From: Ktedonospora formicarum
GTDB lineage: Bacteria > Chloroflexota > Ktedonobacteria > Ktedonobacterales > Ktedonobacteraceae
Assembly (NCBI RefSeq): GCF_016587355.1
Contig: NZ_BNJF01000003.1
Location: 496,001 to 560,000, forward strand
DNA: 64,000 nucleotides
Direction: 5' to 3'
Under the pieces are notes generated by a model. The model saw nothing but the letters and a program-made list of their open reading frames with translations, was not told where the DNA came from and did not search any database. Position numbers and translations under genes: made by a program. Positions within the stretch are counted from its first letter, which is position 1. Each line of letters opens with the position of its first letter. Shown piece by piece: positions 1-64,000 of this stretch.

Positions 1-558
1 CGAGGCATCTATGGAGATCGTTTTATTTTACAATCCGGATGGAATACCATGCAGCCAGCGCATGGCAAGATGGGAGGGTGGCACCAGGATGGTTCAAGTG
101 CATATAACTTTAACAAGGTGAGTTCCCCCATCCCGCTCATTCAGCTTCGCGCCTCTTACCTCTTAACGGATCAAAGCAAACCACGGACCGGTAATATGGA
201 GTTTATCCCTGGAAGCCACCGAAGTATGGTGGTTCTGCCTGACACTGTTCGCAAGGGAGCAACTGAGGTGCCAATCGGCCATGTAATTTGTGCACCGGCA
301 GGCTCTGTACTGCTATTCCATAACGCGCTATGGCATCGAACCTACGCCCATGATGGGGATTATGATCGCTTTACCATGCATTACATATATAGTCCACCAT
401 GGATAAGAAGTTCTGATCGTCTGCAGAACTCTCAAGAATTTTTGCAGCGAACGACGCCTTTGCGGCGTGCATTAATGGGAGAATTTGAAAGGCCAGATGC
501 TCCTTATGGAGCTAATTATCCAAACCCACACGTTGATCTTCAAAATGTGGAAGATTAG
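1..558 (+). CDS. Phytanoyl-CoA dioxygenase (PhyH) family protein, 5' end outside window
   Basis: The reading frame is open from base 1, so the N-terminus lies upstream. PhyH-family proteins are Fe(II)/2-oxoglutarate-dependent oxygenases that hydroxylate small organic substrates. The metal-binding HxD is seen in GGWHQDGSS, and the distal His with the 2-oxoglutarate Arg lies in the segment LWHRTYAH...DYDRFTMHY. The stretch TGNMEFIPGSHR is also typical of the family. The substrate cannot be told. The stop codon (556-558) lies only 7 nt before the right end of a TnpB-element remnant, so the native downstream sequence has been replaced by mobile DNA. Confidence 0.85.
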   Translation, partial: RGIYGDRFILQSGWNTMQPAHGKMGGWHQDGSSAYNFNKVSSPIPLIQLRASYLLTDQSKPRTGNMEFIPGSHRSMVVLPDTVRKGATEVPIGHVICAPAGSVLLFHNALWHRTYAHDGDYDRFTMHYIYSPPWIRSSDRLQNSQEFLQRTTPLRRALMGEFERPDAPYGANYPNPHVDLQNVED

Positions 559-565
559 AAGAATC

Positions 566-843
566 CGTTCTCCGAAACTTACCCAAACATGGACAGTCCA
601 CATTTCGTGTTCGGTTCCTGCTTCAGTGCAGAGAGCAAGCCTTTCGCTCGTCTTCCATCTGCTCCACAGGCGTCACTTCCCACAGAACGTGCGGTACTCC
701 ACGCCTCGCGATGCCAACGCTGCGAGATTTTTTGCGGCGTTGGCATCTCGGTCTTGCACGCTTCCACACTCCAGGCAGGCAAAGACTCGATCCGAAAGGG
801 TCAGCGCCTCATTGACCCAGCAACAACACGAACAGATTTTGAG
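566..843 (-). pseudogene. Remnant of an IS200/IS605-type tnpB: C-terminus plus right end
   Basis: Read leftwards, about 690-843 encodes WVNEALTLSDRVFACLECG and then VQDRDANAAKNLAALA. This is the zinc-finger and RuvC-III (D of QDRDAN) end of a TnpB and is nearly identical to the complete copy at 53820-54950. The following 566-690 matches the non-coding right end of that copy, starting at the same base (CGTTCTCCGAAAC). Everything upstream in the gene is missing, so this is a 3'-end fossil that keeps the candidate guide-RNA scaffold. Its outer boundary lies 7 nt beyond the PhyH stop codon. Confidence 0.8.
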
Positions 844-1328
844 GGGATAGCTACTTTGGAGGAACGTTCGTGAACTGGCTCAAATACGGCATTGGATGGA
901 CGATGCAGACGATAAAGACGCTCATGGTTCCCAAGCGCGGTTTACTTGCGCATGAAAGCGAAGACGTTGATTGGGGTAAGCTCTTTCCTCCAACTTCTGC
1001 CCACTGCCCAGATGATAGGCCATCGAGCGCAGTTTTTCGTGGATGGTGCGCTGGCGGCTTCTCTGCTGCGACCACGAGAACTTACTGGAGACGAGCGAGG
1101 CGTTCATCACGCTCTCGGCCAATTACCGCATGTTGACCAAGCTCACCCCAAGACTCCCATCATGATGGGAGTAGTACACATTCTGACGATTTTGAGCATC
1201 ACATGAGGCAATATTTCGAGAGGTCCTATGAATAGTGGAAGTCCAGGAAACATGAGTCAATAATTCGGGATAACTCATATTTCCTGAGACTTCTTCTTAA
1301 CAATCTTTGTGTGTTTATATTAAGCAGT
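844..1328. other. No recognisable gene (about 485 bp)
   Basis: Only short overlapping frames occur here and none shows a family motif. One leftward frame at about 922-1060 (residues like HEKLRSMAYHLGSGQK) has the look of decayed transposase sequence but could not be assigned. The region joins a TnpB fossil to a truncated hydrolase, so mobile-element debris is likely. Confidence 0.4.
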
Positions 1329-1628
1329 TCAAATTGATGATTCAAAATATTTTTCAAAATAGGCTGCAACTTGCTCAAGGGCAAGTTGTCCCTCAGGCAG
1401 TTCATCAGCAAATAAATGCCACCCATGAAACATATTTTCCCACACGACACAATGTACTCTCCCATGATGTTCCTTGATTCTTTTGGCGAGTTGACATGCA
1501 TCATCATAGAGCATTTCGTTTTGACCTACCTGGATAAAGCTGGGAGGGAAGCCATGCAATTCAGCATAGAGTGGAGAAACCAAAGGCAAAGATGCTTGCT
1601 CTGGCCGAATATAATGCGGTCTCCTTAA
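1329..1628 (-). pseudogene. Alpha/beta-hydrolase fold-3 esterase, C-terminal fragment
   Basis: The leftward frame from about 1628 encodes the last 100 residues of a hormone-sensitive-lipase-like esterase. It has SPLYAELHGFPPSFIQVGQNE, the acid-residue segment LYDDACQLAKRI, and the catalytic His in MFHGWHLF, ending FEKYFESSI. The HGGG oxyanion segment and the GDSAG nucleophile elbow are absent, so it cannot be active. The frame continues upstream, but that part is antisense to an unrelated LuxR fragment. The two fragments meet tail-outward at about 1612-1628, which marks a rearrangement breakpoint. Confidence 0.75.
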
Positions 1629-1770
1629 TGCTGAGATTGCTGCACGGCTTACCATCAGCGTGAAGACGGTCAAGGAACATCTGAGTAATATTTTTAGAAA
1701 GCTCCATCTCATGGATCGCACGCGAGCCATTGTCTTTGCCTGGCAACAGGGACTGGTCCATAAAGAGTAA
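1612..1770 (+). pseudogene. LuxR/NarL-family HTH, C-terminal fragment
   Basis: The forward frame reads LLNAEIAARLTISVKTVKEH, then LSNIFRKLHLMDRTRAIVFA, and stops at 1768-1770. This is the complete recognition half of a GerE/LuxR helix-turn-helix (NAEIA..L..S..TVK.H..NI..KL). No start codon or upstream receiver domain is present. It is the 3' end of a lost response regulator or MalT-like regulator, joined back to back with the hydrolase fragment. Confidence 0.75.
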
Positions 1771-1959
1771 CGCTTCATGGGAGCAGGCCAAATGTCTTGC
1801 TCCCAACAGGACAATTGACGCATCACAAAACGCTCTCCTTCCAGTATGCTTGCATGAGAACGAATGCCGAGGCTATATGTCCAGAAGGACAGCCCGATGA
1901 ACAAGAAGGCTGTCCCCATCAGTCGGGAAGATGGATCAAGTTTAAGGTATAAAGGAAGT

Positions 1960-3024
1960 ATGAAATTGATCAGAACATCTCACTTAATTGTTCCCTCCAG
2001 AGTGAGCCCTCTTTCGCGCTGGCCGCATTGGGTTGGTTATGCGACCGCGCTCTGGTCGCTGTGCTACTGTTTCCTGGCTCTGTATTGGATGCTCGCCAGG
2101 AGTGGCTTCCCTCTTGGGGTGGGAGATCCTCATCCCGAATACTCGATTTTTCGTGGAATGCCTGTCGAGGTGGGAGCGCCAGCCATCGCTCTACTGAGTG
2201 GAATGGGGACAGCAATAGCTTTTTTCATGGCAAAACGACAGGGGCGTGGCATCCTGCCGGTCGTCTACCTCACCTTTGCCAGTGTAATTGCCATTCTACT
2301 CCTTTTTATGATCCCTGATGACCGTGTTCTCGCTTGTATTGTTCACGTTCTGTTGGGACACTTTGAGATGCTTGACTGGACGGTTGCAAACCAATTGTTC
2401 TGTATTATTGGCGGCGTTTGTTGGAGTGCTATGGCTTTTAGCTATCAACGATATATTCGTCGTCGGTGCCTGTATTGTGGTCGAAGAGATGACGAGATGA
2501 CAAAACAGTTGCAACCGAACCTTATGCTACAATGGGGAAAATGGGCTGTAGCTCTTGCTGTGATAACCCCGCTCATATATTGTGTTACACGTTGGGCCTT
2601 TGTCTTAGGAATCCCATTGGGGGTAAGTGCGACGTTCCTAAGGACAATGGAGCGCGAGAATCCCGGTATCTGGTTGGGAGGTGCAGCTATCGCAACTATT
2701 GGTCTCGTCGGCGCTCTCCTCACCTTAGGACTGGTACAACGTTGGGGTGAAATCTTTCCTCGTTGGATGATTGGTCTGGCTGGCAAACGAGTACCTCCGG
2801 CCCTTGCCATCATTCCAGCCTCTCTCGTTGCCCTCTTTGTCCTGGAGGCTGGCCTGGGAATGATACGCCATGCCCTCAATGGAGCCTTTGCTTTTGCAGC
2901 ACAAAATCCTGGAACCTATCTTCCGGGACTCCTGTGGCCGGTATGGGGATTGGCATTGGGAACAGCAACACTTGCATATTACTATCGCAGGCGTGAAAAA
3001 TGCCAAACATGTGGGCGCAGATGA
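1960..3024 (+). CDS. Multi-pass membrane protein with two CxxCGRR knuckles
   Basis: A 354-residue protein. The start at 1960 is preferred over an upstream ATG because AAGGAAG lies directly before it. About eight hydrophobic segments are visible. The protein looks internally duplicated: each half ends with a basic, tyrosine-containing stretch and a Cys knuckle (SYQRYIRRRCLYCGRRDDE near the middle, AYYYRRREKCQTCGRR at the C-terminus). Two CxxC pairs on the same membrane face could bind metal or form disulfides; this is inference. No family could be named. It stands alone between the LuxR fragment and an IS630 element, whose TA target lies 66 nt after the stop. Confidence 0.7.
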   Translation: MKLIRTSHLIVPSRVSPLSRWPHWVGYATALWSLCYCFLALYWMLARSGFPLGVGDPHPEYSIFRGMPVEVGAPAIALLSGMGTAIAFFMAKRQGRGILPVVYLTFASVIAILLLFMIPDDRVLACIVHVLLGHFEMLDWTVANQLFCIIGGVCWSAMAFSYQRYIRRRCLYCGRRDDEMTKQLQPNLMLQWGKWAVALAVITPLIYCVTRWAFVLGIPLGVSATFLRTMERENPGIWLGGAAIATIGLVGALLTLGLVQRWGEIFPRWMIGLAGKRVPPALAIIPASLVALFVLEAGLGMIRHALNGAFAFAAQNPGTYLPGLLWPVWGLALGTATLAYYYRRREKCQTCGRR

Positions 3025-3090
3025 AAGGAGAGGAGAGGAGAGAGGGAGGGCCGGTTGGCTCATAACGGCTTCCCTCTTTCTTTGTACCAT

Positions 3091-4210
3091 TAAGTACACT
3101 CACAAAAAGATTTCGGAAATGAGGTAGGATGTTAGGGAAATATGCCAAGGCCAATCTCAATTCCCACGCTGAAAGCAGGAGAAGTGGAAGCTATAGACGC
3201 CTTGTATCAGGGGACAAAAGATGTGAGGCGACGGACACATGCCCAAATCATTTTGCTGGCGGGAGAGCAGGGCATGATCGCTCCCGAAATTGCCGGGATT
3301 GTGCGTACCGACGATCAAACCGTACGCAATTGGTTCAAGCGTTGGATGGCAGAAGGCATCGAGGGATTCAAAGATCGTCCCATGCCAGATGCTCCCTCCA
3401 AGGTGACCAAGGCATATAAAGAACAGGCACTCATGGCTGTTCGATGTCGGCCTCGTGCCCTTTGCCAGCCCTACTCGATGTGGACCTATCAACGTCTAGC
3501 TGATTACATGGCTGAACAGACAGGCATTCGTGTCTCGTCTGAAACGCTTCGTCGGGTGCTGCTCGAGGGAGGAATTGTGCTCTCACGCCCCCAGCATAAA
3601 GTGAGCAGTCCAGACCCAGACTATCTGCTAAAAAAAGACGATTGAGGAAACACGAGATACCTTGAAAAAGGGGGACGTGTTTTACTACGCAGATGAGTTC
3701 AATCTCAGTTGGTTTCCCACCTTACGAGCGATGTTGAGTCCGGTTGGTCAGCAAGTCATGATCCCCACACCTAGGCAGCCTGACAAGTATTACGGAATCG
3801 GAGCGGTGAACTATCACACAGGAGAAACACTGGTGCCCTTCCGCCGTCGGAAAAGACGTCAGGAGATTGCTCAATTGCTGCAAGCGTTGCTCGAGAAGCA
3901 CCCGACTGGGACGGTGTATGTCGCCTGGGACAATGCAGATACGCATGAAGATGATGAGATTGAGGAGAGAGTACGAGCTGCTACGGGACGCCTGGTCTTG
4001 CTCTATTTACCAACGTACAGCTCCTGGCTCAATCCTATCGAAATGCTCTGGAGGCATTTTCGGCGAGAAGTGACCCATTGCGAGTTGTTTGAGACGAAGC
4101 AGGCTCTGCTTGTTGCGGCACAGGATTTCTTTGACCGCTACAATCAGAGCCCTGAGAAAATCTTATCCATTATTGGCTCTCAAGCCCAAAAAGCTTCTTG
4201 AATGTACTTA
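3091..4210 (+). mobile_element. IS630-family insertion sequence with TA target duplication
   Basis: Element 3093-4208 is flanked by TA at 3091-3092 and 4209-4210, the target site of IS630/Tc1-type elements. The ends are short inverted repeats: AGTACACTCAC at the left against AGTACATTCAAG read inward from the right. Inside is one transposase in two overlapping frames. The bases right of the insertion (from 4211) belong to a repeat also found upstream of the long tnpB at 19253, so the IS landed inside or at the edge of older mobile DNA. Confidence 0.85.
3142..4201 (+). CDS. IS630 transposase, two frames (3142-3645 and from about 3632 to 4201)
   Basis: The first frame encodes the N-terminal HTH/winged-helix part (RRRTHAQIILLAGEQGM, DDQTVRNWFKRWMAEGIEGF) and stops at 3645. 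The second frame is open from 3632 and carries the DDE catalytic part: D in FYYADEFNLSW, D in VAWDNADTH, E in SSWLNPIEMLWRHF. The join must occur in the seven-A run 3630-3636 followed by G, a slippery site. Many IS630 members express a fused product by frameshifting or transcriptional slippage at such runs, so this may be programmed rather than a defect. Together the product would be about 350 residues, the usual family length. Confidence 0.85.
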
Positions 4211-4366
4211 GATCACACGTTCCATAGAATAGCAGCATGGTGACCTCTCGTCAAGTGCCCCGACATCCGCTGTTGCGAGGATCCACCCCTCCCCTCTGCC
4301 TTTCAAGGAACAGCGATGCATCCCTGCCATCAATGAGCAGGGCTTTCTCGCTCGGTTTCTTGTAAG
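4211..4366 (-). repeat. Repeat copy B, inverted copy of the block upstream of the long tnpB
   Basis: Read leftwards this block matches 19065-19215 over almost its whole length, at roughly 80-85% by eye. It includes ACCGAGCGAGAAAGCCCTG, an imperfect CCCTGC/GCAGGG hairpin, GGGGCACTTGACGAGAGGTC and CTGCTATTCTATGGAAC. It begins directly at the right TA of the IS630 element. It is probably the end of a former copy of the same mobile unit. Confidence 0.7.
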
Positions 4367-4513
4367 ATAGTTGCCATCAAATGGATCACCTTCAAAATTA
4401 CCAAAAGCCTTATACAAGCTTACACACTATATCGAGCTATTGGGAGATCAGAAGGGGTTTCTGGGGGGAATGCGTAATTGACAACCAGAATGTTTGGATA
4501 TATGCTTGAGGCC

Positions 4514-4534
4514 TATCCAAAATGTTTTTGGATA
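4514..4534. promoter_or_regulatory. Perfect palindrome upstream of the lacI-type pseudogene (operator candidate)
   Basis: Arms TATCCAAAA (4514-4522) and TTTTGGATA (4526-4534) surround TGT. A further TTGGATA half-site lies just downstream (4539-4545). The palindrome lies about 50 bp before the start of a LacI-family gene. It resembles a dimer operator used for autoregulation, which is inference. Confidence 0.45.
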
Positions 4535-4584
4535 ATGTTGGATAGTAAGCGTTTCCCGTCAGGGAAGGAGGAGATACGGGATCA

Positions 4585-5416
4585 ATGCATACAATCTGTG
4601 AAGTTGCAAAAGCTGCTGGAGTTTCGATTACCACTATATCACGTGCTCTGAATGGACATTGAGATGTCAGTGAGAGCACACGCTAACGCATCGCACGTAT
4701 CGCCAAAGAACTTGGCTATTACCCGAATACCGCAGCACGCAATTTACGCATCAAAAAGACTAAGACCATTGCCTTTGCCCCTGGTTGTCACAGCATGTCG
4801 ATTCGATGCTCTTCTTCAAAAGAGTTATTGGTATACTGGCTTTTGATAGCTTCCAATACAACCTCAGCCTGCTGGCGACTCTGCCTTCCTCCGAACACGA
4901 TGAAGCTGAAATGTATTGGGAGTTGGCGGGAACTGGGCGTGTGGATGGTATCATCCTGGCTGCAATTCAACCGCAAGATATGCGCATCCCTCTGCAACAA
5001 AAGATAGGTATTCCTTTTAGACGCCTATTGGATGAAAATGACCTTTCCTGCCCTTTTGTCAATATTGATGGGAAGACTGGAGTATGGAAGTTGGTCGAGC
5101 ATGTCTACGCTATGGAGCATCTAGGAGCGTTCCAAGCACAATAGTAACAGGCAATAACCAATTTGCCTTGTATGTATTGGGTGCTCTCCGAGAAAGAGGG
5201 TGTTCAGTGGGAAAAGCGTTGGGACAGATTGCTGTAGCCAGTTTTGACGATCAGCCTTTTGCGACTCCCTCATTGACAATTATATGTCAGCCTATGGGTG
5301 AACTATCGAAACTACTGCTGGAGTTGTTAGTCAACAATATGAATCAGGAAGAGCTAGCAGTATCGAAGGACGTGTATCCGCATGTGAAGTACTGGGAGAT
5401 CGTCAATTTGTGTTAG
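4585..5416 (+). pseudogene. LacI-family sugar regulator, degenerate
   Basis: GGAAGGAGGAG precedes an ATG at 4585. The HTH is unmistakable: HTICEVAKAAGVSITTISRA, then LNG, followed by stop codons inside the HTH region (TGA after LNGH, TAA a few codons later). The domain then resumes with KELGYYPNTAARNLRIKKT. The ligand-binding domain continues in other frames (FKRVIGILAFDSFQYNLSLL; DGIILAAIQPQDMRIPLQ; GQIAVASFDDQPFATPSL) to a stop at 5414-5416. At least two nonsense changes and two frameshifts make it a clear pseudogene. It lies just upstream of a sugar-binding lipoprotein gene, the usual neighbourhood of a LacI regulator. Confidence 0.85.
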
Positions 5417-5630
5417 AGCCGGAGTGAGTGGTGCGCGATTCGGCGTAATTTCACTCTCCTTAAGCAGAGAAGGAAAGCCCGTCTTTTGGCATACAGGAAG
5501 ATCTCCAAACTAGCGGAAGAGTCAGGAAATTCAGTCGCAAGAGGGATGGCAAGCGTATCACCTAAAGACGAGACAACGAAACAGCAGATAGACGTAGGAA
5601 CAAGAAATCACACTATTTACACTGCAAGTG

Positions 5631-5661
5631 ATGTCCCTCTCGACACTCTCGAGAGGGACAT
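5631..5661. terminator. Perfect 13-bp hairpin in the gap before the binding-protein gene
   Basis: ATGTCCCTCTCGA (5631-5643) and TCGAGAGGGACAT (5649-5661) pair perfectly around CACTC. No T-tract follows, so it may be an operator or a leader structure rather than a terminator. The rest of 5417-5762 holds no recognisable gene. Confidence 0.45.
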
Positions 5662-5762
5662 TAAGAGTGTACATCAAATTTCCTGGCACACGGTGTGCCT
5701 TTTGCGATATATCGTTTTAATCATATTTTTATAATGTTCAGCTATGACAAAGGAGAACGTTT

Positions 5763-7121
5763 TTGTTGCCTGAACAGCGTATTGCCCTGGATGACATGCT
5801 TCTTAAAATGCGTGCTGGCCGCCTGACCCGGCGCAGTTTTTTGGAGCGGACTCTGACTATTGGCCTGACGAGCAGCGCAGCCATCTCATTGTTGGAGGCA
5901 TGTGGGGGAAATAGTAACAGCAGTGGGGGAAATGGGGCGGCAACGAGCTTATTCTGGACCAGCGAGCCAGATCCGTCGAATGCCTATCAAACGCTGGTGG
6001 ATACTTTCAACAAGACGCTTGGCCAACAGAAAGGCATTTACGTCACCTGGCATCAAGGGCCAGCCAAGACCGATGAGTTGCTTATCCAGTATACGACCAT
6101 GCTGCGTGCACGTAGCGCCAGTACAGACATCCTCTCGATGGATATTGTCTATCCGGCGTCGTTTGCCGCCAGCCAGTGGACGGTGCCAATCAGCGATACC
6201 CAGTGGCCAGCTTCCGAACGCGCGAAATATTTATCAGGGCCAATTCAAGGATGCACCTATCAGGGAAAACTCTGGGCCGCACCGCTGTACACGGATCTCG
6301 GGTTGCTCTACTACCGTAAAGACGTAATTCCCAGTAAGCCGACGACCTGGGATGATTTGACGAGCGCCGCGTCTGCTGTTTCGCCTTCCAAAGTGAAATA
6401 TGGCTATGTCTGGCAGGGGGACCAGTACGAAGGACTCGTATGTGACTTTGTTGAAGTCTTATATGGCTATCATGGTTCCATTCTGGATGGAAACGATCCA
6501 ACCAAAGTCACCGTCAATAGTCCTGAAGCAAAGCAAGCGCTGGCACGCATGGTAAAGTGGATTGGCACGATCTCGCCCCTGTCCGTGACTACATTTCAGG
6601 AAGAGCCCACACGCAACATTTGGCAGAACGGAGATGCCGCCTTTATGCGCAATTGGCCCTATGCATATGCCCTGGGCAATGACTCCACCCAGTCGAAAAT
6701 TGCCAACAAATTCGATATTACGGGATTACCCTATGGCGGCAGCGGAACTGTTGGGCATTCTGCGATTGGCGGCTGGAATCTGGCAATCAATGCCTTCTCT
6801 AAAAACGCAGATGCTGCCTGGGAGTTTATCCATTACATGCTGCAAAATGATGCCCAGAAGCAACTTGCTCTCCAGGGAAGCCGGGCCTCAACGCTGCAAA
6901 GCATCTACACGGATAGCGAAGTACTAGCAAAACAGCCGCTTTTTGCCAAACTGGGGCCTATCCTCAAGAATGCTCTCCCTCGCCCAGTCTCGCCTAAATA
7001 TAGCGACGTTTCGGAGGCTATTCAGCAGAATATCTACCAGGCTCTCAAGAGGCAAGTTAGTGTCGATGCCGCGCTAAGCAATCTCGAAACAGACCTCAAG
7101 CACATCACAGCTACCTCCTAG
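5763..7121 (+). CDS. ABC transporter extracellular solute-binding lipoprotein (carbohydrate type)
   Basis: A 452-residue protein with TTG start and an AAAGGAG site 9 nt upstream. The N-terminus combines a twin-arginine motif (TRRSFLER, residues 22-29) with a lipobox ending at Cys47 (LLEAC), so it is probably exported folded by Tat and then lipid-anchored. The mature part is a group-1 (COG1653-like) sugar-binding protein: TFNKTLGQQKG, PTTWDDLTSAA, AAFMRNWPYAYAL, AIGGWNLAINAFSKNADAAW. No permease or ATPase genes follow, so it is an orphan. The decayed LacI gene upstream suggests a broken sugar-uptake locus. Confidence 0.9.
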   Translation: MLPEQRIALDDMLLKMRAGRLTRRSFLERTLTIGLTSSAAISLLEACGGNSNSSGGNGAATSLFWTSEPDPSNAYQTLVDTFNKTLGQQKGIYVTWHQGPAKTDELLIQYTTMLRARSASTDILSMDIVYPASFAASQWTVPISDTQWPASERAKYLSGPIQGCTYQGKLWAAPLYTDLGLLYYRKDVIPSKPTTWDDLTSAASAVSPSKVKYGYVWQGDQYEGLVCDFVEVLYGYHGSILDGNDPTKVTVNSPEAKQALARMVKWIGTISPLSVTTFQEEPTRNIWQNGDAAFMRNWPYAYALGNDSTQSKIANKFDITGLPYGGSGTVGHSAIGGWNLAINAFSKNADAAWEFIHYMLQNDAQKQLALQGSRASTLQSIYTDSEVLAKQPLFAKLGPILKNALPRPVSPKYSDVSEAIQQNIYQALKRQVSVDAALSNLETDLKHITATS

Positions 7122-7174
7122 CCTTTCGTTCGGGGCTGGCGATGGAAGGTTGGTCAGCCCCGATGGCCGAAAGG
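7122..7174 (+). terminator. Two-part hairpin directly after the binding-protein stop codon
   Basis: CCTTTCG (7122-7128) pairs with CGAAAGG (7168-7174), and CGGGGCTG (7131-7138) with CAGCCCCG (7155-7162). It begins at the base after the stop. No T-tract is seen, so termination is inferred from position. The remaining bases to 7617 contain no recognisable gene. Confidence 0.5.
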
Positions 7175-7617
7175 GATACATCTGTGATGAAGAGAGGAAG
7201 AAAGAAGATGGTAATACTCGCGACTCGTTTACGAAGGCTGACAACGCTATGGGAGCGTATATAGGCGGACGGCACAAAGCGTCTACAGATCGATAATAAC
7301 ATGGGAGAAGACACACATCTGTCTCTGGAAACAGGGGAATGTGTAAAAGAGATCAGTTCCAAAACCTGGCATAGCAAAATGGCTCCGTAGTATCCATAAA
7401 AAATGGCCCTTGTAGGAAGACCATTATCATTCTATAATTTTGCCAGGTAAGGCACTTCGGAGCCCCATGCTGGTACGTAGCGTATCTATGAAGCTCCCCT
7501 TTGGCTCAAGACTTCTCAGCGCCTGTGGCACTTCGTGAGTTATGTGTAGGCCCTGCTGAAGAAATCAGCCTGGGAACGCTCTAGAAGAATGGGGAAGAAC
7601 AAGGAGATATGTAAGAG

Positions 7618-8564
7618 ATGAAAGCTATTCGCCTATATGGTCAGAACGGACCTGATCAATTTGTGTTCGAAGATGCACCGCAACCTCAGCCAGGAGTGGG
7701 AGAAGTCCTGATTCGTGTCCATGCGACAAGTGTGATGTGGCAGGAACCTACCTGGTCGGAAACCTGGCAAACACCAGCTGGTATCGAACGTCAGCATCCC
7801 ATACCAGGTCATGATGTTTCTGGCGAAGTCGTTGAAGTGGGGCCCGGCGTCACTGGTATAGCCGTAGGAGAGGCTATCTATGCGCTCACCGAATTTTGGC
7901 TGGATGGCGCGGCTGCGGAATACACTGTCGCACGCGCGACTGATGTGGCGCCCAAGCCACGAACCCTTGGGCACATACAGGCAGCCGGAGTTCCTCTGGT
8001 TGGACTGACAGCCTGGCAAGCGCTTTTTGAGCACGCAGGGCTTACCAGTGGGCAATCTCTTCTCATTCATGGTGCCGCTGGTGGCGTGGGAAGCATGGCG
8101 GTTCAAATGGCAAAGTGGGCTGGTGCCACGGTGATCGCGACCGCCTCTGCACGCAATCATGAATTCCTACGCACGTTGGGAGCCGATGAGATCATTGATT
8201 ATACCACCACGCGTTTCGAGAATGTGGTGCGTGATGTTGATATGGTGCTTGATACCATAGGCGGTGAGACAGTAGCTCGCTCCTGGCGCGTCATAAAAAA
8301 GGGCGGACTGCTCCTGAGTGTGTTTAGCCCCCATCCCAAGAGCAGGCTGCCGCCTTTGGTGTGCGTGCGTTCTTTTTTGTTGTCAAGCCCAATCGAGAAC
8401 AACTCATACACATCGGGAACCTGATAGATACAGGCCAACTCCGACCAATCACCGAGCGGATCTTCCCTCTCTCAGAGGCATCCCAGGCGTTTGAGCAGGC
8501 CCTACAGGGGCACACGCGCGGAAAAATCATTTTGCGTGTAGAGGACGAGGAAAGGGGGAGATGA
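7618..8564 (+). pseudogene. Zinc-independent MDR / quinone oxidoreductase, single-base frameshift
   Basis: The first frame (7618-8424) encodes an alcohol dehydrogenase GroES-like domain (PQPQPGVGEVLIRVHATSV, GHDVSGEVVEVGPGV) and an NADP-binding fold (LIHGAAGGVGSMAVQMAK). The C-terminus continues in another frame (VRAFFFVVKPNREQLIHIGN to 8564). The frames join in the C-run at about 8328-8332: restoring one C (six instead of five) gives S-P-P-S-Q-E-Q and a 315-residue protein of normal family length. GGAGATATGTAAG precedes the ATG. It may be a sequencing error rather than a dead gene. Confidence 0.8.
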
Positions 8565-8644
8565 CATAGATTTCTTGAGGTGAGAGCAGGAATGCGTCTT
8601 CATTCTCAGGGATGGGGGTACGTGAAAGGGAGAACTACTGCACG

Positions 8645-10822
8645 ATGTCGAATACTGAACAGACCCAGCGTGTCACTCCTGCATCGAGTGGCACGCTCCT
8701 TCCTCTGCTTGAGACGCTTCCAGGTGCCCTGTTTGTCGTCAATGACGCCGCCATGATTGTCTATGCCAATGCGAGCACGCAGGCCCTGCTCGGCGTCACA
8801 CGAGAGGACGTCTTGGGCAAGCCCTTGTGGCGCGGCGCTCCCCAGTTGGTGAGCACCGCACTCTACCAGGCCGTCCAGCAGACCAGACAGACCCAGGCAC
8901 CTAGCGAAGTGGAGTATGTGTCTCCCATGACCAGAACCTGGCTGCATGTGCAGCTCGCTCCCACGATGGGGGGGCTGATGGTGCAGGTCCACCAGGGCAG
9001 AGCCGCAGCCCGACGAGGGGCGCCAGTTCCCCAGGGCAAGCGTCTCTCCATCGAGGACCTGAATGGCTTGTATAGCAGGATCGGCGTGCTGACCCCCGAG
9101 GGGATCGTCCTGGAAATCAATGAGGATCCCCTGGCGGAGGCGGGCGTCCGACGCGAGGAGGTCATTGGCCAGCCGCTGGCCGAAGCCCGGTGGTGGTCCT
9201 GTACTCCGGCCAGTCAAGAGCAATTGTGTGCCGCCATCGCGCGCGCTAGCAAGGGGGAAACAGTACGGTTTGAGACGGTCATTTCCCCCAGGGAAGGCCT
9301 GGACCGCCATCTGGAAATCGCGATCACCCCCCACAGGGATGCAGATCACCACATCGCGTACCTCATTATCGCCGGCATCGACATCACCGAGCGCAAGCGC
9401 GCCGAAGCTGAAATCCATTCCCTCATCGATACCATCCCCCAGCTGGTCTGGACCATGCGGCCCGACGACTCTCATTACTCATGTAATCAACGCTGGCACG
9501 ACTATACCGGCATGAGCCCCGAAGAGGCCCAGGGGGAGGGATGGATGCAGTGTCTGCATCCGGAAGACCGGCAACGCGTCCGCTCCGCGTGGCAGCACGC
9601 TGTCCAGACCGGCGGGGTGTATGAAACGGAACTGCGCCTGCGCCTGCACACGACTGGAGAGTATCGCTGGTTCTTAGCCCGCGCCCTGCCGGTACGTGAT
9701 GAAAGAGGCCAGATCATCAAATGGTTTGGCACCAACACCGATATCGAGGAGCAGAAACAGGCGGAGGAAGCCTTACGTCAGAGTCAGGAGCGCGCGAGCG
9801 TCCTGATGAACTCCAACATTATTGGGATCAATATCATCGAAGGTGAGCAGATCGTGGACGCCAACGACACCTTTCTACGTATGACTGGTTATAGCCGGGA
9901 AGATTTGTGCAAAGGGCGTATGAACTGGTTGCACATGACAGCTCCAGACGATCTGGCTCGTACCTTAGAGGCCCATCAAGAACTTGTCACCCAGCAATCG
10001 TTGACGCCCTATGAGAAAGAGTATGTGTGTAAAGATGGCAGTTGCCTTCCGGTGCTCGTGGGCGGTATCATCTTAGAGCATCACCCACATCAAGCAATCG
10101 GCTTTGTGTTGGATAACTCGGCCCGTAAGGAGCTCGAACAACGCAAGGACGACTTTATCAGCATGGCCAGCCATGAACTGAGGAACCCGCTCACGGCTTT
10201 GAAACTGCACACCACCTTGCTGCACCGGCAACTGGCCAAGCAAGGTCTCCAGGGTTCTGCCCCGACTCTTTCCAGCATGGAGACCCAGATCAACAAAGTC
10301 ACCCGGCTCGTAGAAGAGTTGCTGGATGTCTCCAAGATCCAGGCGGGGAGGCTGGAGTACGTCTGGGAGACGGCGGATCTCGATGCGCTGCTGCGGGAGA
10401 TTACCAACACCATGCAGCAAACCCACCCCAGCCATCGCATCCTGGTGCGTGGCGCGGTGCAGACCAGCCTGATGGCGGATCGAGACCGACTCGGACAGGT
10501 CTTCATCAACCTACTCAGCAATGCCGTCAAGTATTCTCCCAGCGCAGAGGCCGTCGAGATGGATCTCTCCGCCTCTGCTGAGTCGGTCACGATCCGTGTG
10601 CAGGATCATGGCCTGGGCATCCCACGCGAGCAGCGCGACAAGATTTTTGAGCGATTCTATCGAACTGCTGATCCCAAGCAGAGAGCCATCCCCGGTTTGG
10701 GCATGGGGCTCTACATTGTGGCGGAGATCGTCAAGCGCCATAAGGGAACGATCACGGTGGACAGCGCAGTCGGGAAAGGATCGACCTTTACGGTCACTCT
10801 TCCCAAGAAGAGGGATGCCTGA
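8645..10822 (+). CDS. Multi-PAS sensor histidine kinase (hybrid-free, soluble)
   Basis: A 725-residue kinase from the ATG at 8645, with AAGGGAG upstream. Four PAS-type sensor segments can be read in order: ALFVVNDAAMIVYANAST, IGVLTPEGIVLEINEDPL, PQLVWTMRPDDSHYSCNQRW, and IIGINIIEGEQIVDANDTFL. The HisKA dimer region has phospho-acceptor His510 in SMASHELRNPLT. The ATPase domain has the N box (INLLSNAVKYSP), G1 (DHGLGIPREQRDKIFERFYR) and G2 (GLGMGLYIVAEIV). No transmembrane segment is evident, so it is probably cytosolic. No response regulator is adjacent, so the partner is unknown. Confidence 0.9.
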   Translation: MSNTEQTQRVTPASSGTLLPLLETLPGALFVVNDAAMIVYANASTQALLGVTREDVLGKPLWRGAPQLVSTALYQAVQQTRQTQAPSEVEYVSPMTRTWLHVQLAPTMGGLMVQVHQGRAAARRGAPVPQGKRLSIEDLNGLYSRIGVLTPEGIVLEINEDPLAEAGVRREEVIGQPLAEARWWSCTPASQEQLCAAIARASKGETVRFETVISPREGLDRHLEIAITPHRDADHHIAYLIIAGIDITERKRAEAEIHSLIDTIPQLVWTMRPDDSHYSCNQRWHDYTGMSPEEAQGEGWMQCLHPEDRQRVRSAWQHAVQTGGVYETELRLRLHTTGEYRWFLARALPVRDERGQIIKWFGTNTDIEEQKQAEEALRQSQERASVLMNSNIIGINIIEGEQIVDANDTFLRMTGYSREDLCKGRMNWLHMTAPDDLARTLEAHQELVTQQSLTPYEKEYVCKDGSCLPVLVGGIILEHHPHQAIGFVLDNSARKELEQRKDDFISMASHELRNPLTALKLHTTLLHRQLAKQGLQGSAPTLSSMETQINKVTRLVEELLDVSKIQAGRLEYVWETADLDALLREITNTMQQTHPSHRILVRGAVQTSLMADRDRLGQVFINLLSNAVKYSPSAEAVEMDLSASAESVTIRVQDHGLGIPREQRDKIFERFYRTADPKQRAIPGLGMGLYIVAEIVKRHKGTITVDSAVGKGSTFTVTLPKKRDA

Positions 10823-10944
10823 GCAGATGACGCGCATGCCACGTACGTCATCTGAATCGATGATAGCGGCAGAAGGTGTTTGGACATGGATGGCACCGCC
10901 ATCACCGGCTCGCTTTCTGTGGGCGCTCTTGCTCGCCTGTCTGG

Positions 10945-11170
10945 TTCAGGCCAAGCTCGCGTAAGGCAACCACTTGGTGGTATTGTGCCAAGCGCTCTTC
11001 TTGCTTCGCCTGACTCTGAAGGGTTTCCTTGAGACTCTGCTTCGGCGGCAATTTGGTTGACTCGCCCCCCAGAGGGGTTGCCAAGAACTGCCTGGTCATC
11101 GTGCCGCCAGATGCCGGGCCAGCAGCACCTCTAACGTCTCGTCAAGATTTTTGTGGAGGTGGAAATGGTC
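10945..11170 (-). pseudogene. ISL3-family transposase fragment
   Basis: Read leftwards from about 11170, the frame gives VDHFHLHKNLDETLEVLLAR and then TRQFLATPLGGESTKLPP..., AKQEERLAQYHQVVALRELG. This corresponds to the central DRxHLxKNLxExLE region of ISL3 transposases and the linker after it. Both ends are missing. The right end collides with an unrelated forward fragment at about 11161-11172. Confidence 0.65.
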
Positions 11171-11607
11171 GACCGTGCACCACCCAGATCGATCACTTTG
11201 TGGGGCATGAGCATGACACATCGATCCCAACTCACTTCACGGCGATCAATCTCAAAGGGCGGGTGTATATCTTCGAGGTGCCAGGAGGCGATGCAGAGTA
11301 CACACATCTCTTGGTTGGGCCACACCTGCTTGGACCAGGGGCAGACCTTGCCCCTATCACGCTCACCTTCTCTGGAGGTACGCGCCATCCTGATCTGATA
11401 GTAAGCGTGAACGGCCTCCAAATTCGTTTTCGCAACACAGGCAACACCTATGAACCGATGGTATGCGCGATTCCTGACATACTCCTCCACAGCGAACGTC
11501 ATCAAGTGGCGCTCTTTGGGCGTCTGTTCCTGAATTGGGAATGTACAAAGTCGAACAGTTTGAATGAATATGGAAGGCACTTTATAACTTGGCGACGATT
11601 TTGCTAG
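11161..11607 (+). pseudogene. Fragment of an uncharacterised VCBS-like hypothetical protein
   Basis: The forward frame encodes NGRPCTTQIDHFVGHEHDTS, then PTHFTAINLKGRVYIFEVPG, LLGPGADLAPITLTFSGGTR and HPDLIVSVNGLQIRFRNTG. The order is a GRPxT segment, an xHFxxxNLxGxxxxxExPGGD strand pair, a xxxLTFxDxxxDGxPDxxV-like strand and an N.G.....P ending. It matches my recollection of a short hypothetical family common in Ktedonobacteria; this could not be checked. The N-terminal transmembrane part is missing, replaced by the ISL3 fragment. The last 40 residues may be out of family. Confidence 0.45.
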
Positions 11608-11621
11608 ATTCAGACAAGCAA

Positions 11622-11646
11622 GCTATGCCAAATAACTTGGCATAGC
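11622..11646. terminator. 10-bp hairpin followed by a T-rich run
   Basis: GCTATGCCAA (11622-11631) and TTGGCATAGC (11637-11646) pair around ATAAC, followed by CCAGATTTCTCTTCTTTTTTT. This has the form of a rightward intrinsic terminator. It lies about 200 bp upstream of xylulokinase, so it would isolate that gene from upstream transcription; a regulator site is the alternative. Confidence 0.5.
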
Positions 11647-11849
11647 CCAGATTTCTCTTCTTTTTTTACCTTCAGAGGATGAATCATTCATTGCATTTCT
11701 TACACTCTGTCAATATAATTTGGCAAAGACGCCATTGTCACCTATCAAATGCTTTGCTTTTCTTCAATCTTCGACACTATTGATACAGAAACAGGTCTCG
11801 CCAAGATATGTGTCAGATGGTTCTAGCGGAATTTCAAGGAGTTATGTGA

Positions 11850-13283
11850 ATGGCACTATTGGGCATCGACCTGGGCACAAGCTCAGTCAAAGTCATTGTC
11901 CAGGATACGCAGGGTCGTACCCTGAGCGTGAGCAAAGTAGGCTATACGGTCATGGCTCCACAGCCAGGGTGGTCCGAGAGTGATCCCAATGAGTGGTGGT
12001 CTGCTACAGTATCCGCTGTACAAACGGCGATAGCGCAGGTTCCGCAGGCCGAGATTACCGCTATCGGTCTCTCTGGGCAGATGCATGGCGTGGTGCTTAC
12101 GGATGAGAAAGGGCTGCCACAACGTCCAGCGATGCTCTGGGCTGACACACGTGCGCAAGCGGAGCTTGAACGGTATCGGAAGTTCCCTGCTTCTCTCAGA
12201 GAACGTCTGGCAAATCCACTTGTGCCAGGTATGGCAGGTCCGATGTTGTGCTGGTTAGCAGAACACGAAGTATTCTCTTATCAGAAGGCCCGTTGGGCAC
12301 TCCAACCGAAGGACTGGCTCCGGCTTCGCCTGACTGGTGAGGTTGCCACAGATCCCAGCGATGCCTCTGCTACTCTGCTCTATGATCTGCAGGCAGACGG
12401 TTGGGCAGATGACATTATTGCCTTACTCGGCTTAAAACGTCACCTCCTACCACCAATTCTCCCATCTGGGACTATCGCTGGCAGGCTCTCTGCGCAAACT
12501 GCTGAAGCGCTCAGCCTCCCTGTAGGACTCCCTGTAGCGACTGGGGCTGCTGATACTGCCGCAGCCGCACTTGGTACTGGTCTATTCACTCCAGGTCCCA
12601 TCCAACTCACCCTTGGAACAGGAGCACAATTGATACAGCTCTCCTTGAAACCCATTGCCGACCTAACAGGGCGGACTCATCTCTACCGTGCTGCTGACGG
12701 CGTTCATTGGTATACCATGGCGGCTGTGCAAAATGCCGGACTCGCCCTCGACTGGGTACGTCAGATGCTCAATGTCACTTGGGATGACGTCTACGCAAGT
12801 GCTGCTGTGTCTCCTGGTGCTGATGGCCTACTCTTTTTGCCCTACTTGACCAGAGAACGCGCGCATCATCCCAGTCTATCTAGCAAGGGAGCCTTCCTTG
12901 GTATGCGTATCGATCATCGGCGTGAGCATTTACTGCATGCTGCGCTCGAAGGAGTCGCTTTCGGCATCCGTGTCGCTTTCGAGGCTCTTCCAGAAGCTGA
13001 CAAGGCAACCGCCCTGCGCTTAGCTGGAGGAGGGAGCGAACATCCAGCTTGGCGTCAGATGCTGGCCGATATCCTGAACCGGGAACTGCTCACCGTCGAT
13101 ACGCCTGCTGCTTCCGTGCGAGGTGCTGCTTTACTGAGTGGTATCGCAAGTGGTATCTGGGCCGATGCCCTGGAAACAACTTCGATAGCCCCTCATACAT
13201 CCCTTATCGCCGCACCTGAGAAAGGACGAGTAGCAGCATATAATAGAGTATACACAAGGTATCTTGAGAGCATCAACAAATAG
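11850..13283 (+). CDS. xylB: Xylulokinase
   Basis: A 477-residue FGGY carbohydrate kinase that phosphorylates D-xylulose with ATP, feeding the pentose phosphate pathway. The first ATP-site segment is LLGIDLGTSSVKV. Met78-His79-Gly80 (SGQMHGVV) is the substrate motif that separates xylulokinases from glycerol kinases. Asp235 in TGAADTAAAALG is the likely catalytic base. The C-terminal FGGY signature and adenine site are seen in HAALEGVAFGIRVAFE and RLAGGGSEHPAWRQMLADIL. GGAG lies 8 nt before the ATG. No xylose isomerase gene is adjacent, so it is a single-gene locus here. Confidence 0.93.
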   Translation: MALLGIDLGTSSVKVIVQDTQGRTLSVSKVGYTVMAPQPGWSESDPNEWWSATVSAVQTAIAQVPQAEITAIGLSGQMHGVVLTDEKGLPQRPAMLWADTRAQAELERYRKFPASLRERLANPLVPGMAGPMLCWLAEHEVFSYQKARWALQPKDWLRLRLTGEVATDPSDASATLLYDLQADGWADDIIALLGLKRHLLPPILPSGTIAGRLSAQTAEALSLPVGLPVATGAADTAAAALGTGLFTPGPIQLTLGTGAQLIQLSLKPIADLTGRTHLYRAADGVHWYTMAAVQNAGLALDWVRQMLNVTWDDVYASAAVSPGADGLLFLPYLTRERAHHPSLSSKGAFLGMRIDHRREHLLHAALEGVAFGIRVAFEALPEADKATALRLAGGGSEHPAWRQMLADILNRELLTVDTPAASVRGAALLSGIASGIWADALETTSIAPHTSLIAAPEKGRVAAYNRVYTRYLESINK

Positions 13284-13676
13284 CCCCCTTGTTTCACTGG
13301 TTCATTCCTATCACAGGGACCAATGGAAGGATCACGCCCGTCAAGGTTCTCTCCTTCCTCGTCCCTTAGCGTCCAGCTTCCAAGTTTTGATCTGCTGATT
13401 CAGAGGTATCGGCCTGACACAGAAGATGTCTCTCGTCAGCCTCATACCAGGCATGGCTGATCACGGTTGATCAGGCCAGCACTGATCATAAAGAATACCT
13501 TTGTTCCACTCTGGAATTGGCCCGGAAACATGGCTCTTCCCCAACTCGCGTGCTAAACTCTCCCATACATAAAAAGAGCGCTCTTTTTATGTGCTTTATC
13601 AACAGAAGGTTCTCGAATATGCCTCTTTTTGATGAGCTTATTTTTTGCAACACTCCCTGTTTCTCTGACCTAGAGT
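13284..13676. other. Intergenic, with a perfect 26-bp palindrome at 13567-13592
   Basis: No gene is recognised. The palindrome has half-site ACATAAAAAGAGC with no spacer, and it lies between the converging xylB and yaaA-like genes. Its arms are an A/T tract plus GAGC/GCTC, so it could work as a bidirectional terminator despite the missing loop. Confidence 0.5.
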
Positions 13677-14458
13677 CTACTGCAATCGTAGGCTCAGCCC
13701 TTTGCCTTCAAAGGTCTCGCACACAAATGTTGGGCTGTTTGCGCTGCTGAGATCCCCAGCGAAGCGATAGCCAAGATCATCGAACTGCGTGAGGGCTGCG
13801 CTATCGCTCGTGCGGGTGCGGATCAGCCAGCGAGCAAAAGCGCCTCTGGCAATCTTGGCATGGACAACAACAAAGGTTGGCTCACCCGTTTTTGGGCTCA
13901 CTGTCAAGAATCTCGGCATAATAAGGCGCGACGCATCAACAAAAGGTGTCACCGTTTGGGCATATTCTCCCGCAGCCAGATTGATGATCGGTCCCGCCTC
14001 AGGGAGGCAGGCTGCGATCGACTCCCCCAATAGATTGGCAAACGGGCAAATGCCGGATCGGGCAACGTATACCCCATCTCCAGACGATAAGGACAAATGC
14101 CGTCATAGGGACGAAGAATTCCATACAAGCCCGATAAAATGCGCAACGTTTGGTCAGCATAGTCGCGATCGGCGGGCGAAAGGTCGTTGGCATGCAGCCC
14201 ACTATAAATGTCGCCCACGAAGCTATCAACGGCCAACGATTGGTCCTCTGGCTTAGCCGCCCACGCGGCAATGAGTGCGTGTGTCTTTTCAGCCAACGCA
14301 GGTGAGATGCTCATGATCTTCGTGAGTTGGAGAGGCGAAAGCGTTTTTAGGTATGTATCAAGCCGCCTTGCTTTCTCTAGCAGCAGGGGCTCTCGCAAGC
14401 GGACAGCTTCCTTCGGAGAGCGGCGCATCGTTTTCGATGAATGCAGCAAAATAATCAT
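13677..14458 (-). pseudogene. yaaA: Peroxide-stress protein YaaA family, single-base frameshift
   Basis: The leftward gene starts at 14458 (MIILLHSSKTMRRSP) and carries the YaaA features FVGDIYSGLHANDLS, RILSGLYGILRPYDGI and YRLEMGYTLPDP. The C-terminal part lies in another frame: ESIAACLPEAGPIINLAAGE, then RFAGDLSSANSPTFVCETFE. The frames join in the G-run read leftward (five C on the plus strand at about 14025-14030); six would restore WGES. YaaA lowers free iron and DNA damage under peroxide stress in E. coli. The product would be about 260 residues, the family norm. Sequencing error or recent decay are both possible. Confidence 0.8.
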
Positions 14459-14955
14459 GGCTTGTATTTTATCAGATAGCAAGACAGATGTGTCAAGAAT
14501 CCTTAACGTGAGAGCGTGCACCTGGACGCGGCTCGGGACAAAAGGCATTCTGACTTGGGCCCTAATAAACAGAGATTGTTATACAATCGTAAAGTACACA
14601 TACTGATCAACGACAAGACTGTGCGGATAGATACGTTGTTGTGTCCTTTGAAAGACAAATACAGAAAGACAGAGGGTGATCCGACATCCACTGGGGAGGA
14701 TCGTCGTAGGTGATTCGGGAAGATAAAACACAAAATGAAATCTGAATTAGCCCACAGTCGGGATATGGCTCTTACTGAAACGAGTTCTCAGCAAGTTATG
14801 TACTAAATCAATTGCCCGCTCCAACTGGCAGACCTTGTGAATAGGAATTCTGTTGCCGTGACGGCCTATTAGGTCTGCCGGAGTAATGTAAAGCGCTTTG
14901 GCCCTCAAAGAGCCGAAGAATGGTTGTCCTCTCATTCCCCGGCTGACAAAAGCAT
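14459..14955. other. No recognisable gene (about 500 bp)
   Basis: Short frames only, without family motifs and without convincing ribosome binding sites. The region separates the yaaA start from an SDR fragment and probably contains the yaaA promoter. Confidence 0.4.
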
Positions 14956-15190
14956 CTATTGCCGATAAATTGGAGCACCAAATGGCGCTCCAACCGCGCC
15001 GCCATCGACGACAATTTCGGCAGCCTGGATATTTGAGGCATCATCGGAGGCAAGGAACACCACCGTCTTGGCGACCTCGTCGGCTTGGCCAATCCGCCCA
15101 AGAGGAGTCGTGAGCGCCAGGACTTTCTCCACCGAAGCCAACGCTGCTGCGGACGCTTCAGGGGTTGATGTTGTCCGGGACCAGATGAGG
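14956..15190 (-). pseudogene. Short-chain dehydrogenase/reductase (SDR), C-terminal fragment
   Basis: Leftward frame with TTSTPEASAAALASVEKVLA, TPLGRIGQADEVAKTVVFLA and SDDASNIQAAEIVVDGGA to the stop at 14956. The PLGRxGxxDEVAxxVxFLASD...xxGxxxxVDGG pattern is the classical SDR C-terminus. The Rossmann G-motif and the YxxxK active site are absent. About 65 of the usual 250 residues remain. Confidence 0.8.
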
Positions 15191-15375
15191 GATAGACGTA
15201 TCCATCACATCACCGCTCCGCGGCGACAACAGCGAAACGCCCTCTCAAACAAACACAGGAATGTTCGCGGATAGCATACCATACATTCAGGGACATGTGG
15301 CACACATTCAAGAACATTGCCGCAATTTTTATCGTTCTCGTAAATGAGCCACTCCTCAGACCCGAACATCCAGCG

Positions 15376-15762
15376 CTACGACACTGAACTCTGCCTGCTG
15401 AACACTGGCTTCATCGTCCGGTCCAGGAATAGGTATCCTAATGTGATTGCACTCATAAGTATTCCCACCAACGGACCCGCCATATGCAGAAGCCCTCTAT
15501 ATTCAGACTGCGTGAGAAGATACCCCTCATACAAGATTTCCGTTGCTTCATAACATGCTGTCATCCAGAAGGCCCAGAGTTGCATCGTCCAGAGCCCATA
15601 GACCACCACGACCCCTACCCATCCTCCTATCAGCAACGCAATATAATCACGCGAGCCTGGCACCGTGAACAAGAGCAGACCAAAACACCCCAACACTCCC
15701 AAAAACTCAAATAGCGCCAGCCTGGTGATACCAATGGGACGCTTCCGCCTTCCATGCTTCAT
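15376..15762 (-). CDS. Small membrane protein, four predicted TM segments
   Basis: A 128-residue protein with AAAGGTGAG just before the ATG. Hydrophobic segments are visible at LALFEFLGVLGCFGLLLF, YIALLIGGWVGVVVVYGLW, the WAFWMTACYEATEILYEG region and LVGILMSAITLGYLFL. The N-terminus is very basic (KHGRRKR), which suggests a cytosolic N-terminus. No family could be named. Both flanks are debris (SDR fragment, IS5 fragment), so it is a single gene. Confidence 0.65.
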   Translation of the reverse strand: MKHGRRKRPIGITRLALFEFLGVLGCFGLLLFTVPGSRDYIALLIGGWVGVVVVYGLWTMQLWAFWMTACYEATEILYEGYLLTQSEYRGLLHMAGPLVGILMSAITLGYLFLDRTMKPVFSRQSSVS

Positions 15763-15828
15763 CTCTGCTCACCTTTCTTCTTTCGTTGAGAAATAATCAT
15801 GAATTTCCCCTTCCTCTCTTTCAGTACA

Positions 15829-16188
15829 TCAGTCTGCCTGTGTATCTTCAATTCTCCCTATAGCGGCTTTCTCCCTCCCATCAAATCCTCCCGCTCGCTG
15901 TGCTCGTAGCGCCATGAGCAGCCGAAACCAGATGCCTTTGAGGCGCAAACGGCGAAAATGGGAGAACACCGTCGGCCAGGACGGGAAGTTGGCTGGCAAG
16001 TAGGGCCACGGGCTGCCCATGCGCAGCACATAGAATATCGCATCGAAGATGGTTCGCAATGGGTAAATTGGTGATCTCTCTCGCTTGGGCAAGGGAGGGA
16101 GAGAACGTTGCAGACACGCCCACTCCGTATCAAATAGATTACTGGGATAACTGATACTCACCCTTTCCAGTCTATCATATGTGGTCAC
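15829..16188 (-). pseudogene. IS5-family (IS427-like) transposase orfA, truncated
   Basis: The frame reads YPSNLFDTEWACLQRSLPPL, LRTIFDAIFYVLRMGSPW and WPTVFSHFRRLRLKGIWFRL. This is the N-terminal DUF4096 domain of IS5-type transposases (YxSDLxxxEWxxLxPLLPP..., xxDAIxYVLRxGCxWxxLPxxFPPWxTVxxxFxxW). The DDE half is absent and the last residues (IEDTQAD) are off-family, so it is a dead remnant. Confidence 0.8.
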
Positions 16189-16212
16189 CTCTGCGATTCA
16201 CTCAACTCGGTC

Positions 16213-16524
16213 TTAGAATCGCGTCATTCCCAGGAGGTCGCCCGACACAGCGTCGAGCGCGCGAAGAAGCGATCTCGAACCGAGAGAGATGGCAAGAAAG
16301 CGAGAGAGCGTCGAGCAGTGGCAGAGCCGCTCTCGCCCGAAAAGGGCCGTGAATGGAACAGCAAAGGGCTGGACGCGCTCATAGAACACTTCCAACGTGC
16401 GTTCGCCGCTGATCGCTTAGTCCAGCAAAACAACCGCAAAGTCAATCAGATCGTACTGACCAAATCGGCGTCGGGCCAAGAGCACACGCTCTTCAAGAGC
16501 CGAAAGCACGCTCTGGCGTTTCAT
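16213..16524 (-). pseudogene. Transposase N-terminal fragment with internal stop
   Basis: The leftward frame from 16524 gives MKRQSVLSALEERVLLARRR, FGQYDLIDFAVVLLD, then a TAA, then AISGERTLEVFYERVQPFAV and STLSRFLAISLG. The (x)ALSRFLA segment and the preceding helices match the N-terminus of transposases I have seen in Ktedonobacteria, but the IS family was not assigned. It is truncated after about 100 codons and abuts the IS5 fragment. Confidence 0.55.
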
Positions 16525-16601
16525 AGTTTTCCACATGGGAAGGCAGATCACCCGCCCATTTTAACACTGTTCCCACTTCCTCGTTCGGTGCTAATGATTT
16601 C

Positions 16602-17471
16602 TCAAACAGTTTCCGCCCCCTCTGTCGAACTCACTATGCGACGAAAAAAGAGCGCTGCCTCTTCCTGGATGACTTGCTGGAAACCATTGAGGAGATCAAA
16701 CCCATGGGACTGCCCGCTATACAGGTGCAAATCGCTCTTGACGCCAAGTTCCACGAGCTGCTGGTAGAAACGAACGGTCGGTGGATGAGGCACATGAACA
16801 TCGGCGGTTCCATGCAACAGGAGGGTTGGCGGAAACGCAGGCGAGAGATAAGTGAAAGGACTGGCCTGCCGAATGTCTTCTGGCGAGGCATTCGGACCAA
16901 GCAGCACCCAGGAAGGAAACCCCTCCTGCGAGCGTTTGTGTCGATCCCATTCACCCTTGTCTTCAGGTGGATACTGATTTCCAAACACCACCTCTTGCGG
17001 ATCAACAAAGAATTCCGTAGGAGGGTAGACAGCCATGACCGCAGCGACTTGGGTAGAATGGCTGGGCGAGCCTCCCTCGCCCTCGAACTCACGCCAGTTG
17101 GGTGTTCCCGCCGTGATCAGAGCCAGGTGAGCACCAGCGCTGTATCCCTGGAGAACGATGCGATGAGCATCAATGCCCAATGTTTCAGCATGAGCGCGCG
17201 CCCAGCGAATAGCAGTTTTCACATCATGCAATTGGGCCGGCCAGGGCGCTTCCTGAACGAGCCGGTACTCGACTGCACAACATGTGAAGCCGAGGCTGCT
17301 CAGTTTTTCCGCATGAACATGCATCATCTGACGATTTCCCATGCGCCATCCACCACCGTGGAACTGGAGCACAACTGTACGCAGGCTCTTTTGTGGATCG
17401 GGAAGAAACAGATCGAGCCGCAGATCTCGACCACTCCCTGTTCCATACACTCTGTCAGATTGAAAGAGCAT
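16602..17471 (-). CDS. Alpha/beta hydrolase (esterase/lipase, BD-FAE type)
   Basis: A 289-residue serine hydrolase. The oxyanion segment is QFHGGGWRMG, the nucleophile Ser sits in LQGYSAGAHLAL, the acid Asp in LHGTADVHVPH, and the catalytic His in GQSHGFDLL. No signal peptide is seen, so it should be cytosolic and act on small acyl esters. It follows the VOC gene with a 21-nt gap, so the two probably form one transcript. A MmyB-type regulator gene is divergent upstream of that pair and may control it. Confidence 0.88.
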   Translation of the reverse strand: MLFQSDRVYGTGSGRDLRLDLFLPDPQKSLRTVVLQFHGGGWRMGNRQMMHVHAEKLSSLGFTCCAVEYRLVQEAPWPAQLHDVKTAIRWARAHAETLGIDAHRIVLQGYSAGAHLALITAGTPNWREFEGEGGSPSHSTQVAAVMAVYPPTEFFVDPQEVVFGNQYPPEDKGEWDRHKRSQEGFPSWVLLGPNASPEDIRQASPFTYLSPAFPPTLLLHGTADVHVPHPPTVRFYQQLVELGVKSDLHLYSGQSHGFDLLNGFQQVIQEEAALFFRRIVSSTEGAETV

Positions 17472-17492
17472 CTTTCTTCTCTTTTCTTTGCT

Positions 17493-17882
17493 CTATCGGG
17501 CGGAGTAATATTCGCTCAGAAGGGTCGTAAATTCGATCAGATTGCCGAATGGATCGCGGCAGAAGAAACGCGGGCGCAAGGGGATCAGCTCGGCCTCAAT
17601 GATAGATACACCCGCTGCACGCAGTCGGTGCCGATACGCGTCTACATCATCGACCATCAGGCAGATGTGCTGATCATTTTCAGCGGGACGGTCTGTGGTA
17701 GGAAGAAAATGTAACTCCATTTCACCTTCGCCAACCGCAAACCAGACGAGTTTGAACTGCGCCAGGGATGATGGTGGCTGTTTTTCCTCCAGGCCGATCA
17801 GGCGCCCATAAAATGCGCGCACGGTCTCCTGGGTTTCAGGCGGAACAAGAAGGGAAACATGTTGAAGTCGGGGAGTTGTCAT
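17493..17882 (-). CDS. VOC-superfamily protein (glyoxalase/bleomycin-resistance fold)
   Basis: A 129-residue protein with paired beta-alpha-beta-beta-beta modules: LQHVSLLVPPETQETVRAFY...GL at the start and HICLMVDDVDAYRHRLRAAG, then FFCRDPFGNLIEF at the end. Candidate metal ligands are His8 and the Glu in NLIEF, plus His in MELHF. Such proteins are metal-dependent lyases, dioxygenases or binders; the substrate is not evident. It is the first gene of a two-gene operon with the esterase. Confidence 0.85.
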   Translation of the reverse strand: MTTPRLQHVSLLVPPETQETVRAFYGRLIGLEEKQPPSSLAQFKLVWFAVGEGEMELHFLPTTDRPAENDQHICLMVDDVDAYRHRLRAAGVSIIEAELIPLRPRFFCRDPFGNLIEFTTLLSEYYSAR

Positions 17883-18063
17883 AAATAATATTCATCTTTC
17901 TCTGCTCATATTCATACGCTTGTTACTTGTCAACGACGGCGAGTCACGCTCATCGTTGGGTCTCGTCGCATTCGTGTCACCAGTATGCTGGATCGAGAAG
18001 AGTTGAACAATAACCGAAGATAAGCTAGTATAAAAACTACTACCTCTGAAAGAAGGTGAGCAG

Positions 18064-18930
18064 ATGAATGAGGAACAACGCAGAGTGGAGCTGGCACACT
18101 TTCTGCGAACACGGCGCGAGCGCCTTTTGCCAGCGCAGTTTCACCTCCCAGATGAAGGAAGGAGGCGGCGGACACCAGGGCTGCGACGGGAGGAATTGGC
18201 TCACCTTGCTGGGATTGGGCTGACCTGGTATGTCAAACTGGAACAAGGCCAGGATATTCAGGTTTCAGCTCAGGTATTGGAGAGTCTTGCCCGCACACTC
18301 CAACTTACGCCTGATGAGCGAAACTATCTTTTTCTCTTGGCACGTGCGCAGCTTCCCCTGCCTATACATACCCCTCTTCCGAACATTAGTGCAGAACTCC
18401 AAAATGTCCTGGATGCGCTTCTTCCAAACCCCGCGTTTGTGACGAACGAGCGGCTCGATATTATTGGCTGGAACCGGACTGCCTCGCGAGTTTTTGCGGA
18501 TTATGCCTCTTTGCCGGCCTGGGAACGCAATCTGGTCTGGCTTATTTTCACTGATCCAGAGCAACGAAAGATCTACATTCAATGGGAAGAAACGGCCCGA
18601 CGCATCCTCGGTCTTTTTCGCGCGAGTGGTGGTCAGCACGCAGATGAGGAGTGGTTTATTGAGCGCAGAGATCGATTGATGCAATCCTGCAAGGAGTTTC
18701 GTACCTGGTGGTCGCGACATGATGTGGGTGAGGAACATCTCAAGCGTAAGGAACTGGTTCACCCGGACGTCGGCTTACTGGTCGTGCAACCCATGGCCTT
18801 GCTTGTCGCAGACGACCCGAATCTCAAACTGTTTCTCTATACGTCGCTTCCCGAAGCGGAGACGGCCAGCAAGCTTACCCAACTTGCGAACGCGTCTACG
18901 AAGTCAGATACCTCGACACCACTCCGCTGA
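18064..18930 (+). CDS. XRE-family regulator with MmyB-like ligand domain
   Basis: A 288-residue protein with GAAGGTGAG ahead of the ATG. Residues 1-85 form an HTH_XRE domain with the family hallmark TPGLRREELAHLAGIGLTWY and LEQGQDIQVSAQVLESLAR. Residues about 105-270 are a MmyB/PAS-like domain that in relatives binds a fatty acid or other small ligand (NERLDIIGWNRTASRVFADY, NLVWLIFTDPEQR, ELVHPDVGLLVVQP). It is transcribed away from the VOC-esterase pair across a 180-bp shared promoter region, an arrangement typical of a local regulator. Confidence 0.88.
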   Translation: MNEEQRRVELAHFLRTRRERLLPAQFHLPDEGRRRRTPGLRREELAHLAGIGLTWYVKLEQGQDIQVSAQVLESLARTLQLTPDERNYLFLLARAQLPLPIHTPLPNISAELQNVLDALLPNPAFVTNERLDIIGWNRTASRVFADYASLPAWERNLVWLIFTDPEQRKIYIQWEETARRILGLFRASGGQHADEEWFIERRDRLMQSCKEFRTWWSRHDVGEEHLKRKELVHPDVGLLVVQPMALLVADDPNLKLFLYTSLPEAETASKLTQLANASTKSDTSTPLR

Positions 18931-19064
18931 CAGGCTCAGCACCCCACTCAGCGGGGCGCCCGCAAAGAAGCCGACCGAGAACACGTCTTCGACGAAGGGA
19001 AGGTAAATCACCTATGGCACACTCCCGAATGCTCCTTTTCTATCTGGCGCTGGCTGGACTGATC

Positions 19065-19215
19065 TTACAAGAAACCGAGCGAGAAAGCCCTGCTCATGGA
19101 TGGCAGGGATGAATCGCCGTTCCTTGCAAGGCGCAGGGGAGGGACGAATCCTCGCGCCAACGGATGGTGGGGCACTTGACGAGAGGTCACCATGCTGCTA
19201 TTCTATGGAACATAT
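19065..19215 (+). repeat. Repeat copy A (about 150 bp) upstream of the long tnpB
   Basis: The block contains TTACAAGAAACCGAGCGAG, a CCCTGC/GCAGGG hairpin (about 19088-19106), GGGGCACTTGACGAGAGGTC and CTGCTATTCTATGGAAC. An inverted near-complete copy lies at 4211-4366. Partial copies lie at 38983-39030, 51032-51056 and 55132-55177. It ends about 40 bp before the tnpB start, so it may be the left end of that element. Confidence 0.7.
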
Positions 19216-19252
19216 GATCTAGACACAAAGCGCCATGCACAGGAGAGATGGG

Positions 19253-20899
19253 ATGAAGAAGCGTCAGGCAGCAAACGACCACACACAAGCACCCACCATA
19301 CGTACGCCCACATTTCTGCTGGAACTGTCCCTCGTGGTGAACCAGGGGCAGGCTAAGCGCCTGCGTGCCCATCTGGAAGCGGCCCGACAACTCTACAATG
19401 CTCTTCTCTCCCTGGGGCAACAGCGCCTGCGCCGCATGCGCGCTGATCCTGCCTGGCAGGAGGCCCGCACTCTTCCCCGCACCCACAAGGCGGAACGAGC
19501 GGTGGCGTTCTCCGACTTGCGCAAAGCCCATGGCTTTACCGAGGCGGCCTTGCATCAAGCGGTCAAAGGCTTGCGCGTTGGGTGGATTGCCGAGCACATT
19601 GAAGCGGTGCTGGCGCAAACGCTGTCGAGCCGCGCCTACCGTGCCCTCAATCGCGTCTGCCTGGGCCACGCCAGGCGAGTCCGGTTCAAGAGCCGAGGGC
19701 GAGGCTGCTCCAGCATCGAGAACAAGCGCAATGACACTGGCCTGCGCTTTGTCCTGCAGCCACCCGAGGAGGGAAACGCAGGGTTCCTGCTCTGGAACGG
19801 GGACCAGTTGCCAGCCCTCATCGATTGGCAGGACGAAGTGGTGGCTCATGGCCTGAGACATCGCATCAAGTATGCCCGCCTCATCCAACGTCCTGCCAGC
19901 AGTTCCAGAGCGGCTGGTGCCGATGCCAAGAGCAACCGCTACTGTGTGCAACTCATCCTGGAAGGCACCCCTTACCGTAAACCCAAGCACACGGTGAGTC
20001 AAGGAGTCGTTGGCGCTGATCTGGGTCCCTCGACTCTGGCGCTCGTTCCTCAGGAAGGGGAGGCAAGCCTGCAGGTGTTCTGTGCGGAACTGGTACCTGA
20101 TGAGAGAGCCATTCGTCGTCTGCAGCGTCAGATGGATCGACAAAGACGAGCAGGCAATCCGGAGTACTACGACGAGAAGGGACGCATCAGGAAGCAGGGC
20201 AAACAGAAGCGACAGTGGAAACAGAGCAAGCGCTACCAGGCGACGCGACGACGCAAGGCGAGCAAAGAACGCAAGTTGGCGGCGTATCGAAAGAGCCTGC
20301 ATGGCCATAAGGTGCATGAGGTGCTTACACAGGGTAATACCATCATCCTCGAAAAGATTTCCTACAAGGCATGGCAAAAGCAATTTGGCACGAGTGTGGG
20401 TCTGCGAGCCCCCGGGATGTTTGTAGCACTGTTGAAACGCACCGCCGTGCCCCCTTTGGGGGTTGTAAGCACGGGCGGCACCCTGGTGGAAGTTCCCACA
20501 CGCACCACGGCACTGAGCCAGTGGTGTCATGGCTGTGGCAAGCGGGTGAAGAAACCGCTCTCAGAGCGCTGGCACCAGTGCGAGTGTGGTGTGGGTCCTG
20601 TGCAACGTGACCTCTATTCGGCGTTTCTGGCTGCCTATCTTGATCCAGCAGACCCCATTCCCTCGTGTGCCCAATACCAGCCGTATTGGGAAGGTGCGGA
20701 AGCGCGCCTGCGGGCAGCACACGAGTGCCTCATCCAACGTGCGAAAGAGGGGCAGGATCTGCCCCGAAGCTTGGGTCTGACTCGAGCCAGAGTGCGTCTG
20801 CCCAAAAGTTCAGAGGAACCTCCATTAGAGCCAATTCTTCTCCTTGAGGGAGAAGAATTGGAAGCGTGGGCTGAACCCCTGGAACCTCCGCTGTTTTAG
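19253..20899 (+). CDS. tnpB: Long TnpB-like RNA-guided nuclease / IS605-type accessory protein
   Basis: A 548-residue protein; AGGAG 9 nt upstream supports the ATG at 19253 rather than 19235. RuvC-type catalytic residues are all present: Asp256 (VVGADLGPSTLAL), Glu367 (TIILEKISYKAW) and Asp453 (VQRDLYSAFLAAYL). The four-Cys zinc finger is WCHGCG...QCECG (from Cys425). TnpB proteins are guide-RNA-directed DNA nucleases encoded in IS200/IS605-like elements. At 548 residues this is clearly longer than the usual 350-420: there is a basic insert (about 290-345, many R/K/Q) and a 95-residue tail after the last Asp. No tnpA is adjacent. Confidence 0.85.
   Translation: MKKRQAANDHTQAPTIRTPTFLLELSLVVNQGQAKRLRAHLEAARQLYNALLSLGQQRLRRMRADPAWQEARTLPRTHKAERAVAFSDLRKAHGFTEAALHQAVKGLRVGWIAEHIEAVLAQTLSSRAYRALNRVCLGHARRVRFKSRGRGCSSIENKRNDTGLRFVLQPPEEGNAGFLLWNGDQLPALIDWQDEVVAHGLRHRIKYARLIQRPASSSRAAGADAKSNRYCVQLILEGTPYRKPKHTVSQGVVGADLGPSTLALVPQEGEASLQVFCAELVPDERAIRRLQRQMDRQRRAGNPEYYDEKGRIRKQGKQKRQWKQSKRYQATRRRKASKERKLAAYRKSLHGHKVHEVLTQGNTIILEKISYKAWQKQFGTSVGLRAPGMFVALLKRTAVPPLGVVSTGGTLVEVPTRTTALSQWCHGCGKRVKKPLSERWHQCECGVGPVQRDLYSAFLAAYLDPADPIPSCAQYQPYWEGAEARLRAAHECLIQRAKEGQDLPRSLGLTRARVRLPKSSEEPPLEPILLLEGEELEAWAEPLEPPLF
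20831..20861 (+). ncRNA. Strong hairpin inside the tnpB 3' end (guide-RNA scaffold candidate)
   Basis: CCAATTCTTCTCC (20831-20843) and GGAGAAGAATTGG (20849-20861) pair perfectly around TTGAG, within the coding sequence (residues PILLLEGEEL). TnpB guide RNAs usually overlap the 3' end of their own gene, so this may be part of the scaffold. A 3' boundary was not found by comparison, because only one copy of this tnpB end is in the window. Confidence 0.4.
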
Positions 20900-21047
20900 C
20901 ACGGGGAGCTCTCAGTAGGCATCTTGATAGAAGGCTTTCTCATTGGAACGTCGCTATTCGTGGGCACGACCTGGGGACAAGCTAGGCCAGTTTTACCCAG
21001 AAGCCATGAGGCAATAGAGCAGGGCCCCTCCACACTATCCTTCTTGA

Positions 21048-21313
21048 ACCGAAGCTCTTCATTTGTGGAAAATGTGTCCTCATTTCAAGGCGACACGGTG
21101 ATGTACGACTAGGCAACGGCGATACTTAAGGGCAACATGAGCAATACGACCTCGACTATCCCGACAAATACCTGTAACATCAGTGCGACATGGACACAGG
21201 TCACTGCCAGAATGACAGCGAACCATTCCTACACACTCGCCTTGACCAGCCACAATGACAACTATGCTGGAGATGCGACCTATACACGCTTTGACGATAT
21301 CAATGTGAATTAG
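21048..21313 (+). pseudogene. C-terminal fragment of a secreted beta-rich protein, in-frame TAG
   Basis: The frame reads FQGDTVMYD, TAG, ATAILKGNMSNTTSTI, then TCNISATWTQVTARMTANHS and YTLALTSHNDNYAGDATYTR, ending FDDINVN at 21313. The D.xYDxATxxLK...TxxxxxxxCxxxxTWTQVxxxxxAxHSYTLxLxxHxDNYxxDxTYTxFDD pattern resembles the C-terminal beta domain of secreted proteases or phospholipases of this group. The TAG stands where a Trp (TGG) would be expected. An ATG at 21137 could start a 58-residue piece, but without a good ribosome binding site. Confidence 0.5.
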
Positions 21314-21648
21314 GGTGACTGTCAGAGTAGTGCAGAGCATCGGAGAAGGAGATGGTTGCAAAAGGCCATTCCCTTCCTGGTGAGCAGCCAAGATAGCACA
21401 TACGTTCCTACAATACCTACAGTTCTAGAAAAGACGGCAGCAGCTATCAGCCCACCCGAAACACACTTGAAACAACCGTCGCGGCACCACCACCCTTCGT
21501 TTCTGAGCCTCCACTATAGTCCAGCCGTGCCCGGTAATATCCTGTCGGCCATTGATTGGAGATGGTGAGCTTGACCACGTTGAGGCACAATGTTTCAAGA
21601 GATACTCCTACAAAGGACGGTTCTGCATCTTCAGAAGTTCCTTTGGGA

Positions 21649-21687
21649 GAGGACGTGGAACTAAAGTTGGTTCAGTTCCACGTCCTC
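21649..21687. terminator. Perfect 14-bp hairpin between convergent regions
   Basis: GAGGACGTGGAACT (21649-21662) and AGTTCCACGTCCTC (21674-21687) pair around an 11-nt loop, followed rightward by CCCCTTTGTTTTC. It lies about 40 bp beyond the stop of the leftward membrane gene and after the secreted-protein fragment, consistent with a shared terminator. Confidence 0.6.
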
Positions 21688-21724
21688 CCCCTTTGTTTTC
21701 GCTTCTTATGAGGTGGGAATGAAG

Positions 21725-22300
21725 CTAGATCTCTGGGAGCAGCGATTCAGCATCCCCTTGTTGGAGCTGCTCCTTCTCGTTTGGTTGCGCAATGACACGT
21801 CCAACGAGCACCAACCATACCGGAAGAAAAATAAGCGAAGGAAGCAGAATGAGGAAGGAGAGAGGTACAAAAGCCACAAAGGAATAGATGACCAGATCGA
21901 CAGCATAGAGCACCCCAATGATGCGAAACGCCCCTTTCAGTTGCCAGGACGCGGACGCTGTCCACAGTGCTGCTGCGATATGCCCCCCATAGCGGAGGGT
22001 GAGATAGACGATCTTAGTAGCACCATTTAACTGCATGATCTCGGTTGCCATATCGATGACCAGCCATCCATATCCAGCTGCTCTCCCCCAACGCGGTGCG
22101 GGTAGGGTTGCAATTACAGGAAAGAGGAGCAGATGTTCAGCCACACCAAGCAGTGCGTTCAACTCAGCGACAATCCAGGAACTACTTACTGTGGCATCAC
22201 GAATACTAGGAAGAAAATAGGTGATGAGATGAATGAAGAACAGGAAAGCTGCCCCATAGACGAATATGCTTCTTCTCTGCTGAAGCAATTGATACATCAT
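21725..22300 (-). CDS. Membrane protein of unknown function, about six TM segments
   Basis: A 191-residue protein with GAGGAG 7 nt upstream of the start. Hydrophobic stretches include IFVYGAAFLFFIHLITYFL, LLGVAEHLLLFPVIATL, the IVYLTLRYGGHIAAALW region, IIGVLYAVDLVIYSFVAFV and LSFLILLPSLIFLPVWLVL. The tail is hydrophilic and Gln/Glu-rich. No conserved motif is recognised. It is a single gene, with a terminator hairpin downstream (21649-21687). Confidence 0.65.
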   Translation of the reverse strand: MMYQLLQQRRSIFVYGAAFLFFIHLITYFLPSIRDATVSSSWIVAELNALLGVAEHLLLFPVIATLPAPRWGRAAGYGWLVIDMATEIMQLNGATKIVYLTLRYGGHIAAALWTASASWQLKGAFRIIGVLYAVDLVIYSFVAFVPLSFLILLPSLIFLPVWLVLVGRVIAQPNEKEQLQQGDAESLLPEI

Positions 22301-22674
22301 GCCAAACTCCTCATGGAAAGAAAGAGGAAGTGTGCAAAAGAACGTTTTTTGCTATGCCATACGGATAAGGATATCCGTAGAGAGCATCCATCAGTCTTTG
22401 CACTTTAAACATATATATGTAATAACATAGTGAAGTACGCCTTATTTTTGTCTATTCTCACATGCTTTTCCATCATTTCATATCTTTTTGGACTCTATGC
22501 TCTTTATGAATGTTATACACATTTCCTTTGAAGAAAGTAAAACTTGGAGGAAAATAGGGAAAGCGACGCGCGAGAGAAACAAAGAGAATGGAAATAATGA
22601 GGACGCCTATCACGTAAATCACACTGTATCAGACCTCGTCATTTGATCCTTGATCTTGCGTCTCTGTGCAATAT
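22301..22674. other. AT-rich intergenic region without recognisable genes
   Basis: The region upstream of the 21725-22300 gene is AT-rich and should carry its leftward promoter. Inverted ATCC/GGAT steps occur at 22360-22375 (GGATAAGGATATCC). No coding frame with family features was seen. Confidence 0.45.
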
Positions 22675-22724
22675 CCATTGCAAAAACCTTGCCTAATTTT
22701 CATTAGGCAAGATTTTTGCAATGG
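22675..22724. terminator. Bidirectional intrinsic terminator, 23-bp arms
   Basis: The arms 22675-22697 and 22702-22724 pair with a single mismatch around TTTC. The core is CTTGCCTAAT/ATTAGGCAAG with an A-tract before and a T-tract after, the classical layout working in both directions. Read leftwards it begins 14 nt after the stop codon at 22739-22741. It therefore fits the end of the metal operon only if the ArsC-like frame is read through the internal UGA. Confidence 0.75.
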
Positions 22725-22738
22725 ATTTCTTCCAAGGC

Positions 22739-23191
22739 TCATTTCCGAAGCGGAAGACCTCGACGAAGTGAGGGGAGAAAAAGCTCTAGATCGATATGGG
22801 AACGCAACGCATCACGAGCACTGCGATAACCAAGAAGCCGCTGTTCATCTCCAAGCTGAGTGGATGGGAGATCTTCTATGGCCCAGTAGCGATGCCGACC
22901 GGCACCTGGCACGATAGGTCAGGTATTCGCCAAACCACTGCAAAGAATGACTCCTTCATCCCAAGAAAGACCAAAGTTTGGTTCTGTCGTTTGTGATGAC
23001 GTGAGAAGCGGAATGTTCACCTCACCAAGGACTTGGCGAGCAAGATCTAGCTCATGGTCGTTACTCTGGAATGGCGTATTCCAAATATCCCACAGACCAT
23101 GTGCTCGTGCTGCAAGCAAACTTGCAGCCATGAGTGCACGGACTGAGCGATGGGCACAGAGAAACAACACTCGTTTTCGATGTTCACTCAT
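22739..23191 (-). CDS. ArsC-like arsenate reductase / LMW phosphatase fold with in-frame UGA (selenocysteine candidate)
   Basis: The first 90 codons carry the LMW-PTP/ArsC P-loop Cys12-x5-Arg18 (LFLCAHRSVRALMAASLL) and Cys84 (GVILCSGLANT). They end in UGA (22919-22921). The same frame then continues for 60 codons with PIVPGAGRHRYWAIEDLP and LGYRSARDALRSHIDLELF to a stop at 22739-22741. This is a good ArsC C-terminus (compare HWxFxDP and RVRDEI). The UGA is residue 91, seven after Cys84. In the Bacillus subtilis enzyme the redox pair Cys82/Cys89 has the same spacing, so UGA replaces the second redox Cys. Either Sec is inserted or a Cys codon mutated to stop. The P-loop is atypical (CAHRSVR rather than CTGNSCR), so arsenate specificity is uncertain. 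It is the third gene of a metal operon. Confidence 0.65.
22883..22909 (-). promoter_or_regulatory. SECIS-like hairpin downstream of the UGA in the ArsC-like gene
   Basis: On the message, 12 nt after the UGA, GGUGCC pairs with GGCAUC (one G-U) around the loop GGUC. An outer CCA/UGG pairing closes it with a 5-nt bulge. The apical loop starts 18 nt after the UGA and begins with GG. Known bacterial SECIS elements have a short stem whose loop carries a G in its first two positions, 16-37 nt after the UGA. The match is suggestive only, because short GC-rich hairpins are common. Confidence 0.4.
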
Positions 23192-23239
23192 GCTAAATAT
23201 CCTTCTTGGACTCAGATACGCTTCACGAAAGGTGACAGG

Positions 23240-25591
23240 TTAAACACGTTCCCTGTTATTCTGTAGCTTCTGCCCTGCTCTTAGCAATCGTGCTGAATTG
23301 GCAAGGATACCCAGATCGGGCAGTGATTGGGCAGCGGCAGCAAGAATCGGTGGAAGAACGCCAAAGGCAGCCAGTGAGAGGCCAACCACGTTGTAGAGGG
23401 CTGTAAAACCAATGTTCATCTTGACCACACGCATAGTTCGGTGCGCGATGGCAAAGACTTCTGGGACCAATCGCCAATCATTGCGCATGAGCGCCATATG
23501 AGCTGCATCCATTGCTACATCGGTTCCAGCCACTCCCATTGCCATGCCCACATCCGCTTGCGCCAACGCAGGCGCATCATTGACCCCATCGCCGACCATG
23601 ACGACGGTATGCCCTTTTGCCTGGTATTCTTTGACGAGGCGAATCTTGTCTTCGGGCAAGAGATTCGCCTGGTATCCAATGCCAAGTTGCTCGGCGAGAG
23701 CCGCTGCTACTTGTTCGTTGTCGCCTGTCAGCATTTCGATATGTTTGACTCCATACCGTCTAAGATGGGCGAGAGCTTCCGGCATTTCAGGACGCACAGT
23801 ATCTGAGGCTGCTAGCAGGCCGACGAGTTCGCCATCACGCTCGACAAACAACAGCGTCTTGCCTTGTGCTTCAAGAGCAGCAGTTTCAGCTTGATCGCGA
23901 CCGGAGGGAATGAGGCGTGTATTACCAACGGCAAGTTGACTGCCATCCACACAGACCCGTATCCCCTGGCCTGGAATGGCTTCAAACTGTTCTGCTGAAA
24001 GGAGAGGAAGACGGAGCTTCCTTGCTTTTTCCCGTACCGCTTCAGCGAGAGGATGTTCCGAATAGCGCTCGGCGCTGGCGGCAAGCTGTAAGACCTCGTT
24101 CTTGCCCATCTGGCTGGTCGCAATGACATCGGCAATCTGTGGCTCGCCCACGGTCACAGTCCCGGTTTTGTCTAGAAGGACTACATCGGCTCGTGCCAGC
24201 GTTTCCAGATACTTGCCACCCTTGATGAGCATGCCTCGTTTCGCAGCAGCTCCAATGGAGGCAAGCATAGCAACAGGGGTCGCCAGTGCCAGCGAGCAGG
24301 AGCAGGCAACCACCAGAACAGAAGCGGTTGCGAGTGGGTTTCGACTGATGAGGAGTGTCAGGGCTGCAATGGCAGCCACCACCGGGAGGAAGTAGGCAGA
24401 AAAACGATCTGCTAGGCGCTGCACGTCGGCACGGTGAGCTTCCGCCTCTTCAACCATCTTGATCACTCGTCCAAAGGTGGTATCAGCTCCCACGTGGGTC
24501 GTGCGAAGACGCAGACTCCCCAACGTGGCAATGGTGGCAGCATAGACCTGACTTCCTTCACTCACTTCAACGGGCATGGCTTCACCGGTGAGCGCAGCCT
24601 GGTTGATCGTGGCCTGTCCCATGAGCACCAGGCCATCAACCGGAATGGCTTCGCCTGGTCTGACAATCACGACCTCACCTGGTTGCACCTCACCGATAGG
24701 CACCTCGATTTCGTTCCCATCGCGCTCAAGGCGAGCTGTTTTGGGTGTCATCGAGGTCAGATGTTTGAGTGCATGTCGAGAACGCTCGGTGGTAAAGTTC
24801 TCCGCAAAATTGCCCACATGCATAAAGAAGACCACGACCGCAGCCGTGGGCCATTGTCCCACGACGAGGGCAGCCACGACCCCAAGGCTCATCAGCGTAT
24901 GAGAAATCACCTGACGACGCAGAGCGGCTTTGATGACATTCAGAAAAATGGGAGATCCAGCAAGCAGGACAAGTGCCCAGCCGACGTACCAGGGAATCAG
25001 GTCGGTGACCCGTTTCATCCAGCCCAACCACTCGCCAACAATCACGACTAGGAGCACGATGCCCAATACCAGAGCAAAAAGCGTGAGAATGGGACGGGTG
25101 AAGGAGCCAAGCGAAGGAAAAGCAGATATTTCCTCTTGTGCTGTTCCCTCTGAGTCAATGGAATACCCTGCTTTCTCGACCGCCTGATGAAAGGCAGAAA
25201 AATCAATCTGGGTAGGATCGTAACGGATCAGAGCTTTCTCTGATGAGAGATAGACCTGAGCCTCTTCGACGCCTCGCAATCCCGCTAGCGCGTGCTGCAC
25301 ATGTTCTGTGCATTCGGTACAATCCATCCCGGCGATTTTCAGCTCAACTGTGCGTAAGGGAAGCGAAAGGATGTATCCAGCCCCCTCCACTGCTTTGCGA
25401 AAAGTACTCATATCTACCTGAACCGGATCGTAGCGCACGACGGCTTTCTCAGAGGAAAGGTAAACCTGCGCTTGCTCGACTCCAGGAAGTGCGCAGAGCG
25501 CCTGTTGCACATGCTGGGTACACTCGGTGCAATCCATCCCCGAGATCGGGAGTTCTATTGTGCGTAGAGCATCAGGAGTTGCATTCGTCAC
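23240..25591 (-). CDS. Heavy-metal P1B-type ATPase with two HMA domains and a CSC motif
   Basis: A 783-residue efflux pump. Two tandem metal-binding domains carry GMDCTEC (Cys21/24 and Cys91/94). The ATPase core has LTGEAMP, the phosphorylated Asp474 (LLDKTGTVTVGEP), the HP motif (YSEHPLAEAV) and GDGVNDAPALAQADVGMAMG. The transmembrane metal site reads ACSCSLALATP: Cys430-Ser431-Cys432 instead of the usual CPC. The last TM pair has ALYNVVGLSLA and SLPDLGILANSARLL, which does not fit cleanly with Cu or Zn/Cd pumps. The start is GTG at 25591, overlapping the ArsR stop by GTGA, so translation is coupled. The CmtR-like regulator suggests Cd/Pb/Zn. Confidence 0.93.
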   Translation of the reverse strand: MTNATPDALRTIELPISGMDCTECTQHVQQALCALPGVEQAQVYLSSEKAVVRYDPVQVDMSTFRKAVEGAGYILSLPLRTVELKIAGMDCTECTEHVQHALAGLRGVEEAQVYLSSEKALIRYDPTQIDFSAFHQAVEKAGYSIDSEGTAQEEISAFPSLGSFTRPILTLFALVLGIVLLVVIVGEWLGWMKRVTDLIPWYVGWALVLLAGSPIFLNVIKAALRRQVISHTLMSLGVVAALVVGQWPTAAVVVFFMHVGNFAENFTTERSRHALKHLTSMTPKTARLERDGNEIEVPIGEVQPGEVVIVRPGEAIPVDGLVLMGQATINQAALTGEAMPVEVSEGSQVYAATIATLGSLRLRTTHVGADTTFGRVIKMVEEAEAHRADVQRLADRFSAYFLPVVAAIAALTLLISRNPLATASVLVVACSCSLALATPVAMLASIGAAAKRGMLIKGGKYLETLARADVVLLDKTGTVTVGEPQIADVIATSQMGKNEVLQLAASAERYSEHPLAEAVREKARKLRLPLLSAEQFEAIPGQGIRVCVDGSQLAVGNTRLIPSGRDQAETAALEAQGKTLLFVERDGELVGLLAASDTVRPEMPEALAHLRRYGVKHIEMLTGDNEQVAAALAEQLGIGYQANLLPEDKIRLVKEYQAKGHTVVMVGDGVNDAPALAQADVGMAMGVAGTDVAMDAAHMALMRNDWRLVPEVFAIAHRTMRVVKMNIGFTALYNVVGLSLAAFGVLPPILAAAAQSLPDLGILANSARLLRAGQKLQNNRERV

Positions 25592-25953
25592 AGTTCGCTC
25601 TTTTCTCCGTCAACGCGCGGATGTTCTTCTGTGTAGTTGGCGCATTCGTAAATGCCGCGCGCAATGTCCTGTAAGATTTCTTCCGTCAAGGAGAACAGCA
25701 CAGCAATTTTGGGGTGGCTCAATTGGTAAAAGGTGTAACGTCCTTGCGACTCAGAAGTCACGAGGTCACAGTCAGATAAACAGCGTAAATGGTTGGAGAC
25801 ATTGGTCCGTAACAAGCCAGTTTGCTCTACAATAGCACTGACCGTCAGAGGGCCTGCGCGCAGTGCTTCAAGAATGGAGAGGCGTGAAGGATCAGCAAAT
25901 CCACGATACAGCTTTGCTTTGAGGGTGAGGGCTTGCGCTTGGAGTGTTGGCAT
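25588..25953 (-). CDS. ArsR/SmtB-family metal sensor, CmtR-like
   Basis: A 121-residue winged-helix repressor (LSILEALRAGPLTVSAIVEQ, TGLLRTNVSNHLRCLSDCDL). The recognition helix carries Cys58 and Cys62 (SNHLRCLSDC), and Cys104 lies in IYECANYTEE. CmtR, the Cd(II)/Pb(II) sensor of Mycobacterium, uses Cys57, Cys61 and Cys102, so all three ligands are matched in place. It should release DNA on binding soft divalent metals. It is the first gene of the operon with the P-type ATPase (4-nt overlap) and the ArsC-like protein. An operator-like palindrome lies at 25988-26002. Confidence 0.9.
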   Translation of the reverse strand: MPTLQAQALTLKAKLYRGFADPSRLSILEALRAGPLTVSAIVEQTGLLRTNVSNHLRCLSDCDLVTSESQGRYTFYQLSHPKIAVLFSLTEEILQDIARGIYECANYTEEHPRVDGEKSEL

Positions 25954-25987
25954 GATGGTGCTTCCTTATAGGTTAACAAGTCATTAC

Positions 25988-26002
25988 TTAATAACATATT
26001 AA
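25988..26002. promoter_or_regulatory. TTAATA-ACA-TATTAA palindrome, likely operator of the metal operon
   Basis: Perfect 6-bp inverted repeat with 3-nt spacer, 35 bp upstream of the regulator start, in an AT-rich promoter segment. ArsR-family repressors commonly bind AT-rich dyads overlapping their own promoter. Assignment is by position only. Confidence 0.5.
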
Positions 26003-26249
26003 AATTATAAGGGAAGGGTTGTCAATCTGCTCTACTTTTCTTCTCTTGGTTACGTTGCGGTGAATGACAGTGGCCTTCACTGCCTCTCTTTAAATGATTG
26101 CTCCACGCGCCTCAAGTTATTTACAATATTTTCTGCTGGTACCTCAGATGGGAAGCTGTTTCTCCAGATGCTCCATGATGAATTCCTACAATTCGCGCTG
26201 ATTTCCCCAGGTGGTTCTTACCCACTCTCGGTGAAGGATGAGTTTCTGT

Positions 26250-26314
26250 GAACGTGTTTGGTGAAACATAAAAGCCGTCTGAAGGGCGGCTTTTATGTTT
26301 CACCAAACACGTTC
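26250..26314. terminator. Perfect 28-bp hairpin, terminator of the MFS-NrtS operon
   Basis: Arms 26250-26277 and 26287-26314 are perfectly complementary around a 9-nt loop. The core AAAAGCCG/CGGCTTTT gives an intrinsic terminator in either direction. Read leftwards it begins at the base after the NrtS-like stop codon. The arm length is far beyond what termination needs; paired ends of a miniature element are an alternative. The adjoining 26003-26249 holds no recognisable gene. Confidence 0.65.
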
Positions 26315-26605
26315 TTAACTGAGCTTGCTCTGGCCTGTCCAGTGCCTGTCACGCTGGCGTTTGCCCTGCACCTGACCGTAGGTGGTGACGCAGAATGGGA
26401 CCAGATAAGTGATGAGCAGCGGCACCAGTTCGCTCCATGTGAAGTGGCTGCTGACCAGCGCTTGACCGTGATTAATCAGTCCCAAGAGCGTGCCGATCAC
26501 CAGTGCAGCCTTCAACGAGCGCATGATGGTATCGCGTTCAAGGCTGTACACTATGATCGTGTGGAGAAAACGAGACCACTTATGGAACCGGGCGCACGGA
26601 TGCAT
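26315..26605 (-). CDS. NrtS-like small membrane protein (nitrate/nitrite transport)
   Basis: A 96-residue protein. AGGAG within the end of the preceding MFS gene lies 9 nt before the ATG at 26605, which supports this long start over the internal one at 26524. The conserved part is MRSLKAALVIGTLLGLINHG and LVPLLITYLVPFCVTTYGQV, two TM helices with LINxG and TYLVPxxVxTY. I recognise this as the NrtS family of small nitrate/nitrite transporters. Four bases separate it from the MFS gene, so the two are co-translated. Confidence 0.7.
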   Translation of the reverse strand: MHPCARFHKWSRFLHTIIVYSLERDTIMRSLKAALVIGTLLGLINHGQALVSSHFTWSELVPLLITYLVPFCVTTYGQVQGKRQRDRHWTGQSKLS

Positions 26606-26608
26606 CGC

Positions 26609-28012
26609 TTAATCTCCTACTTGTTCAGCAGAGGCTGTCTCCACAAAGGAAGGAGAGATCTGCTCCAGGGATTGCTTGTGCGTCTGGACGCCGTAGAGCA
26701 GCATCACGAGAGCACCAATGAGCAAAGGGGCACCGAAGATAACTAGCTCGACCTGCGCAGAAATTCCCAGATCCAGCAGCACGCCGCCGAAAAGTGGGCC
26801 GATAAAGGAGCCGATGCGGGTGAAGCCAGCAGACCAGCCAGCGCCAGTTCCACGGATCTCGGTGGGGTAGACTTCTGCGCTATACGGTGGGAAGATGCCA
26901 AGCAGCGTGGTGCCGAAGAAGAAGATGACACCTCCCACCAGCACAAGGAAAACGGGTTGCGCGGCAATTTGAGGCAGAAAGACACCCAGAATGAGCATGA
27001 AAATGCCTGCAATCAGCGGGTAGAGCGTCAGCACCAGCTTGGAGCCGCCCTTATTCAGCAAGAAGAGTGCCAGGAAGACCGAGGGAATGGCAAAAAAATT
27101 GATCAGCATGGGATAGTTGACACTCTGGGCGTCAGAGTAGCCCAGATTCACGAGGGTTGTGGGCAGCCAGATGATGAAGGAGAACTCGAAGAAGCCAATA
27201 AAGAAGCCAAAGATCCAGTTGGCAACGGTGCGCCTGCGGTAGACGCTGCGCCAGAGCCTCATCAGCCCCTCGATGACTGAGACTCGCTTATCTTCGTGGG
27301 AGAGGTCATCCTGCGCATCGTCCAGAGGGTCGTAGTTGTTGCCGGTCTGGCGGCGAATTTCAGCAGCGACGCGCAGGGCTTCATCTTCTTTGCCCGCAGT
27401 CAGAAGATAGCGAGGAGATTCGGGAAATTTGAAGCGGATCAGGACCACAAGCAGAGCCGGCAGTGCCTGAATATAGAACAGCGATTTCCAGCCAGCGACT
27501 GGCAGGAGAAAATGGGCACTGAGCGCGGAAAAAGCATAGCCGACAACAATAGCCAGGATGCCGAGCACCACCTGGGTACGCGTGCGCAGGTGAGCAGGCA
27601 GGAACTCAGCGAGCAGAGTGAAGGCCAGTGGAATTTCTCCCCCGACGCCAACGCCCATGAAGAAGCAGGTGATGGTGAATTGTACATAGTCCCAGGCGTG
27701 CGTTTGGATGAGGTTGGTGACGGAAAATAAGAGGATGGTGTAGGTCAGGGCCTTCTGTCGGCCAATACGGTCGCCAATGATGCCCCAGAAAATGGCGCCG
27801 ACACAGGTGCCAAAGAGGGCGGCGGTGGGCATGTAGGAGCCCTGGATATAGTTGAGGTTCCACTCCATGCGCATCATGGGCAGAATGAACGAGCACGTGA
27901 CCTGATCCATGTTATCAAAAGCGGTACCAAGAAAGACGACAAGCAGCAAGATTTTGTAGAAATTGGACCAGCGAAACGTCTCTGGCCGGGATTGAGGCTT
28001 GGCAGTGAGCAT
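26609..28012 (-). CDS. Major facilitator superfamily transporter (sugar-porter-like)
   Basis: A 467-residue, twelve-helix transporter with AAGGAGACAAC before the ATG. Loop 2-3 carries GIIGDRIGRQKALTY, the cytosolic loop after TM6 has FPESPRYLLTAGKEDEALRV, and the second half has EVYPTEIRGTGAGWSAGFTR. These motifs place it near the metabolite/H+ symporters (sugar or organic acid type) rather than drug exporters. The substrate is not evident. It is paired in one transcript with an NrtS-like protein, so an anion substrate is possible. Confidence 0.88.
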   Translation of the reverse strand: MLTAKPQSRPETFRWSNFYKILLLVVFLGTAFDNMDQVTCSFILPMMRMEWNLNYIQGSYMPTAALFGTCVGAIFWGIIGDRIGRQKALTYTILLFSVTNLIQTHAWDYVQFTITCFFMGVGVGGEIPLAFTLLAEFLPAHLRTRTQVVLGILAIVVGYAFSALSAHFLLPVAGWKSLFYIQALPALLVVLIRFKFPESPRYLLTAGKEDEALRVAAEIRRQTGNNYDPLDDAQDDLSHEDKRVSVIEGLMRLWRSVYRRRTVANWIFGFFIGFFEFSFIIWLPTTLVNLGYSDAQSVNYPMLINFFAIPSVFLALFLLNKGGSKLVLTLYPLIAGIFMLILGVFLPQIAAQPVFLVLVGGVIFFFGTTLLGIFPPYSAEVYPTEIRGTGAGWSAGFTRIGSFIGPLFGGVLLDLGISAQVELVIFGAPLLIGALVMLLYGVQTHKQSLEQISPSFVETASAEQVGD

Positions 28013-28549
28013 GTGTTGTCTCCTTTTCTACTCTCTTATGGGACAAAAGTGCTGTTTCTTCTGCCTTCGCATCCTTTTTACGGATGTGACCTTCTTAATA
28101 GAAGGCTGAAAAGAAGCTGAAAGTCATCAGCAAAGATAATGAAAAGATCTTGCCAGGGACTTTCTTTGCAGGTTAGTTTCCCAGATGTCGCAGAGAAGGG
28201 ATGCTCTGCACTTGCTAGCGTTTACTATGCTGCTGTGGTGCTGTGGCTTCCGATATCTCTTATGTTGGATAATTCGCGGAGAAGCCAGGCCCCACCGATG
28301 GTGGATACACTGGGAGCAGAGCTCGGTGCTCCATGGTGAAGCAAATAGGCGACCAAAGTCCTCTTCATGAGCGCGCAACGGTTGACTTTCCGGTTTTCTT
28401 CAGGCCTATTTGGCTCATGGATTTGCTCACGTTGGCAAGTTCTCCGTGGCTGCTCTCAAAGAGCGTGCTTATCAAAAGCCGAGGAGACAAGTGAAGGATT
28501 TGTTGCTCTTCCTGTTTCATGTTGGGCATGGTAACAGGGTAAACGCATG
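28013..28549. other. No recognisable gene (about 540 bp)
   Basis: Only short unassigned frames. The right part borders a truncated ISAs1 transposase and is probably insertion-sequence debris. The promoter of the MFS operon must lie near 28030-28100. Confidence 0.4.
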
Positions 28550-29112
28550 AAAAAGGGCAAGAGGCGGTGGATAGCAAATCCAATGAGATCACCGCCATTC
28601 CCGCTCTGCTCGCAGGTTTGGCACTCCCCGGTGAGCTGGTCACCATCTACGCAGTAGGCTGTCAGAAAGCTATCACCCAGGCGATTCGCGACCAGCAAGC
28701 CGACTATGTGATCACCGTGAAAGGAAATCAGCACCACACCTTGCAAGAAGTGGAAACTTGGTTTGAGGAACATGCCTTTGCCGTGCCGACCTCCTTGAAG
28801 CCGGTGCTGGATGCCTTTGACGAGAGTCATGGTCGTCTCACCCGTCGCCGGGTGTTTGTGCATGCAGTACCCACCGAGCTACAGGTGCTTGAAGACTGGC
28901 CAGGAATAAAAAGCATTCTAGCGGTGGCATCGATTCGTATGATTAAGTCGCACGGAGTCACTACGGCAGAAAAGCGGTATTTTCTGTCCAGCGTGTCCGT
29001 CGAAGATGAGCGGCAGATAGCAGCCATCATGAACGACTTGTATTGGAAATTGCATGGGGAAAGCCGAACGGTGCCTTTCCCAGCCGATGAAATCCAACGT
29101 GTGCATCCTTGA
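28550..29112 (+). pseudogene. ISAs1-family transposase, internal fragment
   Basis: The frame gives QEAVDSKSNEITAIPALLAG, YAVGCQKAITQAIRDQQADY and VITVKGNQHHTLQEVETWF, followed by RYFLSSVS. This is the central DDE region of ISAs1 (H-repeat) transposases (DxKSNEITAIPxLLxxLxLxGxxVTIDAxGCQ). The N-terminal third is absent. After RYFLSSVS the sequence leaves the family, and the conserved WxVEN(x)LHWxLDVxFxED end is missing. Confidence 0.8.
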
Positions 29113-29388
29113 TGGTGAGAGGTGATCGCCGTGAATGCTTCGTGCTTGAACGACTCGCTTCAAGTTACGAGCTTCTTATTCAGCGCATGCAAGCCTTTGC
29201 TGAAAATAGCGAGCGACTGCATACGATCATGACGGATTTCACGGCGACCATACGGTAACCTGTCTGCCTATTGTGCGCAATTTCTCATGCGTTTGCCCTG
29301 CCGGACCGAGGATTTGAGCAAGATTGAAGAAGTTTTTTGCTTAGTAAGACAGTAGAATGCCTTGCATGCAATGAGGGAGCGGAAGACC

Positions 29389-29434
29389 GTTGGCGTTCGT
29401 ATCGGCCCGGCGTTAGCTTTATACGAACGCCAAC
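29389..29434. promoter_or_regulatory. 14-bp inverted repeat upstream of the lactonase gene
   Basis: GTTGGCGTTCGTAT (29389-29402) and ATACGAACGCCAAC (29421-29434) are perfect inverted copies with an 18-nt spacer, ending 46 bp before the lactonase start. The centre-to-centre distance of 32 bp is about three helical turns, as expected for paired operator sites. A leader hairpin is the alternative. The rest of 29113-29480 holds no recognisable gene. Confidence 0.5.
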
Positions 29435-29480
29435 GCGATTGATGTGATAGAACATATGTTTAAATTCCGAGGAGGGGCTT

Positions 29481-30185
29481 ATGAGCCAGAATGCCATGAA
29501 GCATCTTTATCTGATGCAGGTTGGGTCCATGCCGGAATACCAGATTCCGATTGTGTGCTATCTGGTGCAAACGGTTGACGGCAAGAATATTCTGATTGAT
29601 AGTGGCCTACCGGAGATTATGCCTGAAGGAGAATCGGAGTTCGAGAATGGGCAGGACGTTATCGAGCAGTTGGCGAGCATTGGCTTAAAACCGGATGATA
29701 TTGATACTGTTATTTCGACGCATTATGATATCGACCATGCCGGAAGACACAAGGCATTCACGAAGGCGCAATATGTTGTTCAGCGTGTGCATCATTTGGA
29801 TGCGGCGAGCAACCCACGTTTTGCTGCCAATCGGCCCCAATGGGATCAGCCAATGGAGCGCATTCGGCTGGTGGATGGGGACACGGAACTGCTGCCGGGG
29901 CTGGAGCTGATTGAGACGAGCGGGCATGTGCCAGGACATCAATCGGTGCTGGTGCGGCTGCCCAAAACGGGGGCGATTTTATTGCCGATTGACGCTGTAC
30001 CCTTCGGCGAGGGCTTTACCCGTGACGAGCAGGACGACGGTAGCAACCCGGACGCCGAAGCGATCCGCGCCAGTACGATTAAACTGCTTGATCTGGTCGA
30101 ACGGGAGCATATCGAGCTTGTGATTTTCGGTCATGACAAGGAACAATGGGAAGGGCTGAAAAAGCTGCCGGAGTATTACGAGTGA
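29481..30185 (+). CDS. N-acyl-homoserine-lactonase-like metallo-hydrolase
   Basis: A 234-residue metallo-beta-lactamase-fold enzyme with GGAGGGG 6 nt before the ATG. Features in order: YLVQTVDGKNILIDSGLPE, the metal motif STHYDIDHAGRH, ETSGHVPGHQSVLVRLP, LLPIDAVPFG and LVIFGHDKEQW. The general layout is that of AiiA-type lactonases, which open acyl-homoserine lactone rings in quorum quenching. The canonical HxHxDH is His81-x-Asp83-x-Asp85-His86 here, with the second His replaced by Asp, as in a known lactonase-like subfamily. True substrate uncertain. An inverted repeat just upstream suggests its own control. Confidence 0.85.
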   Translation: MSQNAMKHLYLMQVGSMPEYQIPIVCYLVQTVDGKNILIDSGLPEIMPEGESEFENGQDVIEQLASIGLKPDDIDTVISTHYDIDHAGRHKAFTKAQYVVQRVHHLDAASNPRFAANRPQWDQPMERIRLVDGDTELLPGLELIETSGHVPGHQSVLVRLPKTGAILLPIDAVPFGEGFTRDEQDDGSNPDAEAIRASTIKLLDLVEREHIELVIFGHDKEQWEGLKKLPEYYE

Positions 30186-30257
30186 GGATGCAAGCACTCT
30201 TTTCCCGATTCGGAGTACCGATCGAGAAAGGGATAGTGTTATGGTTTCATAAGAGTG

Positions 30258-30271
30258 CAAGACATGTCTTG
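30258..30271. repeat. CAAGACATGTCTTG palindrome (REP-like)
   Basis: A perfect 14-bp palindrome followed by CCCCTAC. Palindromes of this CAAGACATGTCTTGCCCCTAC form are recurrent intergenic repeats in several bacterial groups. Only one copy is in this window. Confidence 0.45.
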
Positions 30272-30293
30272 CCCCTACGAAGCGGCAGAGGCA

Positions 30294-30330
30294 GGAACAT
30301 CCTCTTTGGCGACGCCAAAGAGGATGTTCC
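30294..30330. terminator. 17-bp perfect hairpin downstream of the lactonase gene
   Basis: GGAACATCCTCTTTGGC (30294-30310) and GCCAAAGAGGATGTTCC (30314-30330) pair perfectly around GAC, about 110 bp after the lactonase stop. Read rightwards it is followed by TTGG rather than a T-tract. Confidence 0.5.
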
Positions 30331-30482
30331 TTGGTATCCTGGGTTTCACCCAAATTTCGCAGGAGTTTGGGCTCTTACACATTCTCGATATTGGTGGCAA
30401 AATCATTGAGCTGTAAAAAGTATGGGAACTCTGCAATGTTGGAGGGAGACGATGGGAAGAAAAACGAGGAAGGAGCCTCTCA

Positions 30483-30644
30483 ATGTCCTTAAAGCCAACC
30501 TCCATTCTCCCAATTCCAGAGGAGACCGCCCGTGTAGCTCGTGCAGCTTTCCCTCGTGGAAATGTGGTAATGCAACTGCGTGATACGCTATGCAAAGACT
30601 CGTTCGAGCAAGCGACATGTCCCGCCGCTGTTCGGCGATGGTAG
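30483..30644 (+). pseudogene. IS1182-like transposase, N-terminal fragment 1
   Basis: 53 codons from ATG: MSLKPTSILPIPEETARVAR, AAFPRGNVVMQLRDTLCKDS, then an off-family tail and TAG. The PxxTxxxARxAFPxGNxxMxLRDxLG pattern is the N-terminus of IS1182-type transposases. The catalytic part is gone. A second fossil of the same class and the same extent lies at 39139. Confidence 0.65.
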
Positions 30645-31188
30645 TTCGCCCATCCCCGGTTCACGTGATTGAGTTTCTCTTGTTGGGCATGTCGATTTCT
30701 GTCAATCACCCCCTTCATATCAGCAGCGTGACGTTTGACCGCCTCTTTACTGGGAGTGATGATCGTTACTCCACCAGATGACCGCAGGGATCGTTCCGAG
30801 ATAGACTCGCCAACTTATTTCCCTCTTTCCCCCTACCATCCTCATGAATGTCATGTTACACTCTTCGTAGAGTTATGTCCCTTTCGCCCCTTCCGGGTCG
30901 CTGAACCTTAACGCTAGCTCAGGTTGTGGTGTGTCCTGAGCGCGTGTCACTCCTTCGGTCACTGGCTCGCGTCAGCTCGGAGACAGGCTGTTGGAGTGAT
31001 GGGACTGAAAAGTCACACAGTGAATGTGTCTAACATGGTACTGCATGAGGCTCTCTCCTTTCTAAGCCAACACCAGGTGATCTCTCGCAACCCAGGGTGC
31101 ACTCGTTTCACCGGATGGATACGGTGAGTGTATTCTGAGATGTGGTGGTCAACACGGCGTTGATTGCCAGGGAAGGAGGTGCAAGGCC
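30645..31188. other. Intergenic region with several small stem-loops
   Basis: No coding frame is recognised. Stem-loops visible by eye include GCTCAGG/CCTGAGC (about 30916-30942) and TCAAC/GTTGA (about 31149-31164, just before the ribosome binding site of the next ORF). The stretch 30890-31190 could be a structured leader of the small Cys-rich ORF; no known RNA family was recognised. Confidence 0.35.
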
Positions 31189-31299
31189 ATGATCGCCAAG
31201 ATCAAGCGCGTCGTGATTGCGATGCGTGCTCGGTGCCACAACTGCCAGATGGGTCGCCACATGGAGTGCCTCCGTGGTGCCTGCGACTGCGGTTGCTAA
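31189..31299 (+). CDS. 36-residue cysteine-rich small protein
   Basis: ATG at 31189 preceded by a strong GGAAGGAGGTG site. The product starts MIAKIKRVVIAMRARCHNCQ and ends CLRGACDCGC. It has six cysteines in a CxxC...Cx4CxCxC pattern, with two His between, and a basic N-terminal helix. The arrangement would suit a small zinc-binding or disulfide-rich peptide. It is followed 78 nt later by a terminator-like hairpin, so it has the signals of an independent small gene. No family known to me. The strong ribosome binding site is the main evidence for expression. Confidence 0.55.
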   Translation: MIAKIKRVVIAMRARCHNCQMGRHMECLRGACDCGC

Positions 31300-31376
31300 T
31301 ACGAGCTATTATTGGGTTGCACTAGCCTAAGTTGCTTATGCTAACACGGAGCGTGTGAACATTGCACGCCAACCGG

Positions 31377-31410
31377 GCAGGTCTGGAAGCTTTCACCGTT
31401 CCAGACCTGC
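31377..31410 (+). terminator. 12-bp hairpin downstream of the small Cys-rich ORF
   Basis: GCAGGTCTGGAA (31377-31388) and TTCCAGACCTGC (31399-31410) pair around a 10-nt loop. No T-run follows. Confidence 0.5.
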
Positions 31411-31440
31411 TCCGGCAGCCACAAAGTTGGATACTCTCAC

Positions 31441-31479
31441 GAAATGGGTCATATGGCAATACACCATGTGACCCATTTC
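31441..31479. terminator. 16-bp hairpin with one mismatch
   Basis: GAAATGGGTCATATGG (31441-31456) and CCATGTGACCCATTTC (31464-31479) pair except at one position around CAATACA. It is the second stem-loop after the small ORF. The region up to 31694 otherwise shows nothing recognisable. Confidence 0.45.
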
Positions 31480-31694
31480 CGTTCCCAAGAGATGAGAGGA
31501 TATCCAGGCTGTCTCTCTTGCCATTAAGCATTTTCTCTTGCTACGCTCGGCGAGATTGGAACGTGTGCTCTGCAAAAAGAGTACATATGCATTTTTATCC
31601 TATCATAGAGTTCACGAGAGAGCCCCTCACGCTCAATCCTCAGTGATACGTGTTCTGTTCTTGATACCACTCATTATACCTTAGCAATTGCTTC

Positions 31695-31723
31695 TTGACA
31701 GAATATATGCAAATACTTACCAT
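31695..31723 (+). promoter_or_regulatory. Sigma-70-type promoter (TTGACA - 17 nt - TACCAT)
   Basis: A perfect -35 hexamer at 31695-31700 with 17-nt spacing to TACCAT (31718-31723). The 8-bp target of the IS1-like element begins 7 nt after the -10, so the insertion sits at the expected transcription start. The promoter probably served the kinase gene whose remnant lies beyond the element and may now read into the transposase. Confidence 0.5.
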
Positions 31724-31737
31724 AGATGGCATTATGA

Positions 31738-32997
31738 GGTAGCACTGCGCTAACTGGTGAAAAGGTCAGGAAAGCTTGAAAAAAGCAGCGTCCAAAGAGA
31801 TGCTGCGCTTATGCAAAAAAGTACAGAGCCAATGGACGCATCCTCTCAATTTTGCCCGAACGAGATGTGTTGCGCAAGAGGCAAAAAAGGGGCAGGAAAC
31901 ATCAGTATTCATGGACGCAAGCGACCACGATATCGATGTCAGATGTGTCGAAAGACCTTTAGTGCCCGCAAAGGGACGATGCTGGAAGGCCTACGCAGGC
32001 CAGCGAGCCTGGTGATCATTGTGATGACGTTAGTGGCCTATGGTTGTCCGGTCCAGGCCATTGTGCAGGCGTTTGGGTTAGACGAACGCACCGTCGCCAG
32101 TTGGCGTGATCGAGCAGGCGAGCACTGCAAGCAGGTCCATGAGGCGATCGTGCAGCAAGGACAGCTTGATCTAGTGCATGTGCAGGCCGATGAGATCCGG
32201 GTGAAAGGGCGTCAAATGGTTGCCTGGATGGGGTTAGCGATGATGGTCTCAACGCGTCTGTGGCTGGCTGGGGTAGTGAGCCGAAGGCGCGATAACCAGC
32301 TCGCTGATTGCCTTCTGCGGCAGGTGCGAGCGTGCAGCCAATCGTTGCGGACGCTACTGGTCTGCACGGATGGATGGGCATCGTATCCGGGCAGCATTCG
32401 TCGAGCTTTCCGTGAAAAGGTGAAAAAGACCGCAGGCAAAGGAAGAGCATGCTTGATGCCGTGGCCTGACATCGTGATTGCAACGGTCATCAAGCGCACG
32501 GAGAAAAAGCGTGTAGTGGAAATCACGCGGAGAATGACACAAGGTCTGCTGTCTTCAGCCGAAAAGCTGTTACAGCAGTCACGAGGCGGAACGGTGCTCA
32601 ACACCGCTTTTATCGAGCGCTTCAATGGGACCATGCGCGAACGGCTCGCGAGCCTCACGCGTAAATGTCGCCATGCGGCCCATCGTGTACACGCGCTGGA
32701 AACGGGCATGTATCTGCTCGGCTGCACCTACAATTTGTGCTTTGCACACCACGAATTGAGTTCGGCCAAGCATTTCGGGTTTCCTTGTACGCCAGCGATG
32801 GCGTCAGGCCTCACCAATCATATCTGGGGCATTGGCGAGGTGTTGACCTTCAAGATTGCTCCAGCACCTTGGGTTGAGCCGAAACGGCGGGGACGTCCTC
32901 GCTCACGCCCGTTGCCTGATCCAACGGTGCCCAAGCGACCGCGAGGGCGTCCCCGCAAGCTCGCTTGAGCACGTTCACCGGTTAGTGGGGCTGTACC
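31738..32997 (+). mobile_element. Complete IS1-like insertion sequence with 8-bp target duplication
   Basis: The 1260-bp element is flanked by direct repeats CATTATGA (31730-31737 and 32998-33005). The termini are inverted repeats beginning GGTA: GGTAGCACTGCGCTAACTGG at the left against GGTACAGCCCCACTAACCGG at the right, continuing GTGAA on both. GGT-starting ends and 8-9 bp duplications are IS1 hallmarks. It carries a single intact transposase. Clean boundaries suggest a recent insertion. Confidence 0.9.
31757..32968 (+). CDS. IS1-family-like transposase with AT-hook-type C-terminus
   Basis: Up to 403 residues; the start is uncertain (GTG 31757, or ATG 31811 or 31835). The N-terminus has a zinc-ribbon (FCPNEMCC...RYRCQMC) and an HTH (AIVQAFGLDERTVASWRDRA). 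The catalytic triad candidates are Asp in HVQADEIRV, Asp in LLVCTDGWASY and Glu in AFIERFNGTMRERLASLTRK. The C-terminus ends with two AT-hook-like motifs (KRRGRPRSRP and RPRGRPRKLA), which probably help DNA binding. Unlike classical IS1, the product is encoded in one frame with no insA/insB frameshift. Confidence 0.88.
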   Translation: MKRSGKLEKSSVQRDAALMQKSTEPMDASSQFCPNEMCCARGKKGAGNISIHGRKRPRYRCQMCRKTFSARKGTMLEGLRRPASLVIIVMTLVAYGCPVQAIVQAFGLDERTVASWRDRAGEHCKQVHEAIVQQGQLDLVHVQADEIRVKGRQMVAWMGLAMMVSTRLWLAGVVSRRRDNQLADCLLRQVRACSQSLRTLLVCTDGWASYPGSIRRAFREKVKKTAGKGRACLMPWPDIVIATVIKRTEKKRVVEITRRMTQGLLSSAEKLLQQSRGGTVLNTAFIERFNGTMRERLASLTRKCRHAAHRVHALETGMYLLGCTYNLCFAHHELSSAKHFGFPCTPAMASGLTNHIWGIGEVLTFKIAPAPWVEPKRRGRPRSRPLPDPTVPKRPRGRPRKLA

Positions 32998-33047
32998 CAT
33001 TATGAGCGCAATAACATATTTTCATGCATATTCAGAGGGAACGCTTG

Positions 33048-33240
33048 ATGCAAAATCGCGTTGGTGAAGTCTTTGGCCACTATCGTCTAGTCCACTTCCT
33101 TGGGCAGGACGCGTTTGCGGATGTGTATCTGGGTCACCACCTCTCTCTAGACCAGCAGGCTGCCATCAAGATTCAGAAAGCCGTATTTTCCCACCATGAC
33201 CTTGTCATCTTCTTATTGGAAGGCACCACTCTTCTCATCC
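33048..33240 (+). pseudogene. Ser/Thr protein kinase, N-lobe fragment
   Basis: ATG at 33048 begins MQNRVGEVFGHYRLVHFLGQ, then DAFADVYLGHHLSLDQQAAI, K. This is the glycine-rich loop (LGQxxFADVYLG) and the ATP-binding Lys (AAIKIQK) of bacterial kinases. Family likeness ends at about EGTTL; the rest of the open frame is antisense to the response regulator. The catalytic HRD and DFG motifs are missing. Its promoter is separated from it by the IS1-like element. Confidence 0.75.
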
Positions 33241-33275
33241 TTCATGTTTTGTGTGGAAGTATCAGCCAGGGAGTG

Positions 33276-33926
33276 TCAATGGTCCATGAATCCCTCACGC
33301 CAGGCATAGATAGCAGCCTGGGTGCGATCCCCAATATGCAGTTTCGAGAGAATATTGTTGACATGGCTCTTCACGGTGCGTTCACTGATCACAAGGCGTT
33401 CGGCAATCCGCGCATTGGAGAGACCATTCGCAATCAGGTACAGCACCTCGCGCTCGCGCTCACTCAAGGTTGCATAGAGCCGGGCCTGTTCTCTGGAGGC
33501 TCCGTGCAACTCTTGCACCAGGCGTGCAGCCACATGGGGGTGTAAAACGGCCTCACCTCGGGCTGCTTTGCGCACGGCATCCGCCAGTTCATCCAACCCT
33601 ACTCCTTTCAGAAGGTAGGAAAGGGCTCCAGCACGAATAGCCGGGAAAATATGTTCATCCTCGTGGTACGAGGTCAAGATGATGACCTGCGAACAAGGGC
33701 TACGCTGCTTCAACAGGCGAGTTGCCTCCACACCATCTACCCCTGGCATGACCAAATCCATTAAGACAACATCAGGTGCCAGGTCAGCGGCTGACAGCAC
33801 GGCCTCACCGCCTGAACCAACGTCGCCCACCACCACAAAATCTCCTTCTGCTTCGAGCAGAGCCCGAATCCCGTGGCGCACCACCGCATGATCGTCTACG
33901 ATCAGAACCGTAATTGGCTCACCCAT
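33276..33926 (-). CDS. NarL/LuxR-family response regulator
   Basis: A 216-residue regulator. The receiver domain has Asp11/Asp12, the phosphorylated Asp57 (VLMDLVMPG), Thr85 (ILTSY) and Lys107 (YLLKG). The output domain is a LuxR HTH (LSEREREVLYLIANGLSNAR, IAERLVISERTVKSHVNNIL). Its start overlaps the end of the kinase gene by 8 nt, so the pair is translationally coupled. It is the last gene of an operon with an ABC exporter and probably controls that operon. Confidence 0.94.
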   Translation of the reverse strand: MGEPITVLIVDDHAVVRHGIRALLEAEGDFVVVGDVGSGGEAVLSAADLAPDVVLMDLVMPGVDGVEATRLLKQRSPCSQVIILTSYHEDEHIFPAIRAGALSYLLKGVGLDELADAVRKAARGEAVLHPHVAARLVQELHGASREQARLYATLSEREREVLYLIANGLSNARIAERLVISERTVKSHVNNILSKLHIGDRTQAAIYAWREGFMDH

Positions 33927-35424
33927 GACTTCCCTCCTTCGTGCTTGTATCGACCCACACCAGAGGGATCTGAGCTACTACCCTGGTTCCTTCTCTGGAA
34001 CTAGATATGGTAAGGCGGCCAGAGAGTGCTTCCATGCGTTCACGCATACTCGTCAGTCCAAGACCTTTACCAACTATTCGCGCGGTGTCAAAGCCCTGGC
34101 CATTATCGCAAATACTCAGAGCAACCTCCTCTTCCTTCCAGCTCAATTGAATCTTCACCTCACTTGCTCTGCTATGGCGAACTACGTTGGCAAGCACCTC
34201 CTGAGACACGCGAAAGAGAGCCTCTTCAGATTGAAGAGGAGTCGTGCATCCCCCTTGCACGCTGACATCAACCGCAATCCCCACACGATGAGACCAGTCG
34301 CGTGCGTAATTCTGCAGCGCTATCGCCAGGCCAAGGTCTTCGAGGGGAGCGGGTCGCATCGCCTGGATTGCGGCACTCAGTTCCTGCTGTACCTGTTCAG
34401 CAATCTGCTCCACCTCGACCAGGTGCTGTTGCGCACCTTCGGGATCGCGTGGAAACAACTTACGTGCAGCGCGCACGAGAAGCGCGCTGGTAAATAGGTG
34501 CTGCTTGACCGAATCGTGCAGTTCGCGTGCCAGGCGATTGCGTTCCTCAGCCACAGCCAGGGCCTGACGCGTCGAGAGGAGCGATTTGATCTGCTCAGCC
34601 ATGCTGTTGAGGTTGCTAGCCAATTGCCCCAATTCATCGTGTGAACGGTCTTGTACGACGGCCTGGAAGTCACCACGGCTCCAGGCAGAGGCAGCCAGCG
34701 CAATGAGGTTCAGGCGATGAACAAGATTGCGTGAGACGAGGAGTCCTGTCACAGTACCCAACAGCAGAGCGAGCAGGAGAAAGGAGAAACCTGTTGGCTG
34801 CCAGATCGTCCAGAAGTCATCTAGCACAGCACCTGGACCAGTCGTCGTCCGAGTGGAGGCCTGGTCGGAGAAGACGGCGACCAGTTCCCCAATCACCTGC
34901 TTTCTCTGCCCTGGCACGGCAGCGACCAGGAAGTTCTTGCCATCAGAGGTTGTCCCCGCCATCTCTCCAGGAGAGTCCATAACGCGCTGTATGGTCGCAC
35001 GTATCTGGGGTTGCGCCAAGTATGTGGTGGTCCTGCTGTTTGCATCCGCAGCACACGTTTTCGACCCGGTCGACAGCAGTGCGAATTGATTGCAGGAAGC
35101 TGAAGCCAGAACGCGCCGCTGCTGATCCAGAACCACCACAAGCTGCACACCCCCAGCGTTCCTGCCTATCACCTCAAAAGTCAGCCAGTAACGCAAGGCC
35201 TCCAGGTCGGGAGTTGTCTGCTCCAGATAAGGAGCTACCTCAACAATATGCTGTTTCTCCAGCGCCGAAGCCTGAGAGGAAACGCTGGACTGTTGCGTCT
35301 CTCGCACGAACTGGAGGAGCGTCAGCGTTATCCCGGTGCTCAGGGTGGCAACCAGCGTGACGATGAGGTAGGACAAGGCCAATCGCCGGGAGATCCCTCC
35401 AGGTCGCCAGCGTATGCTTTTCAT
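33919..35424 (-). CDS. NarX-type sensor histidine kinase
   Basis: A 501-residue membrane kinase. TM1 lies at about 15-40, an extracytoplasmic sensor spans about 41-210 and includes Cys111 and Cys124, TM2 lies at about 212-231, followed by HAMP (HRLNLIALAASAWSRGDFQA). HisKA_3 has phospho-acceptor His303 in RLARELHDSVKQHLF. The ATPase part has SQEVLANVVRHSRASEVKIQ, DNGQGFD and GKGLGLTSMRERMEAL. The signal is unknown. The partner is the overlapping NarL-type regulator; the ABC exporter genes precede it by 90 nt. Confidence 0.93.
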   Translation of the reverse strand: MKSIRWRPGGISRRLALSYLIVTLVATLSTGITLTLLQFVRETQQSSVSSQASALEKQHIVEVAPYLEQTTPDLEALRYWLTFEVIGRNAGGVQLVVVLDQQRRVLASASCNQFALLSTGSKTCAADANSRTTTYLAQPQIRATIQRVMDSPGEMAGTTSDGKNFLVAAVPGQRKQVIGELVAVFSDQASTRTTTGPGAVLDDFWTIWQPTGFSFLLLALLLGTVTGLLVSRNLVHRLNLIALAASAWSRGDFQAVVQDRSHDELGQLASNLNSMAEQIKSLLSTRQALAVAEERNRLARELHDSVKQHLFTSALLVRAARKLFPRDPEGAQQHLVEVEQIAEQVQQELSAAIQAMRPAPLEDLGLAIALQNYARDWSHRVGIAVDVSVQGGCTTPLQSEEALFRVSQEVLANVVRHSRASEVKIQLSWKEEEVALSICDNGQGFDTARIVGKGLGLTSMRERMEALSGRLTISSSREGTRVVAQIPLVWVDTSTKEGSHG

Positions 35425-35513
35425 CGAATCTTCCTCCAGACTTCAGACAGTTCTGTGTAATATCTGCATCAGTATAGCATTACAACGCCGAATCCTAGTT
35501 TTATTGAACATAA

Positions 35514-37943
35514 TCATTCGTAGCGCAATAAATCAGCGATCCGCAAACGGGAGGCGCGTCGAGCAGGGATAATGCTTGCCAGCGTAACAATCAGAAGCAG
35601 AGCAGCCAGCATAACGAGAAAGGCCAGGGGATCGACCACAAAATCAACCGCGATGACCAGGCGACTGAAGAACTGCAAGAAGGCGTAGGCCAGAGGCAGT
35701 CCCAACAACGCGCCGAGGCACCAGGCAATACCGCCAAGTGTCAGACCTTCGACCCAGAAGATCTGCCCCACGCGCCAGCTACTGGCCCCCATTGCGCGCA
35801 CCAAACCGACCTCACGCTGGCGCTCCACGACCGAGGCGGTCAATGTACTCGCCAGTCCCAGGATGCCCGCCGCACCGGTGAGCAATGCAACTGCATAGAG
35901 CACCGCGTAGAGGACATAAAAGTTCCGTTGGTGTCGCAGGGCCTCATCCTGTACCAAAAACACTGGCCCAAGCCCAGTTCCTCTTCCCACCGAGCCACTG
36001 AGAATGAGATTGGTACCAACCGTATCGATCTGGTTGGCGAGCCGGTTCACCCCGGCAGGTGTGGAATCTTTTGCCTGGACTAGTAGCTTATTGACGTAAT
36101 CAGCAACACTGGCGGGAGGTGTGCCCTCAAACTGGTAGAGGGTCGTGACCGGCACCACAGCAGTACCAATCTGACCCAGACTATCAACCGCTTCATTCAA
36201 TGTGCCGATGACGGTCCAGTTGATAGGCTTGTTGCCCTCAAGGCTCGTGACGACCAATCTGCTGCCCACATGCAAGCCTGTCTGTGCAGCCACCGCATCG
36301 CTGATCAGCACCACATTGGTATCGCCCTCGCGCAGCCAGCGCCCGCTGGTGAGTTGGTAATGGTAGATTTGTGTCTGCGGCTCGACCCCCCAGAGCCCCA
36401 GTTTCCCCCAGGGCGTCTGCGCTCCAGCAACCCCAAAGCGTTCTATACGTCTCACATTCGGCAGTGTGTCCAGCTGGGTGCGTGCCTGGCTGTAGGATTC
36501 ATCCACGTAGACCTCGACGTCGGCATGGATGTGCGTCCAAGCCGAGCCAACTGTCTTGTTGACTGAGCCTGCTGCCGTTTGCACAGTAAGAAAGCTCGCC
36601 CCAGACACTGTGAGCATCAGGAGCGTCAGGGCGGCGCTCGTCCGCTTGCGAAAGACGCTCCGCAGTCCCAGCCAGATTATCTGCGGGACCCAGGTAAGAT
36701 ACCCTCCAATCCGTGCCAGCGCACTGGCACCCTTGCCTTTGTTGATCCCATAAGCAGCAAGGGCCGCGCGTACGGTAATGCGCGATCCGTTCAAGAGCGG
36801 CCAGAGTGAAGCACATAGGGGCACGCCAAACCCAAGTATCAGGCTAAGCGCAATGAGTTGTGGCGTTACGATCAGCGGGCCTTGCGCCAGAGGAATTCTT
36901 TGTGCAAGGAAAGAGGCGAGCCCGGCACCACTAAGAATGCCCAGTACAAGCCCCGGGACCGTCGCCAACAGACTGTACAGACCAATCGAGAGCACGTAGC
37001 CACGCAGGATAGAGAAGCGTGTACCGCCGATGGCTTTCATAATGCCAATAGTAGCCGTTTGTTCCGTAACGAGTGTCGCCACCGTGTTCAAGAGCAGGAT
37101 GGCGCTCATCACCACTGCAAGCAGCGCCAGGATACGCAAGAGAGTGAAAATCCCATCAAGCTGGCGCAATTGCGCGATAATCGGCGTTGGGAAGCTGATT
37201 CCCAGTACGGTCACTCCATGACTGTGAAACAGCGGGCCAAGTGCCTGAGCTGTCGTGCTCACCTGTGTCATCGAGGCGAGCTTGATCGCGAGATGAGAGA
37301 GTCGGATCGGTCCCAGCGGAGGGGCCGTGGTCACATCGGTAAATGCTGGCAGGCTTTGGAGGGCATTCTCACCCATATAGCCGCGCGCGCTATCCGTCGT
37401 AGCAGGGTTCACTCCAGGCGTACGCGCCAATCCCACGACGCGGAGTCGTGCTACCCCGTGAGCGGTATCCACCATTATCAGGTCGCCGATGGCGAAAGGC
37501 TGGATGGCAACATCCCCGTACTCCATCACAATTTCGCCCGCCCCCGGATAGTGTCCGCTGACTAGTTCAAATGGCGTGATGGGAGGATGTTGCAGATCAG
37601 GATAGCTGATGATCGTGAAATCAACGTGCCCAGGAGCTCGGCTGACGTGCCACTGCGTCATGAGCGTGGTCTCCTCCTGCACCCGCTCGATGTGAGGAAC
37701 TGCGAGGAGAGCGGGGACGAGTCGTGAGTCCAGTCGATTCACATCCACGACCAGGTCTGGTTGTGTCGCTTGATTACCAACACTAAAGGCAAAGGCGGCA
37801 AAGAGCTGATCCTGGGTAAGAGTAATCGCCGTCAGCCCGAAGACCCCAATGAAGATGCCCAGCACCACCAGCAGAGTGCGGCCCTTGCGTCTCGTGACGT
37901 CGGCCAATGATTTGCGCAGGCTTGCACTTATGTGATAACTCAT
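35514..37943 (-). CDS. ABC exporter permease with two FtsX domains (MacB-like)
   Basis: An 809-residue permease. An N-terminal TM (TLLVVLGIFIGVFGLTAITL) is followed by a large periplasmic-type domain. The first FtsX segment is LLNTVATLVTEQTATIGIMK, AIGGTRFSILRG. A second extracytoplasmic domain follows, then a C-terminal FtsX segment (ASVVERQREVGLVRAMGASS). Such permeases act as mechanotransmitters in lipoprotein, peptide or antibiotic efflux. It overlaps the ATPase gene by 4 nt. With the downstream two-component system it resembles stress-responsive export loci. Confidence 0.92.
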   Translation of the reverse strand: MSYHISASLRKSLADVTRRKGRTLLVVLGIFIGVFGLTAITLTQDQLFAAFAFSVGNQATQPDLVVDVNRLDSRLVPALLAVPHIERVQEETTLMTQWHVSRAPGHVDFTIISYPDLQHPPITPFELVSGHYPGAGEIVMEYGDVAIQPFAIGDLIMVDTAHGVARLRVVGLARTPGVNPATTDSARGYMGENALQSLPAFTDVTTAPPLGPIRLSHLAIKLASMTQVSTTAQALGPLFHSHGVTVLGISFPTPIIAQLRQLDGIFTLLRILALLAVVMSAILLLNTVATLVTEQTATIGIMKAIGGTRFSILRGYVLSIGLYSLLATVPGLVLGILSGAGLASFLAQRIPLAQGPLIVTPQLIALSLILGFGVPLCASLWPLLNGSRITVRAALAAYGINKGKGASALARIGGYLTWVPQIIWLGLRSVFRKRTSAALTLLMLTVSGASFLTVQTAAGSVNKTVGSAWTHIHADVEVYVDESYSQARTQLDTLPNVRRIERFGVAGAQTPWGKLGLWGVEPQTQIYHYQLTSGRWLREGDTNVVLISDAVAAQTGLHVGSRLVVTSLEGNKPINWTVIGTLNEAVDSLGQIGTAVVPVTTLYQFEGTPPASVADYVNKLLVQAKDSTPAGVNRLANQIDTVGTNLILSGSVGRGTGLGPVFLVQDEALRHQRNFYVLYAVLYAVALLTGAAGILGLASTLTASVVERQREVGLVRAMGASSWRVGQIFWVEGLTLGGIAWCLGALLGLPLAYAFLQFFSRLVIAVDFVVDPLAFLVMLAALLLIVTLASIIPARRASRLRIADLLRYE

Positions 37944-38704
37944 GAGAGCTCCTCTGAGGCTGCAGTAACCATCGCACTGGCTCTCTGTTGTCCGATAATA
38001 TGGCCGTCAAGCAGGTCGATGCGAGCATTGGCATGTGCCGCCAGCTGAGGATCATGCGTGACATAGATGACCGTCTTGCCCTGCCTGGTCAGGCTCACCA
38101 GCGTTTCGAAGATTGCTTGAGCCGTCTTTGAGTCCAGGTTGCCAGTGGGTTCGTCAGCCACCAGAACCGGTGGATCATTCGCCAGAGCTCGAGCCAGGGC
38201 CACGCGCTGCTGCTGACCACCCGAGAGTTCTGATGGCAGGCGCCCAGCCAGGGCTTCCATCCCAACTTCCGCGAGACAGGTATGGGTGCGCTCCTGCCAC
38301 GCCCGGCGCGGCAAGTTTCCTCCTAATTCCAGGGCCAACAACACATTTTCCCGCACGGTCAGTGTAGGCACCAACTGAAAAAATTGGAAGACAATGCCAA
38401 CGTGGCGTCCGCGCCAGCGCGCCAGTGCATCCTCATTCCTGGCCCGTAGCTCCTCACCGGCAAAGATCACACGCCCGCTGGTAGGTCGATCAATCCCTGT
38501 GATCATGTTCAGGAGTGTCGATTTACCGCTGCCGGAAGGGCCATTGATGGCAAAGAGACTGCCAGCAGGCACAATAAAGGTAATATCATCGAGGAGAACC
38601 GTTTTCTGAGCATGGGTCGCAATTGTTCGGCAAAGATGCTCAACCTGAATCAGGTCATCTCCTCTCGCGAGAGCAATTGACGGTCCTGTTTCCTTCGTTC
38701 GCAT
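37940..38704 (-). CDS. ABC exporter ATP-binding protein (MacB/LolD type)
   Basis: 254 residues from the ATG at 38704, with AAAGGAG 8 nt upstream; the longer frame to 38782 has no such site. Walker A is NGPSGSGKSTLLN, the Q-loop FQFFQLVPTLTVREN, the signature LSGGQQQRVALARAL, Walker B VLVADEPTGNLDSKT, and the switch His YVTHDPQLAAH. It is the first gene of the operon ATPase-permease-kinase-regulator. The Q(F/L)xLxPxLTVxENV pattern and DEPTGNLDS mark the MacB/LolD class. Confidence 0.94.
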   Translation of the reverse strand: MRTKETGPSIALARGDDLIQVEHLCRTIATHAQKTVLLDDITFIVPAGSLFAINGPSGSGKSTLLNMITGIDRPTSGRVIFAGEELRARNEDALARWRGRHVGIVFQFFQLVPTLTVRENVLLALELGGNLPRRAWQERTHTCLAEVGMEALAGRLPSELSGGQQQRVALARALANDPPVLVADEPTGNLDSKTAQAIFETLVSLTRQGKTVIYVTHDPQLAAHANARIDLLDGHIIGQQRASAMVTAASEELS

Positions 38705-38982
38705 ACTGTAAGCTCCTTTCACTCTGAGCAGACACAACAACAACGACGGGGGCAACAAGTGCCAGATGCGGTAGCAGGCCAAGTCCTGTTTTGTTCCCAG
38801 GAAGCATACCTGGAAAACGATCGGAATGGATCGCCCTCTGGTTGGATTGTGTACTGTCCGCTAGTTGGATTGTGCGCTCTTTTGTGCGAGGAGTTCCATC
38901 AGTGCGCTTTTTGGCAAAAGAAAAGACGATACTGCTGAGAACATGTCTTGTTGACAACCAGCGTACCCTGCTCAAAAGAGGA

Positions 38983-39030
38983 TTACAGAAACCCGAGCGA
39001 GAAAATCCCTGTGATTGATGACTCTGTTGG
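38983..39030 (+). repeat. Repeat copy C (partial)
   Basis: TTACAGAAACCCGAGCGAGA followed by AAATCCCTG matches the first third of repeat copies A and B. It lies in the 750-bp gap upstream of the ABC operon, which otherwise shows only the IS1182 fragment and no genes. Confidence 0.55.
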
Positions 39031-39138
39031 GAATTTTTGTTCAGACAATTCGTCAAGAAAAAGCAAAGGTGGTAAGGTGAGAAAAAGTATCACCTTGACT
39101 GAAATGGAGTAGAAGATGAGAAATAGTGGAGCATCCCC

Positions 39139-39279
39139 ATGTCCATGAAACCAAAGCGTCTAGTTGCAGTTCCAGAAACAACAAGCCGAATTGCCCATCG
39201 AGCCTTTCCCAAAGGAGGTGGGTACCTGGTGCCAGAGCACGGCCATCTGTGCATTCACCGCCTTCCTATCCATGTTTGA
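39139..39279 (+). pseudogene. IS1182-like transposase, N-terminal fragment 2
   Basis: 46 codons: MSMKPKRLVAVPETTSRIAH, RAFPKGGGYLVPEHG, then off-family residues and TGA. It has the same PETTxRIAxxAFPKGxxYL N-terminus as the fragment at 30483, but a different sequence, so it derives from another element of the class. No catalytic domain follows. The stretch 39280-39460 shows nothing recognisable. Confidence 0.55.
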
Positions 39280-39460
39280 AAAATAGAGGCATCCAGCAGC
39301 GGAGTTTGGCGAATAGTAGGAAATAGGCGCGAAACAGAGGAACGGCAATCTCGTAGATGACTCCAACTGAAGATGATATCAGAACGCTACGTGGGTACAC
39401 GTAAGAATCTCATCCACCACTTGTTTAAGTGGTCGTGTGGCGTCTATTGTCACGCCGCTG

Positions 39461-40231
39461 CTAAGTATATCTCTCATCTGGTCTATGTAGAATCATCTTA
39501 CAGAGCCGCTCAAACACACGCAGATTAGGAACCTCCCCATAGACAACATCAGCCCAGGCAAAGAGCTTGTTATATTTCTTGATCACTACATGACCTCGCG
39601 CGACCTGGAAATTCGCGACCTCGCTCCAGAGGAGTGATTTTCCTTTGTAGCTGAGACCCGATTGATCGAGAGTGAATGGACCATAGAAAAGTGATTGCCC
39701 CTGCTGGTAGCTCGCTAGGGCTTCTGGTAAGAGCAGATGTGTGGTCTCCTGCTCAATTATGCCTCCCAATGCCTGATTTGTCGAGAAGAAGTAGCCAAGC
39801 TTAAATTGACGACCATCTCTACGCTGAGGGGTATAGTCATGGGTCACACTATTCTTATTCCTTGTAAACCTATGCCAGACAATAACAATCTCGTCCCAAC
39901 GAATGACCTCGATATTATTGGTACGCACGGCGAGTAAGCCATGCTCGTAGACAAATATGCGCCTCTTACGTCCTCGATAGAGGATCATCAAGCCTGTGAG
40001 ACAACTCAGGACGATCAAGGCATAGATAGGCAGCCAGAGAGCAAAAAAAGACTTGTTTTCAGGGTCATAGGAGTGAGAGAACACAAACAGCATTACAATA
40101 GGAAGCAGCGCCAGGAGGATCATGTACACTCTGACATTGGGTGCAAACTCTCTGCGTAGTTCCCCTAGTTGGTAGGTCTCCACCATGCTTTGATAGTCAT
40201 ACCATTGGGAGTCTAACGATACAGGTTTCAT
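39461..40231 (-). CDS. DUF6585-family membrane protein
   Basis: 256 residues from the ATG at 40231 (GGAGAG 6 nt upstream). The ORF extends further upstream, but without a ribosome binding site. Two adjacent TM helices (VYMILLALLPIVMLFVF and FALWLPIYALIVLSCLTGLM) are followed by a PH-like cytosolic part: RIFVYEHGLLAVRTNNIEVI, RWDEIVIVWHRFTR, LLLPEALASYQQGQSLFYGP, VPNLRVFERL. The order and the LPxALxxYQxGQxLxFGPF signature fit DUF6585. Function unknown. Confidence 0.8.
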   Translation of the reverse strand: MKPVSLDSQWYDYQSMVETYQLGELRREFAPNVRVYMILLALLPIVMLFVFSHSYDPENKSFFALWLPIYALIVLSCLTGLMILYRGRKRRIFVYEHGLLAVRTNNIEVIRWDEIVIVWHRFTRNKNSVTHDYTPQRRDGRQFKLGYFFSTNQALGGIIEQETTHLLLPEALASYQQGQSLFYGPFTLDQSGLSYKGKSLLWSEVANFQVARGHVVIKKYNKLFAWADVVYGEVPNLRVFERLCKMILHRPDERYT

Positions 40232-40433
40232 TTGCAACTCTCCAATCCTCATTCGAAAGAGCAGGATAGGCATGATTCCGCATTTTCTATAACATCTATT
40301 CTTTCTATTACACGTATCTCCTATGTGAATCTCAAACAATGTGGGACAATGAATGGTATACACTGTTCAGCCTCATCTCATGCCCGTTATGCATTGTATT
40401 ATCTTGGTCGTGTGTATCCTGGGCCGAAACGCA

Positions 40434-40471
40434 CAAGAGCCGCGCCACCTCGGAGGGTGACGCGGCTCTTG
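40434..40471. terminator. GC-rich hairpin between divergent genes
   Basis: CAAGAGCCGCGCCACC pairs with GGGTGACGCGGCTCTTG with one mismatch around a short loop. It lies in the 570-bp gap between the DUF6585 gene and the rightward protease gene. A rightward frame (40339-40719) across it lacks a ribosome binding site and is not called. Confidence 0.5.
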
Positions 40472-40801
40472 CATCTTCGTACGGTACTGCTAGAGGTAAA
40501 ATCCCGTGTAGGGCGGGTTCTCGTCCGGGCCTCGGCAACTGGCTACTACTGGGCAGTCCACTGGCACTGGTGGTCCTGTTCTTCATGACCTTCTCGCCCA
40601 CTGTGGAAGGAATGCAAACCGGGGTGGCAGACGCAACCTGGCCATTGAGGTCCTGGCTTGGTTTGTGGTTATGGGTGTACTCATCATCCAGTGAAAACGT
40701 GTTTGGTCGGAGATTGTGATTTTGAGTGATTCAGCAGGTATGCGTCCTTTTTAATGTACGCCGTTTCTTATTCTGCTGTTAAGGAAGGAGAATCTCTATT
40801 T

Positions 40802-41671
40802 ATGGATGAGATGCATGATTCAACGACGCCCCCATCTGGGAAAGGGAACTTTTCCTCAGAGCCAATACAGGTTCCCTCTCCTGAAGAAATACCCTCCCTC
40901 CCAGCAAAACGCTCGCATGCGAAGGCATTCTGGTTTTTGCTCCTGTGTACAGCTATGAGTAGCCTGCTGATCATTCCCTATACCTTTGCATTACTCGGTA
41001 TCAATAATCCCAGTATGCCAGTTATTACAATCACTACTATCGCAGAGATTGTACAGGACGTTATTTTCTCAGCTATTGGCGCGGGCATAGGTCTCTGGTT
41101 GGGAAGTGGCATTGGATTAGGCGCGCCACCGCTGGAAGACTGGCTGAATGGGAGACGCGAGGCGGCACGTGCCTTCGTTAAAGGACTCCCCTTGGCCTTC
41201 ATTATCGGGCTCCTGGCTGGAATTATCGTCTTCATCCTGGCGGCTCTCCTTTCTCTCGTTGCGCCTATGAAAACTAGTGAGCCTGCTAACCTTCCCTCAG
41301 CCTGGCAGGGCTTTCTTGCTGCGATCTCAGCAGGTATTCGTGAAGAGATCTGGACACGCTTAGGTCTACTGACACTTTTCGCCTGGCTCGGAACAAAGAT
41401 TGTTCGCGGTGGGCGTCTCTCGGCATCCATATTCTGGATAGCAAATATTCTGGCGGCTCTCATTTTCGCTTCATTGCATTTCACGAATGCGGCTATTATT
41501 GGCGCATCGGGCGTGGCGATGGTGCTCAATATTCTGCTGCTCAATGGTATTGTTGGTCTGACCTTTGGGTGGGTCTACTGGAAGCGTGGCATTTTATTGG
41601 CAATGGTAGCGCACTTTGCCTGCGATATCATCCTCCATGTTATCCCACCACTGCTCGTTGGTAAGTTTTAG
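40802..41671 (+). CDS. CPBP-family intramembrane glutamic endopeptidase
   Basis: 289 residues from the ATG at 40802, preceded by AAGGAAGGAG. A hydrophilic, Pro/Ser-rich N-terminus (about 45 residues) is followed by about seven TM helices. The CPBP (Abi/CAAX) motifs are present: EExxxR in AGIREEIWTRLGLL, the first His in FASLHFTNA, and the last His in VAHFACDIILHVI. These proteases cleave in the membrane and include CAAX-prenyl and bacteriocin-immunity types. Only 60 bp separate its stop from a solo TnpB-element end. Confidence 0.85.
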   Translation: MDEMHDSTTPPSGKGNFSSEPIQVPSPEEIPSLPAKRSHAKAFWFLLLCTAMSSLLIIPYTFALLGINNPSMPVITITTIAEIVQDVIFSAIGAGIGLWLGSGIGLGAPPLEDWLNGRREAARAFVKGLPLAFIIGLLAGIIVFILAALLSLVAPMKTSEPANLPSAWQGFLAAISAGIREEIWTRLGLLTLFAWLGTKIVRGGRLSASIFWIANILAALIFASLHFTNAAIIGASGVAMVLNILLLNGIVGLTFGWVYWKRGILLAMVAHFACDIILHVIPPLLVGKF

Positions 41672-41720
41672 CTCTCAGCTCGTTTTTTAATGAGTTTGAT
41701 TGTCAAACATTTTAATTGGT

Positions 41721-41812
41721 AGTAAGACGAGCGAAAAGCTTGCTGTCAGCGTTGAAGCAGGAACCGAACACCGTGTATGGCCTGTCCATATATGGGTCAG
41801 TTTCGGAGAACG
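41721..41812 (+). repeat. Solo right end of the TnpB element (inverted relative to the other two)
   Basis: Read leftwards from 41812, CGTTCTCCGAAACTGACCCA continues to match the right ends at 566 and 53681 for about 90 nt, ending near GACGAGCGAAAAGC. No tnpB coding sequence is attached. It is a solo end that could still carry part of the guide-RNA scaffold. Confidence 0.7.
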
Positions 41813-41929
41813 GTCATTCCACAGGATTCACGAAAGAAACAGGCGGGAATCGAGCTTCCCACCTATTTCCTGCCTCTTACCGGCTCAGCCTAGCTTCCAA
41901 CACATTGTCGCCGGGGTCTTAGGCCAATC

Positions 41930-42244
41930 TCAATATGGAAATCTTTCATAAACCGCTCGTTCAATTTCAACCTTCCATTGTTTCAATTTTTCCTGAGGAT
42001 TGAAGTGTTGTCGTTGGTTTTCCGCTGCCATAACTTTCTGTGCGTTCTTAAAGGCCTCTTCGCTTTCCCAGACGGCGGTCGTTATGATGTTGTACCGACT
42101 TGCTCCCGCTTTCTTTTCATAGACATATCCTTCAACAAAGCCCGGCAAGGTTTTGAGGAAGGCTAGTATGCCACGTGTACCCTCCAAAAAAGCAGTTCTC
42201 GATTCCTCGGGAACGATAAAGATGTCAATCAAAACGTTTTGCAT
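41930..42244 (-). CDS. Antibiotic biosynthesis monooxygenase (ABM) family protein
   Basis: 104 residues from the ATG at 42244, with AAAGGAT upstream. The ferredoxin-like ABM fold is seen in VLIDIFIVPEESRTAFLEGT, LKTLPGFVEGYVYEKKAGAS and YNIITTAVWESEEAFKNAQK. Such small dimers act as cofactor-free oxygenases or heme-degrading enzymes, but many have unknown roles. It is a single gene. Confidence 0.85.
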   Translation of the reverse strand: MQNVLIDIFIVPEESRTAFLEGTRGILAFLKTLPGFVEGYVYEKKAGASRYNIITTAVWESEEAFKNAQKVMAAENQRQHFNPQEKLKQWKVEIERAVYERFPY

Positions 42245-42376
42245 CGTATTATCCTTTCGTACGTTGAGAAACTCAAGGCTCTTTCTGCCTTGGAAACATG
42301 GGTGTGAATATGCACTCACAACTCTCTTAGAGAAAAGTCAACCGGACAATATGTATGAAAGATTGCCAAACTGCTT

Positions 42377-43252
42377 TTACAGATGCTGCAACCAGCTCGC
42401 GATGGCCTGTCCAATCTCGTCAGGAGAATCCTCGTGGAGATTATGCAGCCCTTTCACGATCACTGTGCTCTGTGCAGGCCAGGCGCTGCAAAACGCATGC
42501 TGACTTGGCACCACCCTACCTGGATCTCCCTGAATATATAATTTGGGGACGAGACTGCTGGCAAGCCATTCTCCGTAGGCCGTGACGATCTCGATCACAT
42601 CGGCTGGTTCTCCATCAATCGGAAGCTGACGTGCCCAAGAGAGCGTGGGGCGGCGCCCTTCACCAGGATCTGCGAAGGGGCGGCGGTATTCGTTCATCTC
42701 TTCCTCCGAAAGGGCGCGCAGAATACCAGCTGGCATGTTGAACTCGATGAACGAATTTTGTTCCAGCGCCATCTGTTCGCCTGCTGGCGAGCGCAACTTC
42801 TGGAAGACGTTGCGTGCTGTTTCTGAAGACTCATGGGAGGAGAACGGCATGGCAATCGCTTCCATATAGGCGATGCCGCGCACCGCCTCCGGGTGGCGAT
42901 ATGACCAATCGAAAGCCAGGACCGATCCCCAGTCATGCCCAACCAAAGTGACTCGTTCACGTACCCCCAACGCTTCAAGCAGCGCGTCGAGATAGCGGCG
43001 ATGCTCAACGAAGGTATAGGAGCCGGGTCCACTCTCCGGCAGCTTCTGTGAATCGCCCATGCCGATGAGATCAGGGGCAATAATGCGCCCGGAACCCTGC
43101 ACATACGGCAGAATGTTGCGCCAGCTATAAGAGGAATTGGGATTTCCATGCAGGAAGACAATTGGGTCGCCCTGACCTTCATCTACATATGCCATCTCTA
43201 ATCCCAGAACAGGCTTCCGCTTTTTTTGATAGGGAAATTCTGCGCTGATCAT
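42377..43252 (-). CDS. dhaA: Haloalkane dehalogenase (HLD-II type)
   Basis: A 291-residue alpha/beta hydrolase that hydrolyses carbon-halogen bonds. The catalytic pentad is readable: Asn37 (FLHGNPNSSY) and Trp108 bind halide, Asp107 (LVGHDWGSV) is the nucleophile, Glu131 (AYMEAIAMPF) is the acid, and His270 (VKGLHNLHEDSP) is the base. The acid after strand 6 and the Asn/Trp halide pair are features of the DhaA/LinB subfamily. Length is normal and no signal peptide is seen. Relatives include luciferase-like enzymes, so activity should not be taken as proven. Confidence 0.88.
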   Translation of the reverse strand: MISAEFPYQKKRKPVLGLEMAYVDEGQGDPIVFLHGNPNSSYSWRNILPYVQGSGRIIAPDLIGMGDSQKLPESGPGSYTFVEHRRYLDALLEALGVRERVTLVGHDWGSVLAFDWSYRHPEAVRGIAYMEAIAMPFSSHESSETARNVFQKLRSPAGEQMALEQNSFIEFNMPAGILRALSEEEMNEYRRPFADPGEGRRPTLSWARQLPIDGEPADVIEIVTAYGEWLASSLVPKLYIQGDPGRVVPSQHAFCSAWPAQSTVIVKGLHNLHEDSPDEIGQAIASWLQHL

Positions 43253-43455
43253 ACTCGTTGTTCACTCCTTATCCTATTCCAGGGCCTACTCGGTTGCTCC
43301 CCCCTGGAAATGTATTTCTTTGAGTATGCCTGAAGTATAGCTTTTCATGGACGAGCTGACTTCGCCACTTCTGGTGATAGCGCGGGTGATTTTCAGAGGT
43401 AAGGAGCAGGTGATATCGATGGTTGCCTGTTTGCGAGAACCCCAGCAGGGAAAGA
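43253..43455. other. Intergenic, convergent end of the LuxR regulator and dehalogenase promoter
   Basis: About 200 bp with no coding frame. It must hold the leftward promoter of dhaA. Confidence 0.4.
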
Positions 43456-46400
43456 TCAGACCAGCAAACGAGCAGCAGGTGAGAGCAGGTGGAGTTGTTG
43501 AGCCAGCGCAATGGCTTCGGCACGGCGATTCACGCCCAGTTTGTGATAGATACTCCTGACCTGAGTTTTAATGGTATTGGAGGAGACGACCAGGATCTGG
43601 GCAATTTCGTCGTAGGTGTTCCCGGCGCAGAGATAATGCAGCACACGTCGTTCTTGTGGACTCAAAGATCCTGTCTGGAGCAAGGATTCTTCGGCACCTG
43701 GGACACGGCGTTTGGATGCGAAGGCGTGTAAGAGGGTGCGCACATACGTTGCTAATGCGAGATCCTGGAGCTGAGGGACGATCGCTTTGAGCAGCGTTTC
43801 CATGGGCTGACCTTCGTCAAGAAAGAGGCGCCGGTATCCTTCACTCCTGGTTTGGGTGAGCACATGCAGCACGATTTTTCTGGCCTCTGTCTGTTGATCG
43901 GCTGCGGCATACGCGAGGGCTTCAAGCAGCTGCAGCTCGAAGAGCGAGCGCTGGCGCTCCTGCATGTCTGTTTTCCAGGATGCCAGGAAAGAGAGTGCTT
44001 GCCTGCTTTCTGCCCTGGCAATGGAGAGACGAACCTGAAGAAATGCTTCTTCTTCACGGCGGATGTGATACTGGGCGGGATCTCCTGAGACACGATGTGA
44101 CCACACCTGGGCGCTGGCCAGATCACCTGTGGCTAGCGCGATGCGCGTCTGGTGAGCCTGGATCTCACGCAGAAACTGCGGGGAGTGTGCTTGAGCAGCC
44201 AATCGGCCCAGGAGTTCCTGTGCCTGGAGCGTCTGTCCACGTGCCTGGAGGATGCGGGCGAGCAGCAGTGATCCATCGGTTAAGAAGTGCAACTCTTCTG
44301 TTTGAGCAGCATTGAGATGGTGAGCTTGGGAGAGCAACTGCTCAGCAGTATCTAATTCGTTGCGCTCGTAAGCCAGTTGCGCCAGACCATGCAAAGCCTG
44401 GCGGATAAAAAACGTTTCCCGGTCTCCACTCACTGTGGTGAGTTGGAATTGAGCCAGTTCCCCAGTTTCCTGCTCTGTGGATCTCAATACTTGTTGATAC
44501 CACTGGGAGGCCTGTGACAATCTGCCCTGACCTTCCTCGATTTCGCCCAGAATCCACAGAACAGCGTACTGCCCCGGCAGCGACTGATCAGCCTCATAAG
44601 CCACGCGTGCTTCCAGGGCTTTCAGTCGGGCATTTTCCAGGCGTCCGGCAAGCAATTCTTCAACGGCGAGCAGTGAGAGGCTACTGCCACGCCAATGCTG
44701 CTCCCCCTCCGGCTGGAGGCGCAAGGTCTCATGAGCGAGCGCGAAAGCCGTGGGCAGTTCGTGTTGAAAGAAGGTAAAAGTGGCACGGAGAGAGAGAACC
44801 TGGGCGAGTTTGCTTTCATCCTTCTGGGAGCGAAAGCTCCGTTCGGCCATCGCCAGAGGCTGTTCAATACGTGTTCTCGTCGCAGGATCGCGCCGCTGCG
44901 ATGTAAAAATAAGGGATTCGGCATAGGCAAAACTGAGCAACGGATGAGCACTGAGCAGGGATTCTGGGAAACGTTCGAGCCAGCGGCGTAGCCCGGCGTA
45001 GTCTTTGCGAAAATGTTGGGGAGCCAGCATCCGCTCAAGCAGTGTGGCCACCTGCTCAAAGTCTCTGGCCTGAAACGCCGCTTCAATGGCATCAGGCAAG
45101 TTGTCGTGTTCTACATACCAATGGCTTGCTCGAGCATAGAGGCACTGCACTCCGGCCTCCCCCAGGCGTCTCTTGGCCTCACGCTGGATGGCCGTGGCCC
45201 ACAACGGGTGATAGCGATACCATTCGCTATCCAGCGGTTGCAGGAAGAGGTTGGCTCGTTCCACCTGATGAAGCAGAAGAGCACTATCGTTGCGGCCTGT
45301 GACGGTATCACAGAGCGAGGCACTTAAACGGCTGAGGACGCTCGTCTGCAACAAGAAATCCTGGAGAGAAGGAGGTTGGCGCGAGAGAATCTCTTCCTGC
45401 ACATACTCATGCAAAAAACGGTCGCTCTCACTCAATGCTTGAAGAAAAGCAGAAGAGTCATCATGCTTTTGGAGAGAGAGTGCTGCCAGTTGGAGACCGG
45501 CGATCCAGCCTTTGGTACGGTCTTCGAGTATCTGCACATCGTCTATCGAGAGGTGCAATCCCATACCCTGGATCAGAAATGCGTGTGTTTCAGCCTGGCT
45601 AAAACGAAGCTCTGTGCCTCGAAGCTCGACAAGTTGTCCACGCACGCGCCAGCGTGCAAGAGCAAGCGGAGGATCTTCACGGCTGGCAATCATCAGATGC
45701 AAAGAGGATGGCAGATGCTCGAGCAGAAAAAGCAGGCTTTCGTGAAGAGCTTGCTCCTGGATAACGTGATAATCATCCAGAATGAGTACTATTTCTTCCG
45801 AGAGCAACGTCAGTTCACTGATGAGCGTCGCCAGGATCGTGCGAAGGGTTGGGGAGTGACGGGTCTGGAGCAGGCTGAGAGCGGCTTCGCCGATCCCTGA
45901 TTGGCAGGCAGGACATTGTCTCAAGGCCTCAATAAATGTCACCCAGAAGCGGGCAGGATCGTTATCCTGCTCATCGAGAGAGAGCCAGGCAACCTGCCGA
46001 GGATGGCGCGCAGTCCAGGCAGAGAGCAGGGTGGTTTTCCCCCAACCAGCGGAGGCAGAGAGCAGCGCCAGAGGGTGCACGAGCGCGGTATCTAGCAGAT
46101 CAAGTAAACGCGGGCGCTCGACCAGTGAGACAGGCAAGCCAGGGCGTTGAAACTTGGGAAGCTGAACAGTTCCTCTCTCTTGAGAGGAACTTGGAGCATC
46201 TTTCTCCAGGGCTTGCCGTACTGTTGTCCCCCCCTGCTGCCAGACAACATCGGGTGTTCTCACAAACAGCCGTTCTTTGGGGCCTGGGGTGCTGATAGTG
46301 CTCTCGTCTTGTTCTTGGGCAATGCCGTTCAAGACCTGGGCCATGTCCTCCAGGTGAGCAAAAGTGATGGCAACGGCAGAACCAAGATAGCGCTTGACGA

Positions 46401-46626
46401 GGCGCCCATGCAAGCGTCGATACGCATACCAGTAGCTACTCCCACGTTGCACCCGCTGCTTCCGGACGGTATAAGATATGCCCCAACGGCTGTGAAAGGA
46501 GAAGGAGGAAACGTGCTCAAGCCAATCACTTGTGAGTGTTTGTGTACTGGCCTGATCATTCATGAAGAGGACATAGGTCTGTGCGTGCTCGGACCACCAA
46601 AACTGAGCGAGGGCATATCTGGGCAT
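43456..46626 (-). CDS. MalT-type LuxR regulator (STAND NTPase, 1056 residues)
   Basis: Start at 46626 (MPRYALAQFWWSEHAQTYVL) is preferred by family likeness; an in-frame ATG at 46659 exists. An N-terminal segment of about 150 residues is followed by a STAND NTPase with Walker A SASAGWGKTTLLSAW and Walker B IVLILDDYHVIQ, the linker FSQAETHAFLIQGMGLHLSI, then TPR-like helical repeats (about 500-950). The C-terminus is a LuxR HTH (LSPQERRVLHYLCAGNTYDE, IAQILVVSSNTIKTQVRSIY). MalT-like regulators are ATP- and inducer-dependent activators. A 12-bp inverted repeat lies 38 bp upstream of the start, a possible autoregulatory site. Confidence 0.9.
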   Translation of the reverse strand: MPRYALAQFWWSEHAQTYVLFMNDQASTQTLTSDWLEHVSSFSFHSRWGISYTVRKQRVQRGSSYWYAYRRLHGRLVKRYLGSAVAITFAHLEDMAQVLNGIAQEQDESTISTPGPKERLFVRTPDVVWQQGGTTVRQALEKDAPSSSQERGTVQLPKFQRPGLPVSLVERPRLLDLLDTALVHPLALLSASAGWGKTTLLSAWTARHPRQVAWLSLDEQDNDPARFWVTFIEALRQCPACQSGIGEAALSLLQTRHSPTLRTILATLISELTLLSEEIVLILDDYHVIQEQALHESLLFLLEHLPSSLHLMIASREDPPLALARWRVRGQLVELRGTELRFSQAETHAFLIQGMGLHLSIDDVQILEDRTKGWIAGLQLAALSLQKHDDSSAFLQALSESDRFLHEYVQEEILSRQPPSLQDFLLQTSVLSRLSASLCDTVTGRNDSALLLHQVERANLFLQPLDSEWYRYHPLWATAIQREAKRRLGEAGVQCLYARASHWYVEHDNLPDAIEAAFQARDFEQVATLLERMLAPQHFRKDYAGLRRWLERFPESLLSAHPLLSFAYAESLIFTSQRRDPATRTRIEQPLAMAERSFRSQKDESKLAQVLSLRATFTFFQHELPTAFALAHETLRLQPEGEQHWRGSSLSLLAVEELLAGRLENARLKALEARVAYEADQSLPGQYAVLWILGEIEEGQGRLSQASQWYQQVLRSTEQETGELAQFQLTTVSGDRETFFIRQALHGLAQLAYERNELDTAEQLLSQAHHLNAAQTEELHFLTDGSLLLARILQARGQTLQAQELLGRLAAQAHSPQFLREIQAHQTRIALATGDLASAQVWSHRVSGDPAQYHIRREEEAFLQVRLSIARAESRQALSFLASWKTDMQERQRSLFELQLLEALAYAAADQQTEARKIVLHVLTQTRSEGYRRLFLDEGQPMETLLKAIVPQLQDLALATYVRTLLHAFASKRRVPGAEESLLQTGSLSPQERRVLHYLCAGNTYDEIAQILVVSSNTIKTQVRSIYHKLGVNRRAEAIALAQQLHLLSPAARLLV

Positions 46627-46663
46627 AGAGCGTACTTTCTGTGCAATGACAAGAGGCACATCA

Positions 46664-46720
46664 TGTTGCCTAACACCTGTGACCCAACAAATATAGCACA
46701 GCTTGCTCTGTTAGGCAACA
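46664..46720. promoter_or_regulatory. 12-bp inverted repeat upstream of the MalT-type regulator
   Basis: TGTTGCCTAACA (46664-46675) and TGTTAGGCAACA (46709-46720) are perfect inverted copies with a 33-nt spacer, in the promoter region. The centre-to-centre distance is 45 bp. Two dimer sites for a LuxR HTH are the likely meaning. The stretch 46740-47037 contains no recognisable gene. Confidence 0.55.
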
Positions 46721-47037
46721 AAGAAGACGGGCTCGCAGGATGTCCTATCTCCCTCGGATCACTGAAGCGCAACGTCACTGGAGCCGTACTGGCATCAAGA
46801 CCAGTGAGCGACGGACCAAAGTAGATACTCGCATGGGGGCATCGTTCCCAGGGAATTCGATGATCTGGACATGGCCTTCGTTATTGAATGCCAGAAAACA
46901 GCTTGCGAGACCACCCTTCTGTTCGTACCTGGCGTAGGCACGCACCTGGGTCATTGGTGCTAGTCCCATGTGAAAAGATGCTGAGGTTCAAGGCTCTGGT
47001 AGTTTTAGATGGCAAAAGAGAGAAACCGTGCAGGCCT

Positions 47038-47530
47038 TTACTGACAGTAGAGTTGCTGTATTTGAGCAGGTACAGCGATTTTCTCGGTACTCGCAGAGAA
47101 GACGCAATCGCACCGATGGCAGTAGCAGAATTGCTCCCATTGGCACACCAGATATTGCCAGCGCGCCCTCTCCTGCCGTTGTAGCTCATGGCGGCGCTTA
47201 TTCGCTTGACGGAAAAACACGTTGTGAGTCAGGAATGCGAGGAGCAGAGGAGGTCCGATAAGGATGCCAACTGCTTGCGCTCCACCTACGTCGTTGTGTA
47301 AGAAATCGCCAACATGTATGATCTCCAGAGGGCATGTGTGTACGTCTTAGAAAGGACTCGCTCATAGAATTCAGGCTGAGGCTTCTGTACTTGATAATCT
47401 TGAGCAAAAATCGTAAAAGCAAACAGACCCGGTAAGCCGCAGCATTCTGGGTAGGTGTTTCCATTGGTGGCAAGCCCGAGACGATAGGTATCTTTCAACA
47501 GAGAGAGCACATCGGGATACAACGTAATGG
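47038..47530 (-). pseudogene. HAD-family hydrolase fragment joined to a zinc-ribbon protein tail
   Basis: The leftward frame starts YPDVLSLLKDTYRLGLATNG, then QKPQPEFYERVLSK (HAD motifs II and III). One base is missing near 47348; in the next frame HAD motif IV follows (LEIIHVGDFLHNDVGGAQAV). The N-terminal DxDGT segment is absent. Without a stop the frame then runs into unrelated sequence: a TM-like GILIGPPLLLAFLTHNVFFR, a charged helix (QANKRRHELQRQERARW) and a zinc-ribbon piece (CYCHRCDCVF), ending IQQLYCQ. A recombination joined two genes inside the HAD domain. Confidence 0.65.
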
Positions 47531-47610
47531 CAGCTTAGCACCCGATTGTTGGTGGAATCTCCTGGTCTGAGCTCGTTGACAGGACGGGCAATATATTATA
47601 GAATGGACAC

Positions 47611-48051
47611 ATGGGACTTAAACGAATGGACAACGTCGGCATCGTAGTGGAATCCCTCGACACCACTATCTCTTTTTTCGCTGAGCTCGGCCTCGAGCTC
47701 GAAGGGCGAGCTATGGTAGAAGGCGAGTGGGCAGGGAGCGTCACTGGACTGGGCGACCAGCGCGTAGAGATCGCCATGATGCGCACGCCAGATGGCCACA
47801 GCCGGCTCGAACTCTCGCGATTTATCACGCCTCCTGTGGTCGCCGATCACCGGAACGCCCCAGTTAACGCTCTCAGCTACCTACGTGTCATGTTTGCCGT
47901 GGACGATATTGACGATACGCTCGCCCGGCTCCGCAAGCACGGCGCAGAGCTTGTCAGCAGCGAAGTAGTCCAGTACCAAGACGCGTATCGGCTCTGCTAC
48001 ATCCGCGGACCTGAAGGACTTCTCATCGGGCTGGCCCAAGAACTCGGCTGA
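47611..48051 (+). CDS. VOC-superfamily protein (glyoxalase/dioxygenase fold)
   Basis: A 146-residue protein with two VOC modules: MDNVGIVVESLDTTISFFAE, GLELEGR...RVEIAMMRTPDG and LSYLRVMFAVDDIDDTLARL, CYIRGPEGLLIGLAQELG. The C-terminal (I)RGPEG(L/I)xxxLAxxLG is typical of lactoylglutathione-lyase-like proteins. It is a single gene with no obvious partner. Substrate unknown. Confidence 0.87.
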   Translation: MGLKRMDNVGIVVESLDTTISFFAELGLELEGRAMVEGEWAGSVTGLGDQRVEIAMMRTPDGHSRLELSRFITPPVVADHRNAPVNALSYLRVMFAVDDIDDTLARLRKHGAELVSSEVVQYQDAYRLCYIRGPEGLLIGLAQELG

Positions 48052-48521
48052 GTCGCAGCGGTTTCACGTGGATCGCGGCTGGACCAGCCGAGGCCATGAG
48101 CATAAAAGAAGAACAGCACATTGTTGCCGCTCGCCTGAACACAAAAATAGACCAAACGCTCCAGGCTTCGCAATCAGCACGACTATTCATGAATGCCACC
48201 AGACACCGTCGAGCGGCGAGAACGGGACACAGACACGCCAAGCGCAGCAGCACACGCGCTGCTACGCCTCTTACATACCAGGCCCGCCACATTTTCACAC
48301 ATGTTCCCACCACCACACCTGTCACACCTACTCATCAACGCGATGGCTCCAGACCCGCATCAAGCGCCAACGCACACAATAACGCATCACTGCGCCCATA
48401 TCGATGAACTCTGCACCTTCCTCGACCCTGGCTCACGCCACCGATACGGCACCTACGGCACATGCCCCGACGCTTCGCACGTCGATCTACCCTTCACCTC
48501 TTCCCATCCCCCGCCGCTGCC
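48052..48521. other. No recognisable gene (470 bp)
   Basis: Three overlapping rightward frames exist, but they are rich in His, Thr, Arg and Pro and show no motif or ribosome binding site. This looks like CA-rich non-coding DNA between convergent genes. Confidence 0.5.
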
Positions 48522-48932
48522 TCAATTGCTGGCTTTCTCTTTTTCTTCATATTTGTTTGAGAAATCGTTCCTGATGAGGAGGTCACGCAGCACGACCGCA
48601 TTGGTATGCTCGACATCGTGGGCGGCAAACACAAGAGTCAGTGATCCTTCTCTGAGCAGATCCCGCAGTGTGCAGAGGGCACTGTGTCCAACCCCAGACG
48701 CCAATTCAGCCTCGTAGCGGCGACGAAACTCCTCAAACTTTTCAGGATCATGCCCAAACCAGATGCGCAATTCATGACTTGGGGCGACCTCTTTGAGCCA
48801 GAGATCAATATGGGCGCGCTCTTTGGAGATCCCGCGTGGCCATAGGCGTTCCACAAGCACACGCGTCCCATCGCTCGCTGCTGGCTCGTCGTAGACACGT
48901 TTGAGCACGATAATAATAGGCTGCTTGCTCAT
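48522..48932 (-). CDS. DUF488-family protein (YeaO-like)
   Basis: 136 residues from the ATG at 48932 (GAGGAAATGAG upstream). The family signature is complete: LKRVYDEPAASDGTRVLVER, LWPRGISKERAHIDLWLKEV, APSHELRIWFGHDP and FRRRYEAEL, then TLVFAAHDVEHTNAVVLRDL. DUF488 proteins are small, probably nucleic-acid- or metal-linked proteins without a proven function. It lies just downstream of an OsmC fragment. Confidence 0.92.
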   Translation of the reverse strand: MSKQPIIIVLKRVYDEPAASDGTRVLVERLWPRGISKERAHIDLWLKEVAPSHELRIWFGHDPEKFEEFRRRYEAELASGVGHSALCTLRDLLREGSLTLVFAAHDVEHTNAVVLRDLLIRNDFSNKYEEKEKASN

Positions 48933-48983
48933 CTCATTTCCTCCTCTGGGTTCCACTCAGAACGGTAAGGCAGCCAGATATAC

Positions 48984-49100
48984 CTAGAGCCGAATGGCAA
49001 CATTGGTGCGCAAAGCGTTGGAAACGAGGCACAGTTGCTCTGCCTTCTGTGCGGCTTGTTCAAATCCTGCTGCATCAAGCGTCAACTCGTACATCAGCGC
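48984..49100 (-). pseudogene. OsmC/Ohr-family C-terminal fragment
   Basis: The leftward frame reads LMYELTLDAAGFEQAAQKAE, QLCLVSNALRTNVAIRL and stops at 48984. The AxxKAExxCxVSNALRxNVxIxL pattern is the C-terminus of OsmC/Ohr peroxide-resistance proteins, including the second peroxidatic Cys (QLCLVSN). The first three quarters of the gene are missing. Confidence 0.75.
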
Positions 49101-49370
49101 ATCACTGCGCTCATAATATTTACTATACACTCCTCCTCTCCCAGGCCCATCCCTCACTTGGGTCCGCTACTTCGCACTTTATCAGCCTCCGAGTAATATC
49201 GGAGGCTTCAATCCTCCGCTCCCTCGCTTGGGGAACGCTACGGAGCAAGAGATATCGAGCGGGATATGTAGTGCGCTTCTGAAGTACGCGCCTACATATC
49301 CCTCGCTTATATCTTGGTGGCGTGGGTCGCTCATACTTGTCTCTAAAACTAGATGAGCTATAAAATGGTA
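49101..49370. other. Intergenic, with hairpin at 49184-49207
   Basis: AGCCTCCGA pairs with TCGGAGGCT around GTAATA, between the P450 stop and the OsmC fragment. The stretch 49220-49300 has repeated CGCT/TATATC words but no gene. Confidence 0.45.
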
Positions 49371-50741
49371 CTAGTGTTTGTCTGAACGGGGACGTAGGAT
49401 AAGCGGGAGGCCATGCCTGGGCTGGTAAGTCATCGCATAGCGGGGAGTTATGACTACCCCTGGCGCCAGCTCAACCTCGTAAGCGCGAACAATTGTCGCG
49501 ATGAGGATTTGAGCGATAGTGAGAGACATTGGCTCGCCAATGCACATTCGCTGGCCTTTGCCGAACGGGTAATATGCGTGACGTACGCGAGCATCGAAGC
49601 GTTCTGGTGCGAAGCGATCTGGATCAAACGTCTCCGAGTTATCCCAGTAGCGAGGATCGCGGTGAGTCGCGTAAGGACTGAGGATGATCTGAGATCCGCC
49701 AGGTAGCTGGTATGGACCAAGTATATCGGTATCAACGGAACTACGGAAGAACATCGGGAAGGCCGGATAAAGACGGAATGCCTCGTCGATAACTTGTCGT
49801 GTGTAAGTAAGTTTAGGCAGGTCTTCGTATGTTGGTGGGCAATTACCAAGTACCTGATCGAGTTCTTCTCGCAATTTAGCGGCGACCTTGGGATGTTGGG
49901 AAAGGAGATACCAGGTCCAGGTTAAGCCGCTAGCGGTCGATTCATAGCCTGCCAGGAAGAGCGTAAATATCTCATCGCGTATCTGTCCATCGCTCATCCG
50001 CTCGCCAGTTTCTTCATCCTGGATGGACAGCAGCATGCCTAGGAGATCCTCATGTTCCACTGGATTGGCACGGCGCGTGGCAATGATGCTGTAGATTTCC
50101 TCATCAAGTGAAGTAATCGCCTGCTGATACGCGGTGGCTCCGGGTGTGGGAATCCAGCGTGGAAGGAAGAAGGTCCACACGCGTTCCGTCATGCCATGAA
50201 ATACTTTGTTGGTCAGGTCTAATAGACGCGTTGAGCGCTCAGATTCGACGGTCGCGCCAAACAACGTATTCATGATTATTTCAATGTTTAGATGAATTGT
50301 TTCCGTCAGAATATCGATTGGTTCGCCACGCTCTATAGTTGGTGTCCACCGTTTGAGGCCATCGGCAACGACCTTATTGATGTGTTCTACCATATCCTGA
50401 ATTCGCCGGGCGTGAAACGCTGGCTGCATGAGACGTCGTTGGCGTTTCCAGAAGTCGCCATTGCTGGTGAACAATCCATTGCCCAGAGCGAGCCGAATAC
50501 CGTCCATCATGCTGCCTTTTATGTAGTTGGCCGCATTGGTTACCAGGATTTGTTGTACATAATCGGGGTGACTCACCAGATAAACCTTGATTGGACCGGC
50601 ATTGAGGCGCACAAGCCCATCACCTTCGGCAGCCGCCTTCAAACAGAAACCACATGGATCTCTTGAGAGATACGGCAATACTCCGATCAAAGGAAAACCT
50701 GCGGGACCAGGAATGCGAATCGTGGGGGTGGTTGTGGACAT
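49371..50741 (-). CDS. Cytochrome P450
   Basis: 456 residues from the ATG at 50741 (GGATGGAG 8 nt upstream). The I-helix oxygen-activation motif is FLAGYESTASGLTWTWY, the ExxR pair is in VIDEAFRLYPAFP, the PERF-like segment is FDPDRFAPERFDAR, and the heme loop is YYPFGKGQRMCIGEPMSLTI with the axial Cys. The proline-rich start (IRIPGPAGFPLIGVLPYLSR) and WKRQRRLMQPAFH are typical of CYP102/CYP4-like class II relatives. No redox partner gene is adjacent. Confidence 0.93.
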   Translation of the reverse strand: MSTTTPTIRIPGPAGFPLIGVLPYLSRDPCGFCLKAAAEGDGLVRLNAGPIKVYLVSHPDYVQQILVTNAANYIKGSMMDGIRLALGNGLFTSNGDFWKRQRRLMQPAFHARRIQDMVEHINKVVADGLKRWTPTIERGEPIDILTETIHLNIEIIMNTLFGATVESERSTRLLDLTNKVFHGMTERVWTFFLPRWIPTPGATAYQQAITSLDEEIYSIIATRRANPVEHEDLLGMLLSIQDEETGERMSDGQIRDEIFTLFLAGYESTASGLTWTWYLLSQHPKVAAKLREELDQVLGNCPPTYEDLPKLTYTRQVIDEAFRLYPAFPMFFRSSVDTDILGPYQLPGGSQIILSPYATHRDPRYWDNSETFDPDRFAPERFDARVRHAYYPFGKGQRMCIGEPMSLTIAQILIATIVRAYEVELAPGVVITPRYAMTYQPRHGLPLILRPRSDKH

Positions 50742-51244
50742 TTTTGATGCTCCATCCATGATGCTAATGATGTGTTTATTGTTAGTGTTGGACGTACTTC
50801 CTTGATATGTTGAATATGAGCAATACACTCTGTAATGATATAAGAAAGTATACTATATATATTGAGAAGATACGATCTTTTTTGTAATTATGCATAATAA
50901 TGAGGAATTCTAGGCTATTATACCAAAATTGGTATTCGCGTCAGGACCGTTTCTTTTTTCTGCACAAACGAAATTTACCGACCAAAGTTCAAATGAGGAG
51001 CAATTGAGAGATTCTCACCAATTCGCTCACGAGTGGGGCACTTAGCGAGAGGTCAGAACAACTATCTTGAACTGATCTCCTCACCTCGTGAGGGAGAAGG
51101 AGTTAGAGTGCTAACCCGATAAAGATTATTACTGGCACCTTTCATCACATTCTCACTTAACGCCCATTTAGCAGATTGTTAACAATATCGCTATACAATC
51201 AATCTGACAGGGAATTCCCCTGGACGCATAACAGGAGTATTTTC
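50742..51244. other. Divergent promoter region with repeat copy E (51032-51056)
   Basis: AT-rich sequence between two diverging genes. GAGTGGGGCACTTAGCGAGAG followed by GTCA matches the GGGGCACTTGACGAGAGGTCA part of repeat copies A and B. No coding frame is recognised. Confidence 0.5.
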
Positions 51245-52798
51245 ATGAAAAGGCACCCGCGCAAGATTATATCGATTCTGGCCGGCGTAGTGATAGTGGC
51301 GGCGTTGCTCGCTTCCTTCTATGCTACCCAGGCGGCAAATGCGGCCTCCTCAACTTCTACGAATCAAGATGATAGGTCGCTTACCTCGACCCCTATTAAA
51401 CATGTGGTCGTTATCTTTCAGGAAAATGTCTCATTCGATCATTACTTTGGAACGTATCCCAACGCGACAAATCCGGCGGGGGAACCAGCGTTCCACGCTC
51501 GCCCAGGCACACCTTCCGTCAATGGCCTGACCCCAAGCCTGCTCACGAATAACCCCAACTCGGCCAACCCACAGCGCCTTGGGCTCGCTCAGAACATGAC
51601 CTGCGATCAGGATCATGCCTACACTGATGAGCAAAAGGCGTATGATCATGGCCTAGTCGATAAGTTTGTCGAGTCGGCCAGCGGGAGCAAATGCTCAGAT
51701 AAATCCATCGTGATGGACTACTACGATGGTAACACCGTGACCGCGCTGTGGAACTATGCGCAAAACTATGCGATGAGCGATAACTCATTTGATACGATCT
51801 TTGGCCCCTCAACCCCCGGCGCGTTGAATCTGATCGCAGGACAAACGCATGGCGCGACTCCTACCACACTGAGTGCACCTGGCTATCCAATGATTTCCAA
51901 TGGTACTGTCCTCAACGATTTCGATCCATTGTATGATGATTGCTCCTCCGGAAGCGTCGGTGGGATGACTGGCAAGAACATTGGCGATCTGCTCAATGCC
52001 AAGAATACCACCTGGGGCTGGTTCGAGGGCGGCTTCCGTCCCACGACAACTACGAATAATAAGGCGATCTGTGGTTCGACGCATACCAACATGGGCAATG
52101 CGTCGGTTACAGACTACATCCCTCACCATGAACCCTTCCAGTATTATCAGTCGACCGCCAATCCCCATCACCTGCCCCCTACCTCGCCAGCGATGGTTGG
52201 TAAGACGGACCAGGCGAACCACCAGTATGACCTCAGCGATTTCTGGACTGCCATAAACAAGGGCAATATGCCAGCGGTCAGTTTTCTGAAAGCCTCAGCC
52301 TACCAGGATGGTCACGCTGGTTATTCTGATCCTCTGGATGAGCAGCGCTTCCTGGTCGATACCATCAACCGCTTACAGCGCACCCCCGAGTGGAGTAGTA
52401 CTGCCGTGGTTATCTCGTACGATGACTCCGACGGTTGGTACGATCACGTAATGCCCCCAGTAATCAATCAGTCAAACGATCCCAATGATGCGCTCACCGG
52501 AACAGGAGCCTGCGGGACTGCGAAGGCTGGTGCTTATTCTGGTCGCTGTGGCTACGGTCCCCGCCTTCCACTGCTGGTTGTCTCGCCCTTTGCGAAAGAG
52601 AACTTCGTCGACCACTCGACCACGGATCAGACCTCCGTTCTCCGCTTCATTGAGGATAACTGGAACACAGGCCGTATCGGTGATCAATCGTTCGATGCTC
52701 TGGCAGGGAGTGTGAACAATATGTTCGACTTCTCTCGCCACGGCAACAACCGGAATCTCACGCTCGATCCCACGACAGGCGAGCCAGTTCATAGGTAA
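51245..52798 (+). CDS. Secreted phosphoesterase (phospholipase C / acid phosphatase type)
   Basis: 517 residues from the ATG at 51245 (AGGAG 7 nt upstream). The N-terminus is a Sec signal peptide (KRHPRKIISILAGVVIVAAL, cleavage near ANAAS). The phosphoesterase family signature begins IKHVVVIFQENVSFDHYFGT. Metal and phosphate-site segments follow: NSFDTIFGPSTPGALNLIAG, PAVSFLKASAYQDGHAGYSD, VVISYDDSDGWYDHV and RLPLLVVSPFAKENFVDHS. The nucleophile in this family is a Thr or Ser in the middle, possibly in the PSTPG segment. Function: release of phosphate or headgroups outside the cell. A terminator follows. Confidence 0.88.
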   Translation: MKRHPRKIISILAGVVIVAALLASFYATQAANAASSTSTNQDDRSLTSTPIKHVVVIFQENVSFDHYFGTYPNATNPAGEPAFHARPGTPSVNGLTPSLLTNNPNSANPQRLGLAQNMTCDQDHAYTDEQKAYDHGLVDKFVESASGSKCSDKSIVMDYYDGNTVTALWNYAQNYAMSDNSFDTIFGPSTPGALNLIAGQTHGATPTTLSAPGYPMISNGTVLNDFDPLYDDCSSGSVGGMTGKNIGDLLNAKNTTWGWFEGGFRPTTTTNNKAICGSTHTNMGNASVTDYIPHHEPFQYYQSTANPHHLPPTSPAMVGKTDQANHQYDLSDFWTAINKGNMPAVSFLKASAYQDGHAGYSDPLDEQRFLVDTINRLQRTPEWSSTAVVISYDDSDGWYDHVMPPVINQSNDPNDALTGTGACGTAKAGAYSGRCGYGPRLPLLVVSPFAKENFVDHSTTDQTSVLRFIEDNWNTGRIGDQSFDALAGSVNNMFDFSRHGNNRNLTLDPTTGEPVHR

Positions 52799-52837
52799 TG
52801 CGGGTTTATCAGGCTGATAAACAAGGCTAATACGAAG

Positions 52838-52867
52838 GACCGACCCATGTATGTGGGTTGGTCTTTT
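52838..52867 (+). terminator. Intrinsic terminator of the phosphoesterase gene
   Basis: GACCGACCCA (52838-52847) pairs with TGGGTTGGTC (52854-52863) around TGTATG, followed by TTTT. It lies 40 bp after the stop codon. Confidence 0.75.
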
Positions 52868-52912
52868 CGCATAATATCTCAACTACTCCTACAACTGCAG
52901 GATACATCTTTC

Positions 52913-53680
52913 ATGACAACACTCACAAAACGCGAAATTGGCATGCTATTCCTCATAGCATTGACGCTACTGGGAATGATCGGCATAGGAATATATAGCG
53001 GTTTTCAACGACTCGCGAGCGCGACACAGACACAGACTACGCCTCCTGCCAGGGTACACAGATACACGCTCTATGTGCGTAGCGCCTGGCTCACTATGCC
53101 CGATGGAAAGAAGATCTACACCTTTGGCTACACTGACGATCCTAAAGGACCTGCTAAGATTCCTGGACCTATGATTACGGCAGATGAAGGGGATCAGGTC
53201 ATCATCACATTAAAGAATAACCAGGATCCTACTATGGGAGCGGGAAACGCCATGGGCGATGGGCATACCATTCATCTTCACGGCCTGGACGTTTCCAGCA
53301 AGTATGATGGCGACCCAATGACAGTGGGTGGCTCGATAAAACAGGGCTTCGACTACACCTATCAGTTTACGGCAAAGAATGCAGGAACCTACTGGTATCA
53401 CTGCCACGAAGGAGCGCCAGAGCATATTCAGATGGGCATGTATGGCCCCATTGTTATCTATCCCCGTGGTACCCACAGCCAGGTTTACGCTGGAACGCCA
53501 CGCTACGACAAAGAGTATACTTTCTTGCTCAGCGAGATGGATAGCAAGATGCATCAAGAGGACTATGACACTATCCACAATAGCATGGCAATGGCTCCCA
53601 ACTGGGTCCAGTATCAGCCAGATTATTTTCTTATCAATGGTAAAGCCTGGCCCGATGTTATGAATGACCCCAGAAGCTAC
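52913..53680 (+). pseudogene. Multicopper oxidase, truncated by a TnpB element
   Basis: ATG at 52913 begins a membrane-anchored or exported protein (one TM, MLFLIALTLLGMIGIGIYSG). The cupredoxin part has MITADEGDQVIITLKNNQ, the copper motif HTIHLHGLD and the second HxH in GTYWYHCHEGAPEHIQMGMY. The coding sequence reaches YFLINGKAWPDVMNDP and is then cut at 53681 by the right end of the TnpB element. The distal domain with the type-1 copper ligands (HCHxxxH) is absent, and no continuation was found to the right of the tnpB gene. The stump cannot be a full oxidase. Confidence 0.85.
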
Positions 53681-53900
53681 CGTTCTCCGAAACTTACCCA
53701 TATATGGACAAGCCATACACAGTGTTCGATTCCTGCTTCAATGCAGAGAGCAAGCTTTTCGCTCGTCTTACATCTGCTCCACAGGCGTCACTTCCCGCAG
53801 AACTTGCGGTACGCCGTTTTCATTGTGCCAATGCTGCGAGATTGTTGGCGGCATTGGCATCTCGATCCTGCACGTTTCCACACTCCAGGCAAACAAAGAC
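53681..53900 (-). ncRNA. Candidate TnpB guide RNA (omega/reRNA) scaffold
   Basis: TnpB guide RNAs span the 3' end of tnpB and the element right end, with the guide read from the flank. Here the region from within the tnpB 3' end to 53681 is conserved with the copies at 566-705 and, over 90 nt, 41721-41812. The predicted guide for this copy is the leftward sequence just beyond 53681, beginning GTAGCTTCTGGGGTCATTCA, which lies in the oxidase gene. The 5' limit of the RNA cannot be set by eye. Confidence 0.55.
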
Positions 53901-54950
53901 CCGATCCGACAGGGTGAGCGCCTCATTGACCCAGCCACACCACGAACAGGTTTTTGAGGAGGGCTCCCAGCGCGAGGCCAGCAGCACCTGCACCCCTGCC
54001 TGCTCGGCTTTGTAGAGGATCTGCCGCTTGAACTCGTACATGCCCACATCGGCGATGGCTCGGCTCAACCTCCGGTTCTTGAGCATGCCTGCAATATGCA
54101 AATCCTCTAAGACGATCACACGCGGCCTCTGGGCATCGGGCTTGGTTCTCGCCACGATCTGAGCGGTCGCTTGGTGCAAGGCATCTTTTCGTACGTTGGC
54201 GATCCGAGCATGCATCCGCGAGAGGCGCTGCTTGGCTTTCTGACGATTACGTGATCCTTTGGCCTTGCGGCTATGGCGTCGCGAGAGGCGCTTCAACGCC
54301 GTGATCTTCTTACGTAGCGCCCTGGGATTCTCGAACGTACGTCCATCCGAGAGGGTCGCCAGCCGCTTGATCCCCAGGTCAACTCCAATAACCTCACCAG
54401 TGGCTGGCTGGGGGTCTTTTGCATCCTCATGCACACAGATCGAGACAAACCACCTGCCTGCTTGCTCACGGATGGTGGCGCTACTGATCTTGCCGTTGAG
54501 AGGGAAATAGCCATGCTCTTTGAGTCGGAGCACTCCCAAACGAGGCAACTGGATGGCACCCACAGACACCCGAATACTCCCAGTGAAGCGGGCACCACCG
54601 ATGGCTTTCTTCCGGCTTTTGAAGCGGGGATAGCCACATGAGCCTTTCCATGTGCCCTCCTTTTTGAGCCGGCACTTGCGAAAGAAGTGCTTGAAGGCAG
54701 CATCCAGGTCACGCAATCCTTCTTGGAAGGCGCACTTGCTGACCGCATACATCCAAGGCTCAGAGGGCTTGAGAGCATTGATCTCGCGATGCAAATCGAT
54801 GGCGGTGGGCGTTTTCTGCCCTGCCTTGTAGGCTTCCTGTTTGCGGCGAAGACCATAATTGTACGCCCAGCGAGCCGCCCCGGCATGTTTGCGGCAGAGT
54901 GTCTTTTGCACGTTATTGAGATCAAGTTCTCCTCGGTAGCCACGTACCAT
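53820..54950 (-). CDS. tnpB: TnpB, RNA-guided nuclease of an IS605-type element (intact)
   Basis: 376 residues from the ATG at 54950 (GAGGAAG upstream); the frame continues to 55031 without family likeness. The N-terminal HTH_OrfB region is seen in NVQKTLCRKHAGAARWAYNY and GLRRKQEAYKAG. RuvC residues are Asp191 (EVIGVDLGIKRLATL), Glu282 (VIVLEDLHIAGML) and Asp364 (VQDRDANAANNLAAL). The zinc finger is KTCSWCGW...FVCLECGN. All catalytic residues and the usual length are kept, so it may be active as a guide-directed nuclease that retains the element in place. Confidence 0.93.
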   Translation of the reverse strand: MVRGYRGELDLNNVQKTLCRKHAGAARWAYNYGLRRKQEAYKAGQKTPTAIDLHREINALKPSEPWMYAVSKCAFQEGLRDLDAAFKHFFRKCRLKKEGTWKGSCGYPRFKSRKKAIGGARFTGSIRVSVGAIQLPRLGVLRLKEHGYFPLNGKISSATIREQAGRWFVSICVHEDAKDPQPATGEVIGVDLGIKRLATLSDGRTFENPRALRKKITALKRLSRRHSRKAKGSRNRQKAKQRLSRMHARIANVRKDALHQATAQIVARTKPDAQRPRVIVLEDLHIAGMLKNRRLSRAIADVGMYEFKRQILYKAEQAGVQVLLASRWEPSSKTCSWCGWVNEALTLSDRVFVCLECGNVQDRDANAANNLAALAQ

Positions 54951-55131
54951 CTTCTGCGCTTCTTCCTCTGTGGTGAATGTAGAACAAATATACCACAAAG
55001 TCGCTGATGTTTCAAGGGAAGGTATGTCCATGTTTGCCCTTTTTTGTCCCTATTCTTGAAAACAAATTATACCCTATGCCAATGTCAACACCTGATGTAC
55101 GATAACCGGTAGTCTGATACTAGTTAGCAGC

Positions 55132-55177
55132 TTACAGAGAACGTGGCGAGAAAGCTCTGGTCATCGATACCAGGGAA
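55132..55177 (+). repeat. Repeat copy D (partial)
   Basis: TTACAGAGAACGTGGCGAGA followed by AAGCTCTGGTC, with an imperfect CTGGT/ACCAG hairpin, aligns with the start of copies A and B. It lies on the opposite strand to the neighbouring tnpB, so it is not simply that element's left end. The rest of 55032-55584 shows no gene. Confidence 0.5.
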
Positions 55178-55584
55178 AGATCAGCAAGCACTTTCTGTGT
55201 TGCTCCCATACGAAGATTCAAGTGCTACGAAGATACTGGTGAGGATATTCCTGCGACGCTGAGGAGGTAGCCACATACCGAGAGATGATGCACGCCGAGA
55301 CACCCTATTCTCAGTTCTAAATTGTTTCTATCTCCATCGGAACAATAAAGATAGAACCATTGAAACGGGCTTGGTAAGCTCCATAATTGGTCAAGAGCCA
55401 TGAAAAAATGTATCAAACTGGCGAAGATATGGACCAGCAGTGTCACTTTTGGTGAAAGCTCATCATTGTTGCTAAAAAGAAATTTCTCAGGTTATTCTAG
55501 AAAAGAAGCAGGTAACATTGGCCTACTTAAGGCGATTGAGCTTGAAAATGCGAATAAGAGTAAGAAGCATTGGAGACAATTTCT

Positions 55585-56523
55585 ATGGTAGCATCCAGTC
55601 AACCACTGAAACTCTGGCCTTCCTGGAAAATCCCCTATACTTTTGCCTTAGATTGTCCCGATGATATACGACAAGGTGCGTTAGATGCGATACATGAAAT
55701 AGAAACATACACTTGCGTTCGCTTCTGCGAAAAACGCTCGGAGAATAATCATATAGAAATTAGCACTCATAGCCACAATGGTAAATATACCTGGACACTT
55801 CATGGGACTCTGCCTGATGACGTAAGGACAAAAGCAGATCCTTCTCTCGCCTCTTACAAGAACCGTCTGTATTTTGCCTGGCGAGATGATCAAGCAAATG
55901 GCAACATGTATATTGGTTTTCTTGATGCTTTCCACAAATGGTCTGGTAAATTTCATATTCCTCATGATGCACGCACGATAAGCACACCAAAGCTGGCGGT
56001 TTTTGCGGACCAATTATATGTGTTCTGGCAAGGCGCAGGTGCGGGTTCCAATATTTGGTATGCGAGCACCGATGGCAACGGTCACTGGACTGCTCAGAAG
56101 CATAAAGATATATACACTCGCTCCTCACCAGCTGTCGTTGCGCACAATGATCAACTCCACCTCGTGTGGCAAGGATACGACAATCAGCTTCTCTACGCTC
56201 GTCTCGATGCCTACGATCACCTAGACGGCCCGTTTTCTATCTACAACTATAAAGTAGTAAGTGCTCCGGCTCTGGGTATTTTCAATGATCGTCTCTATCT
56301 GGCATGGCAAGAAGACTATCTCCTGAATAAAACGAGTAATCTCTGGTATGCCGATTTTGATGGAGCCCAATGGTCTGGAAAAGTACGCATTGCCGATTTC
56401 GGTGCCGGCGCCTCTCCCACTTTATGCGCTTATCAGCAAAGCCTTATCATGGCATGGCCATCATTTGTTCCTGACCGTTATTTTGTACAATATGCCTATT
56501 ATACTGGTCAGCCTACACCTTAA
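55585..56523 (+). CDS. Astacin-like N-terminus fused to beta-propeller-type repeats, no HExxH
   Basis: 312 residues from the ATG at 55585 (GGAG 9 nt upstream). Residues 1-60 resemble the start of an M12A (astacin) peptidase: LKLWPSWKIPYTFALDCPDD, IRQGALDAIHEIETYTCVRF. The zinc motif HExxHxxGxxH that should follow is absent. Instead, five or six repeats of about 45 residues run to the end, each like KNRLYFAWRDD, DQLYVFWQGAG, DQLHLVWQGYD and DRLYLAWQEDY, typical of sialidase- or lectin-like propellers. It is probably a binding protein, not a protease. No signal peptide is seen. Gene-fusion history is inferred. Confidence 0.7.
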   Translation: MVASSQPLKLWPSWKIPYTFALDCPDDIRQGALDAIHEIETYTCVRFCEKRSENNHIEISTHSHNGKYTWTLHGTLPDDVRTKADPSLASYKNRLYFAWRDDQANGNMYIGFLDAFHKWSGKFHIPHDARTISTPKLAVFADQLYVFWQGAGAGSNIWYASTDGNGHWTAQKHKDIYTRSSPAVVAHNDQLHLVWQGYDNQLLYARLDAYDHLDGPFSIYNYKVVSAPALGIFNDRLYLAWQEDYLLNKTSNLWYADFDGAQWSGKVRIADFGAGASPTLCAYQQSLIMAWPSFVPDRYFVQYAYYTGQPTP

Positions 56524-56576
56524 GGTAAGTTACGGAACTTCGCCAATTTTGATACTGACCTCGTTTGAAGAGCGTC

Positions 56577-57035
56577 CTACGCCTTTGCGGGACGCCCTTT
56601 GGAAGGTGCAAATCGTGTTAACATCATGATAACGATAATTGCATCCACTACGTGTAGAACAATCAAAATGGTGATCGCCAGTGGCGTGATTCCAGGCCAC
56701 ATCCGGGTATCAGGATTGAGAAAGAGCAGGGCGTTGGGCACGCAAGACAACAAGAGCGCAATTAGTGCGATACACGTGAATATACGAGTTGGTTGCCTGG
56801 AAAAACGCGAGACCAACATGTAGATGAGCGCGCTGCCTCCGACAAGGACGATGGTAAAAGCACCGATTGAAGTTATCTTCAATGGGAGAAAGATCGGTGA
56901 GATAGGCCAGATTGCGAATGCCAGTGCCCGTATCACAAGGTTCGCAACCAGGGCCGCCACAACAGTTAACACGCCGACGATGAAGGTTCTCAAGTTCCCA
57001 TTTACTTTTTTTTCATTTTGTGTGTTTTCTTGCAT
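56577..57035 (-). CDS. DUF6069-family membrane protein
   Basis: A 152-residue, four-TM protein with GGGAAAGAAG before the ATG. Helices include TFIVGVLTVVAALVANLVIR, SIGAFTIVLVGGSALIYML, FTCIALIALLLSCVPNALL and ITILIVLHVVDAIIVIMMLT. The spacing of helices and the FxxxALxxLLxSxxP segment fit DUF6069. Function unknown. It runs convergent with the propeller protein. Confidence 0.75.
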   Translation of the reverse strand: MQENTQNEKKVNGNLRTFIVGVLTVVAALVANLVIRALAFAIWPISPIFLPLKITSIGAFTIVLVGGSALIYMLVSRFSRQPTRIFTCIALIALLLSCVPNALLFLNPDTRMWPGITPLAITILIVLHVVDAIIVIMMLTRFAPSKGRPAKA

Positions 57036-57061
57036 TCTTCTTTCCCTCGTATGAAAGTGCT

Positions 57062-57943
57062 CTCATAAAGAGTGATCTCCTGATGGATCGTTTATCACAA
57101 ATTTTGCATCCCCTTCCAGCTTCAGCCAGGTGTTGAAGGCCATCAGATCAGGGTGCTGCTCGCGTAGCGCAGGAAGATCCATATCGTAGACTGCCTCATT
57201 CGCATATCTGAACACACGAGCAGCCTCCTCACTTTGCTGACGGATGGTCTCAAGCGGGATCTGGACGTAAGGATCATGCGCCCGGTTGCACGCGAAATGG
57301 CGGCGGCGATCTGAGGCGGTGTAAGCATATCTCCTGCGATCTCGATCATACGACCCAGGTAGACATCCGGGCGCTCGAACGCGAGCGCTGCAAATACGCC
57401 GATGTCATCCACAGCTATCAGCCGCATCATGCCATCAGGCTTGATCGCAATGGCAAACGTCCCATTCGACACGCCGAAGCTCGGGCCGATCACATCTTCC
57501 ATAAAAGTGGCAGGACGAAGAATCGTTGCAGGTAGGTCAGATGCCTCAATATACTGCTCAATCTCCCATTTGGACATGGCCGCACTGCTGCCCGCGCGGG
57601 CCTGGCCTTCCGCACTTTGCATCGACGAATATATGAAATGTTGGATAGAAGCTTGCCGGGCTGCGTCGGCAACGTTCTTCCCCTGGCGAGCCTCCTGCTC
57701 ATAGCCCTGGACACTGAAGACACCGTAGGCACCCTGCATAGCAGCCTCCAACGAATCACGATCTTCACTATCGCTCTGGATGATTTCAGCGCCAGCCTGC
57801 TGTAGCGCGCGTGCCGCAGGCTTGTTCGGGTCACGAGTGAGCGCCTTGACGCGCCAGCCTTTTGCCAGAAGATGACGAGCTGTTGCCCCACCCTGTCGGC
57901 CCGTTGCCCCAAGCACGATAATCGTTTCATTCAATAAAGTCAT
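57062..57943 (-). pseudogene. NmrA-family NAD(P)-binding protein, frameshift near the C-terminus
   Basis: The gene starts at 57943 with the nucleotide motif IIVLGATGRQGGATARHLLA and continues through GAEIIQSDSEDRDSLEAAMQ and LPATILRPATFMEDVIGPSF. After ISRATGR the called frame leaves the family. The correct C-terminus lies in another frame: HDPYVQIPLETIRQQSEEAA, VYDMDLPALREQHPDL, and GDAKFVINDPSGDHSL to 57062. A single-base change near 57280 (GCCCGG) explains it. NmrA-like proteins sense redox cofactors or reduce small carbonyls. Confidence 0.78.
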
Positions 57944-58368
57944 ATCTCTTTCCTTTACTGACGTCCGTAGTACCGAATGTCAGGTTGAAATGCTCTTTTC
58001 TGTTCTCTCGCTTGTCAGGAGTATACTGGACCTCATACGATGAACGCAAATCATTGTTGTCATGATAATATGAGTGATTTTCATTAACAACAGGACGCTA
58101 TCAGCTCTTATACGCCCACATTGACGCATGGAGAGCCCCTCAAGCTCTAGAACCCGCAATTGCTATTCGAAAATCCCTGTGCTTTTGACGTAAAAACAAT
58201 GTTTAGAACAATAATATGCCATACCAGACGAGAAACAGTCATAAACATCGACACACTGATACCACCAGAGGAGCAACCTAATCGAACTTATTGAGAAAGA
58301 CATACTATAAATCTCTTAATATAATGATTAGGGTATCAGATAATTCTATCCGCAAGAGGAGACTGTAA
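57944..58368. other. No recognisable gene (425 bp)
   Basis: AT-rich in its right half, with no coding frame. It holds the leftward promoter of the NmrA gene and probably the rightward promoter of the gnd region. Confidence 0.45.
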
Positions 58369-58503
58369 TTGGCACCGCTGACAGGAGCTCAGAAAGCTCT
58401 TTATGGCGCGGTCACATTCCTCCAACCTGGTATGGTCAACATTGTCGATGGTAGAGTACTCCCGCCCGAAGAGATTTCTCTGAGAGATATACTTTATAGA
58501 TAG
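58369..58503 (+). CDS. Possible 44-residue protein with TTG start, upstream of gnd
   Basis: AAGAGGAG lies 8 nt before TTG 58369. The frame encodes APLTGAQKALYGAVTFLQPG and MVNIVDGRVLPPEEISLRDI, then LYR and stop. It ends 48 nt before the 6-phosphogluconate dehydrogenase start. The residue composition is protein-like, but no family is known. The case rests on the ribosome binding site and the open frame. Confidence 0.35.
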   Translation: MAPLTGAQKALYGAVTFLQPGMVNIVDGRVLPPEEISLRDILYR

Positions 58504-58551
58504 AGGTGGATAAGCATTTCTCTCTAAGACATCTGGAGAAAGGAGAATCGT

Positions 58552-59580
58552 ATGCAACTTGGATTAGTCGGTCTTGGGCGCATGGGCGGGTTTATGGCCA
58601 AACGCCTGCTTCACCATGGGCATACAGTGATTGGCATGGCTCGCCACGACAGTACTGTTCAGGGGGCGCTGCAGGAGGGAGCAATCACACAAGGAACGAC
58701 CTCGCTGGCAGACCTTGTGGCGCAACTTGATGCCCCCAGAGCCATCTGGCTGATGGTCCCTGCCGCATCTGTCGATGCTACCCTGGCAGATCTGGTTCCC
58801 TTGCTCGCGCAGGATGATGTCGTGATCGATGGAGGCAATTCCTATTACCATGATGACATTCGTCGGGCCGCCGAGTTGAAGCAGAAAGGTATCCACTACC
58901 TTGATGTCGGCACAAGCGGCGGTGTCTGGGGGCTGGACCGTGGGTATTGTTTGATGATTGGAGGGGAAACAGAGGTGGTGGGGCGCCTTTCATCGATTTT
59001 TGAGGCGCTGGCCCCTGGCGTGGACGCTACCTCGCGCACACCGGGGCGGGAAAAAGTGGGAGGCACAGCAGAGAAAGGCTACCTGTATTGCGGGCCAACT
59101 GGCGCGGGCCACTTTGTGAAAATGGTGCATAACGGGATTGAGTATGGTATCATGGCTGCCTATGCTGAAGGGTTGAATGTGTTGCATCATGCGAACATTG
59201 GCAAGGACCAGCAACAGGTTGATGCCGAAACAGCGCCATTAAGCAATCCACAATATTATCAATATGATCTTAACTTGGCGGATGTTGCGGAAGTCTGGCG
59301 GCGAGGGAGCGTCATTGGTTCATGGCTTCTCGATCTGACGGCGAGCGCGCTGCTCAAAGATCCGGCCCTGTCCCAATTTGAAGGCCGTGTTTCTGATTCG
59401 GGCGAAGGCCGGTGGACGATCCATGCCTCGATCGATGAAGGAGTTCCCGCATATGTGCTAGCCGCCGCGCTCTATGAGCGCTTCGCTTCGCGTGGCGAGG
59501 CAGATTTCGCCAATAAGCTGATGTCGGCTATGCGTTTGGAATTCGGTGGTCATCTCGAAAAGGTGGAAGAAGGGTCCTGA
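58552..59580 (+). CDS. gnd: 6-phosphogluconate dehydrogenase, decarboxylating (short, YqeC/GndA-like)
   Basis: A 342-residue enzyme with AAAGGAG 7 nt before the ATG. The cofactor motif is QLGLVGLGRMGGFMAKRLL. The substrate and catalytic segments are DGGNSYYHDDIRRA, VGTSGGVWGLDRGYCLMIGG, and GPTGAGHFVKMVHNGIEYGI with the catalytic Lys. It oxidises 6-phosphogluconate to ribulose 5-phosphate and CO2 with NAD(P)H formation. The length (342, versus 470 for the classical enzyme) marks the short bacterial class. Together with xylB it points to pentose phosphate metabolism, though the two are far apart. Confidence 0.92.
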   Translation: MQLGLVGLGRMGGFMAKRLLHHGHTVIGMARHDSTVQGALQEGAITQGTTSLADLVAQLDAPRAIWLMVPAASVDATLADLVPLLAQDDVVIDGGNSYYHDDIRRAAELKQKGIHYLDVGTSGGVWGLDRGYCLMIGGETEVVGRLSSIFEALAPGVDATSRTPGREKVGGTAEKGYLYCGPTGAGHFVKMVHNGIEYGIMAAYAEGLNVLHHANIGKDQQQVDAETAPLSNPQYYQYDLNLADVAEVWRRGSVIGSWLLDLTASALLKDPALSQFEGRVSDSGEGRWTIHASIDEGVPAYVLAAALYERFASRGEADFANKLMSAMRLEFGGHLEKVEEGS

Positions 59581-59683
59581 ACCCCTGAAAAGATGGGATG
59601 CACATGCTCATCTACAGCCCTGCACGAGAGCATCTTCGTTCATACACCCCTGGCACGCGCAATAATCTAAGAGGAACAGAGGC

Positions 59684-60529
59684 ATGCCGAAGCATTCCTG
59701 GTGGCAACGACCCCACTGGCCCGAATACGGCTCAGAACTGCTGGGAACCGCATTTCTCGTCTTTATCGCGTTAAGTGTGGTCACCCTCACGTTCGGTTCA
59801 TGTTCGCCGCTGGCAACGGCGCTTCCCAAAAGCAGCGCCCGTCGGCTCATTGCGGGACTGATCCTGGCAGCAAGCGGGCCGCTCGTGGCTATCTCGCCTC
59901 TGGGCAAGCTGAGCGGTGCCCATCTCAATCCAGCTCTCTCGCTGGCGTTCTGGCTGCAAGGCAAGATGCATCCACACGATCTTGCTGGTTACTTAGCGAG
60001 CCAATTGCTCGGAGCAGTGCTTGGAGCGGGTGTGGCCGTGCTGGTCTGGGGGGCGTGGGCGGCAAGTATCCAGAATGGCGTCACCGCTCCAGGGATGGGA
60101 TATTCCATCTGGAGCGTTATGCTCATCGAGATGGGACTTACCTGCCTGTTGGTCCTGGCGATATTTCTCTTTCTCAGCAACCATCGCCTGATGCACTGGA
60201 CCCCTTTCATGACCTGGCTTCTGATGGCGTTCATCTACTGGCTGGCAGCGCCTATCTCTGGCTCTAGCCTCAATCCTGCTCGCAGCTTCGGTCCCGCTCT
60301 GGTTTCCTGGTTCTGGCGCGACCAGTGGGTGTATTACCTCGCCTCTCCCCTCGGGGCGCTGTTGGCCGTCGGTTTCTTTCGATCGCTGAATCTGGTGGGC
60401 ATCCACGATGTACTGACTGCCAAGCTGTTCCACGCTCCGCGCTATCGATGCATCTTCAAGCATGTCAAAGCGCCACAAATCAATACCAATCAAGATGGAA
60501 AATTGATCATACCGAGAGAGAGGACCTGA
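59684..60529 (+). CDS. MIP-family channel (aquaporin / glycerol facilitator)
   Basis: A 281-residue channel with AGAGGAAC before the ATG. Both half-helix NPA motifs are present: KLSGAHLNPALSLAFWL and SGSSLNPARSFGPALVSW. Six TM helices can be placed around them. NPARSFGPA after the second motif favours water-type channels over glycerol facilitators, which usually have an Asp after NPAR. It lies 103 bp downstream of gnd, so shared transcription is possible. The C-terminus is a charged tail of about 40 residues. Confidence 0.88.
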   Translation: MPKHSWWQRPHWPEYGSELLGTAFLVFIALSVVTLTFGSCSPLATALPKSSARRLIAGLILAASGPLVAISPLGKLSGAHLNPALSLAFWLQGKMHPHDLAGYLASQLLGAVLGAGVAVLVWGAWAASIQNGVTAPGMGYSIWSVMLIEMGLTCLLVLAIFLFLSNHRLMHWTPFMTWLLMAFIYWLAAPISGSSLNPARSFGPALVSWFWRDQWVYYLASPLGALLAVGFFRSLNLVGIHDVLTAKLFHAPRYRCIFKHVKAPQINTNQDGKLIIPRERT

Positions 60530-60813
60530 ACATATGGAACAGAGACGGGGCACACCATGGACATGCTGATACAGAAGCGAGGCAGGATCTCTTCCATCAA
60601 AAACAGCCTGGCCCGTGAGCAGCTCATACGTTCTCCTCGGCTTTCTCGTCGCCGCTCTTGTTTGCTAGTTGAACAGATGCGGAGATAAGATAGAGGGAAG
60701 AATCATGGGTCATCTCGGTGCTCCAGGCTCTCTGCCCGCGTGGGAGGAAAGCTGGAAAACAATTTGAGGTGATCTCTAGAGTATATTTCCTGGTAAGGAG
60801 GCAATGATTTGCC

Positions 60814-61698
60814 ATGATTTCTCACATACAACCCACGGATCTCGCGCTGTCAAGACGCGCGCGGCGGATGTTTGAGCCGTATCACACCATGATTTTCTTT
60901 GCACCGGAGGCGCGGCAGGCATTTCTTGATATCGGGCTAAAAGGCTACTGGATGAGCTATTTTGCCTCACGATCCGCACCACTTGGACCTGCCTCTGCAG
61001 CTGTCGTAACGGGTATCTTTTACCATTTCCATCCCGATATGGTTGCTCGCGCTCTCCCCGATGCATGGCGCATCGCTAGCCCGGAGCAGGTACTGGAGGT
61101 ACGTCTCCAAGCTGCCGATGCAGCGCTGCGCCGTCTCCTCGGTGACCAGGTTGCGTCCGTTGAGATGGCGGAGGCGGCGGACCTGGCAAAAGAGGCGACA
61201 CGCGGCTGCTCCGTCAATGGGCGAGCGCTCTTTGCAGGGTACTCACAACTGCCCTGGCCCAAGGAGCCACATCTTGTGCTCTGGCACGCCACGACGCTCC
61301 TGCGTGAGCATCGCTGGGATGGACACATGGCGACGCTGCTGACAGAGGGAGTCGATGGCTGCGAAGCTCACCTCACCTATGTTGGTACAGGCGAGGTGTC
61401 CAGAGCGACGATGCAGCCCCTACGCGGCTGGAGCGACGAGGAATGGGATGCAGCAGCCAAACGCTTGCAGCAGCGTGGCATGCTGGATGAGCATGGGCTT
61501 CTGACATCCGCTGGGAAACAGGTGCGCCAAGCGATAGAGGATCGTACCGATCTGCTGGCCCTGCCTCCCTGGCACTACCTGGGAAGAGAGCAATCCGAAC
61601 GCCTGCTGGCTCTCGCCCAGCCCATCAGCCAGCGCATTATAGACCAGGGCGGCATCCCACACATCAATCCAATGGGTCTGTCAAGCTCTGGGTCCTGA
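60814..61698 (+). CDS. SCO6745-family protein (SalK-like)
   Basis: A 294-residue protein with a conserved N-terminus: RRMFEPYHTMIFFAPEARQA, FLDIGLKGYWMSYFASRSAP, LGPASAAVVTGIFYHFHPDM. It ends with a winged-helix-like half (WDAAAKRLQQRGMLDEHGLL and LTSAGKQVRQAIEDRTDLLA). This pattern is the SCO6745 family, whose N-terminal part resembles SalK of lantibiotic loci. The function is not established. A ribosome binding site (TAAGGAGG) lies 19 nt upstream, rather far from the ATG. The gap 60530-60813 shows no gene. Confidence 0.82.
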   Translation: MISHIQPTDLALSRRARRMFEPYHTMIFFAPEARQAFLDIGLKGYWMSYFASRSAPLGPASAAVVTGIFYHFHPDMVARALPDAWRIASPEQVLEVRLQAADAALRRLLGDQVASVEMAEAADLAKEATRGCSVNGRALFAGYSQLPWPKEPHLVLWHATTLLREHRWDGHMATLLTEGVDGCEAHLTYVGTGEVSRATMQPLRGWSDEEWDAAAKRLQQRGMLDEHGLLTSAGKQVRQAIEDRTDLLALPPWHYLGREQSERLLALAQPISQRIIDQGGIPHINPMGLSSSGS

Positions 61699-62334
61699 TT
61701 TCAGCTGGCGCTTTCTCTCAACACAAGCACCTTGCAATATCCTCACTCTTGTTCTTTAGCGCCTTTCATCGCAGGCCCCTGGAAGCCGCGCAGGACCAGG
61801 CCATCTGGTTCCCCAAAAGCGTGCGGCCAGTGCGTCTCCCAGGGCAATCGCATCTCATTTTTGGAACCGGCTCTACAGGCTGCATCACAACAAGGAGACT
61901 TTCAAAACCCTGCAGTGCAAATGCGTCCTACGAGCCGATTGAAAATTTAGATGCGATTGCCCTGGGCAAGAGCACCCTTCTACCCATGACTGCATCTCTC
62001 TAGAGTCTGTTATGAATAATAGATAACTTGGGGTATGGAAAGAATCGCTGTTTCCTCTCTCCACTCCACCTCACCACTCATGCTGAAATTGCATCACGTT
62101 AAATAGCAACTTTGCTCATGTCATATGAGTGTGTGACCGATAGCAAATACCCCATCAATTTCGAGACAAGCCTCATCAGACGACCAGGAAAAACACGCTA
62201 GAGGTGAATGTACTTGGGAACTCATGATTCATCGCCCATCATACGCCTTGACACGGAATCGTTCTTGTTGTTATAATGAACAAAATATCACAGATTGTTC
62301 AATGTGTTCACGGCAGGACGAGAGGAAGAAGCCA
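61699..62334. other. No clearly recognisable gene (about 635 bp)
   Basis: Two overlapping rightward frames at about 61732-62003 have protein-like composition but no start signal and no motif. The region upstream of 62335 is AT-rich and should carry the promoter of the TetR-ligase pair. Confidence 0.4.
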
Positions 62335-63045
62335 ATGCCCGACCATGACGAACGAGAGGCTCAGATTCTCCGTGCGGCAACAGCCGTTATTATCCGTCAG
62401 GGATATGACAAGACCACGATGAGCGATATCGCCGATGAAGCTGGCGTCAGTCGAGGGACAGTCTACCTCTATTTCAAAGGAAAGGAGGAACTCTTTGAAG
62501 CCCTCCTGTATTGGGAATGGACGCAGTACTCCCAAATCTGGTTGGAAGCCATCGAGTCCGATCCACGCGGCGGCACCATTGGAGGGTTCTACCGAGCAAT
62601 CTTTCATGCTGTGGGCAGCCGCCCCTTGATGGCCTCCATAATGCGACGGGATCGGCGTGTGCTTGGCAATTATCTGCGCAAGCCAGACAATCTAGTTGCC
62701 AGGATAAAGTCTGGTTCGACCTCCGTCGATTGGATCAAAGCGCTTCAGGCGGTAGGAGCGGCTCGCCAGGACCTTGATCCAGAGGTTACAGCGCACCTCA
62801 TCGAAACGCTCTCGTATGGACAGTTAACGATAGCAGACTTTCAATCACCTGATCAGCTTCCACCCTTTCCTGTGGTCATGGAAGCACTTGCCGACATGAT
62901 GGATCGCTGGCTGTTGCCAGAAGATGGAGGCAACAGCGAGGCAGGCAAGGATGTTATTCGCCAGATTGTTGCAGAAACGAAAGGACAAATGAAGCACATG
63001 AGGCTCTCTCACGGACAAACAAGAGACACAAAGGAAGGTGTTTAA
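62335..63045 (+). CDS. TetR/AcrR-family transcriptional regulator
   Basis: 236 residues from the ATG at 62335 (AGAGGAAG 7 nt upstream). The HTH is canonical: ILRAATAVIIRQGYDKTTMS, DIADEAGVSRGTVYLYFKGK, EELFEALL. The ligand domain follows (MEALADMMDRWLLP near the end). The stop codon lies 2 nt before the start of a PaaK-like ligase, so the pair is co-transcribed; the regulator probably responds to the acyl or aryl substrate of that enzyme. Confidence 0.92.
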   Translation: MPDHDEREAQILRAATAVIIRQGYDKTTMSDIADEAGVSRGTVYLYFKGKEELFEALLYWEWTQYSQIWLEAIESDPRGGTIGGFYRAIFHAVGSRPLMASIMRRDRRVLGNYLRKPDNLVARIKSGSTSVDWIKALQAVGAARQDLDPEVTAHLIETLSYGQLTIADFQSPDQLPPFPVVMEALADMMDRWLLPEDGGNSEAGKDVIRQIVAETKGQMKHMRLSHGQTRDTKEGV

Positions 63046-63047
63046 GA

Positions 63048-64000
63048 TGTCACACGCTCATACTCCAGATCATGTCCAAACCTTGCCTTTGCTCCTTGAT
63101 GCTCGTCGCGCCAAGAAGCAGGGTTTGGACGCGATCATGCAACGACAGCATACGCGCCTGGCTGAGATGGTGACCTACGCACGCACCAACTCCCCCTACT
63201 ATCGCAAGCTCTATCAGGATCTGCCAGAGCGGATCGAAACCCCTGCGCTCTTGCCTGTCACTAGCAAGAAGATCTTGATGCCCCACTTCGATGACTGGGT
63301 GACTGACCGAGAGGTGAACATCGAGCAGGTAAGCGAGTTCGTTGACAATCCTGACCTGATTGGAGAACGGTTCCTGGACAAGTATCTGATGGCGACCAGC
63401 TCGGGCACCAGCGGGATGCGTGGGATCTTTCTACAGGACGCGTGGAGTGCAGCGGTGACATCTGCCCTCGCTCCACGAGAGGTCTCCGGGCTAGGAGCCA
63501 GCGATCTCATCAGGCTTCTCGCACATGGCGGACGCATGGCACTGGTGATTGCTACTGGCGGACACTTTATGGGGTCCGCCGGGAGCGTCCGGGCGGCCAG
63601 GGAAAGCGCACTATACCGCAAAAGGGCCAAACTCTTCTCGGTGCGCACCCCCCTGCCCGAACTGGTCGAGCAGCTCAACCAGTTTCGCCCGGCCATCCTC
63701 TTCGGCTACGCAAGCCAGATCATAATGCTGACTGGAGAGCAAGAGGCGGGCCGCCTGCACATTCACCCGGCTCTGGTGCAAGCTGGCGCAGAGACGCTCC
63801 CCGCAAGCGAATTTGAGCGGGTAGCCAGGGCGTTTCAGGCGAAGGTCAGCACCGCCTATGCCGCAACTGAGTGCCCTTTTCTGAGTGTATCCTGTAAGGA
63901 AGGATGGTATCATGTCAATAGCGACTGGGTTGTGTTTGAGCCCGTGGATGCCGACTATCGGCCCGTCCCACCTGGAACGCAGTCGCACACGGTACTGATC
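63048..64000 (+). CDS. Phenylacetate-CoA ligase (PaaK)-like AMP-forming enzyme, 3' end outside window
   Basis: Frame open from the ATG at 63048 to the window end (317 complete codons). The N-terminus MSHAHTPDHVQTLPLLLDAR is followed by RLAEMVTYARTNSPYYRKLY, the PaaK/CapK signature. The AMP-binding loop is YLMATSSGTSGMRGIFLQ, the adenine and acyl region is FRPAILFGYASQIIMLT, and the YxxTE motif is STAYAATECPFLSVSC. Such enzymes activate aryl or fatty acids as acyl-CoA, or act as coenzyme F390-like synthetases. The substrate is not evident. Confidence 0.88.

Follow-up and report, generated by a model that had tools for sequence, protein, structure and literature searches.

The arsenate reductases of the ArsC type from Bacillus subtilis and Staphylococcus aureus operate through a relay of Cys10, Cys82 and Cys89. 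At the end of the relay a disulfide between Cys82 and Cys89 is exposed, of which Cys89 is attacked by Cys29 of thioredoxin (PMC2714181). In Thermus, an ArsC is accompanied by a P1B ATPase that exports As(III) (PMC8949286). Arsenate reductases with selenocysteine (Sec) have also been described; these carry a UxxS or UxxC motif and belong to the thioredoxin-like COG1393 (PMC1088965, PMC2398784, PMC9312934, PMC13188914). Among the 119 families and subfamilies of prokaryotic selenoproteins covered by a 2026 review, the only arsenate reductases listed are of the COG1393 type (PMC13188914). The text of the review contains no member with the LMW-phosphatase fold and mentions neither 'phosphatase' nor TIGR02691, and no Sec-containing ArsC of the LMW-phosphatase fold was found in the open-licence literature searched.

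The window analysed here, a stretch of 64,000 nucleotides from Ktedonospora formicarum, contains an ArsC-like gene interrupted by an in-frame UGA and designated ArsC-U. Its frame on the minus strand (23191-22739) starts with ATG and runs over 90 codons to the UGA, followed by 59 codons and a stop at 22741-22739. The features of the gene are as follows.

22739..23191, minus strand: ArsC-like predicted selenoprotein gene (ArsC-U), 150 codons plus stop, based on the frame, NCBIfam, orthologues and PDB profile
23156..23158, minus strand: codon of Cys12, the nucleophile of the CX5R P-loop (CAHRSVR), present in 4/4 orthologues and aligned with ArsC Cys10
22940..22942, minus strand: codon of Cys84, first relay cysteine, present in 4/4 orthologues and aligned with ArsC Cys82
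22919..22921, minus strand: in-frame UGA, codon 91, predicted Sec, in the column of ArsC Cys89 according to the orthologues and the 1jl3 alignment

Upon reading through the UGA, the protein was matched weakly to the NCBIfam model TIGR02691 (thioredoxin-type ArsC; E=5e-9), over residues 8-133 and thus spanning the UGA. The score of 36.4 bits lies below the curated cut-off of 174.3 bits, which is strict since the canonical ArsC beside ACR3 in the same genome reaches only 138 bits. The read-through protein had no Pfam match, and a family-model search gave no match to COG1393, TIGR00014 or NF041106. A PDB profile search with a four-row profile of ArsC-U and its relatives retrieved ArsC chains, with D. 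indicus ArsC2 (8p5n) and B. subtilis ArsC (1jl3) as best matches. In the 1jl3 alignment, C12 is paired with Cys10, C84 with Cys82 and U91 with Cys89 of the B. subtilis enzyme, the spacing between Cys84 and the UGA being seven codons. A structure model based on the four sequences was of moderate confidence (pLDDT 75) and had ArsC structures as its best matches. C12-X5-R18 is invariant across the four orthologues and the W-x3-D/E acid position is retained as well. The Asn of the P-loop and the Ser/Thr after the Arg are absent (CAHRSVRA versus the canonical CTHNSARS); the relatives carry the variants CARRSVRA, CAQHSVRE and CAHRSIRE.

An earlier note on this locus, made from the sequence alone, had described an ArsC-like frame at 22739-23191 with a UGA at 22919-22921 after 90 codons and a family-like continuation, in which the UGA, seven codons after Cys84, replaces the second relay cysteine (Cys89 of B. 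subtilis ArsC). Both statements held, the latter by the 1jl3 alignment. Its caution about the P-loop (CAHRSVR) was justified, the substrate being uncertain.

Forty-seven genomes of the host class were searched, and three besides the window genome contained an ArsC-U gene, each with one in-frame TGA: Ktedonobacter robiniae SOSP1-30 (G033), which is assigned to the same genus as the window genome, Dictyobacter kobayashii Uno11 (G025) and a Ktedonobacterales MAG (G021). Their proteins are 47-55% identical to that of the window. All four are exactly 150 aa long, with the UGA at codon 91 and an intact frame beyond it, and C12, C84 and U91 are the only Cys or Sec residues in each. In an alignment with about 17 canonical ArsCs of the class, the UGA column is occupied by Cys. 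The same-codon UGA with intact frames behind it in four orthologues is not a matter of chance, and it cannot be put down to a sequencing error since independent assemblies carry the same codon.

Pairwise synonymous differences among the four genes amount to 0.60-0.93 per site, which is close to saturation. Nonsynonymous differences behind the UGA are limited to 0.22-0.46 (dN 0.26-0.70, well below dS). The tail is therefore selected as protein. Identity between the window protein and its relatives is lower after the UGA (36-46%) than before it (54-61%).

Among 400 Chloroflexota genomes, the four ArsC-U proteins scored 255-270 bits and the next-best match 84 bits, and none of the next-best matches inspected had a UGA at the place of codon 91. 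When 84,980 species were searched for patterns from the four-row alignment, only the same three relatives were returned; this search relied on exact peptide stretches, by which distant members would be missed. The single-sequence pattern search of 84,980 genomes gave no match, and no ArsC-U was found on plasmids by tblastn. In the phylogeny, a fully supported branch, about 2.2 substitutions per site in length, separates the Sec clade from the other sequences. Four entries flagged as having stops inside (L019, L066, G140 and G083) were rejected, as these are natural C-terminal stops and not Sec codons.

Two further candidates were rejected as family members, being decayed C-terminal remnants. 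One (L081 1367-1525) is what is left of a second copy in the window genome, covering residues about 97-150 with a TAG and lying in frame behind an unrelated ORF. The other (L082 1177-1377), in a Dictyobacter-group genome, also has a TAG, and its SECIS sequence is still readable. Based on these two remnants, ArsC-U is dispensable and easily gained and lost; the window copy and the three others are intact.

The window genome encodes SelA, SelD, a full-length SelB of 679 aa and a tRNA-Sec with UCA anticodon, the latter scoring 68 bits against a cut-off of 47. SelA and SelD were also found in the ArsC-U relatives. SelA was present in 8/8 Ktedonobacteraceae genomes tested, including ones without ArsC-U, and ArsC-U is therefore not the reason for the existence of the Sec machinery. 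A second selenoprotein candidate of the window genome is a formate-dehydrogenase-like gene (L088; G000:C1:4091554-4092309, minus strand) with an in-frame TGA in the context ARIUHSST and a SECIS with a GGUCU loop. A scan of the window genome for AhpC/Prx proteins revealed no in-frame TGA.

In the selD gene of the window genome (L011 around 2390-2535; G000:C3 near 989245), the reading frame is left in a G4 run, some 40-45 codons short of the usual end. What follows in the abandoned frame still resembles the family throughout, the catalytic N-terminal portion is unaffected and the relatives have intact selD genes. Either the mutation happened very recently or the sequence contains an error. In the Ktedonobacterales MAG (L118, G021:C347:906-1832), SelD itself has a UGA at the active-site CAGC position (CAGU), where SelD of the same-genus genomes has Cys.

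Downstream of the UGA, a candidate for the core of a bacterial SECIS element was located, based on conservation and likeness to fdhF.

22892..22905, minus strand: candidate bacterial SECIS core, 5-bp stem with a GGUC apical loop at 22900-22897 (+19..+22 after the UGA)

The nucleotide stretch GGTCGGC is common to the four ArsC-U genes, and in 4/4 of them GGUC at +19..+22 closes a 5-bp stem. The cells of the paired positions are standard in 20/20 cases over the four genes, with one U-A/C-G exchange and three G-U variants, and slid versions of the alignment are paired for 20-60% only. The argument for the hairpin rests on this slid control and on the analysis of background and synonymous recoding, as a shuffle control is uninformative with four sequences. 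The arrangement of GGTC and a 5-bp stem occurs at 4e-5 of positions in 316 kb of the window genome, and in its strict form it follows one of the 5,713 TGAs there, that of ArsC-U itself. The formate dehydrogenase falls outside this strict form by its loop of 5 nt (GGUCU). Given the peptide and the codon usage, synonymous recoding yields the hairpin with a probability of 0.002-0.007 per gene. The hairpin of the window (loop GGUC, stem of 5-6 bp, 18 nt downstream, -9.0 to -12.2 kcal/mol) fits the bSECIS model (PMC13188914). In the other genes, the energy is borderline for L015, and L016 has a weak stem (-4.7 kcal/mol). The GGUC loop at +19 to +22 is shared with the SECIS of E. coli fdhF, of which the sequence was checked against genomes, and the GGUC of the formate dehydrogenase of the window genome lies at exactly +19 to +22 as well. 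The fdhF element differs from that of ArsC-U by its bulged U and its longer lower stem, neither being conserved in the four genes, and no conserved lower stem was found among the four hairpins.

These results bear on the remaining claims of the earlier note, which had inferred selenocysteine at the UGA. That inference is supported by the machinery, the conservation of the UGA and the SECIS hairpin, although incorporation itself remains inferred. The search of the genome for Sec machinery that it had named turned up SelA, SelB, SelD and tRNA-Sec(UCA). In the alignment of homologues it had proposed, the closest relatives all have UGA followed by sequence under purifying selection, and the canonical ArsCs have Cys. 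A misread TGC or TGT, which would have refuted the claim, is not the explanation.

Upstream of ArsC-U, genes for a transporter and a regulator were located, and an inverted repeat follows the gene.

23240..25591, minus strand: P1B-type heavy-metal ATPase with two HMA domains, the CPC of the membrane motif being replaced by CSC; immediately upstream of ArsC-U
25588..25953, minus strand: ArsR/SmtB-type metalloregulator (CmtR-like), overlapping the ATPase start by 4 bp, identified by family matches
about 22675-22724, minus strand: long inverted repeat, single-copy in the genome, starting about 15 nt after the ArsC-U stop

The ATPase gene and ArsC-U probably belong to the same operon, with the inverted repeat at 22675..22724 as its likely, bidirectional, terminator. 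The earlier note had placed the stop some 14 nt before a strong bidirectional terminator; the position held, and the role as terminator is probable. An Rfam search gave chance matches only, nearly all on the terminator hairpin. In a same-genus genome (G032), an orthologue of the ATPase (L111, 82%) lies with the regulator in a cluster of ArsR, CDF, ATPase, ArsC, ArsR, ArsA and aquaporin genes, in which canonical arsC, arsR, the ArsA-like genes and aquaporin are on one strand with the ATPase and regulator. By this position of the orthologues, the regulator/ATPase pair is tied to arsenic. There was no trace of ArsC-U behind the 82% orthologue or behind the 85% paralogue in the window genome. The neighbours of ArsC-U are not conserved across the four loci: CDF transporters are found at the K. 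robiniae locus and unrelated genes in the other two relatives. Canonical ArsCs are present elsewhere in the window genome, in an arsC-arsR-acr3 cluster (L085) and in a cluster of an ArsR-ArsC fusion, an aquaporin and arsC (L086).

Some further observations were made on these neighbourhoods. The CSC for the usual CPC also occurs in the 85% paralogue (L112) and the 82% orthologue of the ATPase. The substrate of the P1B-7 subgroup is given as unknown in a review; membership of the window ATPase in P1B-7 has not been established. The ArsR-ArsC fusion protein (L086 1640-2449) adjoins the aquaporin and the further ArsC. Two adjacent ArsA-like frames lie between aquaporin and arsR in L111 (1514-3018), one of them matched to PF02374 and one looking truncated or frameshifted. 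At 19235-20899 of the window, an ORF of 554 aa has a TnpB-type look by eye (zinc-finger-like CHGCG...CECG) and gave no match to Pfam at E 1e-5.

Other readings of the locus can be weighed against that of a selenium-containing arsenate reductase, and the most serious of them leaves the selenocysteine in place. ArsC-U may be a selenoprotein that has kept the three-chalcogen relay and lost the arsenate-binding loop, and may now work as a different Sec oxidoreductase, as a reductase for an oxyanion other than arsenate or as a thiol-redox protein responding to metals. The atypical P-loop without Asn and Ser/Thr, the long branch, the canonical ArsCs in the same genome (one with ACR3) and the exporters of the P1B or CDF metal-cation type, not ACR3, at two of the loci speak for this. 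Against it, the C, the X5 spacing and the R are retained, as are the acid position of W-x3-D/E and the two relay positions, and the ATPase orthologue lies within an arsenic cluster of a same-genus genome. On balance we rank this reading slightly behind arsenate reduction. A selenium switch, with a 90-residue product having a role of its own without selenium and the 150-residue enzyme with it, is very improbable. Any Sec UGA can terminate under selenium shortage, but a product of 90 residues would end before the final strand and the long C-terminal helix of the modelled fold, and nothing specific supports a role for it.

The two readings without selenium can practically be dismissed. As a pseudogene, ArsC-U would have suffered an ordinary nonsense mutation at the relay cysteine with the tail still recognisable; the earlier note had advised caution because of pseudogenes nearby, and decayed remnants of the family do exist in the window genome and a Dictyobacter genome. 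This reading is contradicted by the finding that four species, whose synonymous sites are saturated, share the UGA at one and the same codon, keep intact frames of 150 codons and show a dN much lower than dS in the part behind the UGA, as well as by the SECIS hairpin and the Sec machinery. Alternatively, the UGA could be read as another amino acid, as Cys by an unusual suppressor tRNA or as Trp by near-cognate read-through, and the canonical homologues do have Cys at this position. The UCA tRNA, however, scores well above the cut-off as tRNA-Sec, SelA, SelB and SelD are present, and the hairpin corresponds to the one behind the Sec codon of the formate dehydrogenase, leaving next to no room for this alternative.

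The preferred reading is that ArsC-U is probably a divergent selenoprotein of 150 residues, an ArsC of the thioredoxin-coupled type with the LMW-phosphatase fold and Sec at UGA91; there are no expression or selenium data. The frame, the conserved UGA, the Sec machinery, a SECIS candidate and the homology with ArsC are shown directly; the parts that are inferred differ in confidence. Incorporation of Sec at UGA91 is considered very likely and use of this Sec in the relay likely. Arsenate as main substrate is favoured by a small margin only, its reduction not having been shown, and the substrate may differ because of the atypical P-loop and the position of the clade on the branch of about 2.2 substitutions per site.

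According to the proposed mechanism, the GGUC hairpin, 18 nt downstream, would guide SelB, through which UGA91 would be read as selenocysteine. By analogy with the B. subtilis and S. aureus enzymes, C12 in the CX5R loop would attack the oxyanion, most likely arsenate, and C84 would resolve the C12 adduct with release of the reduced product. An attack of U91 on C84 would follow and leave an S-Se bond exposed, which thioredoxin may open by attacking U91, again by analogy. Selenium would thus sit at the residue passing electrons in from thioredoxin. Such a position is the customary one for selenium to be of benefit, and in selenoenzymes it is generally associated with a lower pKa, faster exchange and reversible over-oxidation. 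Placed at the end of the relay, Sec may make the exchange faster and over-oxidation easier to reverse. The operon as a whole, with its ArsR-type sensor, P1B ATPase and ArsC-U, would sense, reduce and export the metalloid.

ArsC-U is likely to represent a new selenoprotein family, the Sec form of the thioredoxin-coupled ArsC. A bolder reading, also held to be likely, is that of a family confined to the Ktedonobacterales, consisting of thioredoxin-coupled reductases of arsenate or another oxyanion with the LMW-phosphatase fold, with Sec as terminal relay residue and without a known Cys orthologue. We infer that annotation pipelines probably call such genes as fragments of 90 residues, leaving the family under-recorded. 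If the reading is true, ArsC-U would be the first enzyme of the LMW-phosphatase fold to contain selenium, and it would add a fold to the selenoproteome. The ArsC relay is among the best-studied thiol cascades, with structures for several of its steps, and a natural Sec at one of its three positions would allow a direct test of the benefit of selenium, in the speed of exchange with thioredoxin, the direction of attack and the rescue from over-oxidation.

Upon comparison with known systems, the Thermus thermophilus proteins TtSmtB, TtArsX and TtArsC resemble the ArsC-U operon in combining an ArsR/SmtB regulator, a P1B ATPase and an ArsC of the LMW-phosphatase fold in one resistance system (PMC8949286), but TtArsC has Cys82 and Cys89 and no selenium. 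The known Sec arsenate reductases (COG1393 / pfam03960 / TIGR00014 / NF041106) share with ArsC-U the annotation as arsenate reductase and a predicted redox-active Sec. They differ in fold, and in ArsC-U the Sec would be the last residue of the relay. The closest relation is with the pI258 / B. subtilis-type ArsC (TIGR02691; 1jl3, 1ljl, 8p5n), with which the fold, the CX5R motif, the redox spacing and W-x3-D/E are shared. In these enzymes the third redox residue is Cys, whereas in ArsC-U it is predicted to be Sec, the Asn and Ser of the P-loop are replaced and the C-terminus is extended by a tail of about 10-20 residues.
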